The notes under the pieces are model-generated. The model made no database searches. It saw only the letters and a program-made list of their open reading frames with translations, and had not been told where the DNA came from. A stretch of DNA of 64,000 nucleotides from Betaproteobacteria bacterium RIFCSPLOWO2_12_FULL_62_58 (GTDB lineage: Bacteria; Pseudomonadota; Gammaproteobacteria; Burkholderiales; SG8-41), in the NCBI GenBank assembly GCA_001772005.1, contig MERI01000002.1, forward strand, positions 1 through 64,000. The letters run 5' to 3'. Positions within the stretch are counted from its first letter, which is position 1. Each line of letters begins with the position of its first letter. The translations under genes were made by a program, and so were the position numbers. Positions 1 through 64,000 of this stretch are shown here, piece by piece.

Positions 1-2276
1 TCGTAGTGCTTGCCGCTTTGCTTTTCGATCTCCTTTAACGCGGCATCGAGCCCGCGCCCCGGGCGGTATGGCCGATGCGACGCCATCCCCTCGACCGTGT
101 CCGCAACCGCCAGGATGCGCGCCGCGAGAATGATGTCATCGCCTTTGACGCCGTTCGGGTAGCCGCTGCCGTCGATCCGCTCGTGATGCTGCAGGATGGT
201 CTGCGCGACCGGCCAGGGAAACTCGACCGACTTGAGGATGTCGTAGCCGAGCTGGACATGGGCCTTGATGATTTCGGTCTCCGCGGGAGTCAGCCGGCTG
301 GGCTTGCTCAGGATTTCCGCCGGCACCCCGATCTTGCCGATGTCGTGCACGTAACCGGTGATCCGCAAGCCCTTCACTTCCGCTTCACTCAGCCCGAGCT
401 CGGCGCCGATCGCCGCGGCAAATTCGCCGACGCGGCGTTCATGCCCCGAAGTGTAAGGATCCCGTTGCTCGACCATGGTCGATACCGCCTCGACCGTGTG
501 GAACATCGATGCCTCGAGCTGGGCGAGCTGGCGCTGGATCTGCTCCTGCGCGCGCCGGCGCTCGGTAATGTCCTGCAGCATTCCGATGACCGCCGGCTTG
601 CCCTCGAACGCCGACCGGGTCGCATGCGCATCAATATCCACCGTCGAGCCGTCGCTGCGCCGGCCGCCGAAGTTGTATTGGATATTCCCGATCCTCGCCG
701 AGATCAGGTCGTCGATGAGGCGCGCGACGACCGGACGATCGCCGTCCACGACATGGCCGAGCAGTTCGGTGCCGATGATCTCCGACGGCGCCCGGCCGAA
801 GATCTCGGCCAGGCGCGGGTTCACGTAGGCGAACCGCCCGTCGACGATGATGTAGACGCCGGCGATCGACTGCTCGACCAGCGAGCGGAACTTGTATTCG
901 CTTTCCCGAAGCGCGGTCTCGGCCTGCTTGCGGTCGCGCTCGCGTTCGAAATTGTCCAGCGCGTACGAGACATCGGCGGCCATCTCCTCGAGCAGCTGCA
1001 CGATCTCGTCGTCGAAGAAATCCTCCTGATCCGAGTAGAGCGTAAGCACGCCGACCGGCTCGCCGCGGCAGCGCAGCGGAAACGTCGCCGCGGCGCGGAT
1101 TCCGGACCGCTCCGCGGCGTTGCGCCAGGGCGCGGTGGCGAAGTTGACCAGGAACTGGTTGGCAACGAAGACGCGGTTTTCGCGCAGCGCCGTGCCGGCC
1201 GGACCGCAACCCTCGGGCACGTCGGCATCCATGCTGACGAATATGGCGTCAAGATAGGCATTCAGCGAATCCGTTTTCGTGATCGCCACGATGTGACGGG
1301 TCGCGGCATCGGGTTGGCCGACCCACGCGCCAAGCAGGCCGCCGCTCTTGATCGCGATCTGGCAGATCGTGTTGTAGAGACCGCCGGCTTCCGTTGCGCG
1401 CACGATCGCCTCGTTGGTCAGCGACAAGGTCGTGTACAGCCGGGCAAGGCGTTCGGCGCGGCGTTCCTGCGCCACCCGTTTCGTGACGTCCTTCCTCACC
1501 GCGGCGTAATGCGTGATCTTGCCGCTGCCGGACTTGATCGGGAATATGGTCTCGTCCTCGTGATACAGCGAACCGTCCTTGCGCCGGTTGCTGAACCGTC
1601 CGGACCATACTTGCCCGGCGGTGATCGTCTGCCAGAGATTCCCGTAAAAGGCGCGGTCCTGAAAGCCGCTCTTCAGAATGCGCGGGTTTTGTCCGATGAC
1701 CTCGGCGCGCGTATATCCCGTGAACGACTCGAAGTAGGAATTGACGTAAACGATCCTGCCGTCGAGATCGGTGATGACGACGGATTCTCCGGCCTGCTCG
1801 ACTACCGCTGCCAGGCGTTCGCGCAATGTCTCCAGTTCGAAACGCCGCGTCACGTCCTGGACCACGGCGAGCAGGCCGCTCGATTGCCCCGCAGCGTCGA
1901 TCAGCGGCGCGTGTTGCCACTCGCAGGTGATCGTGCGGCCGTCCCTGGTCAGGCCCTCGCCGGTGCGCGTGACGGATCGACGATGGGCCGCCACTTCCGC
2001 CAGCACCCCGTCCATTTCAGGCTTGCACGGTTGCGGGACAATCAGACCATAGCCGCTTTTTCCGACGGCCTCATCCTTCGTGTAACCAAAGATCATCGTT
2101 GCCGCCGGGTTCCAATCGCGGATCGTGAAATCCGGATCGCTGACGATGCATCCGAGCGGCATGCATTCGAACCGGAGCTGCAGACGCTCGAGCAAGCGGT
2201 CACGGTCCTGCGTGAGGCCGGAGGCTTCTTCATTCGCGGCGCTGCGCCGCTGGTCACGACGCGGCCGGGCGTTCAT
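1..2276 (-). CDS. Multi-domain sensor PAS-PAS-GAF-PAS-HD-GYP (putative c-di-GMP phosphodiesterase), C-terminus cut by window edge
   Basis: Minus-strand reading from ATG at 2276 (MNARPRRDQRRS...) is open to the window edge. It contains PAS text (VVITDLDGRIVYVNSYFESFTGYTRAEVIGQNPRILKSGFQ), a GAF-like region and HD-GYP motifs (HERRVGEFA..., YVHDIGKIGVPAEILSKP, ILQHHERIDGSGYP). Absent from the ORF track because it has no stop inside the window. Confidence 0.9.
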   Translation of the reverse strand, partial: MNARPRRDQRRSAANEEASGLTQDRDRLLERLQLRFECMPLGCIVSDPDFTIRDWNPAATMIFGYTKDEAVGKSGYGLIVPQPCKPEMDGVLAEVAAHRRSVTRTGEGLTRDGRTITCEWQHAPLIDAAGQSSGLLAVVQDVTRRFELETLRERLAAVVEQAGESVVITDLDGRIVYVNSYFESFTGYTRAEVIGQNPRILKSGFQDRAFYGNLWQTITAGQVWSGRFSNRRKDGSLYHEDETIFPIKSGSGKITHYAAVRKDVTKRVAQERRAERLARLYTTLSLTNEAIVRATEAGGLYNTICQIAIKSGGLLGAWVGQPDAATRHIVAITKTDSLNAYLDAIFVSMDADVPEGCGPAGTALRENRVFVANQFLVNFATAPWRNAAERSGIRAAATFPLRCRGEPVGVLTLYSDQEDFFDDEIVQLLEEMAADVSYALDNFERERDRKQAETALRESEYKFRSLVEQSIAGVYIIVDGRFAYVNPRLAEIFGRAPSEIIGTELLGHVVDGDRPVVARLIDDLISARIGNIQYNFGGRRSDGSTVDIDAHATRSAFEGKPAVIGMLQDITERRRAQEQIQRQLAQLEASMFHTVEAVSTMVEQRDPYTSGHERRVGEFAAAIGAELGLSEAEVKGLRITGYVHDIGKIGVPAEILSKPSRLTPAETEIIKAHVQLGYDILKSVEFPWPVAQTILQHHERIDGSGYPNGVKGDDIILAARILAVADTVEGMASHRPYRPGRGLDAALKEIEKQSGKHY

Positions 2277-2745
2277 GTCAGGACGAGCCAAACCGTCATC
2301 GGGATGACGAAGCCGAGGCCATTGTCTGCTTCAAAAGCTGTCGCGGTTGCGGCACGATGAAGGCGGCGTAGCGCGGGCCGCAGACATCCACGCCTCGTGC
2401 CGACTGCGCAGCCGACGTTGAGTTTCACTGCGAACGAAACGCAAGGCGCGACCTGGGGCAATTCCGGACTCCGGTTGGAGCCTCCTCCGGCGGGTATTTT
2501 CTCCCCCGCCGTCGAACTGCGCAACCGGCCCATTGCGGATTCGTAGCTAAAGCGGACGTGCGCCAATGGCATTACGTCGAGCCTGTCACATGAAAACGGT
2601 TTGGGTGTAGAGTGCGTCCGGCGCACCCCCGCATCAGCGCGATGGCGTGCGACGCGCGCGCTGTGCGCCTTAAGATAGCGCCATGAGTGTACGTCCCTTT
2701 TAACCACCCCCGTTCAGCAACGGGTCGCCCAGAGGAGAAAAAGCA

Positions 2746-3489
2746 GTGACCTACGAATCCCTGTTTGCCGAGACCATCCTCATGCGCGGGCACCTGGGCG
2801 ACCAGATCGATGCCTACCTCGCGCGGCCATTCGGCGCCGGGCCGTATCCCGGCGTAGTCGTCATCCACCACATGCCCGGCTGGGACGGGCCGCACAAGGA
2901 AATCGGGCGCCGCTTCGCCCATCACGGCTACGTGACGATCGTGCCCAACCTGCAGTTCCGCGAGGGCAAGGCGACGCCGGAAGAGAACAGCGCCAGCATA
3001 CGCGCGGCCGGGGGCATGCCCGACGATCGCACGATGGGCGACGTGCAGGGCGCCATCGATTACCTGCGCACGCTGCCCTATCTGAGCGGCAAGGTGGGCG
3101 TCATCGGCTTTTGCTCCGGCGGCCGCCAGGCCTACCTCGCTGCCTGCACGCTACGCGGCATCGATGCCGTGATCGCCTGCTATGGCGGTGGCGTCGCCGC
3201 CAAGCCCGAGGAATTGACGCCGCGGCAGCCGGTCGCGCCTATCGATCTCACCAAGGACCTCCAGTGCCCGCTGCTCGGCCTGTTCGGCATCGAGGACACG
3301 CGCCCATCGCCGGAGGACGCAGCGAAGACCGAGGAAGCGCTGAAGCGCCATGGCAAGACCTACGAGTTTCACACCTACGAAAACGCCGGGCATGCGTTTT
3401 TCGCCGTGGACCGCCCGCAGTACCGCGTGCACGCGGCAATCGACGGGTGGAAGCGGGTCTTCGCCTGGTTCGGCAGGTATCTGCGCTGA
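2746..3489 (+). CDS. Dienelactone hydrolase family protein
   Basis: GTG start after AGAGGAG; FCSGGRQAYLAA nucleophile elbow, GHAFF histidine motif typical of DLH. Confidence 0.88.
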   Translation: MTYESLFAETILMRGHLGDQIDAYLARPFGAGPYPGVVVIHHMPGWDGPHKEIGRRFAHHGYVTIVPNLQFREGKATPEENSASIRAAGGMPDDRTMGDVQGAIDYLRTLPYLSGKVGVIGFCSGGRQAYLAACTLRGIDAVIACYGGGVAAKPEELTPRQPVAPIDLTKDLQCPLLGLFGIEDTRPSPEDAAKTEEALKRHGKTYEFHTYENAGHAFFAVDRPQYRVHAAIDGWKRVFAWFGRYLR

Positions 3490-3671
3490 CCGGTTGCAGG
3501 AGCGCCGGCGTTCTGGGGTCGTGGAGTCATCGGCTCGCCACGCATTGCGCTTAGCCCGGCGCCAGGAGAATTGCAAAAGAGGATGACGGATATGCGAATT
3601 CACCCCTGCTGGTCTTCATATTCGGCCGCTTCGAGTGGGTTTTCTTCCGAATTGTCGGCCGGGTTTGCGTA

Positions 3672-3705
3672 AGGAGTGTGTCGGAGCAAGATCCGACACA
3701 CTCCT
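3672..3705. repeat. Palindromic hairpin, variant of REP-like hairpin A
   Basis: aggagtgtgtcgga gcaaga tccgacacactcct; same plan as hairpins at 51.7 and 59.25 kb; sits immediately after the Bug gene stop so may also act as terminator. Confidence 0.65.
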
Positions 3706-3707
3706 AG

Positions 3708-4697
3708 TCACTCGACTTTCAGGCCGGCGTCCTGGATCACTTTGCGCCAACGGGGGACTTCGCGCGCGAGCTGCCGGCGCAGATCCTCGGGCGTTCCGGG
3801 GAGCGGCGTCGCGCCGAACTTGAGCAGGCGCTCGCGCACGTCGGGTGCGTTCACGATCGCGAGGATTTCGGCGTTCAGCTTCTTCACGATGTGCGGCGGC
3901 GTTTTCAGCGCGCAGTACATGCTGAACCAGCCGCCGGTATCGAAGCCATCCAGGGCGGGCAAGCCGGACTCCGCAAGAGACGGAACGCTCGGCAGGATGG
4001 GACTGCGCTTCGCGGTGGTCACCGCCAGCGCATGCACCGCGCCGCTCCCGACGTGCGGCGCCAGCACCAGGATATTGTCGACTGCGACCTGGATGCGCCC
4101 GCCGAGGAGGTCCGGCAGCATCGCCCCGGTGCCCTTGTACGGGACGAAGAGCATGTCGATGCCGACCAGGCGCTTGAACATCTCGGTGCTCAGGTGCTGC
4201 ACCGTGCCGGGTGTAGACGCTCCATAGGAGATCTTGCCGCTGCGCGGCTTCGCGTAGGTTATCAGCTCGGAGACGGTTTTCACCCCGATCGACGGGTGCG
4301 TGACCATGACGTAGGGCGAGGTCGCGACCAGCGCCAGGGGTTCGAGGTCGCGTTGCACATCGAACCTAGTTTCGGTGTACAGGCTGCCGACGATGCTGAT
4401 CGAGGAACCTGAGATCAACAGCGTGTAGCCGTCCGGCTGCGAGCTGCCAACGATCCTCGCGCCGATGATGCCGCTCGCACCCGGACGGTTGTCCACCACG
4501 ACCTGCTGTGCGAGGCGCTCCGAGAGCTTGTCCGCGAGCAGACGGCCGACGAGATCGGTGGCGCCGCCCGGCGTGAAACCGACGATCAGCCGGATCGGCC
4601 GCTGCGGGTAGTTCCCGCCCTGTACCGCCGCAGGTAACGGCGCAGACACGACCCCCAGGATGGCGGCCAGCAATACCCATATCCCATGCATAATCAT
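3708..4697 (-). CDS. Bug/TctC family tripartite tricarboxylate transporter substrate-binding protein
   Basis: Signal peptide then YPQRPIRLIVGFTPGGATDLVGR ... VPYKGTGAMLPDLLGG ... PSLAESGLPALDGF; ATG at 4697 with AAGGGC upstream. Confidence 0.93.
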   Translation of the reverse strand: MIMHGIWVLLAAILGVVSAPLPAAVQGGNYPQRPIRLIVGFTPGGATDLVGRLLADKLSERLAQQVVVDNRPGASGIIGARIVGSSQPDGYTLLISGSSISIVGSLYTETRFDVQRDLEPLALVATSPYVMVTHPSIGVKTVSELITYAKPRSGKISYGASTPGTVQHLSTEMFKRLVGIDMLFVPYKGTGAMLPDLLGGRIQVAVDNILVLAPHVGSGAVHALAVTTAKRSPILPSVPSLAESGLPALDGFDTGGWFSMYCALKTPPHIVKKLNAEILAIVNAPDVRERLLKFGATPLPGTPEDLRRQLAREVPRWRKVIQDAGLKVE

Positions 4698-4782
4698 CGT
4701 TTGCCCTTCCTTAGAGGAATTCTCAGACCAATGGCACTGCTTTAAGCGGAAATATGCGCACGACCACGGTTCAGAAAGTGTG

Positions 4783-4890
4783 TCGTTCCCGTGAAAACGG
4801 GAACCCATACGGCGCGTCATCTTGCGTGAACCATCCTATGGATTCCCGACTTCTCGGGAATGACAGCGCGTGTTGGGTCACCATTCCGTT
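4783..4890. repeat. Dispersed palindromic intergenic repeat (GTCGTTCCCGTGAAAACGGGAACCCATACGG ... GGATTCCCGACTTCTCGGGAATGACA)
   Basis: Same family seen at ~19.3, 45.5, 50.8 and 58.9 kb. Confidence 0.75.
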
Positions 4891-4921
4891 CAATCTGCCT
4901 CAAGGTAGTGCCATTGGATTC

Positions 4922-6018
4922 TCAGACCTGTCCATTCCAGGGCGTCCCGTCCTTGCACTGGATCGGCACGGTGACGTTCTCCGACGCCAGCCGCGTCTGC
5001 ACCGAAAGGCTGTGGGTGCCGGTCCCGCCCATCACCACGATCACGATGTCTTCGGGTTTGTCGGCGATCGGCACCCCGAAGTCCGGGTCAACATCGGCGT
5101 AGAGCTTCAGGATTTTCTTGCTGTAGTTCGTCAGATTGCCGCGCGGGATGCTGCCGAAAGGCAGCCGCCCGTATTCCCAGATGAAACGCTTCACCTCGGC
5201 CTTGCTGTAGCCGCCGTTTGCCAGCAGGCGCGCGTGCTGCGGGCAGAGGATCAACAGCGGTTGGCCTTCGCCGTTGGTATTGCGGTTGCCGACGTAGGGA
5301 ATGGAAAGGGCCAGGGTGCGCAGCAATTCCTTCGCGGTCTGGCTGCCGCCGTTGTCATCGATCATCGCGGCCGTACACGCTGGGATCAAGGTGACGGCGC
5401 TCGTCTGCGCCGCATGGCCTCTTTCGACGTGCAGCGATTCCCACGGGTTTTCCTCCTCGTTCTCCGCGATGCAATGCCCGAAGCGGGCGATATGCCCCTG
5501 GGTGTGGATGTTGATGGAGCCCGGCGTCCCGCCGACGTTCATCATGATCAACTGCAAGGCGCGTCCAATCGTGCTCGTGCTGCGCCAGCGGCTGCCCGTG
5601 TAGTTGTAGCCCCAGTTGAGGTCGATGGCCGCTCGGACCGGGCCATTGACGATGGGAAGCGGCGAGGTGTTGTGGGTCGACGTCTGCACCGCATCGAGAT
5701 TGAACTTGGGATCCGCGATCCCCCTGACGCACGCAAGCAGCACCGGCATGTACTCGGGCTTGCAGCCCGCCATGACGGCATTCGCGGCGATCTTCTCCAC
5801 CGTGGCCAACCCCTGTTTGGGCGCGAGCGTGCCGATCACGTCCGCGGCTTGCCATCCAAGCACGCGCTCGACATAGCCGGTCATCGCCGCCACGCGCGCC
5901 TGCGTGGGTGGCACGATCGGCAATCCGTCGGTCAGCTCATGGATGAGGAACCACTCGTTGATGGCTCCCACGAGTCCTCGAGTTCCAGGACGGGCGCCTC
6001 AGTCAGTGCGGCGATCAT
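4922..6018 (-). CDS. UGSC-linked partner protein with DGLPIVPPT / MAGCKPEYMP motifs; apparent 1-nt frameshift near 5972
   Basis: ORF 4922..5971 (MGAINEWFLIHELTDGLPIVPPT...) starts at an internal GTG. An ATG at 6018 overlaps the upstream selenoprotein stop (ATGA) and reads MIAALTEAPVLELEDS before leaving the frame, so the natural start is probably 6018. Homologous to the C-terminal part of 61761..63500. Confidence 0.75.
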
Positions 6019-6638
6019 GCGGCCTCCGTGCCCGGGGCCTTGCCGCGCTGCACGCGATTGCGCGCGGCAGGGTGAACGTAGTCCACCCTGGTGTGCGGCT
6101 CGAGCACGCCCTGCCCGGTCAGTTGTTCGACTATGATCGGATAAGCCGAGCGGGCAAGTTCCCGGACCTGCTCGGGCGTCAGATCGTTCAGCGGATGCGG
6201 AGTGACGACCAGCGGCAGGTCGTCAAGTTGAAGATTCCTTGCAGCGAGCCGCCCGTGCGTGAGAAACGCCGTCGAGACGATGGTCGACGTCGGGACGCCG
6301 CGCTTTTCGAGATATGCCGAGTCGTGGATACACCACGACGTGCAGCCGCCTCAGTCGCCCCAGGCATTGACCAGGCACTGCACCTTGCCGTCCAGTTCAT
6401 CGGCTATCAGCTTGCTGGAGGTGTAGTTCTTGCGCACCGAATGAGTCTGGATTTCCGTGTAATCCGCACGCATCATCTCCTCGATGTACTGAATGAAGAG
6501 GTTGGCGTTGGGCTTCATGTTGTCGATGAAGCCTATGGACTTCCCGTGCAGTGTATCGAGCCGCCGCGCGAGAGCGACGCGCTCGACCGCGCGCTGCCCG
6601 ACCGGGTTGACCAGTTTTACGGTGTGTTCTGCTGTCAT
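6015..6638 (-). CDS. UGSC-type selenoprotein (candidate), UGA at 6353-6351 read as Sec: ...CLVNAWGD-U-GGCTSWCIHDSAYLEKRGVPTSTIVSTAFLTHGRLAARNLQLDDLPLVVTPHPLNDLTPEQVRELARSAYPIIVEQLTGQGVLEPHTRVDYVHPAARNRVQRGKAPGTEAA*
   Basis: ATG at 6638 behind GAGGAG. The frame continues coherently for >100 codons after the TGA, the UGGCT motif sits exactly at the UGA, and a hairpin follows. The ORF track shows only the truncated 6351..6671 piece. Confidence 0.85.
6321..6339 (-). promoter_or_regulatory. Candidate bacterial SECIS hairpin (GTCGTGG-TGTAT-CCACGAC)
   Basis: Perfect 7-bp stem, 5-nt loop containing GU, loop begins 18 nt after the UGA. Confidence 0.72.
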
Positions 6639-6827
6639 GCCGATCTCCTCAGTGATGCGTTCCATCCCCACAAACAGCGCCCCCGCTGCTTACTCTATCC
6701 CTTTTCGCGCTGAGCATTCTTCTTTTCAATACCCGCTTGACGGGTACACTGAAAGCACGGAGCGGAACCTGAATAAAGAGTATCAGTGAGGGGCTGAAAA
6801 CATGCACTGGTGCCGCGTTTCTGAATG

Positions 6828-7550
6828 TCACTGACTGGCGATACCCACCTCTTTCACGATCTTGCCGTAGTGGGCCAGTTCCGAACGCACCAGGGCGGTA
6901 AATTCCTTGTTTGACAGGATGAGCGTCTCAATGCCGAGTGCCGTGAAGCGCTCCCTGGTTTCCGCCTCCGGCAGAATACTGGCGACTACATCCGCGAGCC
7001 GGCGCACGATGGGCGCGGGGGTTCCGGCCGGAACGAACGCGCCCCACCAGCTTTCGGAGACGAAGCCGGGCACGCCGGCCTCGAGCATGGTCGGCAACTC
7101 CGGCGCGAGCGGCGTGCGCTCCGGGCTGGTGCTGGCCAACGCGCGCAGCTTGCCGCTGCGCACGTGCGGATAGCCCACCGGCATGCTGGCGAACACCGCG
7201 TGAATCTGGGCGCCGAGCAAATCGTTGATCGACAGCCCCGTGCCCTTGTACGGGACGTGCAGCAGGTGCGCGTCACCCCGGAGCCGCAACAGCTCGCAGC
7301 CGAAATGCGCCGGGGTGCCCACGCCGCCCGAGCCGCAGATCAGCGCGTTCGGCTTCTTGCGGGCGAGCGCGAGAAACTCCTGCACGGTTTTCGCGGGCAG
7401 GTTCGGATGTACGACCAGCATCTGCGGTCCGCGCGCCAGCGAAGAAATCACGGCGAAGTCCTTCCGCGGGTCGTAGCCCACTCGCTTGAGGAGGTGGGGA
7501 TTGATCGCCATGTTGGACACGCTGCCGAGCAGCATGGTGTATCCATCTGC
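6828..7550 (-). pseudogene. Bug/TctC family protein lacking its N-terminal ~third
   Basis: Reading begins abruptly at ADGYTMLLGSVSNMAINPHLL next to the CoA-transferase stop; no signal peptide or PGG[GT]D motif; rest of Bug fold present (LHVPYKGTGLSINDLLGAQ). Confidence 0.8.
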
Positions 7551-7553
7551 CCC

Positions 7554-8948
7554 TTAATCCATTATTTTCACGTCGGGCCCTGCGGTGATCTCCATTTCGG
7601 TGAGTTCGAGCACCTCGCGGGGGGTGAACCCCGGCGCCACTTCATCGAGGACGAACCGCTTGCCGTCCCAACGCAACAGCGCCAGGTCGGTCACCACGTA
7701 ACTGACGCATCCTTTTCCCGTCACGGGATAGGTGCATTCGCGCCGCAGCTTCGGGCGGCCCTTGCTGTCGGTGTGCTCCATCACGATGATCAGGTCGCCT
7801 TTTCCCGAGAGCAGGTCCATCGCGCCGCCGATGCCGCCTCTCTTCGCGTCCGACGTGCTCCAGTTGGCGACGCTGCCGGACTGATCCACCTCATACGCGC
7901 CGAGGATCACGGTGTCGATTCTGCCACCGCGCGCCATCTCGAACGAGGTGACGCTGTCGAAGAATGACGCGCCGGGCGTCAGCGCCACGAACTGGCCCGC
8001 GGCGTTATAGATATCCGGATCGATCTCGTTTTCTTCCGAAACCATCCGGCCATAGCCGAGGACGCCGTTCTCCGCGTGAAGGATCACGTCACGGCCCTGG
8101 AGGTAGTTCGAAACCATCGTCGGAATGCCGACGCCGAGATTCACATAGGTGCCTTCCTTGACGAGCGCGGCGGCGCGCTTCGCGATGCCGGCCCGTGTCA
8201 GCGCCGGCTTGCCGTTGTAGAGGCGCGGCTTGTCCGAAGGCCGCCGTTCGGGCCGGCGCCACGCCTTGCCGTCGGTCACCTGCGTCGTTTTGACGACGCG
8301 CGATACGAAGATGCCCGGAAGGTCGACGAGCTCCGGCGGGATCGCGCCCGGCTCCACGATCTCGTCGACCTCGACGATGGCACAGCGCGCGGCCTTCGCG
8401 AAACTCGGATTGAAATTCTGGCTGCCGCCGCGGAACTGGACGTTGCCCAGGCGGTCGGCGCGATACCCCCGCAGCAAGGCGTAGTCCACGTGAATTGCAT
8501 ATTCGAGGACGTGCGGCTCGCCATTGAACTCGCGGATCTCCCTGCCTTCGGCGAGGGCGGTGCCGACGCTGGTCGGCGAGTAGAACGCCGGTATGCCGGC
8601 GCCGCCGGCGCGACAGCGTTCGACCAGTATGCCTTGCGGCACCAGCTCGACTTCCATCTCGCCTGCTGCGATCTGCGCCTCGCTCGCCGTGGGCGTGCCG
8701 GGACGCACGGAAAACGCGGCAACCAGTTTCTTCACCTGTTTGTTCTCGGCGAGGATCTGGCCGCGGGTGGCTCCCGGGTCGCCGAGGGAGTTGCAGACGA
8801 GGGTGAGTTGTTTGATTCCCTTTTCGCGCACCGCGAGTATCAGGCTGTTCGCGAAACGGTGCGCGACACCGAACCCTGCAATCGCGATCGTCGCTCCATC
8901 GGGGATGTCGGCGGTCGCGTGTTCCGGCGATGCAAAAACCTTGTCCAT
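7554..8948 (-). CDS. Fused alpha+beta 3-oxoacid (SCOT-type) CoA-transferase
   Basis: A-part ...PDGATIAIAGFGVAHRF...; B-part ...LGVGIPTMVSNYL...ILHAENGVLGYG... Confidence 0.88.
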   Translation of the reverse strand: MDKVFASPEHATADIPDGATIAIAGFGVAHRFANSLILAVREKGIKQLTLVCNSLGDPGATRGQILAENKQVKKLVAAFSVRPGTPTASEAQIAAGEMEVELVPQGILVERCRAGGAGIPAFYSPTSVGTALAEGREIREFNGEPHVLEYAIHVDYALLRGYRADRLGNVQFRGGSQNFNPSFAKAARCAIVEVDEIVEPGAIPPELVDLPGIFVSRVVKTTQVTDGKAWRRPERRPSDKPRLYNGKPALTRAGIAKRAAALVKEGTYVNLGVGIPTMVSNYLQGRDVILHAENGVLGYGRMVSEENEIDPDIYNAAGQFVALTPGASFFDSVTSFEMARGGRIDTVILGAYEVDQSGSVANWSTSDAKRGGIGGAMDLLSGKGDLIIVMEHTDSKGRPKLRRECTYPVTGKGCVSYVVTDLALLRWDGKRFVLDEVAPGFTPREVLELTEMEITAGPDVKIMD

Positions 8949-9005
8949 TACGGTTCTCCCAAATTTGAAGCCAAAACCTGTCTCAAAACGCCTTTTCTCA
9001 ACTAC

Positions 9006-9093
9006 AAATAGACAGGATTAACAGGATTAACAAGATTGAAATGCGGCCTTGGACCTAATCCTGTCAACCATGAAAATCCTGTCTATTCAGGTT
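9006..9093. repeat. Inverted repeat (AATAGACAGGATTAACAGGATTAACAAGATT ... TAATCCTGTCAACCATGAAAATCCTGTCTATT)
   Basis: Reverse-complementary arms flanking ~25 nt in the intergenic gap. Confidence 0.75.
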
Positions 9094-9313
9094 TTTGAGA
9101 TGCCTTCCACTATCTCTTGCCCGGGCATGCCCCCGGGTCTGAGCTTTCTACGGCGAATCATAACCGTTTTGCCGGGCTGCCCACATCGCCCGCGTGCAAA
9201 AGCCGCGCCGGCGCTTGACCGGCTTCGTCGGTCGAGCGCATGATTTTCCGCAACGCCCGTTGCATCGATACGCGTCAAAAAGAAACAAGTCGCGAAACCA
9301 GAGGAGGCGAATC

Positions 9314-10261
9314 ATGCGTTCCACTTTTTGGACAACGGTCATCGCGGCGGCGCTGCTCGCGCCGGCGCACATGGTCTTCGCGCAGGCGTTTCCCGGCAAG
9401 ATGGTGCGCCTCGTCATCCCGTTCCCGGTGGGCGGCAGCAGCGACGCCAATGCGCGCATCATCGGCCCCTTCCTCGCCGAGCGCTGGAAACAGCAGGTCG
9501 TAATTGACCCGCGTCCCGGCGCGGCCACGGTCGTCGGCACGGACCACGTCGCGAAGAGCGCGCCCGACGGCCACACGCTGATGATCAATTCCACGCAATA
9601 CGTGCAGAGCCCGGCCACGTTCGCGAAACTGCCGTACGATCCGTACACCGATATCGTGCCGATCACGCGCATCACCATTTCACCGCAGGCGATCGTGGCA
9701 CACCCGTCCCTGCCGGTGAAGAGCATCAAGGAGCTGATCGCCCTGGCGCGTGCGCGCCCTGGCGAGCTCGACATGGGCACCGCGGGGACCGTGCTCCCTT
9801 CACATTACTTCTTCATGCTCGCCAGGGTGAAGATGGAAATCGTGCCGTACAAGGGTGCCGGGCCGCTGATGATCGACGCGAGCGGCGGGCACGTGCCGCT
9901 CGCGATCGGCGCGGTGAGCTCGGTGCAGGCAGCGGTGCGCTCCGGCCGCGTGCGCATACTTGGCGTCACGTCGCCCTCAGCGGCATTCCCCGATGCGCCC
10001 AACATTTCGAACGACGTGCCCGGATATGACGCCGACACGTGGTTCGCCCTGTTCGCGCCGCGCGGCACGCCCAGGGATCTCGTCATGCGGATACGCGACG
10101 ACGTCGCCGCGGTGCTGCAGATTCCGGAGGTGCGGAAGCGTCTGCTCGACATCGGCGGCAATCCCAGCGGCGAGCTGCCGGATGAATTCGCAACGCGCGT
10201 GCGCGCCGACATCGCCAAGTGGAAAAAGGTCGCCGCCGCTGCGGGCATCAAGCCGCAGTGA
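9314..10261 (+). CDS. Bug/TctC family substrate-binding protein
   Basis: MRSTFWTTVIAAALLAPAHMVFAQAFPGKMVRLVIPFPVGGSSDANAR...; GAGGAGGCG upstream. Confidence 0.93.
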   Translation: MRSTFWTTVIAAALLAPAHMVFAQAFPGKMVRLVIPFPVGGSSDANARIIGPFLAERWKQQVVIDPRPGAATVVGTDHVAKSAPDGHTLMINSTQYVQSPATFAKLPYDPYTDIVPITRITISPQAIVAHPSLPVKSIKELIALARARPGELDMGTAGTVLPSHYFFMLARVKMEIVPYKGAGPLMIDASGGHVPLAIGAVSSVQAAVRSGRVRILGVTSPSAAFPDAPNISNDVPGYDADTWFALFAPRGTPRDLVMRIRDDVAAVLQIPEVRKRLLDIGGNPSGELPDEFATRVRADIAKWKKVAAAAGIKPQ

Positions 10262-10362
10262 GCACGGCGAGCGGGTGACACTTACAGCGTGTCACCAAAA
10301 AGACCCAAACCCATGGAGCCGCCGATGGATTCTTCTCAATACCCCCTTGAGGGGTACGCCGA

Positions 10363-10545
10363 TGAACGCAGATAAGATCAAGGTCAAATCAAAAGGCGTT
10401 AGCCACGGAGATCACAGAGAACACAGAGGTTGAAAGGTTCAAGGCGATTAGTGTCGCAGTTGTTTTTCTGTGTGAACTCTGTGTCCTCTGTGGCTTGTTT
10501 TTGATTGATTTTTCATCGGCGTTTATCTGCGTTTATCGGCGGCTA
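10363..10545. repeat. Long imperfect inverted repeat (GATGAACGCAGATAA ... CCACGGAGATCACAGAGAACACAGAGG ... CTCTGTGTCCTCTGTGGC ... GTTTATCTGCGTTTATCGGC)
   Basis: Nested complementary arms over ~180 bp in the intergenic region. Confidence 0.75.
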
Positions 10546-10584
10546 ATGGTTTCTTGATTTTGTTACGTCCTCTACGTCGCGAGT

Positions 10585-12219
10585 CTAGCGGGGAATCACC
10601 GGCACCACCAGCCGCGACGGCTTGCGTCCACCCTCATGGATCGCGTTCGTCGCTTTCGCCTTGATCGTCACGTGCGGCCTGCCCTGCGCGGCGACGATCG
10701 AATCGGCATTGGCGATCTCGAGCCGGATGCGGTGCCCCGCTTTGAAGACGTTGCAGATCGGCCAGATCTCGATCGCGAACTCGTACACCGTGCCCGCTTG
10801 CATCGGCTCGGCGGCAAGATGCGGATGGTACGGCTTTGCCGGTGTGGAACGCGCGGGATCGATCTTCCGGTGCGACGCCCGCAACCAGCCCTTGCAGAGT
10901 TCGCGCACCTTCCCGTCCGGCCCTTCATCCGCCATGAAGACCAGCCAGTCGATGTCGGATGCCGACGAAGCCGCGTGCAGGTATAGCGCCAGCGGACCGG
11001 TCAACTCCAGCTCATTCGCCAACGGCTCCGTACGGTAGACGAGCCGCGGCTCGCCGTGCGTCGCATCGGGGCTCAGCGGATCGAATTCGAACCGCCTCGT
11101 CTGCTCGCCGCCCGCCGCCTCCAGCAGTTGCCCCTGCAGGCCATTCGCCGGGCCGCCGAGATAAAACTCGCGCCACTGGGTCCGCTTGAGCGGCCACTCG
11201 TGCTCCGAACGCCACGTGTTCTCGCCCTGGATATAGAGCTGGATCGGCGGCCCTTCCATGACACGCGTATCCATGCCCTTCAGCCAATGGTCGTACCAGC
11301 GCAGCATCTCGTAGTGATAGCCGGCCCAGGGACGTAGCGGCCACGGCCGCGGGCCCACCATCATGCGCTTGGGTATCCCTCCGGTCCCGTTGTAGCCGTC
11401 GAACACGCCCTTCAGGTGCAACTCGTTCATGTACCAGCCGGAGCCGAAGTAGGCGGGGATCTTCACGTTGTCGAGCCGCGGCCAGGCGGAACGCTCCTGG
11501 TAGAACGGGCCGTCGAACGGGTACTTGTGGCTATACATGATCTCGAGCTTCTGCTTGATGCCCTCGACGTTCGGATTGCGGCCGGAAGTCATGTTGAGAT
11601 TCATGACGAAGGCGGTCCAGTGGGTCGTGAAGCTCGTGGCGATCCCGCCGTGAAAGCAGGCATCGCGGTAGAAGTCGCACGAGGCGTCGTACGGAAAGAT
11701 CGCCTTGAGATGCGGCGGTTGCTGCTCGGCGGCGAAGAGCTGGGTACGGCCCATGTAGGAGATGCCACTCATGCCGACGTTGCCGTCGCACCACGGCTGC
11801 GCGGCGACCCATTCGACGATGTCGTACAGATCCTGCTGCTCCTGCGCCCCGAAGAGGTCGTACACACCCTCGGAATCGTTGCAGCCGCGCACATCGACGA
11901 TGACATGGGCGTAGCCGCGCGGCACCCAGAACTCCGAGATGCCGGCCTCGTTCTGGCCGAGCGCGATCACGCTGCGCTGGAGCTGGCGCGTATAAACCGA
12001 GGTCGTAACCAGGGCCGGAAACTTCAGTCCCGCGGCAGAGGGCCGAAGGACGTCAGCGGCAAGCCGGATGCCGTCCCGCATCGGGATGCGGGCCTCATGG
12101 TCGGCAAAGGTTGCGTAGCGGGGTTCGGATCGTTCCGGCGGCCGCGGCGGCTCGTTGAAAGGATATTGCGGCGAGACGAGGGGATCGATGCATCGAATGC
12201 GGTTAGCGTCTATTTTCAT
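10585..12219 (-). CDS. CocE/NonD family hydrolase (X-Pro dipeptidyl-peptidase S15-like)
   Basis: IPMRDGIRLAADVLRP, VGMSGISYMGRTQLFAA, C-terminal jelly-roll-like region. Confidence 0.9.
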   Translation of the reverse strand: MKIDANRIRCIDPLVSPQYPFNEPPRPPERSEPRYATFADHEARIPMRDGIRLAADVLRPSAAGLKFPALVTTSVYTRQLQRSVIALGQNEAGISEFWVPRGYAHVIVDVRGCNDSEGVYDLFGAQEQQDLYDIVEWVAAQPWCDGNVGMSGISYMGRTQLFAAEQQPPHLKAIFPYDASCDFYRDACFHGGIATSFTTHWTAFVMNLNMTSGRNPNVEGIKQKLEIMYSHKYPFDGPFYQERSAWPRLDNVKIPAYFGSGWYMNELHLKGVFDGYNGTGGIPKRMMVGPRPWPLRPWAGYHYEMLRWYDHWLKGMDTRVMEGPPIQLYIQGENTWRSEHEWPLKRTQWREFYLGGPANGLQGQLLEAAGGEQTRRFEFDPLSPDATHGEPRLVYRTEPLANELELTGPLALYLHAASSASDIDWLVFMADEGPDGKVRELCKGWLRASHRKIDPARSTPAKPYHPHLAAEPMQAGTVYEFAIEIWPICNVFKAGHRIRLEIANADSIVAAQGRPHVTIKAKATNAIHEGGRKPSRLVVPVIPR

Positions 12220-12312
12220 GCTGGCAATTCCTCCCTTTTTAGAAGTTCCGCGTGGACGCGTAAGCTTACGCCGCCATCATCTGCGCAACAACGGGATGTT
12301 CTGCGCGTGCGA

Positions 12313-13176
12313 TCAATGCAGATACTCGCGCTGCCATTTCCTGTACTGGTCAGCGCCGATCACGCGCTCCATTTCCTGGGCGGACGCGATCTTCGACTTG
12401 AGTTCGGCGGGCGCGCCGCCGATGAAAAGATGCGCGTAGACTTCATGCAGCGCCTTGACGACGGCCGCGACCGGCTGATGGCCTTGCAAAAGAACGCGCA
12501 CGCCGCGCGCGGCGAGGTCCTCGCGCCCGAAGGAAACCGGCGCCCGGCCGACGATGAGCGGGAGATCGACGGCATGGTGGATCGCCTCGATCTGGTCGAG
12601 CCGCTCCGGTTTCGTGACGAAGATTGCATCGATGCCGGTCGCCGCATAGGCTATGGCGCGCGCCACTGCGCCTTCGGTCCCCTCCACGCCGAGGGCGGCG
12701 ATGCGTCCGGCGATTACCAGCGCGGGATCCTGCCGCGCCGCCAACGCTGCGCGCAGCTTCCCGGCCATTTCCACGATTGAGACAAGTTCGTCGGCATCCT
12801 CGGGCTGCCCGAAACGCATGGGCAGCACCGGGTCTTCGATGGCGATCGCCGACACGCCCGCGTGCTCGAGCTCCTGGATCGTGCGCATCACATTGAGCGC
12901 ATTGCCGTAGCCGTTGTCGGCATCCGCGATGAGGCTCAGGCTGCACGCGCGCATGATGCGCCGCGCCTGATCCGCAAACTCGGTGAGCGTGAGCCCGCTG
13001 CGATCGGGCGCCGCAAGTATCGTGTTCGTTGACACCGAACCCGCGAGCAGGCCGATTTCGTAGCCGACGGACTGCGCAACGCGTGCCGACAATGGATCGT
13101 ACACGCTCGCGGGTGACTCGCATTTCGAACCCTTGAGTATTGCGCGCAGCCTTTTTCGTTGTTCCGTGTGGTTCAC
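12313..13176 (-). CDS. Isocitrate lyase/PEP mutase superfamily protein (oxaloacetate decarboxylase-like)
   Basis: DADNGYGNALNVMRTIQELEHAGVSAIAIEDPVLPMRFG; GTG start with GGGAG upstream. Confidence 0.87.
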   Translation of the reverse strand: MNHTEQRKRLRAILKGSKCESPASVYDPLSARVAQSVGYEIGLLAGSVSTNTILAAPDRSGLTLTEFADQARRIMRACSLSLIADADNGYGNALNVMRTIQELEHAGVSAIAIEDPVLPMRFGQPEDADELVSIVEMAGKLRAALAARQDPALVIAGRIAALGVEGTEGAVARAIAYAATGIDAIFVTKPERLDQIEAIHHAVDLPLIVGRAPVSFGREDLAARGVRVLLQGHQPVAAVVKALHEVYAHLFIGGAPAELKSKIASAQEMERVIGADQYRKWQREYLH

Positions 13177-13251
13177 GTTATCTCCCTGACTCGCCGAGGC
13201 GAACTCTTCCAATATTCATTCCCCCCTCACGGGGGGATCAATCGGTGCCGG

Positions 13252-14637
13252 TCACATGCGCTTTCCGCCAAGCATTTCTGCGAAAGCGCGCATATTCTCC
13301 TCCTTCTCGATCGAGAAGGTCCGGTCGACGATTTCCCGCGTGAGCTTCGAGCCGAGAACGGGCTCGGCCTGGGCGAAGAATTTCTTCGTTACATCGTCCC
13401 ACGTCATGGGATTGCGGGGATCGCCGAGCGGGTGCAGCACTTTCCGATAGAATGCGCCGCGCGGCGTCTTCACCTCGACTGCCGCCGGGCGCAGCCCCTG
13501 CCGGAACAAGGCGGTCAGTTCCGGTTTTTCTTCGAGCTGCGTCTTCGCCATGAGCCCTGCGACGGTCGGATTACGCAGCCACTCGTCACTGAACTGGCGG
13601 GTGGTGACCTCCCCTGCGACCAGGGCGACCGCGACGCAATAGTGGAAGCTGTGGTCCGCCGTTTCCTTGGTGGTCGGCGCGAGCTTGCGCGCGTCCCAGC
13701 TTGGCTTGGTCAGCGCTTCTTCGTGGGCGAGGATGCGGATCGATTCGATCTCGGCCGGGTCGATGCTGAATTCCGTTCTCAGCTCCAGCGCGGCCTGCAC
13801 CATGGCGGGGGTCATGCCCTCTACCGGATAGGGCTTGAGCCCGACCTTGAGAATGCGGAAATCGCCGCGCCGGGGCACAAGCGGCTCCACATCGACGCCG
13901 CCGGCGACGGCATGGCGAAACCCGTATGGACCTTCGAGCAGCGTGCTGCACCCGGTAAAGCCCCGTCGCGCCAGCAACGCGCAAAGAATGCTCTGGCTCG
14001 CCACGAGCGGAGCGGATAACGCCTTGTCCATCGGAATGTCGCCATGGCGGATTTCGGACAGGGTGTTCGAGCGGGCCCCTGACAGCGCGACGGCATGGCC
14101 GAGCTGCGCGCCATCCAGCCCCAGCAGCGCGCCCACGCCCGCCGCGGCGGAGTAGGCACAGGCCCCCGTGTGATGCCAGCCCGCGTGCCACAGATTCCTT
14201 GCGACGGGAAGGTCGGCGAATCGCAACTGCACTTCGTATGCGACGACCATGGCACGCAGGAACTCCCGGCCGGGGCGGTCACACCATTCGGCGGCGGCCA
14301 GCAACGTCGCGATGTTGTCGCTCGGATGAGCGGTCCAGGCGGGGCCGAAATACACGTCGTTATAGTCCTGGTAGCGCAGGGCGACACCGTTGACGAGCGC
14401 GGCCAGCGGGGCGCTCAACTTCGCGGCTTTGCCGAACACGGTCGCGTGCTCGCCGCCGTTCAGCTCTTCCTGCGCGCACGCGCGCACGATGCGCGCCGGC
14501 TCGCTTTCGAGACCGCCGTAAGCACAGGCGAGGCTGTCGAGCAGGATGCGTTTGGTATAATCGGCGACCGGCGCGTCGAGCTCGTCAAAACGAAGATCGG
14601 CGGCATACCGGCCGATGCGCTCCACCACCGTGCTCAT
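13252..14637 (-). CDS. MmgE/PrpD family protein
   Basis: VADYTKRILLDSLACAYGGLESEPAR ... SAAAGVGALLGLDGAQLGHAVALSG. Confidence 0.9.
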   Translation of the reverse strand: MSTVVERIGRYAADLRFDELDAPVADYTKRILLDSLACAYGGLESEPARIVRACAQEELNGGEHATVFGKAAKLSAPLAALVNGVALRYQDYNDVYFGPAWTAHPSDNIATLLAAAEWCDRPGREFLRAMVVAYEVQLRFADLPVARNLWHAGWHHTGACAYSAAAGVGALLGLDGAQLGHAVALSGARSNTLSEIRHGDIPMDKALSAPLVASQSILCALLARRGFTGCSTLLEGPYGFRHAVAGGVDVEPLVPRRGDFRILKVGLKPYPVEGMTPAMVQAALELRTEFSIDPAEIESIRILAHEEALTKPSWDARKLAPTTKETADHSFHYCVAVALVAGEVTTRQFSDEWLRNPTVAGLMAKTQLEEKPELTALFRQGLRPAAVEVKTPRGAFYRKVLHPLGDPRNPMTWDDVTKKFFAQAEPVLGSKLTREIVDRTFSIEKEENMRAFAEMLGGKRM

Positions 14638-14819
14638 TTCATGGTCTCCATGAATCCGCCACGTGAAATGCTCCGGTCGCGGGTCCGGGACTGGCCCGCG
14701 CGCATTCATCGAGCCTGATTCTCGCATGGCAATGCCGTTGAAGTCCGCCGCGAAAGGCGCTATATTTTGATCAGGGCACCCGAAAGCAGATGCCTGACCA
14801 TAATAGCGAGGAGGGCAAG

Positions 14820-15914
14820 ATGGACAGGGTTTCCCCGTTCAGGATCATTGCAGGTCTCGGGCTGGCCGCCGGCCTCGCCGGGTTGCCGTCGATGGAAGCG
14901 GCGGCGCAGAAGGCCGATTTCGCGGGCAAGCGTATCGAGGCCATCGTGCCATTCCAACCGGGGGGCGGCTCCGATGTCTACATCCGCGCGCTCGCGCCGC
15001 ATCTCGAGAGGCACCTGCCCGGGAATCCGACCATCATCATCCGCAACGTGCCGGGCGGCGGATCGATCCCGGGGGCGAACCAGTTCCAGGCCCGCGCCAA
15101 GCCGGACGGACTGTACGTGATCGTGGTCTCGGCCTCGACGGTTTCGAATTTCGTGTTCCAGAAATCCAAGGTTCAATACGATCTTGACAAGTGGCAACCC
15201 GTCCTGCTCTCGCCGCAGGGCGCCGTTCTCTATGCCGCGAGCGGGCTGGGCGTGAAAGGAGCACAGGACATCGCCAAACTCAAGGGCCAACGGCTGGTGT
15301 TCGGCGGGGGCGGCCCGACCGGCGCCGAGATGCGATTCACGATAGCCTTCGAGTTGCTCGGTCTCGACGTGAATTACGTCTGGGGGGTGCAACGCGGCCC
15401 GACGCGGCTCGCGTTCGAGCGCGGCGAGTTCAACATCAACTACGATACGACGCCGGCGTACAAGAAGAACGCGTCGCAGCTCGTCAAGGCCGGCAAGGCC
15501 GTACCGCTCCTCACGCTCGGCATCCAGGACGAGAAGGGAAACATCGTGCGCGACCCGAATTTTCCGGATCTTCCGACGTTCACGGAAGTGTATGAGCGCA
15601 TGCACGGCAAGAAGCCGTCGGGGCCGGGATACGAGGCCTGGAAGGCGATCATGCAGATGAACGTCATGGCGAGCAAGTCGATCTTCCTGCCGACGGACAC
15701 GCCCAAGCCCATCCTCGAAGCGTGGCGCGCGGCGGCGCGGAACGTGCTCAAGGATCCCGAATTCGAGAAGCTCGCCGCGTCCATCGTGGAGGGCTATCCG
15801 CAGTTCGTCGGCGAGGCGGCGCGTCCGATCATCAAGGAGGCGACCACGCTTTCGCCCGAGGTCTGGGAATGGCTCAAGAACTTTCTCAAGACCAAGCATG
15901 ACGTGACGCTCTGA
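14820..15914 (+). CDS. Bug/TctC family substrate-binding protein (divergent subtype)
   Basis: MDRVSPFRIIAGLG...AAAQKADFAGKRIEAIVPFQPGGGSDVYIRALAPHLERHLPGNPTIIIRNVPGGGSIPGANQF. Confidence 0.88.
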   Translation: MDRVSPFRIIAGLGLAAGLAGLPSMEAAAQKADFAGKRIEAIVPFQPGGGSDVYIRALAPHLERHLPGNPTIIIRNVPGGGSIPGANQFQARAKPDGLYVIVVSASTVSNFVFQKSKVQYDLDKWQPVLLSPQGAVLYAASGLGVKGAQDIAKLKGQRLVFGGGGPTGAEMRFTIAFELLGLDVNYVWGVQRGPTRLAFERGEFNINYDTTPAYKKNASQLVKAGKAVPLLTLGIQDEKGNIVRDPNFPDLPTFTEVYERMHGKKPSGPGYEAWKAIMQMNVMASKSIFLPTDTPKPILEAWRAAARNVLKDPEFEKLAASIVEGYPQFVGEAARPIIKEATTLSPEVWEWLKNFLKTKHDVTL

Positions 15915-16039
15915 GCGTACGTCGGATCCTGTCCCGGCGCTTCGTGTCCGAATCTTGAAGCCGCTCCGCGTGCAGACCGGCTGGAGGGGCGCCGTGCCCC
16001 GGCAGCCGCGATAGCGCGCGCGCCAACCGGCCCGCCTCC

Positions 16040-18010
16040 ATGACCGAATCTCTCCTCGCAGCGCTCCTGACCCTGTTCCAGGTCGAGCACTTCCTGTTCC
16101 TTGCCCTGGGTACCTTCCTCGGCCTGGTCGTCGGAATCCTGCCCGGCCTCGGGGGAATCGCCGGTCTCTCGCTGCTGCTGCCGTTCGTCTACGGCAAGGA
16201 TCCGACGCTGGTGCTGCCGATGATGATAGGGCTGCTCGCCGTCACCAACACCTCGGACACGTTTCCCGCGGTGCTCATGGGCATCCCCGGCACCTCGAGC
16301 GCGCAGGCGACGATCCTCGACGGCTTTCCGCTGGCGCAGCGCGGCGAAGCCGCGCGCGCGCTCGGTGCGGCGTTCTCGGCCTCGCTCCTCGGGGGACTAT
16401 TCGGTGCCTTCGTCCTGACGGTGAGCATCTACGCGGCCCGGCCGTTGATCCTCGCGGTGGGCTTCGGCGAGCAGCTCATGCTGATCATCCTCGCTCTCAC
16501 GATGGTCGGCATGCTGACCGGGGCAAGCGCGTTGAAGGGCGTCGCGAGCTGCGGGCTTGGCCTCCTGATCGGTACCATCGGCGCCGCGCCCGCCACCGGC
16601 GAATACCGTCTCGCCTTCGACACCGTGTATCTGGGCGACGGCATCCCGCTGGTCATCCTCGGCCTCGCCATGTTCGCGGTGCCGGAGATGGTGGACATCC
16701 TGCGGCGGCGCGCGCGGATCTCCTCGGTCGCAAAACTCGGGTCCGGCACGCTGCGCGGTTTCGCGGAGACGCTCAAGCATAAATGGCTGGTCGTGCGCTG
16801 CTCCAGCCTCGGCGTGCTGATCGGGGCGCTGCCCGGGCTCGGCGGGTCCGTCACCAACTGGGTCGCCTACGGGCACGTGGTGCAGTCGGTAAAGGACCGC
16901 GACATGCTCGGCAAAGGCGACATCCGCGGGGTGATCGGGCCGGAATCGGCCAACAATTCAGACAACGGCGGCGCGCTGATTCCGACGCTGATGTTCGGGA
17001 TTCCCGGCTCGGGCAGCATGGCGGTGTTCCTCGGGGGGCTCATCCTCATCGGCGTCGAGCCCGGCATCGGCATGATGGAGCGCCACCTCGATCTCACCTT
17101 CATCATCATCTGGTCGCTGGCGCTCGCCAACGTGATCGGCGCCGGCGCGTGCCTGTTCCTCGCGAAGCCGATCGCGCGCCTCACCCTGATTCCCTTCATG
17201 GTGCTCGCGCCGTTCATGATCGTGATCATCTACTTCGCGGCTTTCCAGGCGTCGCGGGACTGGGCCGATCTCGCCGCGCTGTTCGTGCTGGGCGTGCTCG
17301 GCATGTACATGAAGCGCTTCGGGTGGTCACGGCCGGCGTTGCTGATCGGGTTCGTGCTGTCGATGCGGCTCGACGCCGCGGTCTACCAGTCGGTGCAGGT
17401 CTACGGCATGAGTTTCCTGGAGCGCACCGGCGTGCAGATCATGCTCGCGCTGATCGCGATATCGGTCTTTCTCGCGTTTCGCTTCAAGCCACTGCGTGAG
17501 CCGCTGACTCCGGACGGGCCGCACGCGCCGGTTGGCAGGGCGCCGCAGATGATTTTCCTGGGCGTGATGACGGCGTGCGTCGTGTACGTGATCTACGAGA
17601 TGTCACGGCTCACCTTTCTCGCGCGCGTGTTTCCGCTGTCCGTGGCGCTGATCACGCTCGCGCTGCTGGTGGGGGTATTCGCGTGGGACTTGCGCAACCG
17701 GCCGTCGTACGTGCTGCAAGACAGCGAACGCGAATGGACCGCCGACGAACGGCCCGCGCATTCGGACTTGTACTTCCAGGCCTGGATGCTGGGCTTGCTG
17801 GGCGTGGTTGGCATGTTCGGCTTCGTGCTCGGGGCCGCCTTGTACCTCTGCGCCTTCCTGCGAATGAAGGCGCAGGTGGCATGGCACTGGGCCGGGTTGG
17901 GCGCCCTGGGAGCGATTAGCGTACTGAGCCTCCTGTCGCATCTGTTCGCGCTCGAGTACCCGACGGGGATCCTGCAGCGTCTCGTTGCCATGCCCTGGCC
18001 GTTCAACTAG
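16040..18010 (+). CDS. Tripartite tricarboxylate transporter permease, TctA with C-terminal TctB-like domain (fusion)
   Basis: TctA signatures (GILPGLGGIAGLSLLLPFVYGKDP, GIPGTSSAQATILDGFPLAQRGEAARALGAAF, GPESANNSDNGGALIPTLMFGIPGSGSMA), then an extra ~150 aa four-TM DUF1468/TctB-like tail. Confidence 0.9.
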   Translation: MTESLLAALLTLFQVEHFLFLALGTFLGLVVGILPGLGGIAGLSLLLPFVYGKDPTLVLPMMIGLLAVTNTSDTFPAVLMGIPGTSSAQATILDGFPLAQRGEAARALGAAFSASLLGGLFGAFVLTVSIYAARPLILAVGFGEQLMLIILALTMVGMLTGASALKGVASCGLGLLIGTIGAAPATGEYRLAFDTVYLGDGIPLVILGLAMFAVPEMVDILRRRARISSVAKLGSGTLRGFAETLKHKWLVVRCSSLGVLIGALPGLGGSVTNWVAYGHVVQSVKDRDMLGKGDIRGVIGPESANNSDNGGALIPTLMFGIPGSGSMAVFLGGLILIGVEPGIGMMERHLDLTFIIIWSLALANVIGAGACLFLAKPIARLTLIPFMVLAPFMIVIIYFAAFQASRDWADLAALFVLGVLGMYMKRFGWSRPALLIGFVLSMRLDAAVYQSVQVYGMSFLERTGVQIMLALIAISVFLAFRFKPLREPLTPDGPHAPVGRAPQMIFLGVMTACVVYVIYEMSRLTFLARVFPLSVALITLALLVGVFAWDLRNRPSYVLQDSEREWTADERPAHSDLYFQAWMLGLLGVVGMFGFVLGAALYLCAFLRMKAQVAWHWAGLGALGAISVLSLLSHLFALEYPTGILQRLVAMPWPFN

Positions 18011-18095
18011 CGTCCGGGGTTGCCGGTTCGATAAATTCGTCCTCTTGCGACACCCTTCAGCGAATCAGCGACTCGGGACACTCGGGAGCGTCAGC

Positions 18096-18895
18096 TCAAT
18101 CGACTTTCACTCCAATGGCCTTCACGAGCTGACCCCATTTCTCTTTTTCGGATTTCACGAAGGCGGCAAACTGCTGCGGCGTGCTGGGGGCGAAGCTCAG
18201 GCCCTCCTTGGGCAGCCGCGCCTGGACTTCCGGCAGCCGCATGACGCGAACGATCTCCGCATTGAGCTTGCTCACAACGGCGGCGGGCGTTCCCGCCGAA
18301 GCGAACACGCCGGTCCAGTTGCTCACCTCGAAGCCCTTCAGACCCGATTCGGCCAGCGTGGGCATCTCCGGGATTGCCGGGGAGCGCGTGGAGCCGAGGA
18401 CGGCCAGCCCCCTCAGCCTGTTGGCTTGGACCTGCGGCAGCACGGTGGGCAGCGTGGCGAACAGCATCGACGTCTGCCCGGACAGAAGATCGGTGATTGC
18501 CGGCGCGTTGCCTTTGTAGGGAACATGCGTGATGTCCCCCTTCGTCATGCTCTTGAAGAGTTCGCCGGCGAGATGGCTGGTGGTGCCCGCGCCTGCTGAC
18601 GCGTAGGTGAGCTCACCCGGCCTGGCGCGCGCCAGCGCGATCAATTCCTTGACCGACTTTACGGGCAGCGACGGATGAACGACGAGCAATCCGTCCGCTC
18701 CGACGACGAACGCGACCCGCCGCAAAATCGCGGATCGGGTCGTACGGCAGCCTGCTGAACAACGTGGCGTTGATGGCGTGGGTGCCGATCGTGCCCATCA
18801 CCAGCGTGTAGCCGTCCGGCGGGCTCTTCGCGACGATATCGGCGCCGATATTGCCGCCCGCGCCGGGACGGTTGTCGACGACGATCTGCTGACTC
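18096..18895 (-). pseudogene. Bug/TctC family protein, N-terminally truncated and frameshifted (~18722)
   Basis: Upstream frame ...QQIVVDNRPGAGGNIGADIVAKSPPDGYTLVMGTIGTHAINATLFSRLPYDPIRDFA shifts to AFVVGADGLLVVHPSLPVKSVKELIALARARPGEL...; no signal peptide. Confidence 0.8.
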
Positions 18896-18953
18896 CAAAA
18901 AAGCGCGGCGATCTACGGCTGCCGCGAACCCTGCATCAAGGGCCGGGGAGATC

Positions 18954-19233
18954 TCAGTCGGCTTTTATCCCTGCATCTTTGACGACGCGCGCCCACCTGG
19001 TGGTTTCGCGCTGCAGGTGTGCCGCAAATTCGGCGGGGCTGCTGCCGATCGGGTCGAGTCCCTGGCGCGCCATCTGCTCGCGCACGCCGGGCACGCGCAG
19101 CGTGCTCAGTATCGCGGTGTTGAGCTTGGCGACGACGAACTGCTGCCCGAGCAGCTCACTCAACTTGCTGCCGAGTATGCGCGCGATCGCATCGGTGCCG
19201 CCGCCCGGAACGGTCGCAACAGGCGCTCCTATT
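18954..19233 (-). pseudogene. Bug/TctC remnant with N-terminal loss and in-frame internal deletion
   Basis: ...VPGGGTDAIARILGSKLSELLGQQFVV|AKLNTAILSTLRVPGVREQMARQGLDPIGSSPAEFAAHLQRETTRWARVVKDAGIKAD: N-proximal block joined directly to C-terminal block. Confidence 0.8.
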
Positions 19234-19235
19234 GA

Positions 19236-19395
19236 TCCTTGCGTAATCGACTAACATGGAAATGTCGTCCTCGTGAAAGCGGGGACCCATACGGCGCATC
19301 ATCATGCGTGATGCCCCCCTCCTAATGCCCCCTCGCCCACTGCGCAGGCTCTCCCCCCGCGGGGGGAGGGGATACCCGATGCCTCGGGAATGACA
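19236..19395. repeat. Dispersed palindromic repeat (AATCGACTAACATGGAAATGTCGTCCTCGTGAAAGCGGGGACCCATACGG ... CTCGGGAATGACA)
   Basis: Shares AATCGACTAACA..AATGTCGTCCTCG with 45.4 and 58.8 kb copies. Confidence 0.75.
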
Positions 19396-19548
19396 CGGCC
19401 TTATTTTGCTGTTAGGCATTGATGCAGGGCTCAGGGCGGTAGAATGACCGAATTGAGGGGCGCGAGAAAACCCCCAGCCCGACCCTAAATGGTCTCTTCT
19501 GATACAACCGGCGCAGCACGCCGGCAGACAACGAGAGGGAAATCAGGT

Positions 19549-20631
19549 ATGGAATCAAAGAATGCCGCGCACCCGGCTTTTGCCTATGTCGGATGCTTCA
19601 CCACCGAAAAACGCAAAGCCCGCGGCAAAGGCATCGCCGTGTACCGCATCGATCAGTCAACCGGCACCTGGACGCTGGTTGAAGCGTACGATGCCATTCC
19701 GAACCCGCATTTCTTGACATTGGATCACACGCAGAAGTTTCTCTACTCGGCCCACGGCGACAGCTCGGAAATCGGCGCATACGCGATCGACAAGCAAACC
19801 GGCAAGCTGACGTTGCTGAATAAGCAGCCGACCGGCGGCGACAATTCATCGCACCTGGTGCCTGACTCGAGCAACCGTTACATCGTCCTCGCCAATGGCC
19901 CCGGCGTGGCGGTTTTCCCGATCAATAAAGATGGCTCGCTGGCCCCGTTCAGCGACAAGGCCATTCCGCCGGGCGAACCCGGGCCGTACCGCAGGGAACA
20001 ACAAGGCCCGCACCCTCATCAAGCTCCGTTCGACCTGACCGGCCGCTTTGTCGTGGTGCCCGACAAAGGGCTGGACAAGGTGCATGTATACCGGTTTGAT
20101 GCTTCAAGCGGCAAGCTCGTGGCCGGCGACCCGCCATTCGTCAAGAGCCGTTATGGCGCGGCGCCCCGCCACGTGAGTTTCCATCCCCGCAAGCCTTACG
20201 CCTATGTCGTCAATGAGCTGGATTCCACCGTCACCGCCTATCACTGGAATTCCGAACGCGGCGAGCTCAAGCCTTTCCAGATCATCCCCACGACGCCGAC
20301 CACCTACACCGGCGACAATACCGGTGCTGAAATCGCCGTCGCGCCGGCGGGAAATTTCGTGTACGCATCGAACCGCGGGCACGACAGCATCGTGATTTTC
20401 TCCGTGAACCAGGCCAGCGGCATGCTCGATCATATCGGCTGGGAATCGGTCCAGGGCAAGAAGCCCCGCTTCTTCGGCCTCGATCCGGGCGGAAGCCATC
20501 TCTACGCGGCGAACGAGAACAGTCACACCATCGTTGCCTTTCGGGTCAATCGCGAAACCGGCAAGCTCACGCCGACCGGCCAGATTGTGGAAACCGGAAG
20601 CCCCTCGTGCATCGTTTTCGCAACGCAGTGA
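19549..20631 (+). CDS. Lactonase family protein (6-phosphogluconolactonase-like beta-propeller)
   Basis: Repeated YVGCFTT..., HFLTLDHTQKFLYSAH..., HPRKPYAYVVNELDSTVTAY, FFGLDPGGSHLYAANENSHTIVAF. Confidence 0.88.
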   Translation: MESKNAAHPAFAYVGCFTTEKRKARGKGIAVYRIDQSTGTWTLVEAYDAIPNPHFLTLDHTQKFLYSAHGDSSEIGAYAIDKQTGKLTLLNKQPTGGDNSSHLVPDSSNRYIVLANGPGVAVFPINKDGSLAPFSDKAIPPGEPGPYRREQQGPHPHQAPFDLTGRFVVVPDKGLDKVHVYRFDASSGKLVAGDPPFVKSRYGAAPRHVSFHPRKPYAYVVNELDSTVTAYHWNSERGELKPFQIIPTTPTTYTGDNTGAEIAVAPAGNFVYASNRGHDSIVIFSVNQASGMLDHIGWESVQGKKPRFFGLDPGGSHLYAANENSHTIVAFRVNRETGKLTPTGQIVETGSPSCIVFATQ

Positions 20632-20680
20632 GGAACGAGTGTCCCTATCCAGCAAACCATTTTTTTGCCGGTCGTGCGCG

Positions 20681-21673
20681 ATGATGCATTTGCTCGCCCG
20701 GCATGTCCTCGTCGCAGTGACTGTCGCCGGCGCCGCTGCAAGCGCTGCGTCGGAGCCGAATCCGCGCGCATCTAAACCAAGCTACCCTTCCAAGCCGATC
20801 AGGATGCTGGTCGGTTTCAGTCCTGGCGGAGCAACCGATGTCGTGGCCCGGATCATCGGAAAAAAACTCTCCGAGACCTGGAACCAGCAGATCGTTATCG
20901 ATAACCGTCCCGGTGCGGGAGGTCTCGTGGCCTTCGAGATCGCGGCCAAGGCGAATCCGGACGGATACACGCTGCTCGCCACCAGCCCGAGCTTCGCGAT
21001 CCAGCCAAGCATCGCTGGAAAGTTGCCTTTTGACCCGGTCCGCGACTTCGCGCCGATCACGCAGGCGTCTTCGGCGCCCTATCTGCTCGTGCTGAATCCG
21101 GGGGTCGCAGCAAAGTCGGTCAAGGAGTTGATAGACCTTGCGAACGCGAATCCCGGTAAGCTCAACTACGCTTCGGGCGGCATCGGCAGCGCCCAACACC
21201 TTACCGCCGAGCTGTTCAGGATCATGGCCGGCATCAATATCGTGCATGTTCCTTACAAGGGCGCCGTCAATATACCCGACCTGATCGCGGGCCGCGTCCA
21301 GATGTTGTTCAGCGGACTGCCCCAGGCGTTGCCCCATGTACAAGGTGGCCGCCTGCGTGCAGTGGCGGTAACGACCCCCTCACGCTCGTCGGTCGTGCCC
21401 GACGTTCCCACGGTCGCGGAAGCGGGCGTTCCTGGTTTCGAAGTGACGGTTTGGTACGGCATTCTGGCGACGGGCCGCACGCCCGGGCAAATCATCAACA
21501 AGCTGAACGTGGAAATCGTGAAGGTGCTTCAGTCGGCCGATGTGCGCCAGCAACTCACCAGCCTGGGACTCGAGCCGGTCGGAAACGCGCCCGGGCAGTT
21601 CGGCACGAAAATCCGGGCAGAGATATCGCAATGGGCGCAGGTGGTCAAGCGGGCGGGCATCCGGCCTGAATGA
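20681..21673 (+). CDS. Bug/TctC family substrate-binding protein
   Basis: YPSKPIRMLVGFSPGGATDVVARIIGKKLSETWNQQIVIDNRPGAGG...IVHVPYKGAVNIPDLIAGR. Confidence 0.93.
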   Translation: MMHLLARHVLVAVTVAGAAASAASEPNPRASKPSYPSKPIRMLVGFSPGGATDVVARIIGKKLSETWNQQIVIDNRPGAGGLVAFEIAAKANPDGYTLLATSPSFAIQPSIAGKLPFDPVRDFAPITQASSAPYLLVLNPGVAAKSVKELIDLANANPGKLNYASGGIGSAQHLTAELFRIMAGINIVHVPYKGAVNIPDLIAGRVQMLFSGLPQALPHVQGGRLRAVAVTTPSRSSVVPDVPTVAEAGVPGFEVTVWYGILATGRTPGQIINKLNVEIVKVLQSADVRQQLTSLGLEPVGNAPGQFGTKIRAEISQWAQVVKRAGIRPE

Positions 21674-21818
21674 CCGCGAGAGATGTGCGGCCGCGATATC
21701 CTGTTCGATAGACGATACCGCGCCGGCGAAAGTCGGCGATGCGTCTATTCCCCGGGTTCCTTCGCGGCCGTACGAATTGTGAGAAAATCGCACCGGCTCG
21801 AACCACACCAAGGTTTCC

Positions 21819-23009
21819 ATGCAGCTGCCGCTCGAAGATGTCAAGGTGCTCGACCTGAGCCACGCGCTCGCGGGACCGTTCTGCTCCACCATGCTGGCCG
21901 ATTTCGGCGCGCAGGTGATCAAGCTCGAACCGCCCGGCGCGGGCGACATTGCGCGCACCTGGGGCGCGCCCATGCCGGGTGTGGATCACGCCTATTTCGT
22001 GACCCTTCATCGCAACAAGCGAGGTATCGTTGTCGACCTCAAGCACCCGCAGGGCAAGGCGTTGTTCTTCCGCCTGGTCGAGCGCTGCGACATCGTGCTG
22101 GAGAACTATCGCGTCGGCGCGCTGGCCCGGCTCGGGCTCGGCTACGAAGCGGCACGCAAACGCAATCCCGGCATCATCTACTGCTCCGTTTCCGGATTTG
22201 GCCAGGACGGCCCGTACCGCGACCGCGCCGCGCTCGATCTCATTCTGCAGGCCGAGAGCGGCATGATCAGCGTCACCGGCGAGGCGGGCGGCAGCGGCGT
22301 GCGTGCCGGGGTCTCGATCGCCGATCTGACGGCCGGGATGAACGCCGCCTACGGCATCATGCTTGCACTCAGGGTGAAGGAGCGCACAGGCGAGGGGCAG
22401 GCGGTCGACATCTCGATGCTGGAAGGGCAGCTCGCGCTGCTCGGCACGACCTTCGGCAACTATTTCGCGGACGGCGTCATCCCCAAGCCTCTCGGCACCG
22501 CTTACGCCGCTGTGGTCCCCTACCAGACCTTTCACACCAGGACGCGGGACCTTGCGCTGGCGATCGCCGGGCAAAAGATCTGGAAGAACTTTTGTCCGGT
22601 CATTGGCTGCCCCGAGCTGACGGATGATCCGCGCTATCGCGACGTTCCGGACCGGGCCCGCAACCGCGACAGTCTGATCCCGAAGTTGCAACAGGTATTT
22701 CTCACGCGCACTTATGAGGAGTGGGAAGCACTGCTGCTGGCGAACGACATCCCCGTGGGCGCCATCAATAATCTCGCCCAGGTCGTCGAGCACCCCCAGG
22801 TCAAGGCGCGGGGCGCGCTGGTCGAGATCGACCACCCGCAGGCGGGCAAGCTGCGCATGGTGGGCACGCCCGTGCGTCTTTCCAAAACGCCAGGCACGGT
22901 AAACACGCCGGCGCCGGCGCTTGGCCAGCATACCGAGGAGGTGTTGCGGGACGTGCTCGGTATGAACGCCGACGAGATCGCTGCGCTCAGCGCTGCCGGA
23001 GTGATCTGA
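21819..23009 (+). CDS. CaiB/BaiF (class III) CoA-transferase
   Basis: VKVLDLSHALAGPFCSTMLADFGAQVIKLEPPGAGDIAR; NKRGIVVDLKHPQGKALFFRLVERCDIVLENYRVG. Confidence 0.94.
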   Translation: MQLPLEDVKVLDLSHALAGPFCSTMLADFGAQVIKLEPPGAGDIARTWGAPMPGVDHAYFVTLHRNKRGIVVDLKHPQGKALFFRLVERCDIVLENYRVGALARLGLGYEAARKRNPGIIYCSVSGFGQDGPYRDRAALDLILQAESGMISVTGEAGGSGVRAGVSIADLTAGMNAAYGIMLALRVKERTGEGQAVDISMLEGQLALLGTTFGNYFADGVIPKPLGTAYAAVVPYQTFHTRTRDLALAIAGQKIWKNFCPVIGCPELTDDPRYRDVPDRARNRDSLIPKLQQVFLTRTYEEWEALLLANDIPVGAINNLAQVVEHPQVKARGALVEIDHPQAGKLRMVGTPVRLSKTPGTVNTPAPALGQHTEEVLRDVLGMNADEIAALSAAGVI

Positions 23010-23183
23010 GCCGTCGGGGTCAGACTCGACTTTCCGGCGAATGCCTGACATGGTTCCATTCGCCCATGTTATCGTTGGCGCAGGCGCAGCCTGGAAGAAT
23101 TCGATGACGCGGGCCGGTTGCTTTTCCTCCCGCGGCAATTTACCGGGCCCGCAGCGCTCCGCAGTCCACTTGAGGAACACACC

Positions 23184-23627
23184 ATGCCAAGAGTCCTGAT
23201 CGTACACGGCGCCGGGATGAACATGCGCGGGAAAGCGCAGATCGATATCTTCGGCACCATGACCTTGCCGGAGTACGACGAGCATATCCGCAAGTATGCG
23301 TCGGAGCTGGGCGTCGAGGTCGAGATTTTCCACTCGAATGTCGAGGGCGAGGTCATCAACAAATTCTACCAGGCGCATGACCGCGGGGTGGACGCGGCGA
23401 TCATCAATCCCGCGGGCTACACCACCGGCCACCCTGCCCTGATGGCCGCGATCGGCCAGGTGCGTTTCCCGACCATCGAACTCCATATCTCGAATCCCGC
23501 ACGGCGCGGCAGAGAGTCGGAGATCGCGCACGTGAGTCGCGGCGTGGTGACCGGCTTCGGCATTTTCGGGTATTACCTCGCATTGCGCGGCATCAAGGAT
23601 ATGCTGGCTGCCGGCAAGAAGCCGTAA
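23184..23627 (+). CDS. Type II 3-dehydroquinate dehydratase-like protein
   Basis: VLIVHGAGMNMRGK, LPEYDEHIRKYASELGVEVEIFHSNVEGEVINKFYQA, AAIINPAGYTTGHPALMAAI, IELHISNPARR. Confidence 0.88.
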   Translation: MPRVLIVHGAGMNMRGKAQIDIFGTMTLPEYDEHIRKYASELGVEVEIFHSNVEGEVINKFYQAHDRGVDAAIINPAGYTTGHPALMAAIGQVRFPTIELHISNPARRGRESEIAHVSRGVVTGFGIFGYYLALRGIKDMLAAGKKP

Positions 23628-23709
23628 GCGGTGAGCGGTGAAGGATGAACAAGTAATCCGGGACAGCTCACGCAATGGGGACGGGTCAGGTTATCGAAAG
23701 AGGATAATC

Positions 23710-24753
23710 ATGAATGCGAACGGCAGGCTGGCGCGCTGGCTGGCAGTTGTCGCGCTGCTCGCGGTTTTGATCGCCGGATGCGTCCAGTTGCGGGAGATTT
23801 TTATGCCGTCGGCCCCCGGTGTGACCGATGAGTGGGCGGCGCTCCTGGACGAGATCCGGACGTTCGAGCGCCGTATCGGCTTCCGGGAAACGGACAACTT
23901 TTTCGATCTCTCCCATGAACAGGAGGCGTTTCCCTTCTGCGGCTACGCGTCGCGCTTCTACCTCCCATACTCCTACGAGGATCCGGCGATCCGGTGGCTC
24001 GAGTCGGTGACGGAACAGGAATGCCGCGAGCTCGCCCACTACGCCGACGCCTATTTCGGCGCGGTCGAGGCGTTGGGCGAATCCGGAACCCCGGTAACCC
24101 CCGCCATGATCACCGGCAAACTGGACCGCTTCCTCTACCTCGTCATGCACGAGGATTGCCACGATCAGTTCGACCTCCCGTACGGCATCGAGGAGGCGCT
24201 CTGCAATCTCATTGCCTACAAGGCGATGGCCGTATTCAGCGAGGAAAAATTCGGGTCTTACGCCCGCGATAACAGGGCGATCCGGCGCTACGCCGACGCG
24301 CAGTCCAGGCTCACTCGCGCGACAATAAGCTACTACGAACAGCTCGCGACGCTGTATGCGCGCCACGAGCGCGCGGAAATCTCATCAGACGTGCTCCTGC
24401 GGGAGCGCACCGCGATCTTCAAAAAAGCGGAACGGGCGCTCGCCTGGACGCGGGGTGAGCTGAACAACGTGGGCATCGCCAGCGACATGACGTATAGCCG
24501 TCATTACCCGTTCCTGGAAAGCGTGTTCGAGGCGCTGGGGCGCGACCTGGCGCGGACCGTCGCGTTCTTCAGGCACGTGGACCAGATCAAGCCATCGGGC
24601 GCGGCCGTCATGAAGCGGCACCACATTGCCACCGAAAAGAGCCTGGAATTCATTCGCGCGTACGAGGCGGCGGTGGCGGAGACGATCAAGAAGGCGCTCG
24701 CGGAGTCAAGAGCGGGTGGGACAGACCACGCGCGATTGTCCACGCTTCGTTAG
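23710..24753 (+). CDS. Putative lipoprotein with HExxH zinc-peptidase-like motif
   Basis: Lipobox VLIAGC near the N-terminus; LVMHEDCHDQFDLPYGIEEALCN. Confidence 0.75.
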   Translation: MNANGRLARWLAVVALLAVLIAGCVQLREIFMPSAPGVTDEWAALLDEIRTFERRIGFRETDNFFDLSHEQEAFPFCGYASRFYLPYSYEDPAIRWLESVTEQECRELAHYADAYFGAVEALGESGTPVTPAMITGKLDRFLYLVMHEDCHDQFDLPYGIEEALCNLIAYKAMAVFSEEKFGSYARDNRAIRRYADAQSRLTRATISYYEQLATLYARHERAEISSDVLLRERTAIFKKAERALAWTRGELNNVGIASDMTYSRHYPFLESVFEALGRDLARTVAFFRHVDQIKPSGAAVMKRHHIATEKSLEFIRAYEAAVAETIKKALAESRAGGTDHARLSTLR

Positions 24754-25802
24754 CGCATCAGCCTGAACTTCTGGACCCTCCGGCCCCAGTTGGTATCGGC
24801 AACATAAATGTTGCCCTTGGAATCGACGGCCAGGCTGTGCCCATGCGTGAAATTACCCAGTTGGTGTCCCGGGCGGCCGAAGCTCGAAATGATTTTCCCG
24901 CTCGCATGGTCGAGGATGTGAACCTGCTCGTTGCGCCCGTTCATCACGTACAGGTACTTCTGTTTCGGATCCGGGGAAAATCCCGTCCACCAGGCCGTGC
25001 CGCGCTTGTCCGGTAGCGTTGCAGTCCCGGTCCGTACCCAGATGTTGCGCTTGAAGGTGCCCATCTTGTCGAACACCTGGACGCGATCGCCCTGCCGGTC
25101 GCCCACGTACACCAGGCCGGCGTTGCTGATGGCAACGCTGTGCACGACTTCCGCAAACGCGCCGCCGGCGCCGGCCTCCATTTCCTCCTGCGTTGCCTGC
25201 CGCCCCCATTGCCGCAGGAATTTTCCGTTGCGATCGAAGACCACCACGCGCCGGTTGCCGTAACCGTCGGCGAAGTAAACATCACCGTTTTCCGGATCGC
25301 ATGCGACGCCTGCCGGCTTGTTGAGCCGATCCTGGCCCGCGTTCAGGTTCTTGCTCTTCTTGGCGCCATCCTCCGTATCGAACACGCCCTTCTTGCCGAT
25401 CTGCAGCAGGAGTTTCCCGTCGTAGGTATATTTCTGCACCATGCCGTCGCCGTTGGCGGTTAACCAGACGTTGTTTTCTCTGTCGACGGCGCAACTGTGA
25501 GGCGTCGATGGAAGCACGTCCCAATCGCCCCACGAATCGATCATGTTGCCCTCCAGATCGAAGATCATCACCGCCGGCGCCCGGATGCAGGTTTCCTTCT
25601 CCTCCTCCGTGATATCGCCCCGGTTTACTATGAGCACATGGTCGTTGTGGTCCACGCACACGCAGGCGAGCTGTCCGGTGATCCATCCTTCGGGCAATGG
25701 CTTGGGCCACCACGGATCGATTTCGAACCGCGGCACCGCGGGCGCCGGCACAACAGCGTGCGCTGCGGAGGCCGCAGTCGGGGTGATAGAGTCGGTCTTC
25801 AT
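24750..25802 (-). CDS. NHL-repeat / peptidyl-alpha-hydroxyglycine alpha-amidating lyase-like beta-propeller protein
   Basis: Repeated PAGVACDPENGDVYFADGYGNRRVVVFDRNGKFLRQWG; GHSLAVDSKGNIYVADTNWGRRVQKF. Confidence 0.87.
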   Translation of the reverse strand: MKTDSITPTAASAAHAVVPAPAVPRFEIDPWWPKPLPEGWITGQLACVCVDHNDHVLIVNRGDITEEEKETCIRAPAVMIFDLEGNMIDSWGDWDVLPSTPHSCAVDRENNVWLTANGDGMVQKYTYDGKLLLQIGKKGVFDTEDGAKKSKNLNAGQDRLNKPAGVACDPENGDVYFADGYGNRRVVVFDRNGKFLRQWGRQATQEEMEAGAGGAFAEVVHSVAISNAGLVYVGDRQGDRVQVFDKMGTFKRNIWVRTGTATLPDKRGTAWWTGFSPDPKQKYLYVMNGRNEQVHILDHASGKIISSFGRPGHQLGNFTHGHSLAVDSKGNIYVADTNWGRRVQKFRLMR

Positions 25803-25845
25803 ACTGTCTCCCTCCTGGTCGGTTAAAGGAAAATGCAGAAGCGCC

Positions 25846-26835
25846 TTACTCCAGCTTGATCCCGGCGGTCTGGATGACTTTCGCGGTGCGCGCCATGTCG
25901 GTCTTGATGAAGCGTGCGAACGCCTCCGGCGTGCTCGTGCGGATGTCAAAACCAATCGCGGTAAAGCGCTCTCTGAGGTCCGGCGCGGCGAGCGCGGCGA
26001 TGGTTTCCTTGTTGAGCTTGTCCACAATCGGCCGCGGCGTGCCGGCACGCGTCACCACGCCGAACCAGGTGCCGCCCTCGTAGCCTTTGAGCCCGGCCTC
26101 GCCGGCCGCGGGAATGTCAGGCCAGTTCGGGAGCCGCTTCTCGGCGCAAACCGCAAGGATCTTTGCCTTGCCGCTTTTCATGTGCGGCAGCACGGTCGCA
26201 ATGCCCGTGATAATGAGCTGCGTCTGGCCTCCGAGCGTGCCGGTCATCGCCGGTCCGGATCCCTTGTACGGCACGTGCAGGAGTTTGATGCCCGCCATCG
26301 ACTCGAGCAGCGCGCCGGCGAGGTGATTGGTCGAAACCGTCCCCGGCGTGCCGTACGTGATGGTTCCCGGCCTGGCTTTGGCGAGCGCGATGAGCTCCGT
26401 GATCGAATTCGCCGCCACCGAGGGATGGGCGGCGATCACGTACGGGAAATAGACGGCGGGCGTGATCGGCGCAAAATCGCGCACGGTGTCATACGGGAGC
26501 TTGGGATAAAGCTGCGGGTTGATCGACAAGGTCGTCGCCGTTGCGAGCAACAACGTGTAACCATCGGGGACCGCTCTTGCGACCAGTTCAGCGCCGATGA
26601 TGGTGCTGGCGCCGCCGCGGTTGTCAACGACGACCTGCTGTTCCCAGCGCTCGCTTAGCTTGGCGGCAATTCCGCGCGCCACGATGTCGGTGGTGCCGCC
26701 GGGGGGATAGGGCACGACGAAGCGTACGGGCCTCGCGGGATAAGTGGGCGCCGATTGCGCGTGAGCGGGGAGCAACGTACCCGCGCTGAGCGCCGCCACA
26801 AGAAGCGCAAAACGTGCTGCTTTTTTCCAGTTCAC
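25846..26835 (-). CDS. Bug/TctC family substrate-binding protein
   Basis: YPARPVRFVVPYPPGGTTDIVARGIAAKLSERWEQQVVVDNRGGAS...LHVPYKGSGPAMTGTLGGQ. Confidence 0.93.
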   Translation of the reverse strand: MNWKKAARFALLVAALSAGTLLPAHAQSAPTYPARPVRFVVPYPPGGTTDIVARGIAAKLSERWEQQVVVDNRGGASTIIGAELVARAVPDGYTLLLATATTLSINPQLYPKLPYDTVRDFAPITPAVYFPYVIAAHPSVAANSITELIALAKARPGTITYGTPGTVSTNHLAGALLESMAGIKLLHVPYKGSGPAMTGTLGGQTQLIITGIATVLPHMKSGKAKILAVCAEKRLPNWPDIPAAGEAGLKGYEGGTWFGVVTRAGTPRPIVDKLNKETIAALAAPDLRERFTAIGFDIRTSTPEAFARFIKTDMARTAKVIQTAGIKLE

Positions 26836-26946
26836 ATCTCTCCTCGGTAATCCTGGGCTGTGGGCGTGCGACTTCTCGATGTCGATTGCGGCCTCAATGT
26901 TACCACCGCGGCGCAGCCGCTCCTCACGTCCCGGTCGGGGTAAAAG

Positions 26947-27333
26947 TCAGCGAAGACCGGCAGCCCTGGCGACTTTATCCCACTTCGCTACCTCGTTCCT
27001 GAGGAACGCGCCGAATTCAGCCGGGCTTTGGGCCATGGGTCGCGAACCGTCTGCGGTGAGCTTGCTTCCCACCAGGCGCGCCGCGGTGTCATTGCCGCCC
27101 CCCGGCGCGAGCGGCACCAGCAGCCGGATGGGACGAACCGGATATGCCTGCGCGTTCGCCTGGGCGGCATAGTTCACCACCCCCCACGATGCCGCCACGA
27201 GAAGTGACGACAAGAAGTGACGGCGGAGTGTGACGGCAAGAAGTGACGGGAGAAGCTGACGATAAGAAGTGACCGGAAGCAGTGACGAGCGGTACGTCAC
27301 CCTTTCCCTGTCACGCTCTCTCGTCACTTTCAT
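26947..27333 (-). pseudogene. Bug/TctC gene with in-frame internal deletion
   Basis: Signal peptide and YPVRPIRLLVPLAPGGGNDTAARLVGSKLTA joined directly to DGSRPMAQSPAEFGAFLRNEVAKWDKVARAAGLR. Confidence 0.82.
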
Positions 27334-27350
27334 TCGTCACCTTTTTTCGT
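27190..27350. repeat. Degenerate short tandem repeats (GAAGTGACGRSAAGAAGTGACGG...) followed by complementary CGTCAC units
   Basis: ~8 GTGACG-type units, then TCACCC/TGTCACG/CGTCACTTT/CGTCACC on the same strand. Confidence 0.7.
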
Positions 27351-28141
27351 CAGATGCTGCGCGTCCTGCCGCCGTCGACATTGATCGCGCATCCGCTGAT
27401 GAGGCCGGCGCGCGCCGAGGCGAGGAAGACGGCGAGGTCCGCCACGGCTTCCGGCGTGATCACTTTGCCGAGCGGGACTTCGCGCAGCAGGTATTTCTCG
27501 GCCTCTTCGGGCGCGGCGCCGCGCTCGCGGGCGGTGATGTTCACGAGCTCGGTCCAGCGCCGGGTCGCCGTCGATCCGGGCGCGATGGCATTGACGGTGA
27601 TGCCGAACGGCCCGAACTCGTTCGCCATCGCCTTCGTCAGGCTCAAGGTCCCGAAGTTGATCGGGCCCGACATCATGGAGTGCGCCTCCGGCTCGCGCCC
27701 GCGCGTGCCGGAGATGTTGATGACCCGCCCCTGATCCGATTGCTTGAGATACGGCAGCGTCTCGCGCGTCATGCGGATGAGACCGAGGGGCTTCACCTTG
27801 AAATAGCGCTCCCATGCATCGTCCGGGATTTCATTGAGCCGGCCGCGGTGTGCGCCGCCGGCGCAATTGACGAGGATATCCACGCCGCCCAATTGGCGGA
27901 CCGCCGCATCGACCGCCGGCTTGATGGTGCCGGGCTGCTCGAAATCGAGCCGGACAACGACGACCTGCAAATCGGCATGCCGCGCGCTTATTTCACGGGC
28001 TGCCTCGGCGCAGCGTTTCTCGTCGCGTCCGAAAAGAGCGAGGTTGACGCCTTCGTCCGCGAACGCGAGAGCGATCGCCCGCCCGATGCCCCGGCTCGCG
28101 CCAGATATGAGTGCCTTACGATTTTTCAGTCCGAGTTCCAT
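27350..28141 (-). CDS. SDR family oxidoreductase
   Basis: KALISGASRGIGRAIALAFADEG; NCAGGAH; C-terminal INVDGGRTRSI. Confidence 0.92.
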   Translation of the reverse strand: MELGLKNRKALISGASRGIGRAIALAFADEGVNLALFGRDEKRCAEAAREISARHADLQVVVVRLDFEQPGTIKPAVDAAVRQLGGVDILVNCAGGAHRGRLNEIPDDAWERYFKVKPLGLIRMTRETLPYLKQSDQGRVINISGTRGREPEAHSMMSGPINFGTLSLTKAMANEFGPFGITVNAIAPGSTATRRWTELVNITARERGAAPEEAEKYLLREVPLGKVITPEAVADLAVFLASARAGLISGCAINVDGGRTRSI

Positions 28142-28382
28142 GATCCGTGGGATCTCACTGTGATTATCCGCGGCGAGCTTTCCCCAGTGCGGACCCGCCC
28201 GTCGCCGCTGACGGTCTTTTTACGGAGGCTGGCGGTGCCGACATTATACTTGCCCGGATTGATGGTCCGGGCAGGACGGCGGCCCGCGAACTATTCAGCC
28301 TTACACAATCCACCAAACAACCATCGGCTATAATCGAAGAGGTTTCAAAGATTATCGGCTTGAGGCCGATTGAACGATGCCT

Positions 28383-28464
28383 GTTCCCGTCATTCCCGTG
28401 CAGACGGGAATCTAATTTCCGCGAGGTCAGATTGGATGCCCGCCTCTGCGGGCATGACACCTTG
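28383..28464. repeat. Palindromic repeat (CCCGTCATTCCCGTGCAGACGGGAATCTAA ... GGATGCCCGCCTCTGCGGGCATGAC)
   Basis: Two nested hairpins; related to the GTCATTCCCG dispersed family. Confidence 0.65.
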
Positions 28465-28630
28465 CTTTACTCTGATTGGCGTAAGTCCTGCTCATGTTCG
28501 CCTCGCGCTCGAAGTGACGATGCGATAAAAAGAATCGGAGCGAGTTGACCCGGGTTTTCGCGGAGGCCACGATGAACATTCGAACGTGCGGATCGATTGA
28601 CGACGTTACCCATCACTCATCACCCGTCAC

Positions 28631-29551
28631 TCAGATAGATGGCGGGTCTTCGCGCACGGCCTGCTCCGCAAAGCGCATGTCGACGCAGTCCTCGCAGGCG
28701 AACCTGGTCCTGATATACCCCGCGGCCAGCATGGCGTCGCGCAGCCATTCGAGGCCCTTCGGCTCCATCACCGGGTTCCGGTTCCACAGCCCGAGCGTCT
28801 TGTAGTCGTTGCAGCAGGCGGTAAGCACGGGCAGCCGGATGTCGGGAAGGAAGCGCGCGATCGCTTCCGCCAGATCGCGCCCGTCGTGCGCCGCGATCCA
28901 CTTCTGGGTACGGTACATCGCCCGCGTCATGCGCAGCACGGCGTCGGGGTTCTTCTCGATGAAGCTCCGCGTCGTGTTGAACGTCGTGTAGGACGTCAAT
29001 CCGCGGCTCGCCGCCGCATACCAGACGTGGCCCGCGCCTTCGTCGATCAGGTTCCGCGCGTAAGGCTGGAACACCTGGATCACGTCCACTGCTCCCGAGC
29101 GGAGTGCCGCGGCGTTCTCCGCCATGGTGCGCTCCGGCGCGCGCGTGACGGCGGAAGGATCGATGCCGGCGCGGCGCAGATCGTAGCGCAGGCAAATCCA
29201 CGGCGTGGGCACTTCGCTCACGGTCGCCAGTTTCTTCCCCAGGAGATCCTGTAACCGGAATGCGGGGTTCGGCGTCCGCCCCAGTAGAAAGAACGGGTCG
29301 CGGCCCACCACTTCGCAGAAGGCGACATATCCGCCCTGTGGTTCCTTGTCGAGCGCGGCCATGATCCGCAGCGGCCCGCCCCACGACACTTCTCCCGCAC
29401 CGGCAGAGAGCGTGTGCAGCGTCTTTTCCGCCGCCGCCGACATCTTCATGTTGACTTCCAGCCCCTCCGCCTCGTACGCGCCGAGCGCTGCGGTCGCGTA
29501 GAACGGGGCATAGAACACCGCACGGAAGTTCTCGATCAGCGTGATTGGCAT
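28631..29551 (-). CDS. ABC transporter substrate-binding protein (NMT1/THI5-like), no obvious signal peptide
   Basis: FYAPFYATAALGAYEAEGLEVNMKMSAAAEKTLHTLSAGAGEVSWGGPLRIM... Confidence 0.83.
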   Translation of the reverse strand: MPITLIENFRAVFYAPFYATAALGAYEAEGLEVNMKMSAAAEKTLHTLSAGAGEVSWGGPLRIMAALDKEPQGGYVAFCEVVGRDPFFLLGRTPNPAFRLQDLLGKKLATVSEVPTPWICLRYDLRRAGIDPSAVTRAPERTMAENAAALRSGAVDVIQVFQPYARNLIDEGAGHVWYAAASRGLTSYTTFNTTRSFIEKNPDAVLRMTRAMYRTQKWIAAHDGRDLAEAIARFLPDIRLPVLTACCNDYKTLGLWNRNPVMEPKGLEWLRDAMLAAGYIRTRFACEDCVDMRFAEQAVREDPPSI

Positions 29552-29594
29552 GGATAGGCAGCAGGGTATGAGAAGATCATCCATACATCGTAAG

Positions 29595-29774
29595 AGCGTG
29601 AGGGCGTGAGAGCGGGAGGGCGGGAAAACGAGACAGCGAAGAATTCCTCTCTCCCGATCTCCCGATCTCCCGATCTCTCGGCTTCTCGATTTCCCGATCT
29701 CCCGGCTTTTCGATTTCCCGATCTCCCGGCTTCTCGATTTCCCGATCTCACGATCTCACGGATCTCACGGATTT
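29595..29774. repeat. Purine-rich GTGAGGGCG/GGGAGGGCG block followed by tandem CTCCCGAT/TTCTCGATTTCCCGATCTCCCGGC units
   Basis: Visible degenerate tandem array with partially complementary halves. Confidence 0.8.
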
Positions 29775-30736
29775 TACTGCGGCTTGACGCCCGCATCCTT
29801 GACGACCTTCGCCCAGCGCGGGATTTCCGTTTTCAAAAAAGCCGAGAACTGCACGGGCGTGTTCGCGACCACGAACAGGCCCTGCGCCGCCATTCTGTCT
29901 TTCACCTCCGGCACGTTGAGCGCGCCGACCGACTCGGCGTTGAGCTTGACGATGATGTCGCGCGGGGTTGCGGCGGGCGCAAACAGACCGAACCAGGTCG
30001 CGGCCTCATACCCCGGCAATCCCGATTCGGCCACGGTCGGAAACTCGGATGCGGTGGCGACGCGTTGCGGGCTGGTGATCGCAATCGCCCGGAGCTTCCC
30101 CCCGCGAGCCTGCGGCAGCGCGACGGGAAGGTTTGAAAAGACCAGCGAGATCTGTCCGCCCATCGTATCGGCTACCGCCGGCCCTTCGCCTTTGTACGGC
30201 ACGAACAGCATGTCGACACCGGCGAGGAGCTTGAACAACTCTCCCGCCATGTGCGGCGTGCCGCCCGAGGCCGCGCCGAACGTGAGCTGCCCGGGACGGG
30301 ATCTGGCGAGCGCGATCAGGTCCTTCACCGACTTTACCGGCAACGACGGATGCACGACGATCAGCAGCGGTGACGTCGCGATCATGGTCACCGCGGCGAA
30401 GTCGCGCGCCGTGTCGTAGCTGACCTTGTACATCGCCGGCACCACCGCCTGCGTGGTTTGGGAACCGACCAGCAGCGTGTAGCCATCCGGCGCGGACTTG
30501 GCCACATATTCGGTGCCGATGATGCCGCTGGCGCCGGTCCGGTTTTCGACGAGGAACGATTGCCCCACGCGTTCGGTGAGTCTTTGCGCGAGAATGCGCG
30601 CCGTCACGTCGACCCCGCCGCCGGGAGCAAACGGGACGACGATGCGTACGGGCTTCGCGGGATAAGCCTGGGCGTGCGCGCTCTCCCCCGCCACCGCGGC
30701 GAGCGCGGTGAACGTCAATGTCACCAGGAATCGCAT
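29774..30736 (-). CDS. Bug/TctC family substrate-binding protein
   Basis: MRFLVTLTFTALAAVAGESAHAQAYPAKPVRIVVPFAPGGGVDVTARILAQRLTERVGQSFLVENRTGASG. Confidence 0.93.
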   Translation of the reverse strand: MRFLVTLTFTALAAVAGESAHAQAYPAKPVRIVVPFAPGGGVDVTARILAQRLTERVGQSFLVENRTGASGIIGTEYVAKSAPDGYTLLVGSQTTQAVVPAMYKVSYDTARDFAAVTMIATSPLLIVVHPSLPVKSVKDLIALARSRPGQLTFGAASGGTPHMAGELFKLLAGVDMLFVPYKGEGPAVADTMGGQISLVFSNLPVALPQARGGKLRAIAITSPQRVATASEFPTVAESGLPGYEAATWFGLFAPAATPRDIIVKLNAESVGALNVPEVKDRMAAQGLFVVANTPVQFSAFLKTEIPRWAKVVKDAGVKPQ

Positions 30737-30779
30737 GATCCTCTCCCTCGGATGGTGGCCGGTCTCCACACGATAGCAT

Positions 30780-31037
30780 TTGCAGGACAATTATGCCGAC
30801 CCCGCTACTTTCATGCATCATCCGGGAGCTACGATGTCGGGCACCCATCTCGGCCAGCCGACGCTGGCGCAGGCGTTCAACAGCATGCTGAACGGCGTTG
30901 CGCCGACCGGCAAGCCGGTGCGCGTGCTGCAGTTCCACAGCTTCCGCGTCAGCGGCGGGCAGATCCTCGAACATGCCGCCGTGCGCGACGACATCGGCAT
31001 GTTGCTGCAGCTCGGCATAGTGCAGCGGCCGGGTTGA
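30780..31037 (+). pseudogene. Short fragment resembling a SnoaL-like/ester cyclase C-terminal region
   Basis: ATFMHHPGATMSGTHLG...VLQFHSFRVSGGQILEHAAVRDDIGMLLQLG; 85 aa only. Confidence 0.45.
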
Positions 31038-31103
31038 AGTGCGCGACTGGGGCGATGTCGTGCGCGCCTCCGGTGTCAAGGTTGATTAGAACAGGGAGCA
31101 TGA

Positions 31104-31898
31104 ATGGATCTCGGAATCAGGGGAAGATCGGCGATAGTGACCGGCGGGAGCAGCGGCATCGGCCGGGAGACGGCGCGGCAGTTCCTCGAGGAGGGCGTGC
31201 GCGTCACCATCTCCGGCCGAAACGCGGAAACCCTCGAGCGCACCCGCATGGAACTCGCGAAGGCGACCAGCGCAGACATCCACGCCGTGGTGGGCGACAT
31301 GATGAAGGAGGAAGACATCGTCCGGCTCGTCGAGAGCGCGAAGCAGCGATTCGGAGGCGTGGACATCCTGGTGAACAATGCCGGTCAGATGTACTCCGGC
31401 CGTTTCGCCGTGATGACGGATGCCGGTCTGAAAGAGCAGCTCGAAACCAAGCTCTTCGGCTTCCTGCGGGCAATCCGGCTGGTCTATCCCGGGATGAAGG
31501 CGCAGCGCTGGGGACGCATCGTCAACATGATAGGCGGCGCCGGCAAGGAACCGGATCCCTACATGTTCGGAAGCGGGATCACCAATAGCGGGCTGCTCAA
31601 CCTCACCAAGTCGCTTTCCGCCGAATTCGGCGAGGACAACGTTCTGGTCAATGCGGTCTGCCCCGGATGGGTCGACACCAATCTCTGGCGCCGCAACGCC
31701 CAAGGGCTTGCCGCTGAACTGGGCGCGCAGAGCGAAGAAGAAGCCCGGCGGCGCGCGGCGCGCAAAAACTCGCTCAACCGCTTCGGGCGGCCCGAAGAGC
31801 TCGCGTATGCCATCGTGTTCCTGTGCTCCGAGCGCGCGAGCTACATCACCGGCGTTTCGCTCAACCTGGATGGCGGCAGACTGAAATCCCTGTGGTGA
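31104..31898 (+). CDS. SDR family oxidoreductase
   Basis: SAIVTGGSSGIGRETARQFLEEG; DILVNNAGQMYSG; GVSLNLDGGRLKSLW. Confidence 0.93.
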   Translation: MDLGIRGRSAIVTGGSSGIGRETARQFLEEGVRVTISGRNAETLERTRMELAKATSADIHAVVGDMMKEEDIVRLVESAKQRFGGVDILVNNAGQMYSGRFAVMTDAGLKEQLETKLFGFLRAIRLVYPGMKAQRWGRIVNMIGGAGKEPDPYMFGSGITNSGLLNLTKSLSAEFGEDNVLVNAVCPGWVDTNLWRRNAQGLAAELGAQSEEEARRRAARKNSLNRFGRPEELAYAIVFLCSERASYITGVSLNLDGGRLKSLW

Positions 31899-32026
31899 GC
31901 CTGCGGGCGCGGGCGCTACCGGTACACCTTGAGCCCCCTCCTTGCCCGTCGGGCGCCTTCAAGCGTATCGTGGCCCTTCAAGCGTGTCCGGGATACCCAA
32001 GTCCTATCCACTTCTGAGGAAAAAAG

Positions 32027-32728
32027 ATGAAGCGAATACTTCGCTTTCTACTGGGCTTGTCGGTCGTATCGCCTGGCGTCATGCCGGCAGCGCACGCCGC
32101 CGAGGGCGCCGATGCCGCCTACATCGTGACCTACATCGAAGTCATGCCGCCGGCCAAGGATAAAGCGCTCGGTCTTCTGCGGCAATTCGGCAAGGCGAGC
32201 CGCAAGGATCCGGGCAATGTCCGGTTTGAGGTTCTGCAGCGCATCGGCACGCCGAACCATTTCGCGATTCTTGAGGCGTGGGTGGACCAGAAGGCCCAGG
32301 CGGCCCACGGCATGGCCGCGCACACGAAGGAATTCCGCGAGAAGCTGCGGCCGTACCTTCGCGCCCCGTACGACGAGCGTCCCCACACGGCGCTCTCGGT
32401 CGGTTCCGGGCCGGCGGGAGCTGCCGACGGGACGAAAGGCGCCATCTATGCCGTGACCCACGTTGACATCGTTCCCAGGCTCAAGGACGAAGGCGCCGAG
32501 GCGGTGAAGCGGCTGAGCGAGGCGGGCCGCAAGGGCAACGGCAATGTGCGCTTCGAAGCGCTGCAGCAGACAAGCCGGATCAACCACATGACCGTCGTCG
32601 AGATCTGGAAGAACCAAAAGGCGGTCGACGAGCATGGCATGGCCGAGCACACGAAACAATTCCGCGACAAGCTCCTGCCCATGAGCGGCAGCCTTTACGA
32701 CGAGCGGTTCTACAAAGTGCTCAATTAG
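32027..32728 (+). CDS. Secreted protein with two tandem antibiotic-biosynthesis-monooxygenase (ABM)-like domains
   Basis: Signal peptide; two internally similar halves: RKDPGNVRFEVLQRIGTPNHFAILEAWVDQKAQAAHGMAAHTKEFREKL and RKGNGNVRFEALQQTSRINHMTVVEIWKNQKAVDEHGMAEHTKQFRDKL. Confidence 0.85.
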   Translation: MKRILRFLLGLSVVSPGVMPAAHAAEGADAAYIVTYIEVMPPAKDKALGLLRQFGKASRKDPGNVRFEVLQRIGTPNHFAILEAWVDQKAQAAHGMAAHTKEFREKLRPYLRAPYDERPHTALSVGSGPAGAADGTKGAIYAVTHVDIVPRLKDEGAEAVKRLSEAGRKGNGNVRFEALQQTSRINHMTVVEIWKNQKAVDEHGMAEHTKQFRDKLLPMSGSLYDERFYKVLN

Positions 32729-32759
32729 AGCGGTCTGTTGAGAAACGCCCTCTCCCTTG

Positions 32760-34376
32760 ATGACGCGCAGCATCGGTCCATTCGACTACGTCATCGTCGG
32801 TGCAGGCTCGGCGGGCTGCGTGCTCGCCAACCGGCTTTCCGCCGACCCCGACGTTACGGTGCTGCTGCTGGAAGCGGGCGGCAAGGACGACTGGATCTGG
32901 ATCCATATTCCCGTCGGTTATCTCTACTGCATCGGCAACCCGCGCACCGACTGGTGCTACCGCACCGAGCCCGATCCGGGGCTCAACGGCCGCTCCATCC
33001 TCTACCCGCGCGGGCGCGTGCTCGGCGGCTCCTCCTCGATCAATGCCATGCTCTACCTGCGCGGCCAGGCGCGCGACTACGACGAGTGGGCGCAGTTGAC
33101 CGGCGATTCCGGCTGGGCGTGGCAGAACGTGCTGCCGGTCTTCATGAAAACCGAGGACCATTGGCGCGGCGCGGATGAAAAGCACGGCGAAGGCGGCGAA
33201 CTGCGCGTCGAGCCGGTGCGCCTGACGTGGGAGATTCTCGAAGCCTTCCGCGACGCTGCGGTCGAAGCAGGGACCGCCAGGATCGATGACTTCAACCGCG
33301 GCGATAACGCCGGCATGTCGCGTTTCGAAGTGAACCAGCGCAACGGCGTGCGCTGGAGCGCGGCCAAGGCGTTCCTGCGGCCTGCGATGAAAAGGCCCAA
33401 CCTCACGGTGTTGACCAAGGCGCTGGTGAAGAAGCTCCGGCTCGACGGCCGGCGCGCGCTCGGCGTGGAGTTTTTCCAGGGCAATGAAGAAGTGTTCGCC
33501 GAAGCGCGGCGCGAAACCATACTCGCCGCGGGCGCGATCGGCAGTCCGCAAATACTCCAGCTCTCCGGCATAGGTCCCGGCGCCCTGCTCCAAAGCCGCG
33601 GCATTCCCGTCGTGCACGATCTTCCGGCCGGCGAGAACCTGCAGGACCATTTACAGTTGAGGATGGCGTTCAGGATCAAGAACGCGCTTACGCTCAACAC
33701 CGTATTGAGTTCGTGGTGGAGCAAGATGAAGATAGGGCTCGAGTACGCGCTGTTCCGCACCGGGCCCATGACCATGCCGCCGTCGCAGATGGGCGCGTTC
33801 GTCAAGTCCGACCCGACGCAGGCGACGCCCAACATCGAATACCACGTGCAGCCGATCTCGCTCGACAAGTTCGGCGATCCGCCGCACAAATTCCCCGCGT
33901 TCACCGCCAGCGCGTGCAACCTGCGGCCGACTTCGCGCGGCCACGTGCGCATCGCTTCGCCCGATCCGCGCGCCTACCCGGCGATCGCGCCGAATTACCT
34001 CTCCACGGCGGAAGACCAGGCGGTGGCGGCAGCGTCGATCCGGCTGACGCGCCGCATCGTCACGGCAACCGAGGTGATGAAAAGATACGAGCCCGAGGAA
34101 TTCACGCCGGGCCCGGCATACCAGTCCGAGGAGGAACTCGTCGAAGCCGCACGCAACATCGGGACCACGATTTTCCACCCCGTCGGCACCTGCAAGATGG
34201 GGCGAGCGGACGATGCGACCGCCGTGGTGGACGCCAGGTTCCGGGTGCGCGGCATCGAGCGCCTGCGCGTGATCGACGCCTCGATCATGCCGACGATCAC
34301 CTCGGGCAACACCAACTCGCCGACGATCATGATCGCGGAACGCGGGAGCACGTTGGTGAGAGAGGGAAGCGGCTGA
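32760..34376 (+). CDS. GMC family oxidoreductase (choline dehydrogenase-like)
   Basis: FDYVIVGAGSAGCVLANRLSADPDVTVLLLEAGG; GRVLGGSSSINAMLYLRG; C-terminal NTNSPTIMIAERGS. Confidence 0.95.
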   Translation: MTRSIGPFDYVIVGAGSAGCVLANRLSADPDVTVLLLEAGGKDDWIWIHIPVGYLYCIGNPRTDWCYRTEPDPGLNGRSILYPRGRVLGGSSSINAMLYLRGQARDYDEWAQLTGDSGWAWQNVLPVFMKTEDHWRGADEKHGEGGELRVEPVRLTWEILEAFRDAAVEAGTARIDDFNRGDNAGMSRFEVNQRNGVRWSAAKAFLRPAMKRPNLTVLTKALVKKLRLDGRRALGVEFFQGNEEVFAEARRETILAAGAIGSPQILQLSGIGPGALLQSRGIPVVHDLPAGENLQDHLQLRMAFRIKNALTLNTVLSSWWSKMKIGLEYALFRTGPMTMPPSQMGAFVKSDPTQATPNIEYHVQPISLDKFGDPPHKFPAFTASACNLRPTSRGHVRIASPDPRAYPAIAPNYLSTAEDQAVAAASIRLTRRIVTATEVMKRYEPEEFTPGPAYQSEEELVEAARNIGTTIFHPVGTCKMGRADDATAVVDARFRVRGIERLRVIDASIMPTITSGNTNSPTIMIAERGSTLVREGSG

Positions 34377-34419
34377 TCGCCGCCCGGCCACAGTGTGTAA
34401 CGTGAGGGAGGCAGCGCAA

Positions 34420-35103
34420 ATGAAGCCGGACGGACTCAGGATCGGGCTGATGGTGCCCGCCAACAACACGACGATGGAATCCGAATTGCTCGCGTGGCTG
34501 CCCGCGGGCAGCACCTGCCGCACGCTGCGCATTCCGCGCGGCAAAGGCACGCTGACGCCGAAGGATCTGCCGGCCTACGTCGGGCAGGCGATGGAGACGG
34601 CAGCGGAGTTTGCCGGCGACAGCATCGACCTCGTGGTCTATGGCTGCACGGCGGCAGGATTCATGGCCGGGCCGAGCCGCGACGCGGAGATCGCAGCCGA
34701 GCTTTCCGAAATCACGCGCAAGCCGGTCGTAACGACGGCAAGCGCCATGATTGCCGCCCTGCGGCATCTCGGCGCACGCAATATCGCATTGGTCACGCCC
34801 TACCTCGATCTCGTCAACGAACGGCTGCGGGCTTTTCTCGAACAATCCGGCATCGCAGTGGAAATCCTCGCCAGCTTCCGCGCGCAAACCGTAGACGATC
34901 TCGCCGCCATCACGCCGGCGCAGATTGCGGCCTTGTCACGCGAAGTGATGCGCGCAAGCTGCGATGCCCTGTTCATCGCCTGCTCGCAACTGCCGACCCG
35001 CGAGATCCTGCCGGATCTCGAGCGCGGCTTCGGCCGCCCCGCGTGGTCCTCGATCAGGGCGACGGCGTGGCAGGCGGAACAGGCGACGAGAGTCGTCGCT
35101 TGA
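34420..35103 (+). CDS. Asp/Glu racemase superfamily protein (maleate isomerase / arylmalonate decarboxylase-like)
   Basis: LMVPANNTTMESE; LVVYGCTAAGFMAGPSRD; DALFIACSQLPT: paired catalytic Cys motifs. Confidence 0.85.
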   Translation: MKPDGLRIGLMVPANNTTMESELLAWLPAGSTCRTLRIPRGKGTLTPKDLPAYVGQAMETAAEFAGDSIDLVVYGCTAAGFMAGPSRDAEIAAELSEITRKPVVTTASAMIAALRHLGARNIALVTPYLDLVNERLRAFLEQSGIAVEILASFRAQTVDDLAAITPAQIAALSREVMRASCDALFIACSQLPTREILPDLERGFGRPAWSSIRATAWQAEQATRVVA

Positions 35104-35252
35104 ATGGGTGACGGGAAGTGGTGACGAGAAGAGGTGACGAGAAGAGGTGATTATTGATAATTTCTCTTATACCCCGAGGCTTGCCTCGGGCTGACATGTT
35201 TTTGCCGCACGGGCTCAATACCCCGTGCGAGCGGGTTGGCAGTTGGTTTATT

Positions 35253-35427
35253 TACGTAACCCCTTGACGGCCACGAGCAAGTCGCGCGACGTAACCACCC
35301 CGTCGCCTTCGGCGCCACTCCTCCTTGGTAAAGAGGGGAAAATTCTCCCCTCCTCCGCTGAGGAGGGGTGCCCCATAGGGGCGGGGTGGTGGGATTGGGT
35401 GTCACAGAGATAGGTAAAGTTGAATAG
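35253..35427. repeat. Dispersed ~174-bp intergenic repeat, copy 1
   Basis: ACGTAACC..TGACGGCCA.GAGCAAGTCGCGCGACGTAACCACCCCGTCGCCTTCG...GGGGAAAATTCTCCCCTCCTCCGCTGAGGAGGGGTGCCCCATAGGGGCGGGGTGGTG...GATAGGTAAAGTTGAATAG matches 54508..54681. Confidence 0.88.
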
Positions 35428-35657
35428 AAGAATTGACGGGAAGGGTGACGAACGATTCGTTACTTCCTCGCGTGTAGAAATCCCGATGTGATCTGACAGA
35501 GAGTGTCTGATGACAACTCAAACCTGCCATTCATCGGGTGCGTTCGCGCACTGAGCATGTAATCCGCTGTTTGCGGACTTCTTTTTGAATCGGTGTAAAC
35601 TCCGGCACCAGATTAGTCTGTTTTTCGGCATATGATTCAACGTTAGCTCTCTCGACT

Positions 35658-36134
35658 ATGCGCAGCGCTCAAAATACCGGTTCTCGCGGCGTGTTCGGTG
35701 ACATGGCAAGTCTTCTCAAGCATTTGCCGCACCATCAAGAGCCCACCGCACTCATCCTGCTCAAGGGGCACTTGCTCGTCGAAGAGCTTCTCCGCGGCTA
35801 CATCGATCGCAAGCTGCCAAACCCCACTGCGTTCAAGCACGACCAGTTCCTTTTTGCCAAGATCCTCATGCTCTGTCGCGCGCTTACGCCTCCGAACGTA
35901 AAGTCGTGGGCATTTGACGCCGCAAAGAAGCTCAACGACGTTCGAAACGAGATTGCCCATGAACTCGATTCGCCAAAGGTGAAAAGCAAGCTTGAGAACT
36001 TCATCAGCCTCGTCGAGCAGCACGCGAAGAAGTCTGTGTTTCCGCCTAAAGAGCGAGGCGAAGCCCGCCTCTACATGGCCATCAGCGATCTACACAATGA
36101 GCTTGTTCATGTGCTACACGCCAAAGAGAGCTAA
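35658..36134 (+). CDS. HEPN-like protein of unknown function (RX4H motif RNEIAH)
   Basis: LILLKGHLLVEELLRGYIDRKL...KKLNDVRNEIAHEL; ATG 9 nt after a GTTAGCT site. Confidence 0.6.
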   Translation: MRSAQNTGSRGVFGDMASLLKHLPHHQEPTALILLKGHLLVEELLRGYIDRKLPNPTAFKHDQFLFAKILMLCRALTPPNVKSWAFDAAKKLNDVRNEIAHELDSPKVKSKLENFISLVEQHAKKSVFPPKERGEARLYMAISDLHNELVHVLHAKES

Positions 36135-36172
36135 TCGGGTAGTCGTCATCGCAAAACCTCGCGCTACCCGAA

Positions 36173-37129
36173 ATGACCGACCACCTCAACATCACGCTCG
36201 CACTGACGAAGCAAGCCTACGAAAAGCTGACTCGCTTGGTGTCGCTCGCCGAGTTGGAGCGTTTCAACTTCGGCTCCGGGCCGAAGCGCGAGCGAATTGC
36301 CGAGCTACTGAAGAAGCTGAACACAAACATCAATTCCATCCAACGCACGCTCTCCGAACACGTTACGGATTCCTCCGAAGCCCCAATCCTCAGCGTTCCA
36401 CCGGCACATCGCACCTTCTACAACGAAGTCGTGCTTCCGCACGGCAAGTCCTTGCAGCGCGCCTACTTCGAGATTTCCGGCCTCGGCATGCTCATGGACC
36501 TCCTCGATGATCCAACAGCCGAGAGGCCGAAACCGCTCATGCTTAATGCCATAAGTTGGGGGTTGGAGCGCTGGAACGGCATGCTTGACGAGGACGAGTC
36601 TTTCGAGTGGTACGAGCGCGGCTTCAACATCGAAGGCGCGCAGGATCTAGTCGGTATGCCCTGGTTTCAGCCGGACGAATGGGCGCAGAACCTCAAGCTC
36701 TTACAGCCGGTTCTCGTCGACCGCTCGCCCCAAGTGATGCGCGACCATGTGCGCTACCGCCTCACAGAAATCTACCGTGCGTTTTCCTACGGTCTATGGA
36801 TGGCCGCCGTCGCGCTGTCCAGGTCGCTAGTCGAGTTCTCGCTCAAGGCGAACGCCACGCGCCTCGGCATCAGCATCACGTATACGGGAGCAGGTGGGCG
36901 ACCCGAAGACAAGTCGCTCAAACAACTCGGCAAAGAGGTAGCCAATGTACTGCCAGCACTGGCGCCCTCGATCGAAACCGTTCGCGAAACTGGGAACAGA
37001 ATTCTTCATCCCAAGAAGCATGATGTCATCGCGCATCCGAAAGTTATGCGCGCCGAGGCGCTGGACTGCATTCGCGCAGCAAGGCTTATTGTTGAGAACG
37101 TCTACTCGGAAGTGTTCCCTGCCAAATGA
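36173..37129 (+). CDS. DUF4145/HEPN-like protein of unknown function
   Basis: C-terminal ...ARRLGISITYTG-like linker, LGKEVANVLPALAPSIETVRETGNRILHPKKHDV...AEALDCIRAARLIVENVY, resembling DUF4145 'R..GN..AHP' architecture. Confidence 0.55.
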   Translation: MTDHLNITLALTKQAYEKLTRLVSLAELERFNFGSGPKRERIAELLKKLNTNINSIQRTLSEHVTDSSEAPILSVPPAHRTFYNEVVLPHGKSLQRAYFEISGLGMLMDLLDDPTAERPKPLMLNAISWGLERWNGMLDEDESFEWYERGFNIEGAQDLVGMPWFQPDEWAQNLKLLQPVLVDRSPQVMRDHVRYRLTEIYRAFSYGLWMAAVALSRSLVEFSLKANATRLGISITYTGAGGRPEDKSLKQLGKEVANVLPALAPSIETVRETGNRILHPKKHDVIAHPKVMRAEALDCIRAARLIVENVYSEVFPAK

Positions 37130-37216
37130 CGGCTAGTCGCGTAAGGGCTGGCATCTAACCGGAAGTGGAAAAGGTGTCAGGAACCGTTTCTCCAGGCCGC
37201 CAAGCGCCAGTGCGGG

Positions 37217-37304
37217 GCCTAACAATCGCTTGCAAGCGACCGCCAATAGCCTCCGCTCGTTCCTCGCTCCGGCTATTGGCGGCGCCTGAAGCGTGGCGTT
37301 GGAC
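37217..37304 (+). other. Integron attC-like recombination site (R'' GCCTAAC ... R' GTTGGAC)
   Basis: GCCTAACAATCGCTTGCAAGCGAC-CGCCAATAGCC-(19 nt)-GGCTATTGGCG-GCGCCTGAAGCGTGGCGTTGGAC; RYYYAAC/GTTRRRY core sites and perfect 11-bp central inverted repeat. Confidence 0.85.
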
Positions 37305-37332
37305 GTCGAAACACCTCTAGCGAGAGTGAGTG

Positions 37333-37767
37333 ATGAGCACCTCGACCGAGAAAAGCGTCTGGGCGCGCGGCGGAGCGTATGAGCCCTACGTCGGCCGGTG
37401 GAGCCGACTGGTTGCTCGCGAGTTTGTTGAGTGGCTTGCGATTCCGCCTGCTGCCTGGTGGCTCGATGTCGGGTGCGGCACCGGCGCGCTGACCGAAACC
37501 ATCCTCGCGCGCGCGAATCCCGCCCGGGTTGACGGCATCGACCCCGCGGAAGGCTATCTTGCTGTTGCACGCGAGCAGGTCCGCGATCCGCGGGTCCGCT
37601 TCGAAGCCGGCGACGCCCGCCGGCTATCGGCTGCATCCGCGAACTACGACGCCGTCGTGTCCGCATTGGTGCTCAATTTCATCGACGACTACTGGACGCC
37701 ATTCCTCGGGGGGCAGTTTCCCGCGCCCGATTACGCGATGGCGCTGGACGAAGCGGCCCGCTCTTGA
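37333..37767 (+). pseudogene. SAM-dependent methyltransferase with in-frame internal deletion and shortened C-terminus
   Basis: WLDVGCGTGALTETIL motif I present; ...VSALVLNF joined directly to IDDYWTPFLGGQFPAPDYAMALDEAARS, skipping the usual mid-domain. Confidence 0.75.
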
Positions 37768-37839
37768 ACCGCGACGTTAGCTTTCAGAAAATCGTGGGCG
37801 TCTGGAAGTTTTACGCTAGCACAATGAACCGCTATACTC

Positions 37840-37926
37840 TTCAATCGGGTAGGGTTTCGCTTTACGCGAAGTAACAGGGAATCGTGTGCAAATCACGAGC
37901 TGTCGCGCAACTGTAAGTAACGCATA
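37840..37926 (+). ncRNA. Truncated cobalamin riboswitch (5' portion only)
   Basis: TCGGGTAGGGTTT...AACAGGGAATCGTGTGCAAATCACGAGCTGTCGCGCAACTGTAA matches the conserved GGGAAnnnGGTGnAAnnCCnnnGCTGnCcCGCAACTGTAa core; downstream half missing before metE ATG at 37930. Confidence 0.78.
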
Positions 37927-37929
37927 GAC

Positions 37930-40017
37930 ATGCTTACACACAACCTCGGCTATCCGCGTATTGGTAGCCATAGAGAACTCAAGAAAGCCTGCGAAAGTTA
38001 CTGGTCTTCCCGGATCAGCCTCGATGAACTCCTGGACGCTGGCCGGGCCATCCGCCGGAACAACTGGCAGTGCCAGCATGAGGCCGGCATCGATCTCGTC
38101 CCCTGCAACGATTTCTCGTTTTACGATCACGTGCTGGATCTCTCGCTCATGGTGGGCGCGGTCCCCGCGCGCTACCGGCCGCTGCTCGACAAGCCGGATG
38201 CTTCCGGGATGGATTTGTACTTCGCCATGGCGCGAGGCTATCAGAAAGACGGTCTCGACCTCATCGCCATGGAGATGACCAAGTGGTTCGACACCAATTA
38301 CCACTACCTGGTCCCTGAGTTCACGAAGGATCAAACCTTCCGCCTCACCTCGCGGAAGATTCGGGATGAGTTTCAGGAGGCTCAAGCGCTCGACATCAAC
38401 GCCAAACCGGTTTTGATCGGGCCGGTGAGTTATCTGCTCTTGGGCAAGGAGAAAGAACCGGGCTTTAACCGGCTCGACCTGCTCGACCGGCTTCTGCCGG
38501 TTTACTTGCAGATCCTGGGCGAACTTCAAGGTCTCGGCGCGCAATATATCCAGATCGACGAACCCTTCCTTGCGCTGGATTTGCAGGATGAAGCGACGCG
38601 CGCCTATGAATCGGCCTATACCGCGATCGCAAAGGCGTGTCCTGAGCTCAAGATCATCCTCGCCACCTATTTTGCGGAACTCGACGATAACGCCGAGTTG
38701 GCCGCAAGTCTTCCAGTGCATCTTTTGCACTTGGATCTCGTCCGCGCGCCCGCGCAACTGGATCAAGTGTTGTCCTTGATCCCGCCCGAGCTTGGCCTCT
38801 CGCTGGGGGTCGTGGACGGACGCAACGTGTGGAAAAACGATTTCGAGCGATCGTTGGCGCTGATCGGCCGGGCGGTCGAAAAACTCGGCGGCGATCGTGT
38901 CGCGTTGGCGCCCTCCTGCTCGCTGCTGCACGCGCCTTGCGATCTTACGCTTGAGAAGGACGAGGCGGCGTTGCCCGCCGAGATCAAACGCTGGCTGGCC
39001 TTTGCCCGGCAAAAGCTGGATGAGGTCGTCACGCTCAAGTGACTGGCGCAGCCCGAGACCCACCGGCAATATGCCGGCAGGCTCAAGGAGAACATGCTCG
39101 ACATGGAAAGTCGCCGCCACTCGGCCTTGATCCACAGGCCGGGGGTCGAGCAGCGTCTTGCCGCCATCCGTCCCGCCGACACCACACGCCAAAGCCCCTT
39201 CGGCGTGCGTCAGGAAAAGCAACGCGCGACCCTCAATCTGCCTTTATTTCCCACGACCACCATCGGCTCTTTCCCGCAAACCGATGAAGTTCGAAAGCTC
39301 CGGCTTCGTCTCAGAAAAGGCGAACTCACGCCGGAACGGTATGAGGCGGCGATCCGAATGGAAACCGAGCAGGCCATCCGTTGGCAGGACGAGGTGGGGC
39401 TGGATGTGCTGGTGCACGGCGAGTTCGAACGCAACGATATGGTGGAATACTTCGGCGAACAACTGGCGGGCTTCGCGTTCACGGGGAACGGTTGGGTGCA
39501 AAGCTACGGCTCGCGCTGCGTCAAACCGCCCATCATCTACGGCGATGTGGAGCGCCCCGCGCCGATGACGGTGAAATGGTCGCAATACGCGCAGTCGTTA
39601 ACCAGGAAGCTCGTCAAAGGCATGCTCACGGGGCCAGTCACGATCCTGCAATGGTCCTTCGTAAGGGACGATCAGCCGCGCTCGAGCACGGCGAAGCAAA
39701 TTGCCTTGGCGATCCGCAATGAAGTGTGCGATCTCGAGAAAGCCGGGATTCGCATCATCCAGATCGACGAACCGGCCATCCGTGAGGGGCTGCCTCTGCG
39801 CAAGGCAGATTGGAAAGACTATCTCCAGTGGGCGGCGGAGGCGTTCCGGCTCGCTGCCTGCGGGGTGGCCGACGAGACACAGATCCACACCCACATGTGC
39901 TACTCGGTGTTCAACGACATCATCGAGTCCGTCGCCGGGATGGATGCCGATGTGATCACCATCGAAACATCCCGGTCGCAGATGGAGTTGCTCGACGCCT
40001 TCGCAAGCTTCCGTTAG
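37930..40017 (+). pseudogene. metE: Cobalamin-independent methionine synthase, interrupted by in-frame TGA (39040-39042) and missing its C-terminus
   Basis: N-part MLTHNLGYPRIGSHRELKKACESYW...; the frame resumes after [45 protein letters not shown]...[14 protein letters not shown]...[21 protein letters not shown]; the final catalytic region (NPDCGLKTR) is absent. Confidence 0.88.
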
Positions 40018-41372
40018 CAGACCATCAGGACCAGCATCGGCCACTGACTGCGCAGGGCCGACTGCCTGTCCGCAAATTCCCGCAGTGCCTGGAGGTGTGC
40101 GACGTACAGCGCGGCGACGTGGCCCGTAACGATCGCGGCGACGGACACGTACCAGACGATGCGTGCGTCAATCAGGCCGATCCGGACGAAGTAGTTCCGG
40201 GTGCCGAAGACGTCCCAGCCAAGGCCGAGGGGATCCGAGGCGAGTGGAATCAGGTACTGCGCGGCCATCACCAGGAAGAAAAGGTAATGGGCGAGGTGAT
40301 AGGCGATCGCGATAGGCACCAGCGTCAGCACGAACAGGCCCGCGACCCGAAAGACGCTATGGCCGGCCGCCTGACCGATGCCGGCACGCGAATGCGACTC
40401 TCCGCAGCGAGCGATCAGCCGGCAAAAGCCGAGGTAGACGGCGACGAACAGCGATGCCGCGAGGGCGAGTCCCAACGTCTGCGCCGATTCGTGCAAATCA
40501 TGACCGAGCCCATCGACGACCGCCGCCCATGCCGGTGTGTCCCGGAAGCCGTCAAAGCTCACGGACGCGAGGATCAATAAGACGAGCGCGGTCTGCGATG
40601 CGGTCAGCGGCTCATGCGCGACCAGCCCAACCGCGTACGGCCGCAGATTCCACTCCCGGGCATCCGCCACGCGCGCCTCTGTCGGAGCGAAGCGGGCGAA
40701 AAGCCCGAACACCAGCGGAAAGACCTCGCCGCGGCGCAGCCACTCCGATCTTCCGTACAGCAGCATCCCGAGCCAGGTCAACGCCGAATACACCAGCATT
40801 GCGGCTGCAAGGCTTGCCGGATGGTCGCTCGCCTCCCACGCCATTTCCATCCAGATGAAAACGAGGAACAGCGCCACCGCCGGCCAGACGCCGAGGATTT
40901 CGGGGTAACGCAACCCGAGCGTCATTCGTTGTCCCGGCGGCAGCCGCCCGTAAAGGGACTCCGCCGCGGCGAATAGCGTATCGAGGGGATTGATGAGAGC
41001 CCACAGGTTGCCGAGCAACGCCGATACGTACGCCCCGCCAACCCACCAGATCGCCCAGACCATCGCCGGCGCGATGTTCTTGAGCGGGCTTTGCGTACCG
41101 AATAGCCCGGCGACAATCACCAACAGGTAGAGCCCGACGCCGAGTAGCCGCAAACCGAGCAACACGACCGGCGCGCCGAGCACGCGGCCGATCGGCAGCC
41201 GCATCAGGTCAATGCGTTTGTAGTCTTGTGCTAGCGGCGCCCTGCGTACCAATAGTGCGATCATCGCGAAGGAGGCTGCGACGGTCAGGCCGGCGCCGGT
41301 CAGGTAGAGCCAGAGCGGGATCGGCAGGGAATAGCGCTGGCCGAAACCGTGCGCCAGCGCCGGCCCGGCGAG
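40014..41372 (-). pseudogene. Polytopic membrane protein truncated at both ends
   Basis: Begins in AGPALAHGFGQRYSLPIPLWLYLTGAGLTVAAS (end of a lost signal peptide), ~12 TM-like segments, ends abruptly ...RSQWPMLVLMVC* at the metE junction. Confidence 0.7.
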
Positions 41373-41888
41373 ATTCAGTATGCGTCGGCGGGGCACGGCA
41401 GTAATCCGCATCTGACGATGGAGTTGTTCGCCAGCATGGCGCAGATCCGCATGATCCATGTTCCCTACAAAGGCGGCACACCGGCTTTCATCGATCTGAT
41501 CGCCGGTAGAGTCGCGATCATGGCGCCGAACCTGGCTTCGATCATGCCTCACGTGCGGGCCGGCAAGCTGCGTGCGCTCGGCGTGACCAGCGCGCGCCGT
41601 GTCGCAGCCGCGCCCGACATTCCCACTATCGCCGAAGCGGCGCTGCCCGGCTACGAATCGGTGCAGTGGTATGGCTTGTTGGCGCCGGCAAAAACGCCGC
41701 GTGGGATTATCGAAAAACTCCACAAAGAAGTGGTTTCCACTCTGCGCGCGCTGGACACAGCGGCGCGCCTTGCCAGCGACGGTGCCGAGGTGGTTGCGAG
41801 CTCGCCGGAAGAATTTGCCGCTTTCCTCAAGGCGGAAACCGTGAAAATGGCAAAAGTGGTGAAAGCCGCGGGGATCCAGCCGGAGTGA
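41362..41888 (+). pseudogene. Bug/TctC C-terminal two-thirds, 5' end lost
   Basis: RPGEIQYASAGHGSNPHLTMELFASMAQIRMIHVPYKGGTPAFIDLIAGR...KAAGIQPE; no signal/N-domain. Confidence 0.82.
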
Positions 41889-42023
41889 ACATCCCCCATA
41901 ACCAGGTCGGACCTCGCTATGTCTCGGATCGACCGGCATTCTTGCGCGAAATCCGGGATCGGTCGGCGCGGAGTCAATTCCCGCGGATTCCGCTGCGCTT
42001 TATCCAGGCTGCGATTTCTTTCC

Positions 42024-43268
42024 CTACGAACGCGCGGTCAACCATGTCCTGCAAGGGACCACATTGATCTGCGTGCCGGCTTCCCGAATCCTCTCCTGCG
42101 TCTCGAGCGTAACCACGGTGAGCCGGCGCAGGTTAAGATCTTCGGCGCCTTGACGGAGCGCGCGAATCTCGCGCTCGCGTGTCTTCAGGGACGACAGATT
42201 CTGCGTGACCTGAATCAATTCCAGATTCTCCGACCCTCGCCGGAGCAGGAAATCAACTTCGGCGCCGGCACGGGTTTGGTAATAGAACAGATCCAGATTG
42301 GGTTTGAATCCGCGCCGCACCAGCTCGACAAAGACCAGATTTTCGAGCAGGCGCGATTGGTTGCGCGTAACCGGCTGCGACTTGGCGGAAATCAGCCCAT
42401 TATCGAAGGCATAGATTTTGCGGTCGGCCTTCACCCGCATTCTCGGCTTGAAAAAGTACGGCTGCAGGTCCTGCACCAGGTAAGCCTCGCGGGCATACGC
42501 GATGAATTTCTGGACGGTCGCCGTGGAGAGTGAGCCCAAGGCGCGTTCGAGGCTCCGCGCCGAGAAGCGGCTCGCGGCGTTGTTCATCAGGAGGTTGAGC
42601 AAATCGTGCATGGCCGTCGAAGCGCGAATCCGATGGCGGGTCACGATGTCGCGCAGCACCACGGAATCGAAAAGCGTGCGCAGGTATCCTGAAGGCTCCG
42701 CGGCCCCCAGGACGACCTCGGGGAACCCTCCCCAGAGCAAATAGCGCTGAAAGACTTCGGCATCATCCGCTGTTTCCGTCCCAAGGCCCAGGAGACACTC
42801 CTGAAAGCTGAACGGAAGCAGTTCAAAAGCGAGATGGCGGCCCGTCAGTGCGGATCCCAGTTCCCGGCTGAGCAGCCGCGAATTGGAACCGGTAATGACC
42901 AGGTTGTAGTCGCGGCGGTGGAGCTTATTGATGAAGCTCTCCCAATGCGGGTAGTTCTGGATTTCATCAAAAAAGAGAAATTCGGTCTTGCCATAAACGG
43001 AGGCGATCGCATCGACCAGTTGATCGCCGGCGATCTCCCCGCGCAACGCGTCGTCTTCAAAATTGAGGTAGGCAAAGCGCCTGCCGGCGAGCACCTGGAA
43101 GGCCAGTGTCGATTTTCCGGCCCGGCGCGGCCCCGTGATGACCTTTACCAGCCGCGAAGACAGCGCTTTGGAAAGAGAGGAAGCGAGTTCACGGGGTACG
43201 AGACTGCGCTTGAGCGCCAGATCGCGCTCCCGGCGGTGGGCTTCGACCGTGGTGTTTAACGATTGCAT
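42024..43268 (-). CDS. AAA ATPase (AAA_14 / DUF4143 family)
   Basis: VITGPRRAGKSTLAFQVL Walker A; FLFFDEIQNYPHW Walker B; C-terminal YYQTRAGAEVDFLLRRG nuclease-like DUF4143 motif. Confidence 0.9.
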   Translation of the reverse strand: MQSLNTTVEAHRRERDLALKRSLVPRELASSLSKALSSRLVKVITGPRRAGKSTLAFQVLAGRRFAYLNFEDDALRGEIAGDQLVDAIASVYGKTEFLFFDEIQNYPHWESFINKLHRRDYNLVITGSNSRLLSRELGSALTGRHLAFELLPFSFQECLLGLGTETADDAEVFQRYLLWGGFPEVVLGAAEPSGYLRTLFDSVVLRDIVTRHRIRASTAMHDLLNLLMNNAASRFSARSLERALGSLSTATVQKFIAYAREAYLVQDLQPYFFKPRMRVKADRKIYAFDNGLISAKSQPVTRNQSRLLENLVFVELVRRGFKPNLDLFYYQTRAGAEVDFLLRRGSENLELIQVTQNLSSLKTREREIRALRQGAEDLNLRRLTVVTLETQERIREAGTQINVVPCRTWLTARS

Positions 43269-43269
43269 C

Positions 43270-43303
43270 GTATTAAACAATAACAGACTGTATTGTTTAA
43301 TAC
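43270..43303. promoter_or_regulatory. Perfect 13-bp inverted repeat (GTATTAAACAATA-8 nt-TATTGTTTAATAC) just upstream of the AAA ATPase
   Basis: Read directly from 43270-43303; AT-rich in a GC-rich background. Confidence 0.7.
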
Positions 43304-43408
43304 AAGATTGTTATTTCGACTGCCAGCGCCCCTGTCGATACCGTGGGTGGGGCTGCCCCGGCACCTTGACGCGCAAGGTTCAGACCGGGCTACGGGCGCA
43401 GCAAAACG

Positions 43409-43477
43409 CTTCGTCACTCGGCCCTGATATTCGCGTCCTTGACGAGTTTCGCCCACTTGGCGGATTCGGAGCGCATG
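43409..43477. repeat. Direct repeat copy 1, displaced 3' end of a Bug gene
   Basis: 69 bp nearly identical to 44416..44484. Confidence 0.88.
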
Positions 43478-43795
43478 GGAAGGCTTACACACTGTCCAGC
43501 CAGCTTTCGTCAAGCGCTCCGTGCTGCGTCGCGGCATCCGCGTCCCCGGCTGCGATCTATCCTTGCCTCCTTGCGAAGAGCTTATAAGCAAATGAAATAA
43601 ATGGCAGCGGAATAAACCCGATGCCAAGAATGTTACGCCTCCATCGACGGAATAATTTGCCGGCCGGAGTGTTGACAGTCCGGACAGACGACGGGTCGGG
43701 CCCGCAGAGGACTGGGATCGCGGCCGCTTCGGATATGTCCTGGAGCAAGAATGTCTTTCATAACAGTGTGCGTGATTACCGAAAGAGGAGTTGCC

Positions 43796-44323
43796 ATGTT
43801 GAAAAAAGCGTTGGCTTGCACGTTATTCCTTGGGGTGGTTTCCTCGCTGCCGGCGGCGGCGGACGATGCTATTGCGAGATTCATGGGCGGGATAGGTGTG
43901 ATCGGCGTGTCGAGCGGGGTGGGAACGGGGACGACCGCGGAGGTCGTGAATCGAAACATAGTTCGCGGCGTGCAGCCCGCCGGACAGATCTGGGTAATCG
44001 ACAGGCTCGCTGCCATCGTGAGGGCGAATGGGCACATCACGGTTCAGGGAAAGGGGCTGGTTCTTGGCGGGGGGAATAACGCTGGACGGGCGACCGGACA
44101 GGCCGTACTTGCCACACTGATCTGTGAGGCCGCATCGCCCTTTACCGAAAGCAGTACGTCGGCCGCCGGAGTTGTCCTGTCACCCAATGGCGACTTCCAG
44201 ATAGACGACATGCTGTCACCGGTACCACCGTTCAACTGTGCCAGTCCCATGCTCCTAATCCGCAACGCGGCGAATCTGGGATGGTTCGCGGTCGGGATCC
44301 TGCGTTCGGGCGACGACAACTGA
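43796..44323 (+). CDS. Secreted hypothetical protein
   Basis: MLKKALACTLFLGVVSSLPAAADD signal peptide; no family recognised. Confidence 0.65.
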   Translation: MLKKALACTLFLGVVSSLPAAADDAIARFMGGIGVIGVSSGVGTGTTAEVVNRNIVRGVQPAGQIWVIDRLAAIVRANGHITVQGKGLVLGGGNNAGRATGQAVLATLICEAASPFTESSTSAAGVVLSPNGDFQIDDMLSPVPPFNCASPMLLIRNAANLGWFAVGILRSGDDN

Positions 44324-44415
44324 ACGGCTGATCCTTCCACGGGAAATCCGGGGGGTGCGCGGCGCCAAGCGCGCCCGCCGCGGACTGCGCGTTACTGCTT
44401 GTATCCGCCACGTCT

Positions 44416-44484
44416 CTTCGTCACTCGGCTCTGATATTCGCGTCCTTGACGAGTTTGGCCCACTTGGCGGATTCGGAGCGCATG
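44416..44484. repeat. Direct repeat copy 2 (within 3' end of Bug gene 44421..45386)
   Basis: Matches 43409..43477. Confidence 0.88.
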
Positions 44485-45386
44485 AAGGCGCCGAATTGCT
44501 CGGGCGTATCGCCCACCACGTCCGCGCCCATGCCGCTCAGCTTCGTGCGCACTTCGGGGTTCAGCAGCGCCTTGGCCCAGTCGTCGCGCAGCTTCGCGAC
44601 GATTTCCCGCGGCGTTGCCGCCGGCGCCACCAATCCGAACCAGTTGGTGAGTTCGTAGCCGGCGACGGTTTCGCCGACGGTCGGCACGTCCGGGAGCAGC
44701 GGTGAGCGCGTCTTGCCGAGCACCGCGAGCGCCCTCAACTTTCCGCTCTTGATGTAAGGCAGCGACTGGACCAGGCTGTCGAAGGTCAACGACACATGCC
44801 CGCCGAGCAGATCCTGGAAGCTCGGGCCGCTGCCCTTGTACGGGATGTGGATGAGATTCACCTGCGCCATGCGCTTGAGCAGCTCACCACCGAGATGCGG
44901 CGCGCCGCCGGCACCCGAGGATGAATAGTTGATCTGTCCCGGGCGCGCCTTGGCGAGCACGATCAACTCCTTCACGTTCCGCACCGGCAGCGAAGGATGC
45001 GAGACCATCACGAAGTTCACCGCGACAACCAGGGTGATCGGAGCGAAATCGCGCAGCGGATCCACCGTCATTTTCGGAAAGAGATGCTGGTTGACCGCGA
45101 GATTGCCCATCGTCCCTATGAAGACCGTGTATCCGTCCGGGGCTGCCCGTGCGGCGAGCTCGGTGCCGATCATGCCGCTCGCCCCCGCGCGATTTTCCAC
45201 GATCACCTGCTGGTGCCAGCTCTCGGTGAGCTTCGGCCCCACGAGGCGTGCCACGATGTCCACGCCGCCGCCCGGCGGGAATGCGACCACGATGCGCACC
45301 GGCTTCGCGGGAAACGGCTGGGCGAACGCGTCGCCGCCGGTCATCACGGCGAGCGTGGCAAGAATCAATGTCACGAACAATCGCAT
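44421..45386 (-). CDS. Bug/TctC family substrate-binding protein
   Basis: MRLFVTLILATLAVMTGGDAFAQPFPAKPVRIVVAFPPGGGVDIVARLVGPKLTESWHQQVIVENRAGASG. Confidence 0.93.
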   Translation of the reverse strand: MRLFVTLILATLAVMTGGDAFAQPFPAKPVRIVVAFPPGGGVDIVARLVGPKLTESWHQQVIVENRAGASGMIGTELAARAAPDGYTVFIGTMGNLAVNQHLFPKMTVDPLRDFAPITLVVAVNFVMVSHPSLPVRNVKELIVLAKARPGQINYSSSGAGGAPHLGGELLKRMAQVNLIHIPYKGSGPSFQDLLGGHVSLTFDSLVQSLPYIKSGKLRALAVLGKTRSPLLPDVPTVGETVAGYELTNWFGLVAPAATPREIVAKLRDDWAKALLNPEVRTKLSGMGADVVGDTPEQFGAFMRSESAKWAKLVKDANIRAE

Positions 45387-45436
45387 GGTACTCCCTCCGT
45401 GGTTACGGTTCGAGAAATCAAAAGTAAAGGGGCAAG

Positions 45437-45693
45437 CCATCTATTGATCCTTGCATAATCGACTAACAAATAAATGTCGTCCTCGTACGAAGCTTGTCCC
45501 CGCGAATGCGGGGAGCGGAGACCCAAATAGCCTGTCGTTCCCGAGAAAGCGGGAACCCATACGGCGGCTCCACATGTTCAATGCGTAAATTGGATTCCCG
45601 ATCCCCGATTAAAGCATTCGAGGACAAGCTTCTCGGGAATGACAACCTAACCGTTTCCACGGGAATGACATCGACCTATTACGACTGTTAGCC
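45437..45693. repeat. Long dispersed palindromic repeat, copy A
   Basis: CTATTGATCCTTGCATAATCGACTAACAAATAAATGTCGTCCTCG...AAAGCGGGAACCCATACGGCGGCTCCACATGTTCAATGCGTAAATTGGATTCCCGAT...CTCGGGAATGACAACCTAACCGTTTCCACGGGAATGACATCGACCTATTACGACTGTTAGC; near-identical to 58798..59033. Confidence 0.9.
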
Positions 45694-45766
45694 AAAGATG
45701 CAAAGCTCGATAGGTCTCGCTGTCAAGCGCGCCCCTCTCTCGCAGGAATATCGGCAGGAAAATCAC

Positions 45767-46579
45767 TCATCCGGCGCTGTGCCGCGAGACGAAGTCGAGC
45801 GTCGCCTGCGCGCAGCGCTCCGCATCGCTCGCCGCGACGTGGTAGGAGTTGCCGGGCAGCACGAGCAGCGTCGAGTTCGGGATGGTCTGCTGCCACGCGC
45901 GGGTCACCTCCACCGAGGCGAGTCCGCTCTCCTCGGTCGTGATGACGAGCGTCGGACAGGTGATCCGCGGCACATCCGTCCTGATGTCCGCGCAGGCGAT
46001 GGTGGCCATGAAGCCGATCTGGGTCGACGCCGCCGTGCGGCCCATGAACTTCGTCCACCACTCGACGCCTTCCGCAGGAAACGCGCCGCCGAGCCGGCCC
46101 GCCATGGTGCGGCGCGCCCAGGGTTCGACCCCATGTTTCTCAAACTCCTCTTTGAGAGCCGGTATGCGGGCTTCGGCCCCCTCGCGGTAGGGCGGCGGCG
46201 TTCCGACGACGGTGAGCGTCAGCACGCGATCGGGACGGCGCGCCGCGAAAGCGCGGGCGATGGTCCCGCCGATCTTCGCGCCGACCAGGTGGAAGCGGCC
46301 GATGCCCAGCATGTCCATCAGGCGGATGAAGTCGTCGATGAGAATATCGAGCGTCCACGGAAAATCGCGCGGCATGGGCGACGATGCGCCGAAGCCGCGC
46401 ATGTCGGCGCGCACGACGCGGAAGCGACGCGCGAGGTGCGGCACCCAGCCGTACCACGCGGCGCTGCTCTCCGCGTTGCCATGGAGCAGCAGGATCGTCT
46501 CCGGCTCGCGCCACGGATCGGTATAGTCGTCGACCAGATAATGCATCGTCAGATCGGGCGAGCTTTGAAAGGTCGGCAT
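45767..46579 (-). CDS. Alpha/beta hydrolase
   Basis: ILLLHGNAESSAAWYGWVPHLARRFRVVRADMRGFGASSPM; catalytic histidine region PGNSYHVAAS. Confidence 0.9.
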   Translation of the reverse strand: MPTFQSSPDLTMHYLVDDYTDPWREPETILLLHGNAESSAAWYGWVPHLARRFRVVRADMRGFGASSPMPRDFPWTLDILIDDFIRLMDMLGIGRFHLVGAKIGGTIARAFAARRPDRVLTLTVVGTPPPYREGAEARIPALKEEFEKHGVEPWARRTMAGRLGGAFPAEGVEWWTKFMGRTAASTQIGFMATIACADIRTDVPRITCPTLVITTEESGLASVEVTRAWQQTIPNSTLLVLPGNSYHVAASDAERCAQATLDFVSRHSAG

Positions 46580-46638
46580 CGGAATTCTCCAGTAGCGTTC
46601 TCGTCACTCATCACTCGTCACTCGTCACTCGTCACCCA

Positions 46639-47184
46639 TCACTCATCTTTGCGCAGCCCGATCTCTTTCACGATCCGGGCCCACTGCTCCAGTTCCTGTT
46701 TGATCACGGCGGCGAATTCCTCCGGGGTGCTGCCGATCGCCTCCGCCCCCTGGCTCGCGAGGCGCTGTTTCGTGTCGTCCGTTCGGATCGACGACACGAC
46801 ATCATCGTGCAACTTGCGTAGTATCGGCGCGGGCAAGCCGGCGGGCCCGAGAACGCCGAACCACGGGTTGATTTCGAAGCCGCGCACGCCGCTCTCGGCG
46901 AGCGTCGGCATCTCCGGCAGCAGCGTGGAGCGCTTCGCTCCGGTGATCGCCAGCGCGCGGATGCGCCCGCTCTGCACGTGGGGCATGAAATCCGCGCCGC
47001 CGCCCGGGGGGAACGGAACGATCAGGCGCAGCGGCCGGGCGGGATAGGTCGATTCCGGCGCTGCTACGCGCTCCGGACGCGCGGTCTGCGGCGCGGCCGC
47101 CAAGGCGAGCTGGACTCCGAGCGTGCACCAACAGGCTGTCGCCGCGAATGCAAACCACGCAACAAATGTCGCGGCGGATCTCAC
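46639..47184 (-). pseudogene. Bug/TctC gene with in-frame internal deletion
   Basis: YPARPLRLIVPFPPGGGAD joined directly to FMPHVQSGRIRALAITGAKRSTLLPEMPTLAESGVRGFEINPW. Confidence 0.85.
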
Positions 47185-47185
47185 T

Positions 47186-47641
47186 TTATTGATCGAGCCT
47201 GAACCCGGTGTCCTTGATGAGCTTCGCCCAGCGGTCCTTCTCGGCCGCCAGCCACTTGCCCATCTCCTGCGGGCTGTTGGTGAGCGGCGTGGTGCCCTGC
47301 GAGGCGAGCCTGTCCTTCACGTCAGGCAAGTTCAGTATCCGCGCCACCTCGCTGTTGATTTTTGCGATCATGTCCGGCGGCGTGCGTGCAACCAGTTCCG
47401 CGCCGATGTTGCCGTTGGCGCCGGGCCGGCTGTCCACGATGATCTGCTGCCCCCAGCTCTCGGTCAGCTTGGCCCCGATCAGCCGCGCCAGGATATCCGA
47501 GGTGCCGCCCGCCGGGAATGGCACCACCACGCGGATCGGCTTGGCTGGATAGTTCTGCGCCGCGGCGGTCAATGCGCCGACAGAAAAGAGCGCGGCCATG
47601 ACATAGGCCCAAACCAGCGCAAATTTATGGGTGATATTCAT
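47186..47641 (-). pseudogene. Bug/TctC gene with in-frame internal deletion
   Basis: ...YPAKPIRVVVPFPAGGTSDILARLIGAKLTESWGQQIIVDSRPGANGNIGAELVARTPPD joined directly to MIAKINSEVARILNLPDVKDRLASQG. Confidence 0.85.
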
Positions 47642-47765
47642 CCTTTCTCCTGGAACGTGCTGGGACGTATCGAGAACGGTATATTTTCCTGCGATGGCGA
47701 GATCATTAGCAAGCCGCATTCTCGCCTGCATACGGCCCTTTGCGATATCAACCGGCCCTGGATTG

Positions 47766-47938
47766 TCATTCCCGAGCAATCGGGAATCCATAGGGTGTCT
47801 ATTCGACGAGACCCTCGTACAAGTCCGGCCAACGCGGATTTCCAGCCTGAATCAACTCGATCTTCCAAGAGCGATCCCACTTCTTGGTAGGCCTCGTTCA
47901 TCGCCGTATGGATTCCCGATTGCTCGGGAATGACATAC
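47766..47938. repeat. Inverted pair GTCATTCCCGAGCAATCGGGAATCCATA ... GTATGGATTCCCGATTGCTCGGGAATGACAT
   Basis: Two reverse-complementary copies flanking ~110 bp. Confidence 0.85.
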
Positions 47939-47946
47939 CGATGCGC

Positions 47947-48966
47947 TCATCCCGCGCGGCGCCGGAATTTCTGAAAGGCGTGCGGAGTGAGCGGGGCCAT
48001 GCGCTTGACCGCGCCGGACTGTACCACGACCTCACCAATGTAGAGATCGCCCCGGCGATCCGCCCAGATGCCGTGCGGCGCGATGAAATTGCCCGGCAGG
48101 ATGGGGTTCTCGCCGCCGACCTCGGCTACGATGTTCCCATCGGGATCGCACACCGTCACGCGGGCGATGGGCGAGTGGCCTTCGGGAGGGTAAACCATCG
48201 TCTGGTCGTGCCCGGGCAAAGGGCCCTCCGCCCGCTTGTGCATGTAGTTGAGGAAACCGCCTTCGGCGATGTGCAGCATGTCCTGGTCGTCGATGAAGAT
48301 GTCGTAGGGACGGTTGAGAAACGTCCACTCGCGCAGATATGCACCGTCGGGGGAAAAAACCTGTACCCGCGAGTTCTCCCGGTCCGCCACGTAGACCAGT
48401 CCGGCGCTGTCCACTCCGATGCCATGGGGCAGTATGAACTGGCCCGGCCCGCGCCCCGGCTCGCCCCAGGAGAACAAGAGCTTCCCTTCCGCGGAAAACT
48501 TGTGAACGCGCGCATTGCCGTAGCCGTCGGCGATGTACATGTCGCCGTCGGGCAGCACGGCGACGTTGGTGACACGGTGGAACGGCCCCGCGCTGCGCAG
48601 CACGGGGCTTGCTCCGATCTTGTAACCGGTATCCGCGGCCTTGCCCGACTCGCCCAGGGTCATCAGGCGTTTGCCGTCGGGGGTGAACTTGTGAACCGTG
48701 TGGTCTTTGTCGTCGGCGAGCCACAGGTGATCGTTGTTGTCGATGAAAATGCCGTGCGGCCCCTTGAACATCCCCTCGCCCCAGGCGTTGAGAAACCTGC
48801 CTTCCTTGTCGAACACGATCATGGGATGAGCGCCGCGGTTGAACACGTACACGCGGTCGTGCGAGTCGCACGCCACTCCCGCGACCTCGACATACGTCCA
48901 GCCGTCGGGAAGCCGGTCCCATCCTTCCAGCACTTCGTATTCGATTTTGTGTTGGCCCAGAGCCAT
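47947..48966 (-). CDS. NHL-repeat / peptidyl-alpha-hydroxyglycine alpha-amidating lyase-like protein
   Basis: GPHGIFIDNNDHLWLADDKDHTVHKFTPDGKRLMTLG; LPHGIGVDSAGLVYVADRENSRVQVFSPDG. Confidence 0.87.
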   Translation of the reverse strand: MALGQHKIEYEVLEGWDRLPDGWTYVEVAGVACDSHDRVYVFNRGAHPMIVFDKEGRFLNAWGEGMFKGPHGIFIDNNDHLWLADDKDHTVHKFTPDGKRLMTLGESGKAADTGYKIGASPVLRSAGPFHRVTNVAVLPDGDMYIADGYGNARVHKFSAEGKLLFSWGEPGRGPGQFILPHGIGVDSAGLVYVADRENSRVQVFSPDGAYLREWTFLNRPYDIFIDDQDMLHIAEGGFLNYMHKRAEGPLPGHDQTMVYPPEGHSPIARVTVCDPDGNIVAEVGGENPILPGNFIAPHGIWADRRGDLYIGEVVVQSGAVKRMAPLTPHAFQKFRRRAG

Positions 48967-49264
48967 GGCTTTTCTCCTGTGGGTTGCGGCATGCGGATCG
49001 ATGCGACGGGGCCGGGGCCTTCGCTTTCACGCTCTCAAGTGACCGCGGTCAGTATAGCTCACCGGTTACCTCACCACAGACCCCATGACTCGACTGTTCA
49101 CGTTCCTTCGGCTCATAATCCGGGGGAAACCTCAGAACATTTCCCATGCATCCGCGTTGGTTTTGCGAGGGGGGTTGAGATGAAGACACTACCAAATTAT
49201 GCTGGAGCATCCCGGCGTAATCCGCTACAGTCGATTTTCCCTAAACAAACCCGGAGGTATTCCA

Positions 49265-49633
49265 ATGGAACACAAATTGATTCGCAAGGTGAAGGGGTCG
49301 CCAGACGAAACCCGGCCGTTCAGCGATGGCAAGGGCAAAATGGAAGTATTCTTTCTTGGTGATTCGACGGTTGGTCGTGGGGAGTTTGAGCCCGGGTGGC
49401 GGTGGTCTCATCATGTAAAGCCCATTGCCGGAACCCCGTCTTGTCAGGCCACACATACCGGATACGTTCTGGAAGGGCGGATGGTTGTTAAAATGGACGA
49501 CGGATCTGAAACAGAGTACGGCCCCGGGGACTTCTTCTGTATGCCAGCGGGACACGATGCCTGGATCATCGGCGACAAACGTTGTGTATTGCTGGATTTC
49601 ACGGGTGTCGCGAAGTACGCCAAAAAGACCTGA
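49265..49633 (+). CDS. Cupin domain protein
   Basis: GWRWSHHVKPIAG...HTGYVLEGRMVVKMDDGSETEYGPGDFFCMPAGHDAW. Confidence 0.88.
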   Translation: MEHKLIRKVKGSPDETRPFSDGKGKMEVFFLGDSTVGRGEFEPGWRWSHHVKPIAGTPSCQATHTGYVLEGRMVVKMDDGSETEYGPGDFFCMPAGHDAWIIGDKRCVLLDFTGVAKYAKKT

Positions 49634-49892
49634 GCCGCTGTCGCCGAGGGAGTGGCGGCGCTCTCGTCCATAAGAATGGAAATCCTGCCGAAGCGGGGTC
49701 CGTTGCAACCGCGGAGGATTGGCTAGTTCCACTCACCGCCTAGTTGGCTCGTTTCCAACTGAGGTGGGGTACGAACGGGCCGCTAGGCGATTGGCTCGGC
49801 GGGCTCCCAATCTCCCACTCTCTCGATTTCCCGTCTCATCAGCGTTAATCTTCGTTCAATGGCGTTTCATTACCTTGTGAGGACCATACGCT

Positions 49893-50669
49893 ATGCGTTA
49901 CGAACTCTACTACTGGCCGACCATCCAGGGGCGCGGCGAGTTTGTTCGGCTTGCTCTCGAGGAGGCCGCGGCCGATTACGTGGACGTTGCGCGCATGCCG
50001 CAGCGCGACGGGATGGGTGTGCCGGCGTTGATGCGCCTTCTGGAAGATACCGCGGCCGGGCGCCCGCCATTTGCGCCGCCAATACTCAAAGCCGGCAGGC
50101 AGGTGATCGCGCAGACCGCGAATATCCTGCTGTTCCTGGGTCCACGTCTGGGTCTCATACCGAAAGCCGAAGCGACGCGCCTCTGGGCGCACCAGTTGCA
50201 GCTCACGATAGCCGACCTCGTAACCGAGGTTCACGACAGCCATCACCCGATTTCGGGCGGGCTTTATTACCACGAGCAGAAACGGGAAGCGAAGCGGCGC
50301 GCGGCAGATTTCAGGGCAGAACGCCTGCCGAAGTTCCTCGATTACTTCGAGGGCGTGCTCGAGCGCAACCCGGGCGGCGACCGCTACATGGTGGGCAAGG
50401 CCTTGTCCTATGTCGATCTCTCGATGTTCCAGGTGATCGCCGGGCTGAGCTACGCCTTTCCACGGGCGATGGCACGCCTGGAATCCGGATGTCCACGATT
50501 GATGGCCCTGCACCGGCGGGTCATGGTGCGTCCGCGCATCGCCGCGTATCTTGCGTCTCCCCGCCGTCTGCCGTTCAGCACGGAAGGCGTCTTCCGGCAC
50601 TATCCCGAACTCGATGCGCCGCCGGCGCGGAAGGCGGTGCGAAAAAAAGCCGTAAGCGGTAAACGGTGA
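49893..50669 (+). CDS. Glutathione S-transferase
   Basis: YELYYWPTIQGRGEFVRLALEEA; FAPPILKAGRQVIAQTANILLFLG; MVGKALSYVDLSMFQVIAGL. Confidence 0.9.
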   Translation: MRYELYYWPTIQGRGEFVRLALEEAAADYVDVARMPQRDGMGVPALMRLLEDTAAGRPPFAPPILKAGRQVIAQTANILLFLGPRLGLIPKAEATRLWAHQLQLTIADLVTEVHDSHHPISGGLYYHEQKREAKRRAADFRAERLPKFLDYFEGVLERNPGGDRYMVGKALSYVDLSMFQVIAGLSYAFPRAMARLESGCPRLMALHRRVMVRPRIAAYLASPRRLPFSTEGVFRHYPELDAPPARKAVRKKAVSGKR

Positions 50670-50724
50670 GCGGGCACAATGGCACTACCTTAAGTGCAGA
50701 TTGAGCAGAATGATGACCCAACAC

Positions 50725-50885
50725 GCGCTGTCATTCCCGAGAAGCTTGTCCTCGAATGCTTTAATCGGGGATCGGGTATCCCCTCCCCCCGCTTGCGGGG
50801 GGAGGTAGGAGGGGGGCTCACTCGATGATGATGCGCCATATGGGTTCCCGTTTTCACGGGAACGACACACCTTCTGAGCCGTGAT
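50725..50885. repeat. Dispersed palindromic repeat (GTCATTCCCGAGAAGCTTGTCCTCGAATGCTTTAATCGGGGATCGGG ... GGGTTCCCGTTTTCACGGGAACGACACA)
   Basis: Opposite orientation of the 4.8 kb/58.8 kb family; shares TCGAATGCTTTAATCGGGG with 45.6 and 58.85 kb. Confidence 0.8.
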
Positions 50886-50920
50886 CGTGCGCACATTTCC
50901 GCTTAAAGTAGTGCCACGGG

Positions 50921-51646
50921 TCACCAGGCAGTTGCCGCGGGCTCCAGGCCCTTGGCTTTGTAGACGCGCGCGGCGGCCGGTGTCGAGAGGAACTCGAGCA
51001 GCGCTTGCGCCGCCTCCGGATGCCTGGAAGCCGCGAAGATGCCCGCCGCTACCAGCGTGATCTTTTGCAGCTCCCGCGGCAGCGGGCCTACAACCTCGAT
51101 GCCCGGAACGGCCATGAGCTCGGGGATCTGTTGCACGGCAATCTCGGCTTCGCCGCGGGCGACGAGTTCGCCGACGAGTCCGCCCGGCTGCATCCTGGCC
51201 CTGGCTTTCATTTGCTCCGCAATCCCGAGGCGCTCGATCAAGCCGGCGAAATGCATGCCGCTCACGCCGCTCTCCGTATGGGCAACCGACTTCGCGTTGA
51301 GCAGCGCACGCTTGAACGCCTCGACTGAACCGATGTCGGGCTTGGGTGCTCCCGCGAGCACGGCGACGCCGATGCCGCAGCGGGCAAGATCGCGACGGCT
51401 GCCGGCCGCGATCTTGCCTTGTTTCGTCAAATCGTCGATCGCAGGTGCGCCGAGGATGGCCAGATCCGCAGTCTCACCGCGCTGGATACGCTGCAGCATT
51501 ATTTTGGCCGGGTCGTAGCTCACCGCGACCTTGTGCCCGCTCGCGCGTTCGAACTCGGGGACAAGTTCGTCCATTACCGCGTGCGTGCTATTGGAGCACA
51601 ACACCTTGATCTCGGCGGCGCTGGCAACGGTTTCCTGATTCGTCAT
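50921..51646 (-). CDS. ModA-like (molybdate-type) substrate-binding protein, no obvious signal peptide
   Basis: IKVLCSNSTHAVMDELVPEFERASGHKVAVSYDPAKIMLQRIQRGETADLAILGAPAIDDL. Confidence 0.82.
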   Translation of the reverse strand: MTNQETVASAAEIKVLCSNSTHAVMDELVPEFERASGHKVAVSYDPAKIMLQRIQRGETADLAILGAPAIDDLTKQGKIAAGSRRDLARCGIGVAVLAGAPKPDIGSVEAFKRALLNAKSVAHTESGVSGMHFAGLIERLGIAEQMKARARMQPGGLVGELVARGEAEIAVQQIPELMAVPGIEVVGPLPRELQKITLVAAGIFAASRHPEAAQALLEFLSTPAAARVYKAKGLEPAATAW

Positions 51647-51694
51647 GATAAGTACTCCAATTGCCGGAAGAAATGGGGTCCGGCGCGAGCTGCC

Positions 51695-51906
51695 CTAGGA
51701 GTTTGTCGGACTTAGGTCGGACAAACTCCTAATGCAAAACCGCCCGCACAAAAACGGAAGAAAAAAGCAGTGACCACCTCATTTTGAGCCTGCTCGCGCC
51801 CCCATTGGGGGGCAAGAGTGGTGGTGATCATCAGATTCATCCCTGAGCTGGAGGCGGTTTTGCTGTTAGCGGCCTGTCGGACGCCTAAGCCCGACAGGCT
51901 GCTAGG
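51695..51906. repeat. Composite palindromic element (hairpin A - ~130 bp - hairpin B), copy 1
   Basis: CTAGGAGTTTGTCGGACTTAGGTCGGACAAACTCCTAATGCAAAACCGCC ... GGCGGTTTTGCTGTTAGCGGCCTGTCGGACGCCTAAGCCCGACAGGCTGCTAG. Confidence 0.85.
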
Positions 51907-51983
51907 GACATTGGAGTTTACAATACGCGTGGAGGTGCCGGATGGGAAAGAAGACGCAGGAGAAAAATGGGGTCGGGCCGTCG

Positions 51984-52979
51984 ATGAAACCGCGTTCGTG
52001 GTTTGCGGCGTTGCTCGGGGCATCGCTGCTGTTTGCGCCGGCCGCGCCGGCGCAGACCCTTTCGACAGGCTCAGGGCAGGCTTATCCGACGCGTCCGGTG
52101 CGGCTGGTCGTGGCTTCGTCGCCCGGTGGCGGCACCGACACTTCGGCGCGCATCATTGCGCCCAAGCTTTCCGCGCTGCTTGGCCAGCAGGTGGTGGTCG
52201 AGAATCGCCCGGGGGCAGCGACGTTGGTCGGCCTGGAGGCGGTCGCGCGATCGGCGCCCGACGGCTATACGCTCCTCATCGGCAACAGCTCGATGACCAT
52301 TCTCCCTGCAATGAGCAAGAGCGTCCGGATGGACGTGATACGCGGTGTTACGCCGATCACGCTAGCGGTCTCGTTACCCCAGATCCTGGTGTCGCATCCG
52401 TCACTTCCGGCGGCGACCCTCAAGCAACTGATCGCCTTCGCCAAGACGCGGCCCGGGCAGCTCGATTACGCCGCCGGCAGCTATGGCGGACACCCGCACT
52501 TGTGCATGGAACTGTTCATCCATATGGCCGGCCTGAAAATCATCTACGTGCCTTACAAGAGCGGGAACGCCGGGGTCGTCGATGTGCTGGCGGGGCATGT
52601 GCCTTTGATGATGTCGAGCGTGCTCACCGCACTGCCGCACGTCAGGAACGAAAAACTGCGCGCGTATGGCATTACCGCCGCCAGGCGCGCAAGCGGCGTG
52701 CCCGACATTCCGACGATCGCGGAAGCGGGCGTGCCCGGATATGAATCACCCCAGTGGTTCGGATTTTTCGCGCCCGCAGGCACGCCGCGCGATATCATCG
52801 GCAGATTGCACGGCGATCTGCTGCGTGTGCTCAAGGACCCCGAGGTCAGGAAACGTTTCGGGGCTGACGGCGCCGAGACGGTATGGAGCAATTCTCCCGA
52901 GGACTTCGGCGTATTGATTCGCGCCGAGGAGGCGAAATGGGCGAAGCTTGTGAAAGATGCCGGCATCAAGGCGCAGTGA
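51984..52979 (+). CDS. Bug/TctC family substrate-binding protein (longer start at 51942 possible)
   Basis: MKPRSWFAALLGASLLFAPAAPAQ...YPTRPVRLVVASSPGGGTDTSARIIAPKLSALLGQQVVVENRPGAATLVG. Confidence 0.92.
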   Translation: MKPRSWFAALLGASLLFAPAAPAQTLSTGSGQAYPTRPVRLVVASSPGGGTDTSARIIAPKLSALLGQQVVVENRPGAATLVGLEAVARSAPDGYTLLIGNSSMTILPAMSKSVRMDVIRGVTPITLAVSLPQILVSHPSLPAATLKQLIAFAKTRPGQLDYAAGSYGGHPHLCMELFIHMAGLKIIYVPYKSGNAGVVDVLAGHVPLMMSSVLTALPHVRNEKLRAYGITAARRASGVPDIPTIAEAGVPGYESPQWFGFFAPAGTPRDIIGRLHGDLLRVLKDPEVRKRFGADGAETVWSNSPEDFGVLIRAEEAKWAKLVKDAGIKAQ

Positions 52980-52989
52980 CGGGGGAAGA

Positions 52990-53155
52990 AGCCGTGAGGG
53001 CGGGAGGGCGCAAGGCCGGGAGGGCGGGAGGGCGCGAGAGCGGGAGAGCGTAAGAGAGGGAGTTTTTTCGGTCCACTTCCGATCTCACGACCTCGCGATC
53101 TCACGGGTTCTAACGGCCTCACGACCTCGCGATCTCACGGGTTCTAACGAAACGG
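52990..53155. repeat. GTGAGGGCGGGAGGGCG purine block followed by CGATCTCACGACCTCGCGATCTCACGGGTTCTAACG tandem units
   Basis: (C)CTCACGACCTCGCGATCTCACGGGTTCTAACG occurs twice in tandem; same layout as 29.6 kb. Confidence 0.8.
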
Positions 53156-53162
53156 AGTGAAC

Positions 53163-54431
53163 ATGGCCGGCATGCATGCATTGCACAAGATACTGGCGGA
53201 CAAGGCCCGCCCGGAACGCGCGGCCGTGACGCCCGGCGAGTTCCTGGAGATCGAGCCCGACGTCTACTCCGCGATCGTGGGGGTCAACGCGGGGGAAGCC
53301 AAGCGCCTCGCCGCCGATCTGGCGGAACTCGGGATCAAGGAACTGCCGCTGCGGGACCGGATTTTCGCGAACTCCGACCATGCATCGCCAGCCCCCACCG
53401 TCGCGTTCGCGGCGTCGCAAAAGGCGTGGCGGGATTTTTACCGGTCATACGGCGTCAAGATCTTCGACGGCGGCGCGGGCGTGTCGCACCTGGTCATGGT
53501 GGAGCACGGGATCGTGCTTCCGGGCACGATGGCCATCGCAGTCGATTCACACGGGCCGACGATGGGCGCCGTAGGCTGTTACGCCACCTCGCTCGGCGGC
53601 GGCAGGCTCACGCTCTACGCGATCGGCCGCTACTGGATCGAGGTGCCCGAAGTCACGCTGGTAAAGATCACTGGCAAGATGAAGAAAGGGGTCCTGGGAC
53701 GCGACGTCGCGCTGCACGTGAACGGCCGGCTCGGGCAGCGCGGGGCGTACGGCAATGCAGTCGAGTTCGCCGGTTCCTATGTGGACGAACTCAGCATGGA
53801 CATGCGCTTCACCCTGTGCAACATGGGCATCGAGTTGGGGGCGGTCGCTTCTTACATCCAGCCCGATGCAATCACGCTCGACTGGGTGAAAAAGCGGGCC
53901 ACGAAACCATTCAAGGTGTATGCGACGGATCCCGATTTCGCGTACGACGGGGCGCACGAGATCGACATTTCGCACATCGAACCCCAGATCGCGGTGCCGC
54001 ATGCGCCTGACGACGTCAAGCCGGTCGCGGAGGTCGAGGGGCGCCGCATCGACCAGGCGTACCTCGGCTCCTGCGCGAGCGGCCGGCTGGAGGATTTCGC
54101 GGTGGCGGCGGCCGTGCTCAAGGGACGGAAAGTACACCCGGACGTGCGCTTCATCGTGACGCCGGGTTCACGGGAAGTCCTGAAGGCGGCGACGGAACTT
54201 GGCTACATCAGCGTGATGCACGAGGCGAACGCCATTGTCACCAACGCCAACTGCGGCGCGTGCCCGGGCCTGCATGGCGGCGTACTGGGGCAGGGCGAGG
54301 TCGCCATCACGTCGATTACGCGCAACTTCGAGGGCCGCATGGGGCCCGGAGAAATCTATCTCGCTTCGCCGGCGACCGTTGCCGCTTCGGCGATCGAAGG
54401 CCGCATCGCCAACCCGCTCAAGTATTTGTGA
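53163..54431 (+). CDS. Aconitase/3-isopropylmalate dehydratase large-subunit-like hydro-lyase
   Basis: DHASPAPTVAFAASQKAWRDFYRSYGVKIFDGGAGVSHLVMVEHGIVLPG; YLGSCASGRLEDF; TNANCGACPGLHGGVLGQGE. Confidence 0.92.
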   Translation: MAGMHALHKILADKARPERAAVTPGEFLEIEPDVYSAIVGVNAGEAKRLAADLAELGIKELPLRDRIFANSDHASPAPTVAFAASQKAWRDFYRSYGVKIFDGGAGVSHLVMVEHGIVLPGTMAIAVDSHGPTMGAVGCYATSLGGGRLTLYAIGRYWIEVPEVTLVKITGKMKKGVLGRDVALHVNGRLGQRGAYGNAVEFAGSYVDELSMDMRFTLCNMGIELGAVASYIQPDAITLDWVKKRATKPFKVYATDPDFAYDGAHEIDISHIEPQIAVPHAPDDVKPVAEVEGRRIDQAYLGSCASGRLEDFAVAAAVLKGRKVHPDVRFIVTPGSREVLKAATELGYISVMHEANAIVTNANCGACPGLHGGVLGQGEVAITSITRNFEGRMGPGEIYLASPATVAASAIEGRIANPLKYL

Positions 54432-54507
54432 CGTACAGCGCATCGTATGAACACCCCCGCCCCAACGGCCCCCTCGCCCAAGCGTGGGAGGGAGTTTCTT
54501 GATAATT

Positions 54508-54681
54508 ACGTAACCGCGTGACGGCCAAGAGCAAGTCGCGCGACGTAACCACCCCGTCGCCTTCGACGCCACCCCTCCTTAACAAGGAGGGGAAAATTCT
54601 CCCCTCCTCCGCTGAGGAGGGGTGCCCCATAGGGGCGGGGTGGTGTGGTTGGGTGTCACCGGGATAGGTAAAGTTGAATAG
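54508..54681. repeat. Dispersed ~174-bp intergenic repeat, copy 2
   Basis: Matches 35253..35427. Confidence 0.88.
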
Positions 54682-54766
54682 TTTTCCCTCTCTCCGCGTG
54701 CGGGGAGAGGGTTAGGGTGAGGGGCAATGCACTGTCGCGCATCCACGAAACTCAACTGGAGACCGC

Positions 54767-55270
54767 ATGAAAATCACGGGCAAAATCTGGAAGTTTCCCC
54801 AGGACGACATCAATACGGGTCTCATCCGCAAGCAGATGTACAACCACCTGCCGTTCGAGGAACAGGGCAAGCACTGCATGGAGAGCCTGGATCCCGATTT
54901 CGCCGCCAGGGCCAGGCCGGGGGACATCATCGTCGCAGGCCGGAACTTCGGCTGCGGCTCATCGACTCCGGCACACCAGTCCATCCTCGCGCTGGGCATT
55001 CCCGCCGTCATCGCCGAGTCCTACGGAAAGCTTTTCCTCAGCAATTGCGCGAGCGGCGGCTTGTGGCCCATTTCCTGTTCCGGGATTGTCGGGCTCGCCG
55101 ACACCGGAGACCCCATCGAAATCGATACCGGCGGCTGGCAGGTGCGCAATCTCGTAACCGGGAAAACACTCCAGTGTGCTCCGCTTCCCGGTTTTTACCG
55201 CGAAATGATCGAGCTGGGCGGCGAAAAGGCCTATCTGAAAGCGAGGCTGGCGCGCGGTGCCGGCGGCTGA
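54767..55270 (+). CDS. 3-isopropylmalate dehydratase small-subunit-like (aconitase swivel domain)
   Basis: DIIVAGRNFGCGSSTPAHQSILALGIPAVIAESYGKLFLSNCASGGL. Confidence 0.92.
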   Translation: MKITGKIWKFPQDDINTGLIRKQMYNHLPFEEQGKHCMESLDPDFAARARPGDIIVAGRNFGCGSSTPAHQSILALGIPAVIAESYGKLFLSNCASGGLWPISCSGIVGLADTGDPIEIDTGGWQVRNLVTGKTLQCAPLPGFYREMIELGGEKAYLKARLARGAGG

Positions 55271-55442
55271 ACTGATTTTTCCCGGCGATCGACGGTAGGA
55301 AAAGACGGCGCGATCCTTGCGCCCAAGAGTTTAGGGAACGGTTTTGTCCGGAATTCGCGATATTGACTGCGCCGTGCGCCTAGCATCGATCTCGTTTTGA
55401 CCGCAACGCATCACGCGTCCATTATTGAGATAGGTTCCACGC

Positions 55443-57068
55443 ATGTTGCGATTGACTGAAATCAAGCTTCCGCTTGAACACACGGAACACGAGATCGAGG
55501 CCGCCATTCTCAAGCGGCTGGGCATAGCGGCGAAGGAACTGGTCGGCTATTCGATTTTCCGCCGCAGTTACGATGCCCGCAAGCGCTCCGCCATCTCCTT
55601 CATCTACATGCTGGACGTTGAGGTAAAAGACGAGGCGGCGCTGCGCGAACGTCGGCACGGCGACCGGCATGTTGCGCCGGCGCCCGACACCCGCTACCGT
55701 TTCGTCGCGCAGGCGCCCGTCGCGCCCGCCTCCAGACCGGTGGTGATCGGTACCGGTCCCTGCGGCCTCTTTGCCGGCCTGATACTGGCGCAGATGGGTT
55801 TTCGTCCCATCATTCTCGAACGCGGCAAAGCCGTGCGCGAGCGGACCAGGGACACCTTCGGCCTGTGGCGGAAAGGACAGCTCAATCCGGAATCCAACGT
55901 CCAGTTTGGCGAAGGCGGCGCCGGCACTTTTTCCGACGGCAAGCTCCACACCCGGATCAAGGATCCGCATCACTACGGGCGCAAGGTGCTCACGGAATTC
56001 GTCAACGCCGGCGCGCCGCCCGAAATCCTCTACTCGAGCAAGCCGCACGTCGGCACGTTCAGGCTGGTGGCCATGGTGGAAAACATGCGCGTAGCCATAC
56101 AGGCGCTCGGCGGAGAAATCCGTTTTCAGTGCCGGGTTACCGACATCGACATCGACGGCGGGCAAGTGCGGGGCGTGGTGCTCGACAGCGGCGAAACCAT
56201 TGCCACCGCGCATGCCGTGCTGGCAGTCGGCCATAGTGCGCGCGATACCTTTCAGATGCTCTACGACCGAGGCGTCGATATCGAGGCCAAACCCTTTTCC
56301 ATCGGCTTGCGCATCGAGCATCCGCAATCCCTGATCGACCGCGCGCGCTTCGGCGAAAAGGCCGGCCACCCGCTGCTCGGCGCCGCCGATTACAAACTGG
56401 TTCATCACTGTCGCAATGGCCGCTCGGTCTACAGTTTCTGCATGTGCCCCGGCGGTACCGTGGTCGCAGCCGCCTCCGAACCGGGGGGCGTCGTCACCAA
56501 TGGCATGAGCCAGTATTCACGCAGTGAGCGCAACGCCAACGCCGGCATCGTCGTCGGCATCACGCCGGCCGATTATCCGGGGCACCCGCTCGCCGGCATT
56601 GCTTTTCAGCGCCACTGGGAAGAACGTGCGTTCGAGGCGGGCGGCAGCAACTATTGTGCGCCGGCGCAGCGTGTCGCGGATTTTCTCGCGGGGCGTCCTT
56701 CCGTCGCGCTGGGCTCGGTGGCGCCGTCGTATACTCCCGGTGTTCGCATGGCGGATCTGGGCACCTGCATCCCGGATTACGCCGCCGCGGCAATACGCGA
56801 GGCGTTGCCTGCTTTCGAAAGACAAATCAGCGGCTTCGCCATGGAGGACGCGGTGCTGACCGGCGTCGAGTCGCGCACGTCTTCCCCGATACGCATCAAG
56901 CGCGATCGGGCGTATCAGAGCGTGAATACCCGTGGGCTGTTTCCCGCGGGGGAAGGCGCCGGCTATGCAGGCGGCATTCTTTCCGCCGCGGTGGACGGAA
57001 TCGAGGTGGCGGAAGCCGTGGCCTTGAGCATGACGAATAAATGGAAAAAATCCGCGTCTCCAAGCTGA
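55443..57068 (+). CDS. FAD-dependent oxidoreductase (NAD(P)/FAD dehydrogenase family)
   Basis: [70 protein letters not shown]. Confidence 0.92.
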
Positions 57069-57772
57069 TGTCCGCGCAAGGCTTCTGCTCGCGCCGGGAA
57101 GCCGACAGCTATATCGAGCGCGGCTGGGTGCTGGTTGACGGCGAACCGGTTACCGAACTCGGCACGCGCATCTTTCCCACGCAACGCATCACGCTGGCGA
57201 AGGCTGCGCAGTCGCGCCAGAACGCAAGCGTCACGATCCTGCTCAACAAGCCGGTCGGCTACGTTTCGGGGCAGCCCGAGCGCAACTATCGTCCGGCCGT
57301 CACGCTCGTCAATGCCGAGTCGCGCTTCCGGAACGACCGTTCTTCACTGCGCTTCAGCCCCGCCCACCTCAGGGGGCTCGCCCCGGCCGGACGCCTCGAC
57401 ATCGACTCGCAAGGACTGCTGATCCTCACGCAGGATGGCCGCATCGCGAAGCAGTTGATCGGCGAGAATTCGGGAATCGAAAAGGAATACCTGGTGCGCG
57501 TGCAAAGCAGGCTGCCGGCAAGCGGATTGGCGCAACTGAATTTCGGCCTGAGCCTCGACGGCGTGGCCCTCAAGCGCGCCGAGGTGACCTGGCAAAACAA
57601 GGATCAGTTGCGTTTCATTTTGCGCGAGGGCAAGAAACGCCAGATCCGCCGCATGTGCGAGCTTGTCGGTCTGCAGGTGACCGGCCTCAAGCGCGTCCGT
57701 ATCGGCAAAGTGAAACTGGGCGACCTGCCCTCCGGCCAGTGGCGTTACCTCGGCAGTGACGAACGTTTTTAG
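57041..57772 (+). CDS. S4-domain 23S rRNA pseudouridine synthase (RluF/RluB type)
   Basis: [66 protein letters not shown]; overlaps upstream gene by 28 bp. Confidence 0.92.
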
Positions 57773-57775
57773 CGG

Positions 57776-58768
57776 CTACTGCGGCGTGATGCCCGCCATC
57801 GTCGCGAGCTTCGCGACCGTGGCAATCTCCTTGACGACGAACTTGTCGAGTTCCGCGGGCGTCGTCGGCGCCGGCTCCGCCCCAAGGGCGCGCATTTGCT
57901 TCTGTATGTCAGGCAGACGGAGGACATTCGTGATCTCGCGATTCAGCTTGTTGACGATCGCCCGCGGTGTCTTGGCCGGCGCGAATATCGCCCCCCAGGA
58001 ATCAAAGCGGAAGCCGGGCAGCCCGGACTCGGCGATGGCGGGAACATCGGCAAGGACGCTGACGCGTTTCGCCGAGGAGACGCCGAGCGCGCGCAGTCTG
58101 CCCTCCCTCACCAGCGGTACCGAGCTTGCCAGCGGGGCCATGAAAAGCTGCACGCGATTCGCCATGATGTCGGTCGTCGCCTCGGGTATACCCCGGAAGG
58201 GCACATGCACGACGTTGATGCCGGCGGCGTACTGGAACATTACCCCCGCGAAGTGGGTGCCGCTGCCCGCGCCGGCCGAAGCCAGGTTGAGCTGCCCGGG
58301 CCTGGACTTGGCAAGCGCGATGAGCTCCTGCACCGTCTTCGGCGCGAGCGCGGGCGGCACCACCAGCAGGTAGGCGGCGTTGTATGCCATCGTGATGCCG
58401 GCGAAATCGCGGCGCGTATCGTACGGGAGCTTCCGCACGGACGGACCTATGGCGTGCGCCGCGGAGATCGAGAGCAGCGTGTGGCCGTCGGGGTTGGCCT
58501 CGGCGACGATCCTGGAGCCGATCATGCCGCCGGCGCCGGGGCGGTTGTCGACGACGATCTGCTGCCCCAGGGCCTCGCCCGCCTTCTGCCCGATCATGCG
58601 GGAGAAGATGTCCGGCTGGCCGCCGGGCGTGAACGGCACGACGATGCGGATCGGCCGGCTCGGAAAACCCGCCGCCGGGTCGGCCTTCTGGGCGAGCGCG
58701 GCGGAAGCACCGAGGACAAGACCGGCGGCTGCGGAGAAAAGCGCATTCATCATCGAGCGCGCGGCCAT
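57776..58768 (-). CDS. Bug/TctC family substrate-binding protein
   Basis: FPSRPIRIVVPFTPGGQPDIFSRMIGQKAGEALGQQIVVDNRPGAGGMIGS. Confidence 0.93.
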   Translation of the reverse strand: MAARSMMNALFSAAAGLVLGASAALAQKADPAAGFPSRPIRIVVPFTPGGQPDIFSRMIGQKAGEALGQQIVVDNRPGAGGMIGSRIVAEANPDGHTLLSISAAHAIGPSVRKLPYDTRRDFAGITMAYNAAYLLVVPPALAPKTVQELIALAKSRPGQLNLASAGAGSGTHFAGVMFQYAAGINVVHVPFRGIPEATTDIMANRVQLFMAPLASSVPLVREGRLRALGVSSAKRVSVLADVPAIAESGLPGFRFDSWGAIFAPAKTPRAIVNKLNREITNVLRLPDIQKQMRALGAEPAPTTPAELDKFVVKEIATVAKLATMAGITPQ

Positions 58769-58797
58769 GCTGGGCTACCTCCTCTATTGTTGAAGGC

Positions 58798-59033
58798 CTA
58801 TTGATCCTTGCATAATCGACTAACAAATGAATGTCGTCCTCGCGAAGCCTGCCCTCGAATGCTTTAATCGGGGGGCGGGGACCCAAATAGTCTGTCGTTC
58901 CCGAGAAAGCGGGAACCCATACGGCGGCTCCACATGTTCAATGCGTAAATTGGATTCCCGATTCCTCGGGAATGACAACCTAACCGTTTCCACGGGATTG
59001 ACATCGACCTATTATGACTGTTAACTGTTAGCT
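58798..59033. repeat. Long dispersed palindromic repeat, copy B
   Basis: Near-identical to 45437..45693. Confidence 0.9.
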
Positions 59034-59090
59034 AATTATGCAAAGCTCGATAGGGCGCTGCCCGGGCGCTCATCGCTGCGCATGATGCCG

Positions 59091-59285
59091 CTAGCAGCCT
59101 GTCGGACTTAACAGTCCGTACAGGCTGCTAACAGCAAAACCGGCTGACAATTCAAAAAACCCAGCCGAAGCGGTCGAATTTGCGGAAAACCGCGGGTAAA
59201 TTCGCATGTCTGTTATCCTCTTCCGCAATTCTCCTAGCGGTTTTGCATTAGGAGTTTGTCGGGGCCAAGTCCGACAAACTCCTAG
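59091..59285. repeat. Composite palindromic element (hairpin B - ~100 bp - hairpin A), copy 2, opposite orientation to 51.7 kb
   Basis: CTAGCAGCCTGTCGGACTTAACAGTCCGTACAGGCTGCTAACAGCAAAACCGG ... CTAGCGGTTTTGCATTAGGAGTTTGTCGGGGCCAAGTCCGACAAACTCCTAG. Confidence 0.85.
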
Positions 59286-59439
59286 CGCGAACGCCTCGTG
59301 TCATGCACCCGGAAATCGCCCACAGTATAGCTGGCGCCGGTCTTATTGCAGTCCTGTCCGAAGAGCCTTAGTATTCCCCGCGGAACAATACCGGCTGCCC
59401 GCCGCCGCGTCCGGCGGCCGCCAGGAAACTCGACGCGTC

Positions 59440-60267
59440 GTAAAATGCGATGTAGCGAGAAAGTTGATCGAGACGTCGCTATCCGTCATCAACAAGCCGG
59501 GCGGCAGTTACGGCGTCGCCTTGGCTTACCTCAGCCAGTTCTCGGGCGATGCGCACCGGGTAATGATCCAGACGTCGACGCCGTTGACCGCGTACGCCAC
59601 CGGGCAGATCAAGGCAAACTATTTCGAGTTCACGCCCATCGCCAATCTGATCAGCGAGCCGATTGCCTTCATCGTCCGGGCGGAGTCCCCCATCAAGACC
59701 GGGCGGGACCTTGCCGACCGGCTCAGGGCGGACCCGGCGTCCGTGAGCATCTCGCTCGCGGCAGCGAGGGGTAATGCGTATCACATCGCTTCCGCGCTCA
59801 TCGCCAGAGCTGTCAGCGCGGACATCAAGAAGCTGAAGATCGTCGTCTTCAACTCATCGGGTGAAGCGATGGCGGCGCTGCTCGGCGGGCATGTGGACGT
59901 GCTGTCGGTAACACCGGGAAATTTCCTGCCGATGCTGCAGGCGCAGAAAATCAGAATTCCGGCGGTTGCAGCCCGCGAGCGATTGGGCGGGCCGCTGGCT
60001 GTCGTGCCAACTTTCAGGGAACAGGGTCTCGACGTCGTGTTCGACGTGCCGCGCGGCTTCATCGGGCCGAAGGGACTCTCCGCCGACCAGGTGCGGTATT
60101 GGGACGGCGTGTTCCAGGGGCTCATCAAGACGGACGAGTGGCGGCAGGCGCTGGAGCGAAACCAGTGGGTGGAGGATTACCGGAACAGCGCCGACATGGG
60201 CAAGGACTTGAAGGCGCAATACGAGATACTGAAGGACGTGCTGACCGAGCTCGGGATGGTGAAGTGA
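59440..60267 (+). pseudogene. Bug/TctC-type protein lacking signal peptide and N-terminal domain
   Basis: Homology-like text begins at VARKLIETSLSVINKPGGSYGVALAYLSQFSGDAHRVMIQTSTPLTAYATGQIK; upstream frame is repeat-derived (SGFALGVC). Confidence 0.7.
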
Positions 60268-60390
60268 ACGGTGAGCGGTAAGCAGTAAGCGGTAAGCGGT
60301 GAGCGGTGAACAGAACTTAGCAAGCCCGGACAGCGCTGGGTTGCAACTGAAAGAAACTAGGCATATCCTTTCATGTGAAAGGAGACCGCT

Positions 60391-60801
60391 ATGTCCACCC
60401 TATCCCCCACCCGCCATGCCCCGCGCCGTGCAGTCCCGGCTGCACCGCGCCCCGACGCGGGTGCGGTATTGACAAAGGCGCTCATACGGGCGGCGAGCCT
60501 GCTCGGCCTGTCCAATGCCGCTCTTGCCCGCGTGCTCGGCGTGAGCGAGGCCAGCGTTTCCAGGCTTGTCTCGGGCAGCCGCACCATCGACCCGGCAAGC
60601 AAGGAAGGAGAGCTCGCGCTGCTGCTGGTGCGGGTCTATCGCTCGCTCGAGTCTCTGGTCGGCACGGACGCGGCGCAGCGCAAGGTCTGGATGGAGGGCT
60701 ACAACCGCGCGCTCAACGGCCGCCCCGCGGAGTTGATCGCACGCGCCGACGGGCTGGTAGCGGTGGTCTCATACCTGGATGCAATGCGGGCGCCCGCGTG
60801 A
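60391..60801 (+). CDS. Xre/MbcA/ParS-type antitoxin (DUF2384)
   Basis: AALARVLGVSEASVSRLVSGSRTIDPASKEGELALLLVRVYRSLESLVGTDAAQRKVWMEGYNRALNGRPAELI. Confidence 0.92.
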   Translation: MSTLSPTRHAPRRAVPAAPRPDAGAVLTKALIRAASLLGLSNAALARVLGVSEASVSRLVSGSRTIDPASKEGELALLLVRVYRSLESLVGTDAAQRKVWMEGYNRALNGRPAELIARADGLVAVVSYLDAMRAPA

Positions 60802-61511
60802 CGCGCGCGTGGAAGCCCGCTTGGTTCGAAGCAGGTGTGCGCATCCGCGGCGCGGCGCTCTGGCGCGGGGTGGAGGCGCAGCACGTGGTCGCGACCATGC
60901 GGCTTGCGGACAGCCTGGAAGAACAGCGTGTGCTCGAAGAGTTGCTCGAAGCGAGCAAACCGCCGCTGCCACCGGAGGCGCGAGGGCGGCACTACCTGAT
61001 CTTTACGCCGTTCCGCTATCGCTCACCGATTCCCTCGCGGTTTCGCCGCGCCTCCGACCCCGGCGTCTGGTACGGGGCGGGCGAACTCAAAACAGCCTGT
61101 GCCGAAGTGGCTTACCGGAAGTGGCGCTTTCTCATGGATAGTGACGCGCTCGCCGGGGAAGCGCTGCACACCGAGCACACTTTTTTCCAGGCGAAGGTAC
61201 GCGGACGCTGCGCCGACCTCACCGCTTCGCCCTGGAAAGCGGCCGCGCGCGTCTGGCGTAACAGAACCGACTATTCGCGTTGCCAGGATTTCGCCGACCA
61301 AGCGCGCAAGCGCGAACTGGCCTGGCTGCGGTACGCGTCCGAACGCGTGCCCGGTGGCGTCTGCGGCGCGGTGCTGCGGGCGGATGCGCTCTCGCTCGAG
61401 GATCCGTTCGAGCAGCAAACCTGGGCGTGCAAGACCACGCGCGCGGGGGCATATCTCCAGCACGCGGGACGCGGGGAGCGGTATGAATTTTCGGCGGCAG
61501 ATTGGTCATGA
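60798..61511 (+). CDS. RES-domain toxin
   Basis: RFRRASDPGVWYGAGELKTACAEVAYRKWRFL; GTG start overlaps antitoxin stop (GTGA). Confidence 0.9.
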   Translation: MTRAWKPAWFEAGVRIRGAALWRGVEAQHVVATMRLADSLEEQRVLEELLEASKPPLPPEARGRHYLIFTPFRYRSPIPSRFRRASDPGVWYGAGELKTACAEVAYRKWRFLMDSDALAGEALHTEHTFFQAKVRGRCADLTASPWKAAARVWRNRTDYSRCQDFADQARKRELAWLRYASERVPGGVCGAVLRADALSLEDPFEQQTWACKTTRAGAYLQHAGRGERYEFSAADWS

Positions 61512-61659
61512 AGCGCGGCCGGAATTCCCAGTTTTGCGTCGAACATTTGGTACTCGTTTTGCTCGAACGCGGTTCGGGTACGGATCGAACTGCCGCGCCA
61601 GGTCGCGCTACGTGCGCGGGCAAGAATGCTGAGTGACCACGATCTCGGCCAACACCATT

Positions 61660-61742
61660 TCACAAACTCACGATCTCCCGATCTCCCGACTCACGGCCTC
61701 ACCACCTCCCGATCTCACGATCTCACGATCTCACGGCTTTTT
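61660..61742. repeat. Degenerate tandem CTCACGATCTCCCGATCTCCCGACTCACGG... repeat
   Basis: Same family as 29.7 and 53.1 kb. Confidence 0.75.
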
Positions 61743-61760
61743 ATAGTGGAGAATTGTCCG

Positions 61761-63500
61761 ATGTCGAACACCAACAATGACGGTTACTACGAAGTCTACT
61801 GGCCGCGGGCGCCGCGTCAGATGCGCGCGAAACCGCTCGCGCCGCGGCTTGCCACGCTCGAGGGCAAGACGGTGGCCCAGCTCTGGGACTATCTCTTCAA
61901 GGGTGACGAGGTGTTCGCGCTGCTGGAAGAGGGCTTGAAGGCGCGATTTCCAGGCGTCCGGTTCGTAAGTTGGCGCGAGTTCGGCAGCACGCACGGCGGC
62001 GAGGAAAGGGCGGCGCTCGCGGCGCTGCCGCAGCGCTTCAAGGAATTCGGAGTGGACGCGGTCATCTCCGGGATGGCCTGTTGAGGAAGCTGCACGCCTG
62101 CCGTGTTGCGGGCGAGTGCGGTGTGTGAAGCGGCGGGCTACCCGACCTCCTCGCTGGTATGCGAAGGCTTCATGCGCCAGGCCGCGACGACTTCGGTCGG
62201 GCTCGGCATGCCGAACATCGCGCTGGCTCTCGTTCCGGGTCACGTCGGCACGCAGAGCAAAGAGGAGCTGAGACGCAACATTCTGGAAGTGACTACCGCG
62301 CGGGTGATCGAAAATCTGACGGTCGCGCCCGCGGCCAAGGCTGACCAGTCGGAGCCCGCCGCGCGCGACATCGTTTTCAAAGGCGGCTTCAAGGCGGTCA
62401 ACCGCTTCTTTTACGAGAACGAGTTCTCCGACGGGCTGCCGGTCGTCCCGCCCACGCGCGACGATGTCGAATCGTTCCTGCGCTTCACCCACCGCGGCCC
62501 GGATGAGGTCCTGGGGATCGTTCTGCCCGACAACCGCGCGGCCACCATTTGGAGCATTGCAGTGAACGGCGTGATGGCCGGCTGCCGCCCCGAGTACATG
62601 CCGATTCTCGTCGCGTTGATCGAGGCCATGTGCGACCCGGAGTACGGGGTAGAGCATAGCGGCAACACGCCGGGCGGCGACACGCTCGTCATTCTCAACG
62701 GCCCGATCATCAGGGAGCTTGGATTCAATTACACGCAGGGGGCGCTCCGCGACGGATTCATGCCGAACACGTCCATCGGCCGCTTCTGGCGGCTTTACCT
62801 GAGAAATGTGGCGGGTTTTCTGCCGCACCAGAACGACAAGGCCACGTATGGAAACACCTGGCGGGTGGTGCTCGCGGAGAACGAGGACGTTCTGAAGAAG
62901 ATCGGCTGGGAGCCCAACAGCGTCGAGATGGGCTTCGCCGCCGGAGACAACACGGTGACGATCGCGCGCTATACCGGCGGCGGCTCGCTCTCGTCGGTGT
63001 CGGGCAGCACGCCCGAGCAGATGCTGCCTTATCTCGCCGATACGGTGCAGAAGTTCAACAATTGGCAAATCACGTTCACGACGAGCCACGGCAATGGCAT
63101 GCTGCGCCCGCTGCTCGTGATCAGTCCTATCATCGCCGAGACCATCGCGAAGGCCGGCTGGTCGAAGCCGGACGTGAAGCGTTACCTGTTCGAGCATGCG
63201 CGGCGGCCGGCGTGGGAATTCGAGCGCCAGTTGCGCGACTGGAATATCCGGGGCGTCTGGAACCTGGAGGAGGACGTGCGGATGGGACGCATCCCCAAAG
63301 TGTTCTACGAGTCCGACGACCCAAACCGCATGGTGCCGATTGTGTGGGAGGCGGAGGATTTCATGATCGCGGTAAGCGGAGATCCCCTGCGCAACAACGC
63401 GTACGTGTTTGCCCACAACGGGTTCCTAGGGTACCCGGTCGGGAGAAAAATCCAGCTTCCGAAGGAGTGGACGCGTCTGCTGGCAGATCAACAGGGATAG
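61761..63500 (+). CDS. UGSC-family selenoprotein fused to DGLPVVPPT/AGCRPEYMP domain; UGA at 62082-62084 read as Sec: ...DAVISGMAC-U-GSCTPAVLRASAVCEAAGYPTSSLVCEGF...
   Basis: ORFs 61626..62084 and 62103..63500 are the same reading frame separated only by TGA and 6 codons; the motif around TGA is exactly U-G-S-C; hairpin follows. ATG at 61761 with GTGGAG upstream. Confidence 0.9.
62095..62114 (+). promoter_or_regulatory. Candidate bacterial SECIS hairpin (CGCCTGC-CGTGTT-GCGGGCG)
   Basis: 7-bp stem (one U.G), 6-nt loop containing GU, loop begins 17 nt after UGA; extended by GCA/TGC with 2-nt bulge. Confidence 0.72.
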
Positions 63501-63674
63501 GCGTTCCGGTTCTGCGCGAATGCGATCTCTCTGATGTCGTCGTGCACGGCGGCGCGCACAGGACAATGCCGCACGGTTGCCGGACGGGGGGTGCGTGCCG
63601 TTACTTTCCTGACGTGGTGCCGAAGCCAGCGCACGTTCCTTGCAAATTGAAAGGCTTACTTTTAAAATACGAGG

Positions 63675-64000
63675 ATGATCAAGCGCCTCCTGGAACCGGC
63701 ACTGCTCGCCTCGCTGCGGCGATTCCCGGTTGTGGGATTGGTCGGCGCCCGGCAGGTTGGCAAGACCACCCTCGCCCGCGTCGTGGCGCGCAGGGTCGGC
63801 CGCGCTGCCTATCTCGATCTGGAGCGCCCCTCCGACGCCGCCAGGCTGACGGACCCCGAACTCTATCTCGAGCGGCTCGCCGATCGTCTGGTGATCATCG
63901 ACGAAATCCAGCGGCGTCCCGAGCTGTTCCCGGTGTTGCGCAGCCTGATAGACGCGAGGCGTAGAAACGGGCGCTTTCTGGTCCTGGGATCGGCGTCGCC
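63675..64000 (+). CDS. AAA ATPase (AAA_14 / DUF4143 family), partial at window edge
   Basis: MIKRLLEPALLASLRRFPVVGLVGARQVGKTTLARVVARR ... LVIIDEIQRRPELFPVLR. Confidence 0.88.
   Translation, partial: MIKRLLEPALLASLRRFPVVGLVGARQVGKTTLARVVARRVGRAAYLDLERPSDAARLTDPELYLERLADRLVIIDEIQRRPELFPVLRSLIDARRRNGRFLVLGSAS

Follow-up and report, generated by a model that had tools for sequence, protein, structure and literature searches.

A genuine integron attC site and a probable single-cassette element on a betaproteobacterial contig, with integron integrase genes on other contigs of the same assembly

Integron loci that lack an adjoining integrase gene are classed by the number of attC sites they hold. 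In the current default of IntegronFinder 2, a CALIN comprises at least two clustered attC sites without intI (PMC9024848), while a SALIN is a single attC site with no neighbouring intI (Cury et al. 2016; IntegronFinder 2, PMC9024848). Cassettes can also be inserted at attG sites, as PMC12901181 and PMC12444791 cite from Loot et al. (2024, Nat Microbiol 9:228). In Xanthomonas, sedentary chromosomal integrons are accompanied by dispersed CALINs (PMC12444791). As to cargo, integron cassettes have been described before with genes for HEPN proteins, the integron-family HEPN being a predicted RNase or dormancy factor (PMC3710099), and with anti-phage genes, in work that PMC12444791 cites.

The locus described here lies in a window (the whole stretch of DNA analysed) of 64,000 nucleotides, part of the 67,312-bp contig C2 of a betaproteobacterial MAG. 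Comparison of sequences confirmed positions 37217-37304 as a genuine integron attC site, probably that of a single-cassette element, and the element, though real, is an unexceptional case of a type of mobile DNA already known. One attC site was found in the window and the rest of the contig, with no intI nearby, which makes the locus a SALIN; as there is only one attC, it falls below the CALIN default. Hence, the preliminary description of a CALIN/SALIN-like island holds for its SALIN half, and not for a CALIN under the two-site rule (PMC9024848). As in both classes, an attC site accompanies cassette ORFs with no intI adjoining on the contig; unlike a CALIN or an integrase-free case, there is only one attC, and intI is present elsewhere in the host genome. 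Like attG-integrated cassettes, as these are presented in the two citing papers, it stands alone in the chromosome, at a distance from attI, but no empty allele was found here, and its attG-type target, a G|TT, is putative. The Xanthomonas case (PMC12444791) shares with it a resident IntI and cassettes at further loci, whereas the platform of the present host is broken across contigs and its IntI occurs in more than one copy. Moreover, the cassette encodes a HEPN-like motif protein, as do cassettes with integron-family HEPN domains (PDB 3jrt; Anantharaman et al. 2013, PMC3710099), although its ORF1 gave no sequence match to 3jrt in PDB searches. The features of the locus are as follows.

35642-35648, + strand: left core-like site GTTAGCT, 6/7 to GTTRRRY
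35643-37298, + strand: proposed gene cassette, 1,656 bp, two ORFs
35658-36134, + strand: cassette ORF1, 158 aa, HEPN-like, profile matches all below threshold
36173-37129, + strand: cassette ORF2, 318 aa, orphan
37217-37304, + strand: attC site, from covariance model, fold z-score (-3.6) and geometry, the last the same as in attC sites beside IntI in relatives
Layout of the attC site, + strand: R'' (37217-37223), 5-nt spacer, L'' with two extrahelical bases, 37-nt variable terminal structure, L', 6-nt spacer, R' (37298-37304)
37330-37767, + strand: decayed SAM methyltransferase gene, from tblastn against intact homologues of about 290 aa

The bottom-strand hairpin of an attC site is the form recognised by the integron integrase, and the extrahelical bases on its R''/L'' side determine which strand is chosen. 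The site has the ends reported in the preliminary description, namely R'' GCCTAAC (fitting RYYYAAC) and R' GTTGGAC (fitting GTTRRRY), as well as the reported total of 88 bp and terminal loop of 19 nt; the crossover point is between G37298 and T37299. The central stem is indeed perfect, over 12 bp (CCGCCAATAGCC/GGCTATTGGCGG), one pair longer than the 11 bp given before. Folding of the bottom strand yielded -25.5 kcal/mol, a value that none of 200 shuffles equalled, with the R and L boxes paired and the spacer and variable terminal structure unpaired. Two extrahelical bases stand on the R''/L'' side, 7 nt apart, in the same columns as in the sites of relatives. Among the perfect RYYYAAC...GTTRRRY pairs in the 64 kb, this one alone has a stem-like fold. 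The case confirms that one true attC in a stretch of that length can be singled out by reading the raw sequence.

The identification was evaluated independently with a covariance model trained on attC sites that adjoin IntI genes elsewhere in the same order, outside the host genome. This first model comprised 19 sites, with the window site left out; these aligned without gaps outside the trimmed variable loop, their first extrahelical base following L'' position 3 and the second lying 7 nt on, and they share with the window site the geometry R''7-5-L''(3+EHB+6+EHB+3)-VTS-L'12-6-R'7. Such a model, which the preliminary description had put forward as a means of refuting the site, matched it at 30.2 bits (E 5.4e-5), with no other credible locus in the 64 kb. 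The reversed site scored 18.9 bits, so that the + strand is preferred by 11 bits, which supports the earlier orientation, in which the attC forms the tail of the + strand gene lying upstream. A second model, built from 58 attC sites, gave 38.4 bits. Unfiltered covariance searches missed the window attC, a miss that probably reflects a limit on hit length, since default filters recovered it together with sites of up to 126 nt. An Rfam scan of the window showed no attC family match, its sole match being a cobalamin riboswitch at 37835-38073.

Regarding the extent of the cassette, the preliminary description had pointed to GTTAGCT at 35642 and 37776 as compatible borders. Both heptamers exist, and neither matches GTTRRRY, as each has C at position 6. 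The left one is directly preceded by ATTCAAC and is followed, 9 nt on, by the ORF1 start codon; no attC was found upstream of it. Homologues of ORF1, with 27-29% identity, occur in two distant genomes of the class, where they are preceded by GTTAGGC + 9 nt + ATG (G355) and GTTAGCC + 1 nt + ATG (G118); these core positions were read from the sequence, and for G118 the site was placed by visual alignment, with no model call. In addition, a resident attC of the host (positions 3154-3240 of locus L163, on contig C121) ends in R' GTTAGCC, where position 6 is likewise C. Because an attC core site lies 1-9 nt before the start of both distant homologues, the left border at 35642 is supported, and from these core sites together with the resident GTTAGCC the cassette was drawn at 35643-37298. 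In three distant genomes, members of this small HEPN-motif family directly follow a core site. Both ORFs of the proposed cassette lie on the + strand, with 87 nt between the end of the second and the attC, and the GC content of the cassette (57%, vs 63% for the window) is poor compared to the coding flanks. The fused motif RYYYAACGTTRRRY was considered as a scar of lost attC hairpins and rejected: it is not enriched in the genome and is imperfect at 35635. Intergenic inverted repeats of dispersed-repeat type (CCCCTCCTC...GAGGAGGGG) were also observed at 35160-35420.

Downstream of the attC, the methyltransferase gene starts 26 nt after R' and is decayed, with an in-frame internal deletion of about 80-90 aa and a C-terminal truncation; residue 121 is fused to the near-C-terminal segment DDYWTPFLGGQ...DEA, and a stop follows. 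Its nearest homologues show no attC in about 3 kb (loci L094, L095, L096 and L099-L103) or weak attC matches only (L097, L098), and attC neighbours are restricted to more distant homologues (L104, L105, L107). The methyltransferase is therefore probably not a cassette gene, judging from these comparisons. The metE gene (cobalamin-independent methionine synthase; 37930-40016), preceded by the riboswitch mentioned above, is 84% identical to an intact 774-aa gene in genome G014. It is interrupted by an in-frame stop near 39040, terminates at about residue 701 and is a probable pseudogene; a second metE-like gene of the host, on contig C56, is intact and 50% identical. The flanking Amdase gene and metE are not neighbours in any relative examined, and no empty-site allele was found.

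We then considered integrases and attC sites in the whole assembly, a MAG of 277 contigs with 6.25% contamination. As noted earlier, there is no IntI in the window, and the same holds for the rest of contig C2; that reading, nevertheless, depends on the window, as IntI genes sit on other contigs. Using the NCBIfam TIGR02249 cut-off, IntI was called on contigs C211 (492 bits), C168 (479 bits) and C116 (443 bits), and fragments were detected on C161, C255 and C213. The C211 and C168 genes are intact open frames, 70% identical to each other, while that of C116 has two stops inside, and all three lie less than 1 kb from contig ends. The tetranucleotide correlation with the window is 0.99 for C211 and 0.96 for C168. 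At least two of the IntI genes are intact, and about 38 attC matches of at least 30 bits are scattered over the assembly; the site does not come from an integrase-free genome. Such attC sites, together with IntI genes at contig ends, mean that the host has a sedentary integron, or several, in broken-up form, the window attC being an outlying site of it. Contig C121 (5,751 bp, GC 55%) consists almost wholly of gene cassettes, with eight attC sites on one strand throughout, about 0.1-0.9 kb apart, and C103 has six. Another lone attC, one in 9 kb, is found on contig C93 (locus L166, 4216-4275), between two small same-strand ORFs, one of which reads like a PemK/MazF-type toxin (a sequence impression, with no profile). 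Among related genomes, 28 of 60 (the host included) have IntI above the cut-off. In genome G057, a long homogeneous array with more than 40 attC in 20 kb lies beside an intact IntI (L122, G057:C1:277000-296900).

How the element came to its present place can be explained in different ways. It seems rather likely that IntI worked in trans to place a single cassette at a chromosomal site of non-classical type, away from the integron platform. A circular cassette, folded at the attC bottom strand, would have been taken up by an IntI, of which two intact copies lie elsewhere in the genome. The target would be an attG-type chromosomal G|TT just upstream of the methyltransferase gene, which would have decayed later. 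In the resulting join, ...ATTCAACG|TTAGCT-cassette-...attC...G|TTGGAC..., the last six bases of R' (TTGGAC) would be supplied by the target, which before insertion would have read ATTCAACG/TTGGACGTCG. We infer the insertion event and its target, and a resident IntI may still act on the cassette. Several lines of evidence speak for insertion: the match to the attC model, its strand asymmetry and geometry; IntI and about 38 attC sites in the host; ORF1 homologues placed after attC; the absence of ORF2 from relatives; the low GC of the cassette; and the second lone attC on L166. Against insertion weigh the lack of an empty allele, the 6/7 left core and the fragmented, partly contaminated state of the MAG. 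It is possible, though somewhat doubtful, that the locus is instead what remains of a larger array or whole integron, from which intI and the other cassettes were deleted, leaving a degenerate left core behind. Degradation of integrons is a proposed origin of CALINs (PMC9024848), the left ATTCAAC|GTTAGCT could be an attC minus its hairpin, and the neighbourhood is decaying, with methyltransferase and metE both probable pseudogenes. However, no IntI remnant or second attC is present in the window or in C2 64001-67312, and the genome shows no enrichment of the fused AAC-GTT motif. The lack of an empty allele, together with the decay around the locus, keeps this explanation as a rival; insertion, contrary to it, predicts the empty-site allele ATTCAACGTTGGACGTCG.

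Two further explanations weigh far less. The 26 nt separating R' from the methyltransferase start, and the attC sites near some of its more distant homologues (L104, L105, L107), would agree with two adjoining cassettes, one with two ORFs and one with the methyltransferase, ending at the GTTAGCT of 37776, as proposed in the preliminary description. Nevertheless, that heptamer falls outside GTTRRRY and has no attC partner, either with two mismatches allowed or by the two covariance models; the methyltransferase is decayed and truncated before reaching it, and attC is lacking within about 3 kb in three of its five nearest homologues and only weakly matched in the other two. As a result, a cassette border at 37776 is unsupported and a second cassette highly improbable. 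It is harder still to believe that the site is not an attC and merely a chance or unrelated inverted repeat, e.g., a terminator or REP-type element. In first-order Markov simulations of the window (n = 300), pairing over at least 70% between perfect core motifs did arise in 8, one of which also reached -20 kcal/mol or lower. Yet chance would have to account for the covariance score and E-value, the strand asymmetry and the two canonical extrahelical bases in a genome with IntI and many attC sites. Moreover, the inverted repeat is not shared by many non-cassette loci: no other DNA copy was found in the genome itself or in 59 relatives.

Concerning the cargo of the proposed cassette, HEPN proteins are defined by the motif Rx4-6H, in which a polar residue follows R, and by an acidic residue farther upstream (PMC3710099). 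ORF1 carries this motif (RNx3H, with polar N97) as RNEIAH at residues 96-101, in which R96, N97, A100 and H101 are invariant in the three sequences available, and E42 is conserved across the same three. Its profile match to HEPN_RiboL-PSP reached 13.7 bits, below the cut-off of 28.4, and a three-sequence profile searched against PDB found Csm6 at E 0.012, below threshold. The predicted structure, of low confidence (pLDDT 53), had no PDB fold match, and searches of plasmids and phages returned no match. Based on the motif, ORF1 is a probable HEPN RNase-type, i.e., RNA-cutting, protein. ORF2 has no homologues in 100 relatives, 398 other genomes of the phylum, or plasmids; its residues 199-282 match DUF4145 at 13.6 bits, under the Pfam gathering score of 23.1, and its predicted structure (pLDDT 43) gave no informative match in a PDB fold search.

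In genome G118, the next gene, 24 nt after the ORF1 homologue, encodes a 331-aa protein that resembles HEPN_RiboL-PSP (E 1.3e-5, slightly short of the gathering score) and is not alike to ORF2 by BLASTP. An Abi_C-domain gene lies upstream of the homologue (L159/L161), with attC-like sites between. On account of the 331-aa protein and the Abi_C-domain gene, the G118 locus looks like a defence-type cassette cluster. The window cassette probably carries a module of the dormancy, toxin or anti-phage type. A tentative and rather unlikely proposal is that ORF1 and ORF2, the latter possibly with a HEPN-like C-terminus, together make up a toxin or abortive-infection module not described before, which travels as an integron cassette. 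The HEPN-motif cargo fits reports of integron cassettes banking anti-phage genes, and it gives a gene pair to test.
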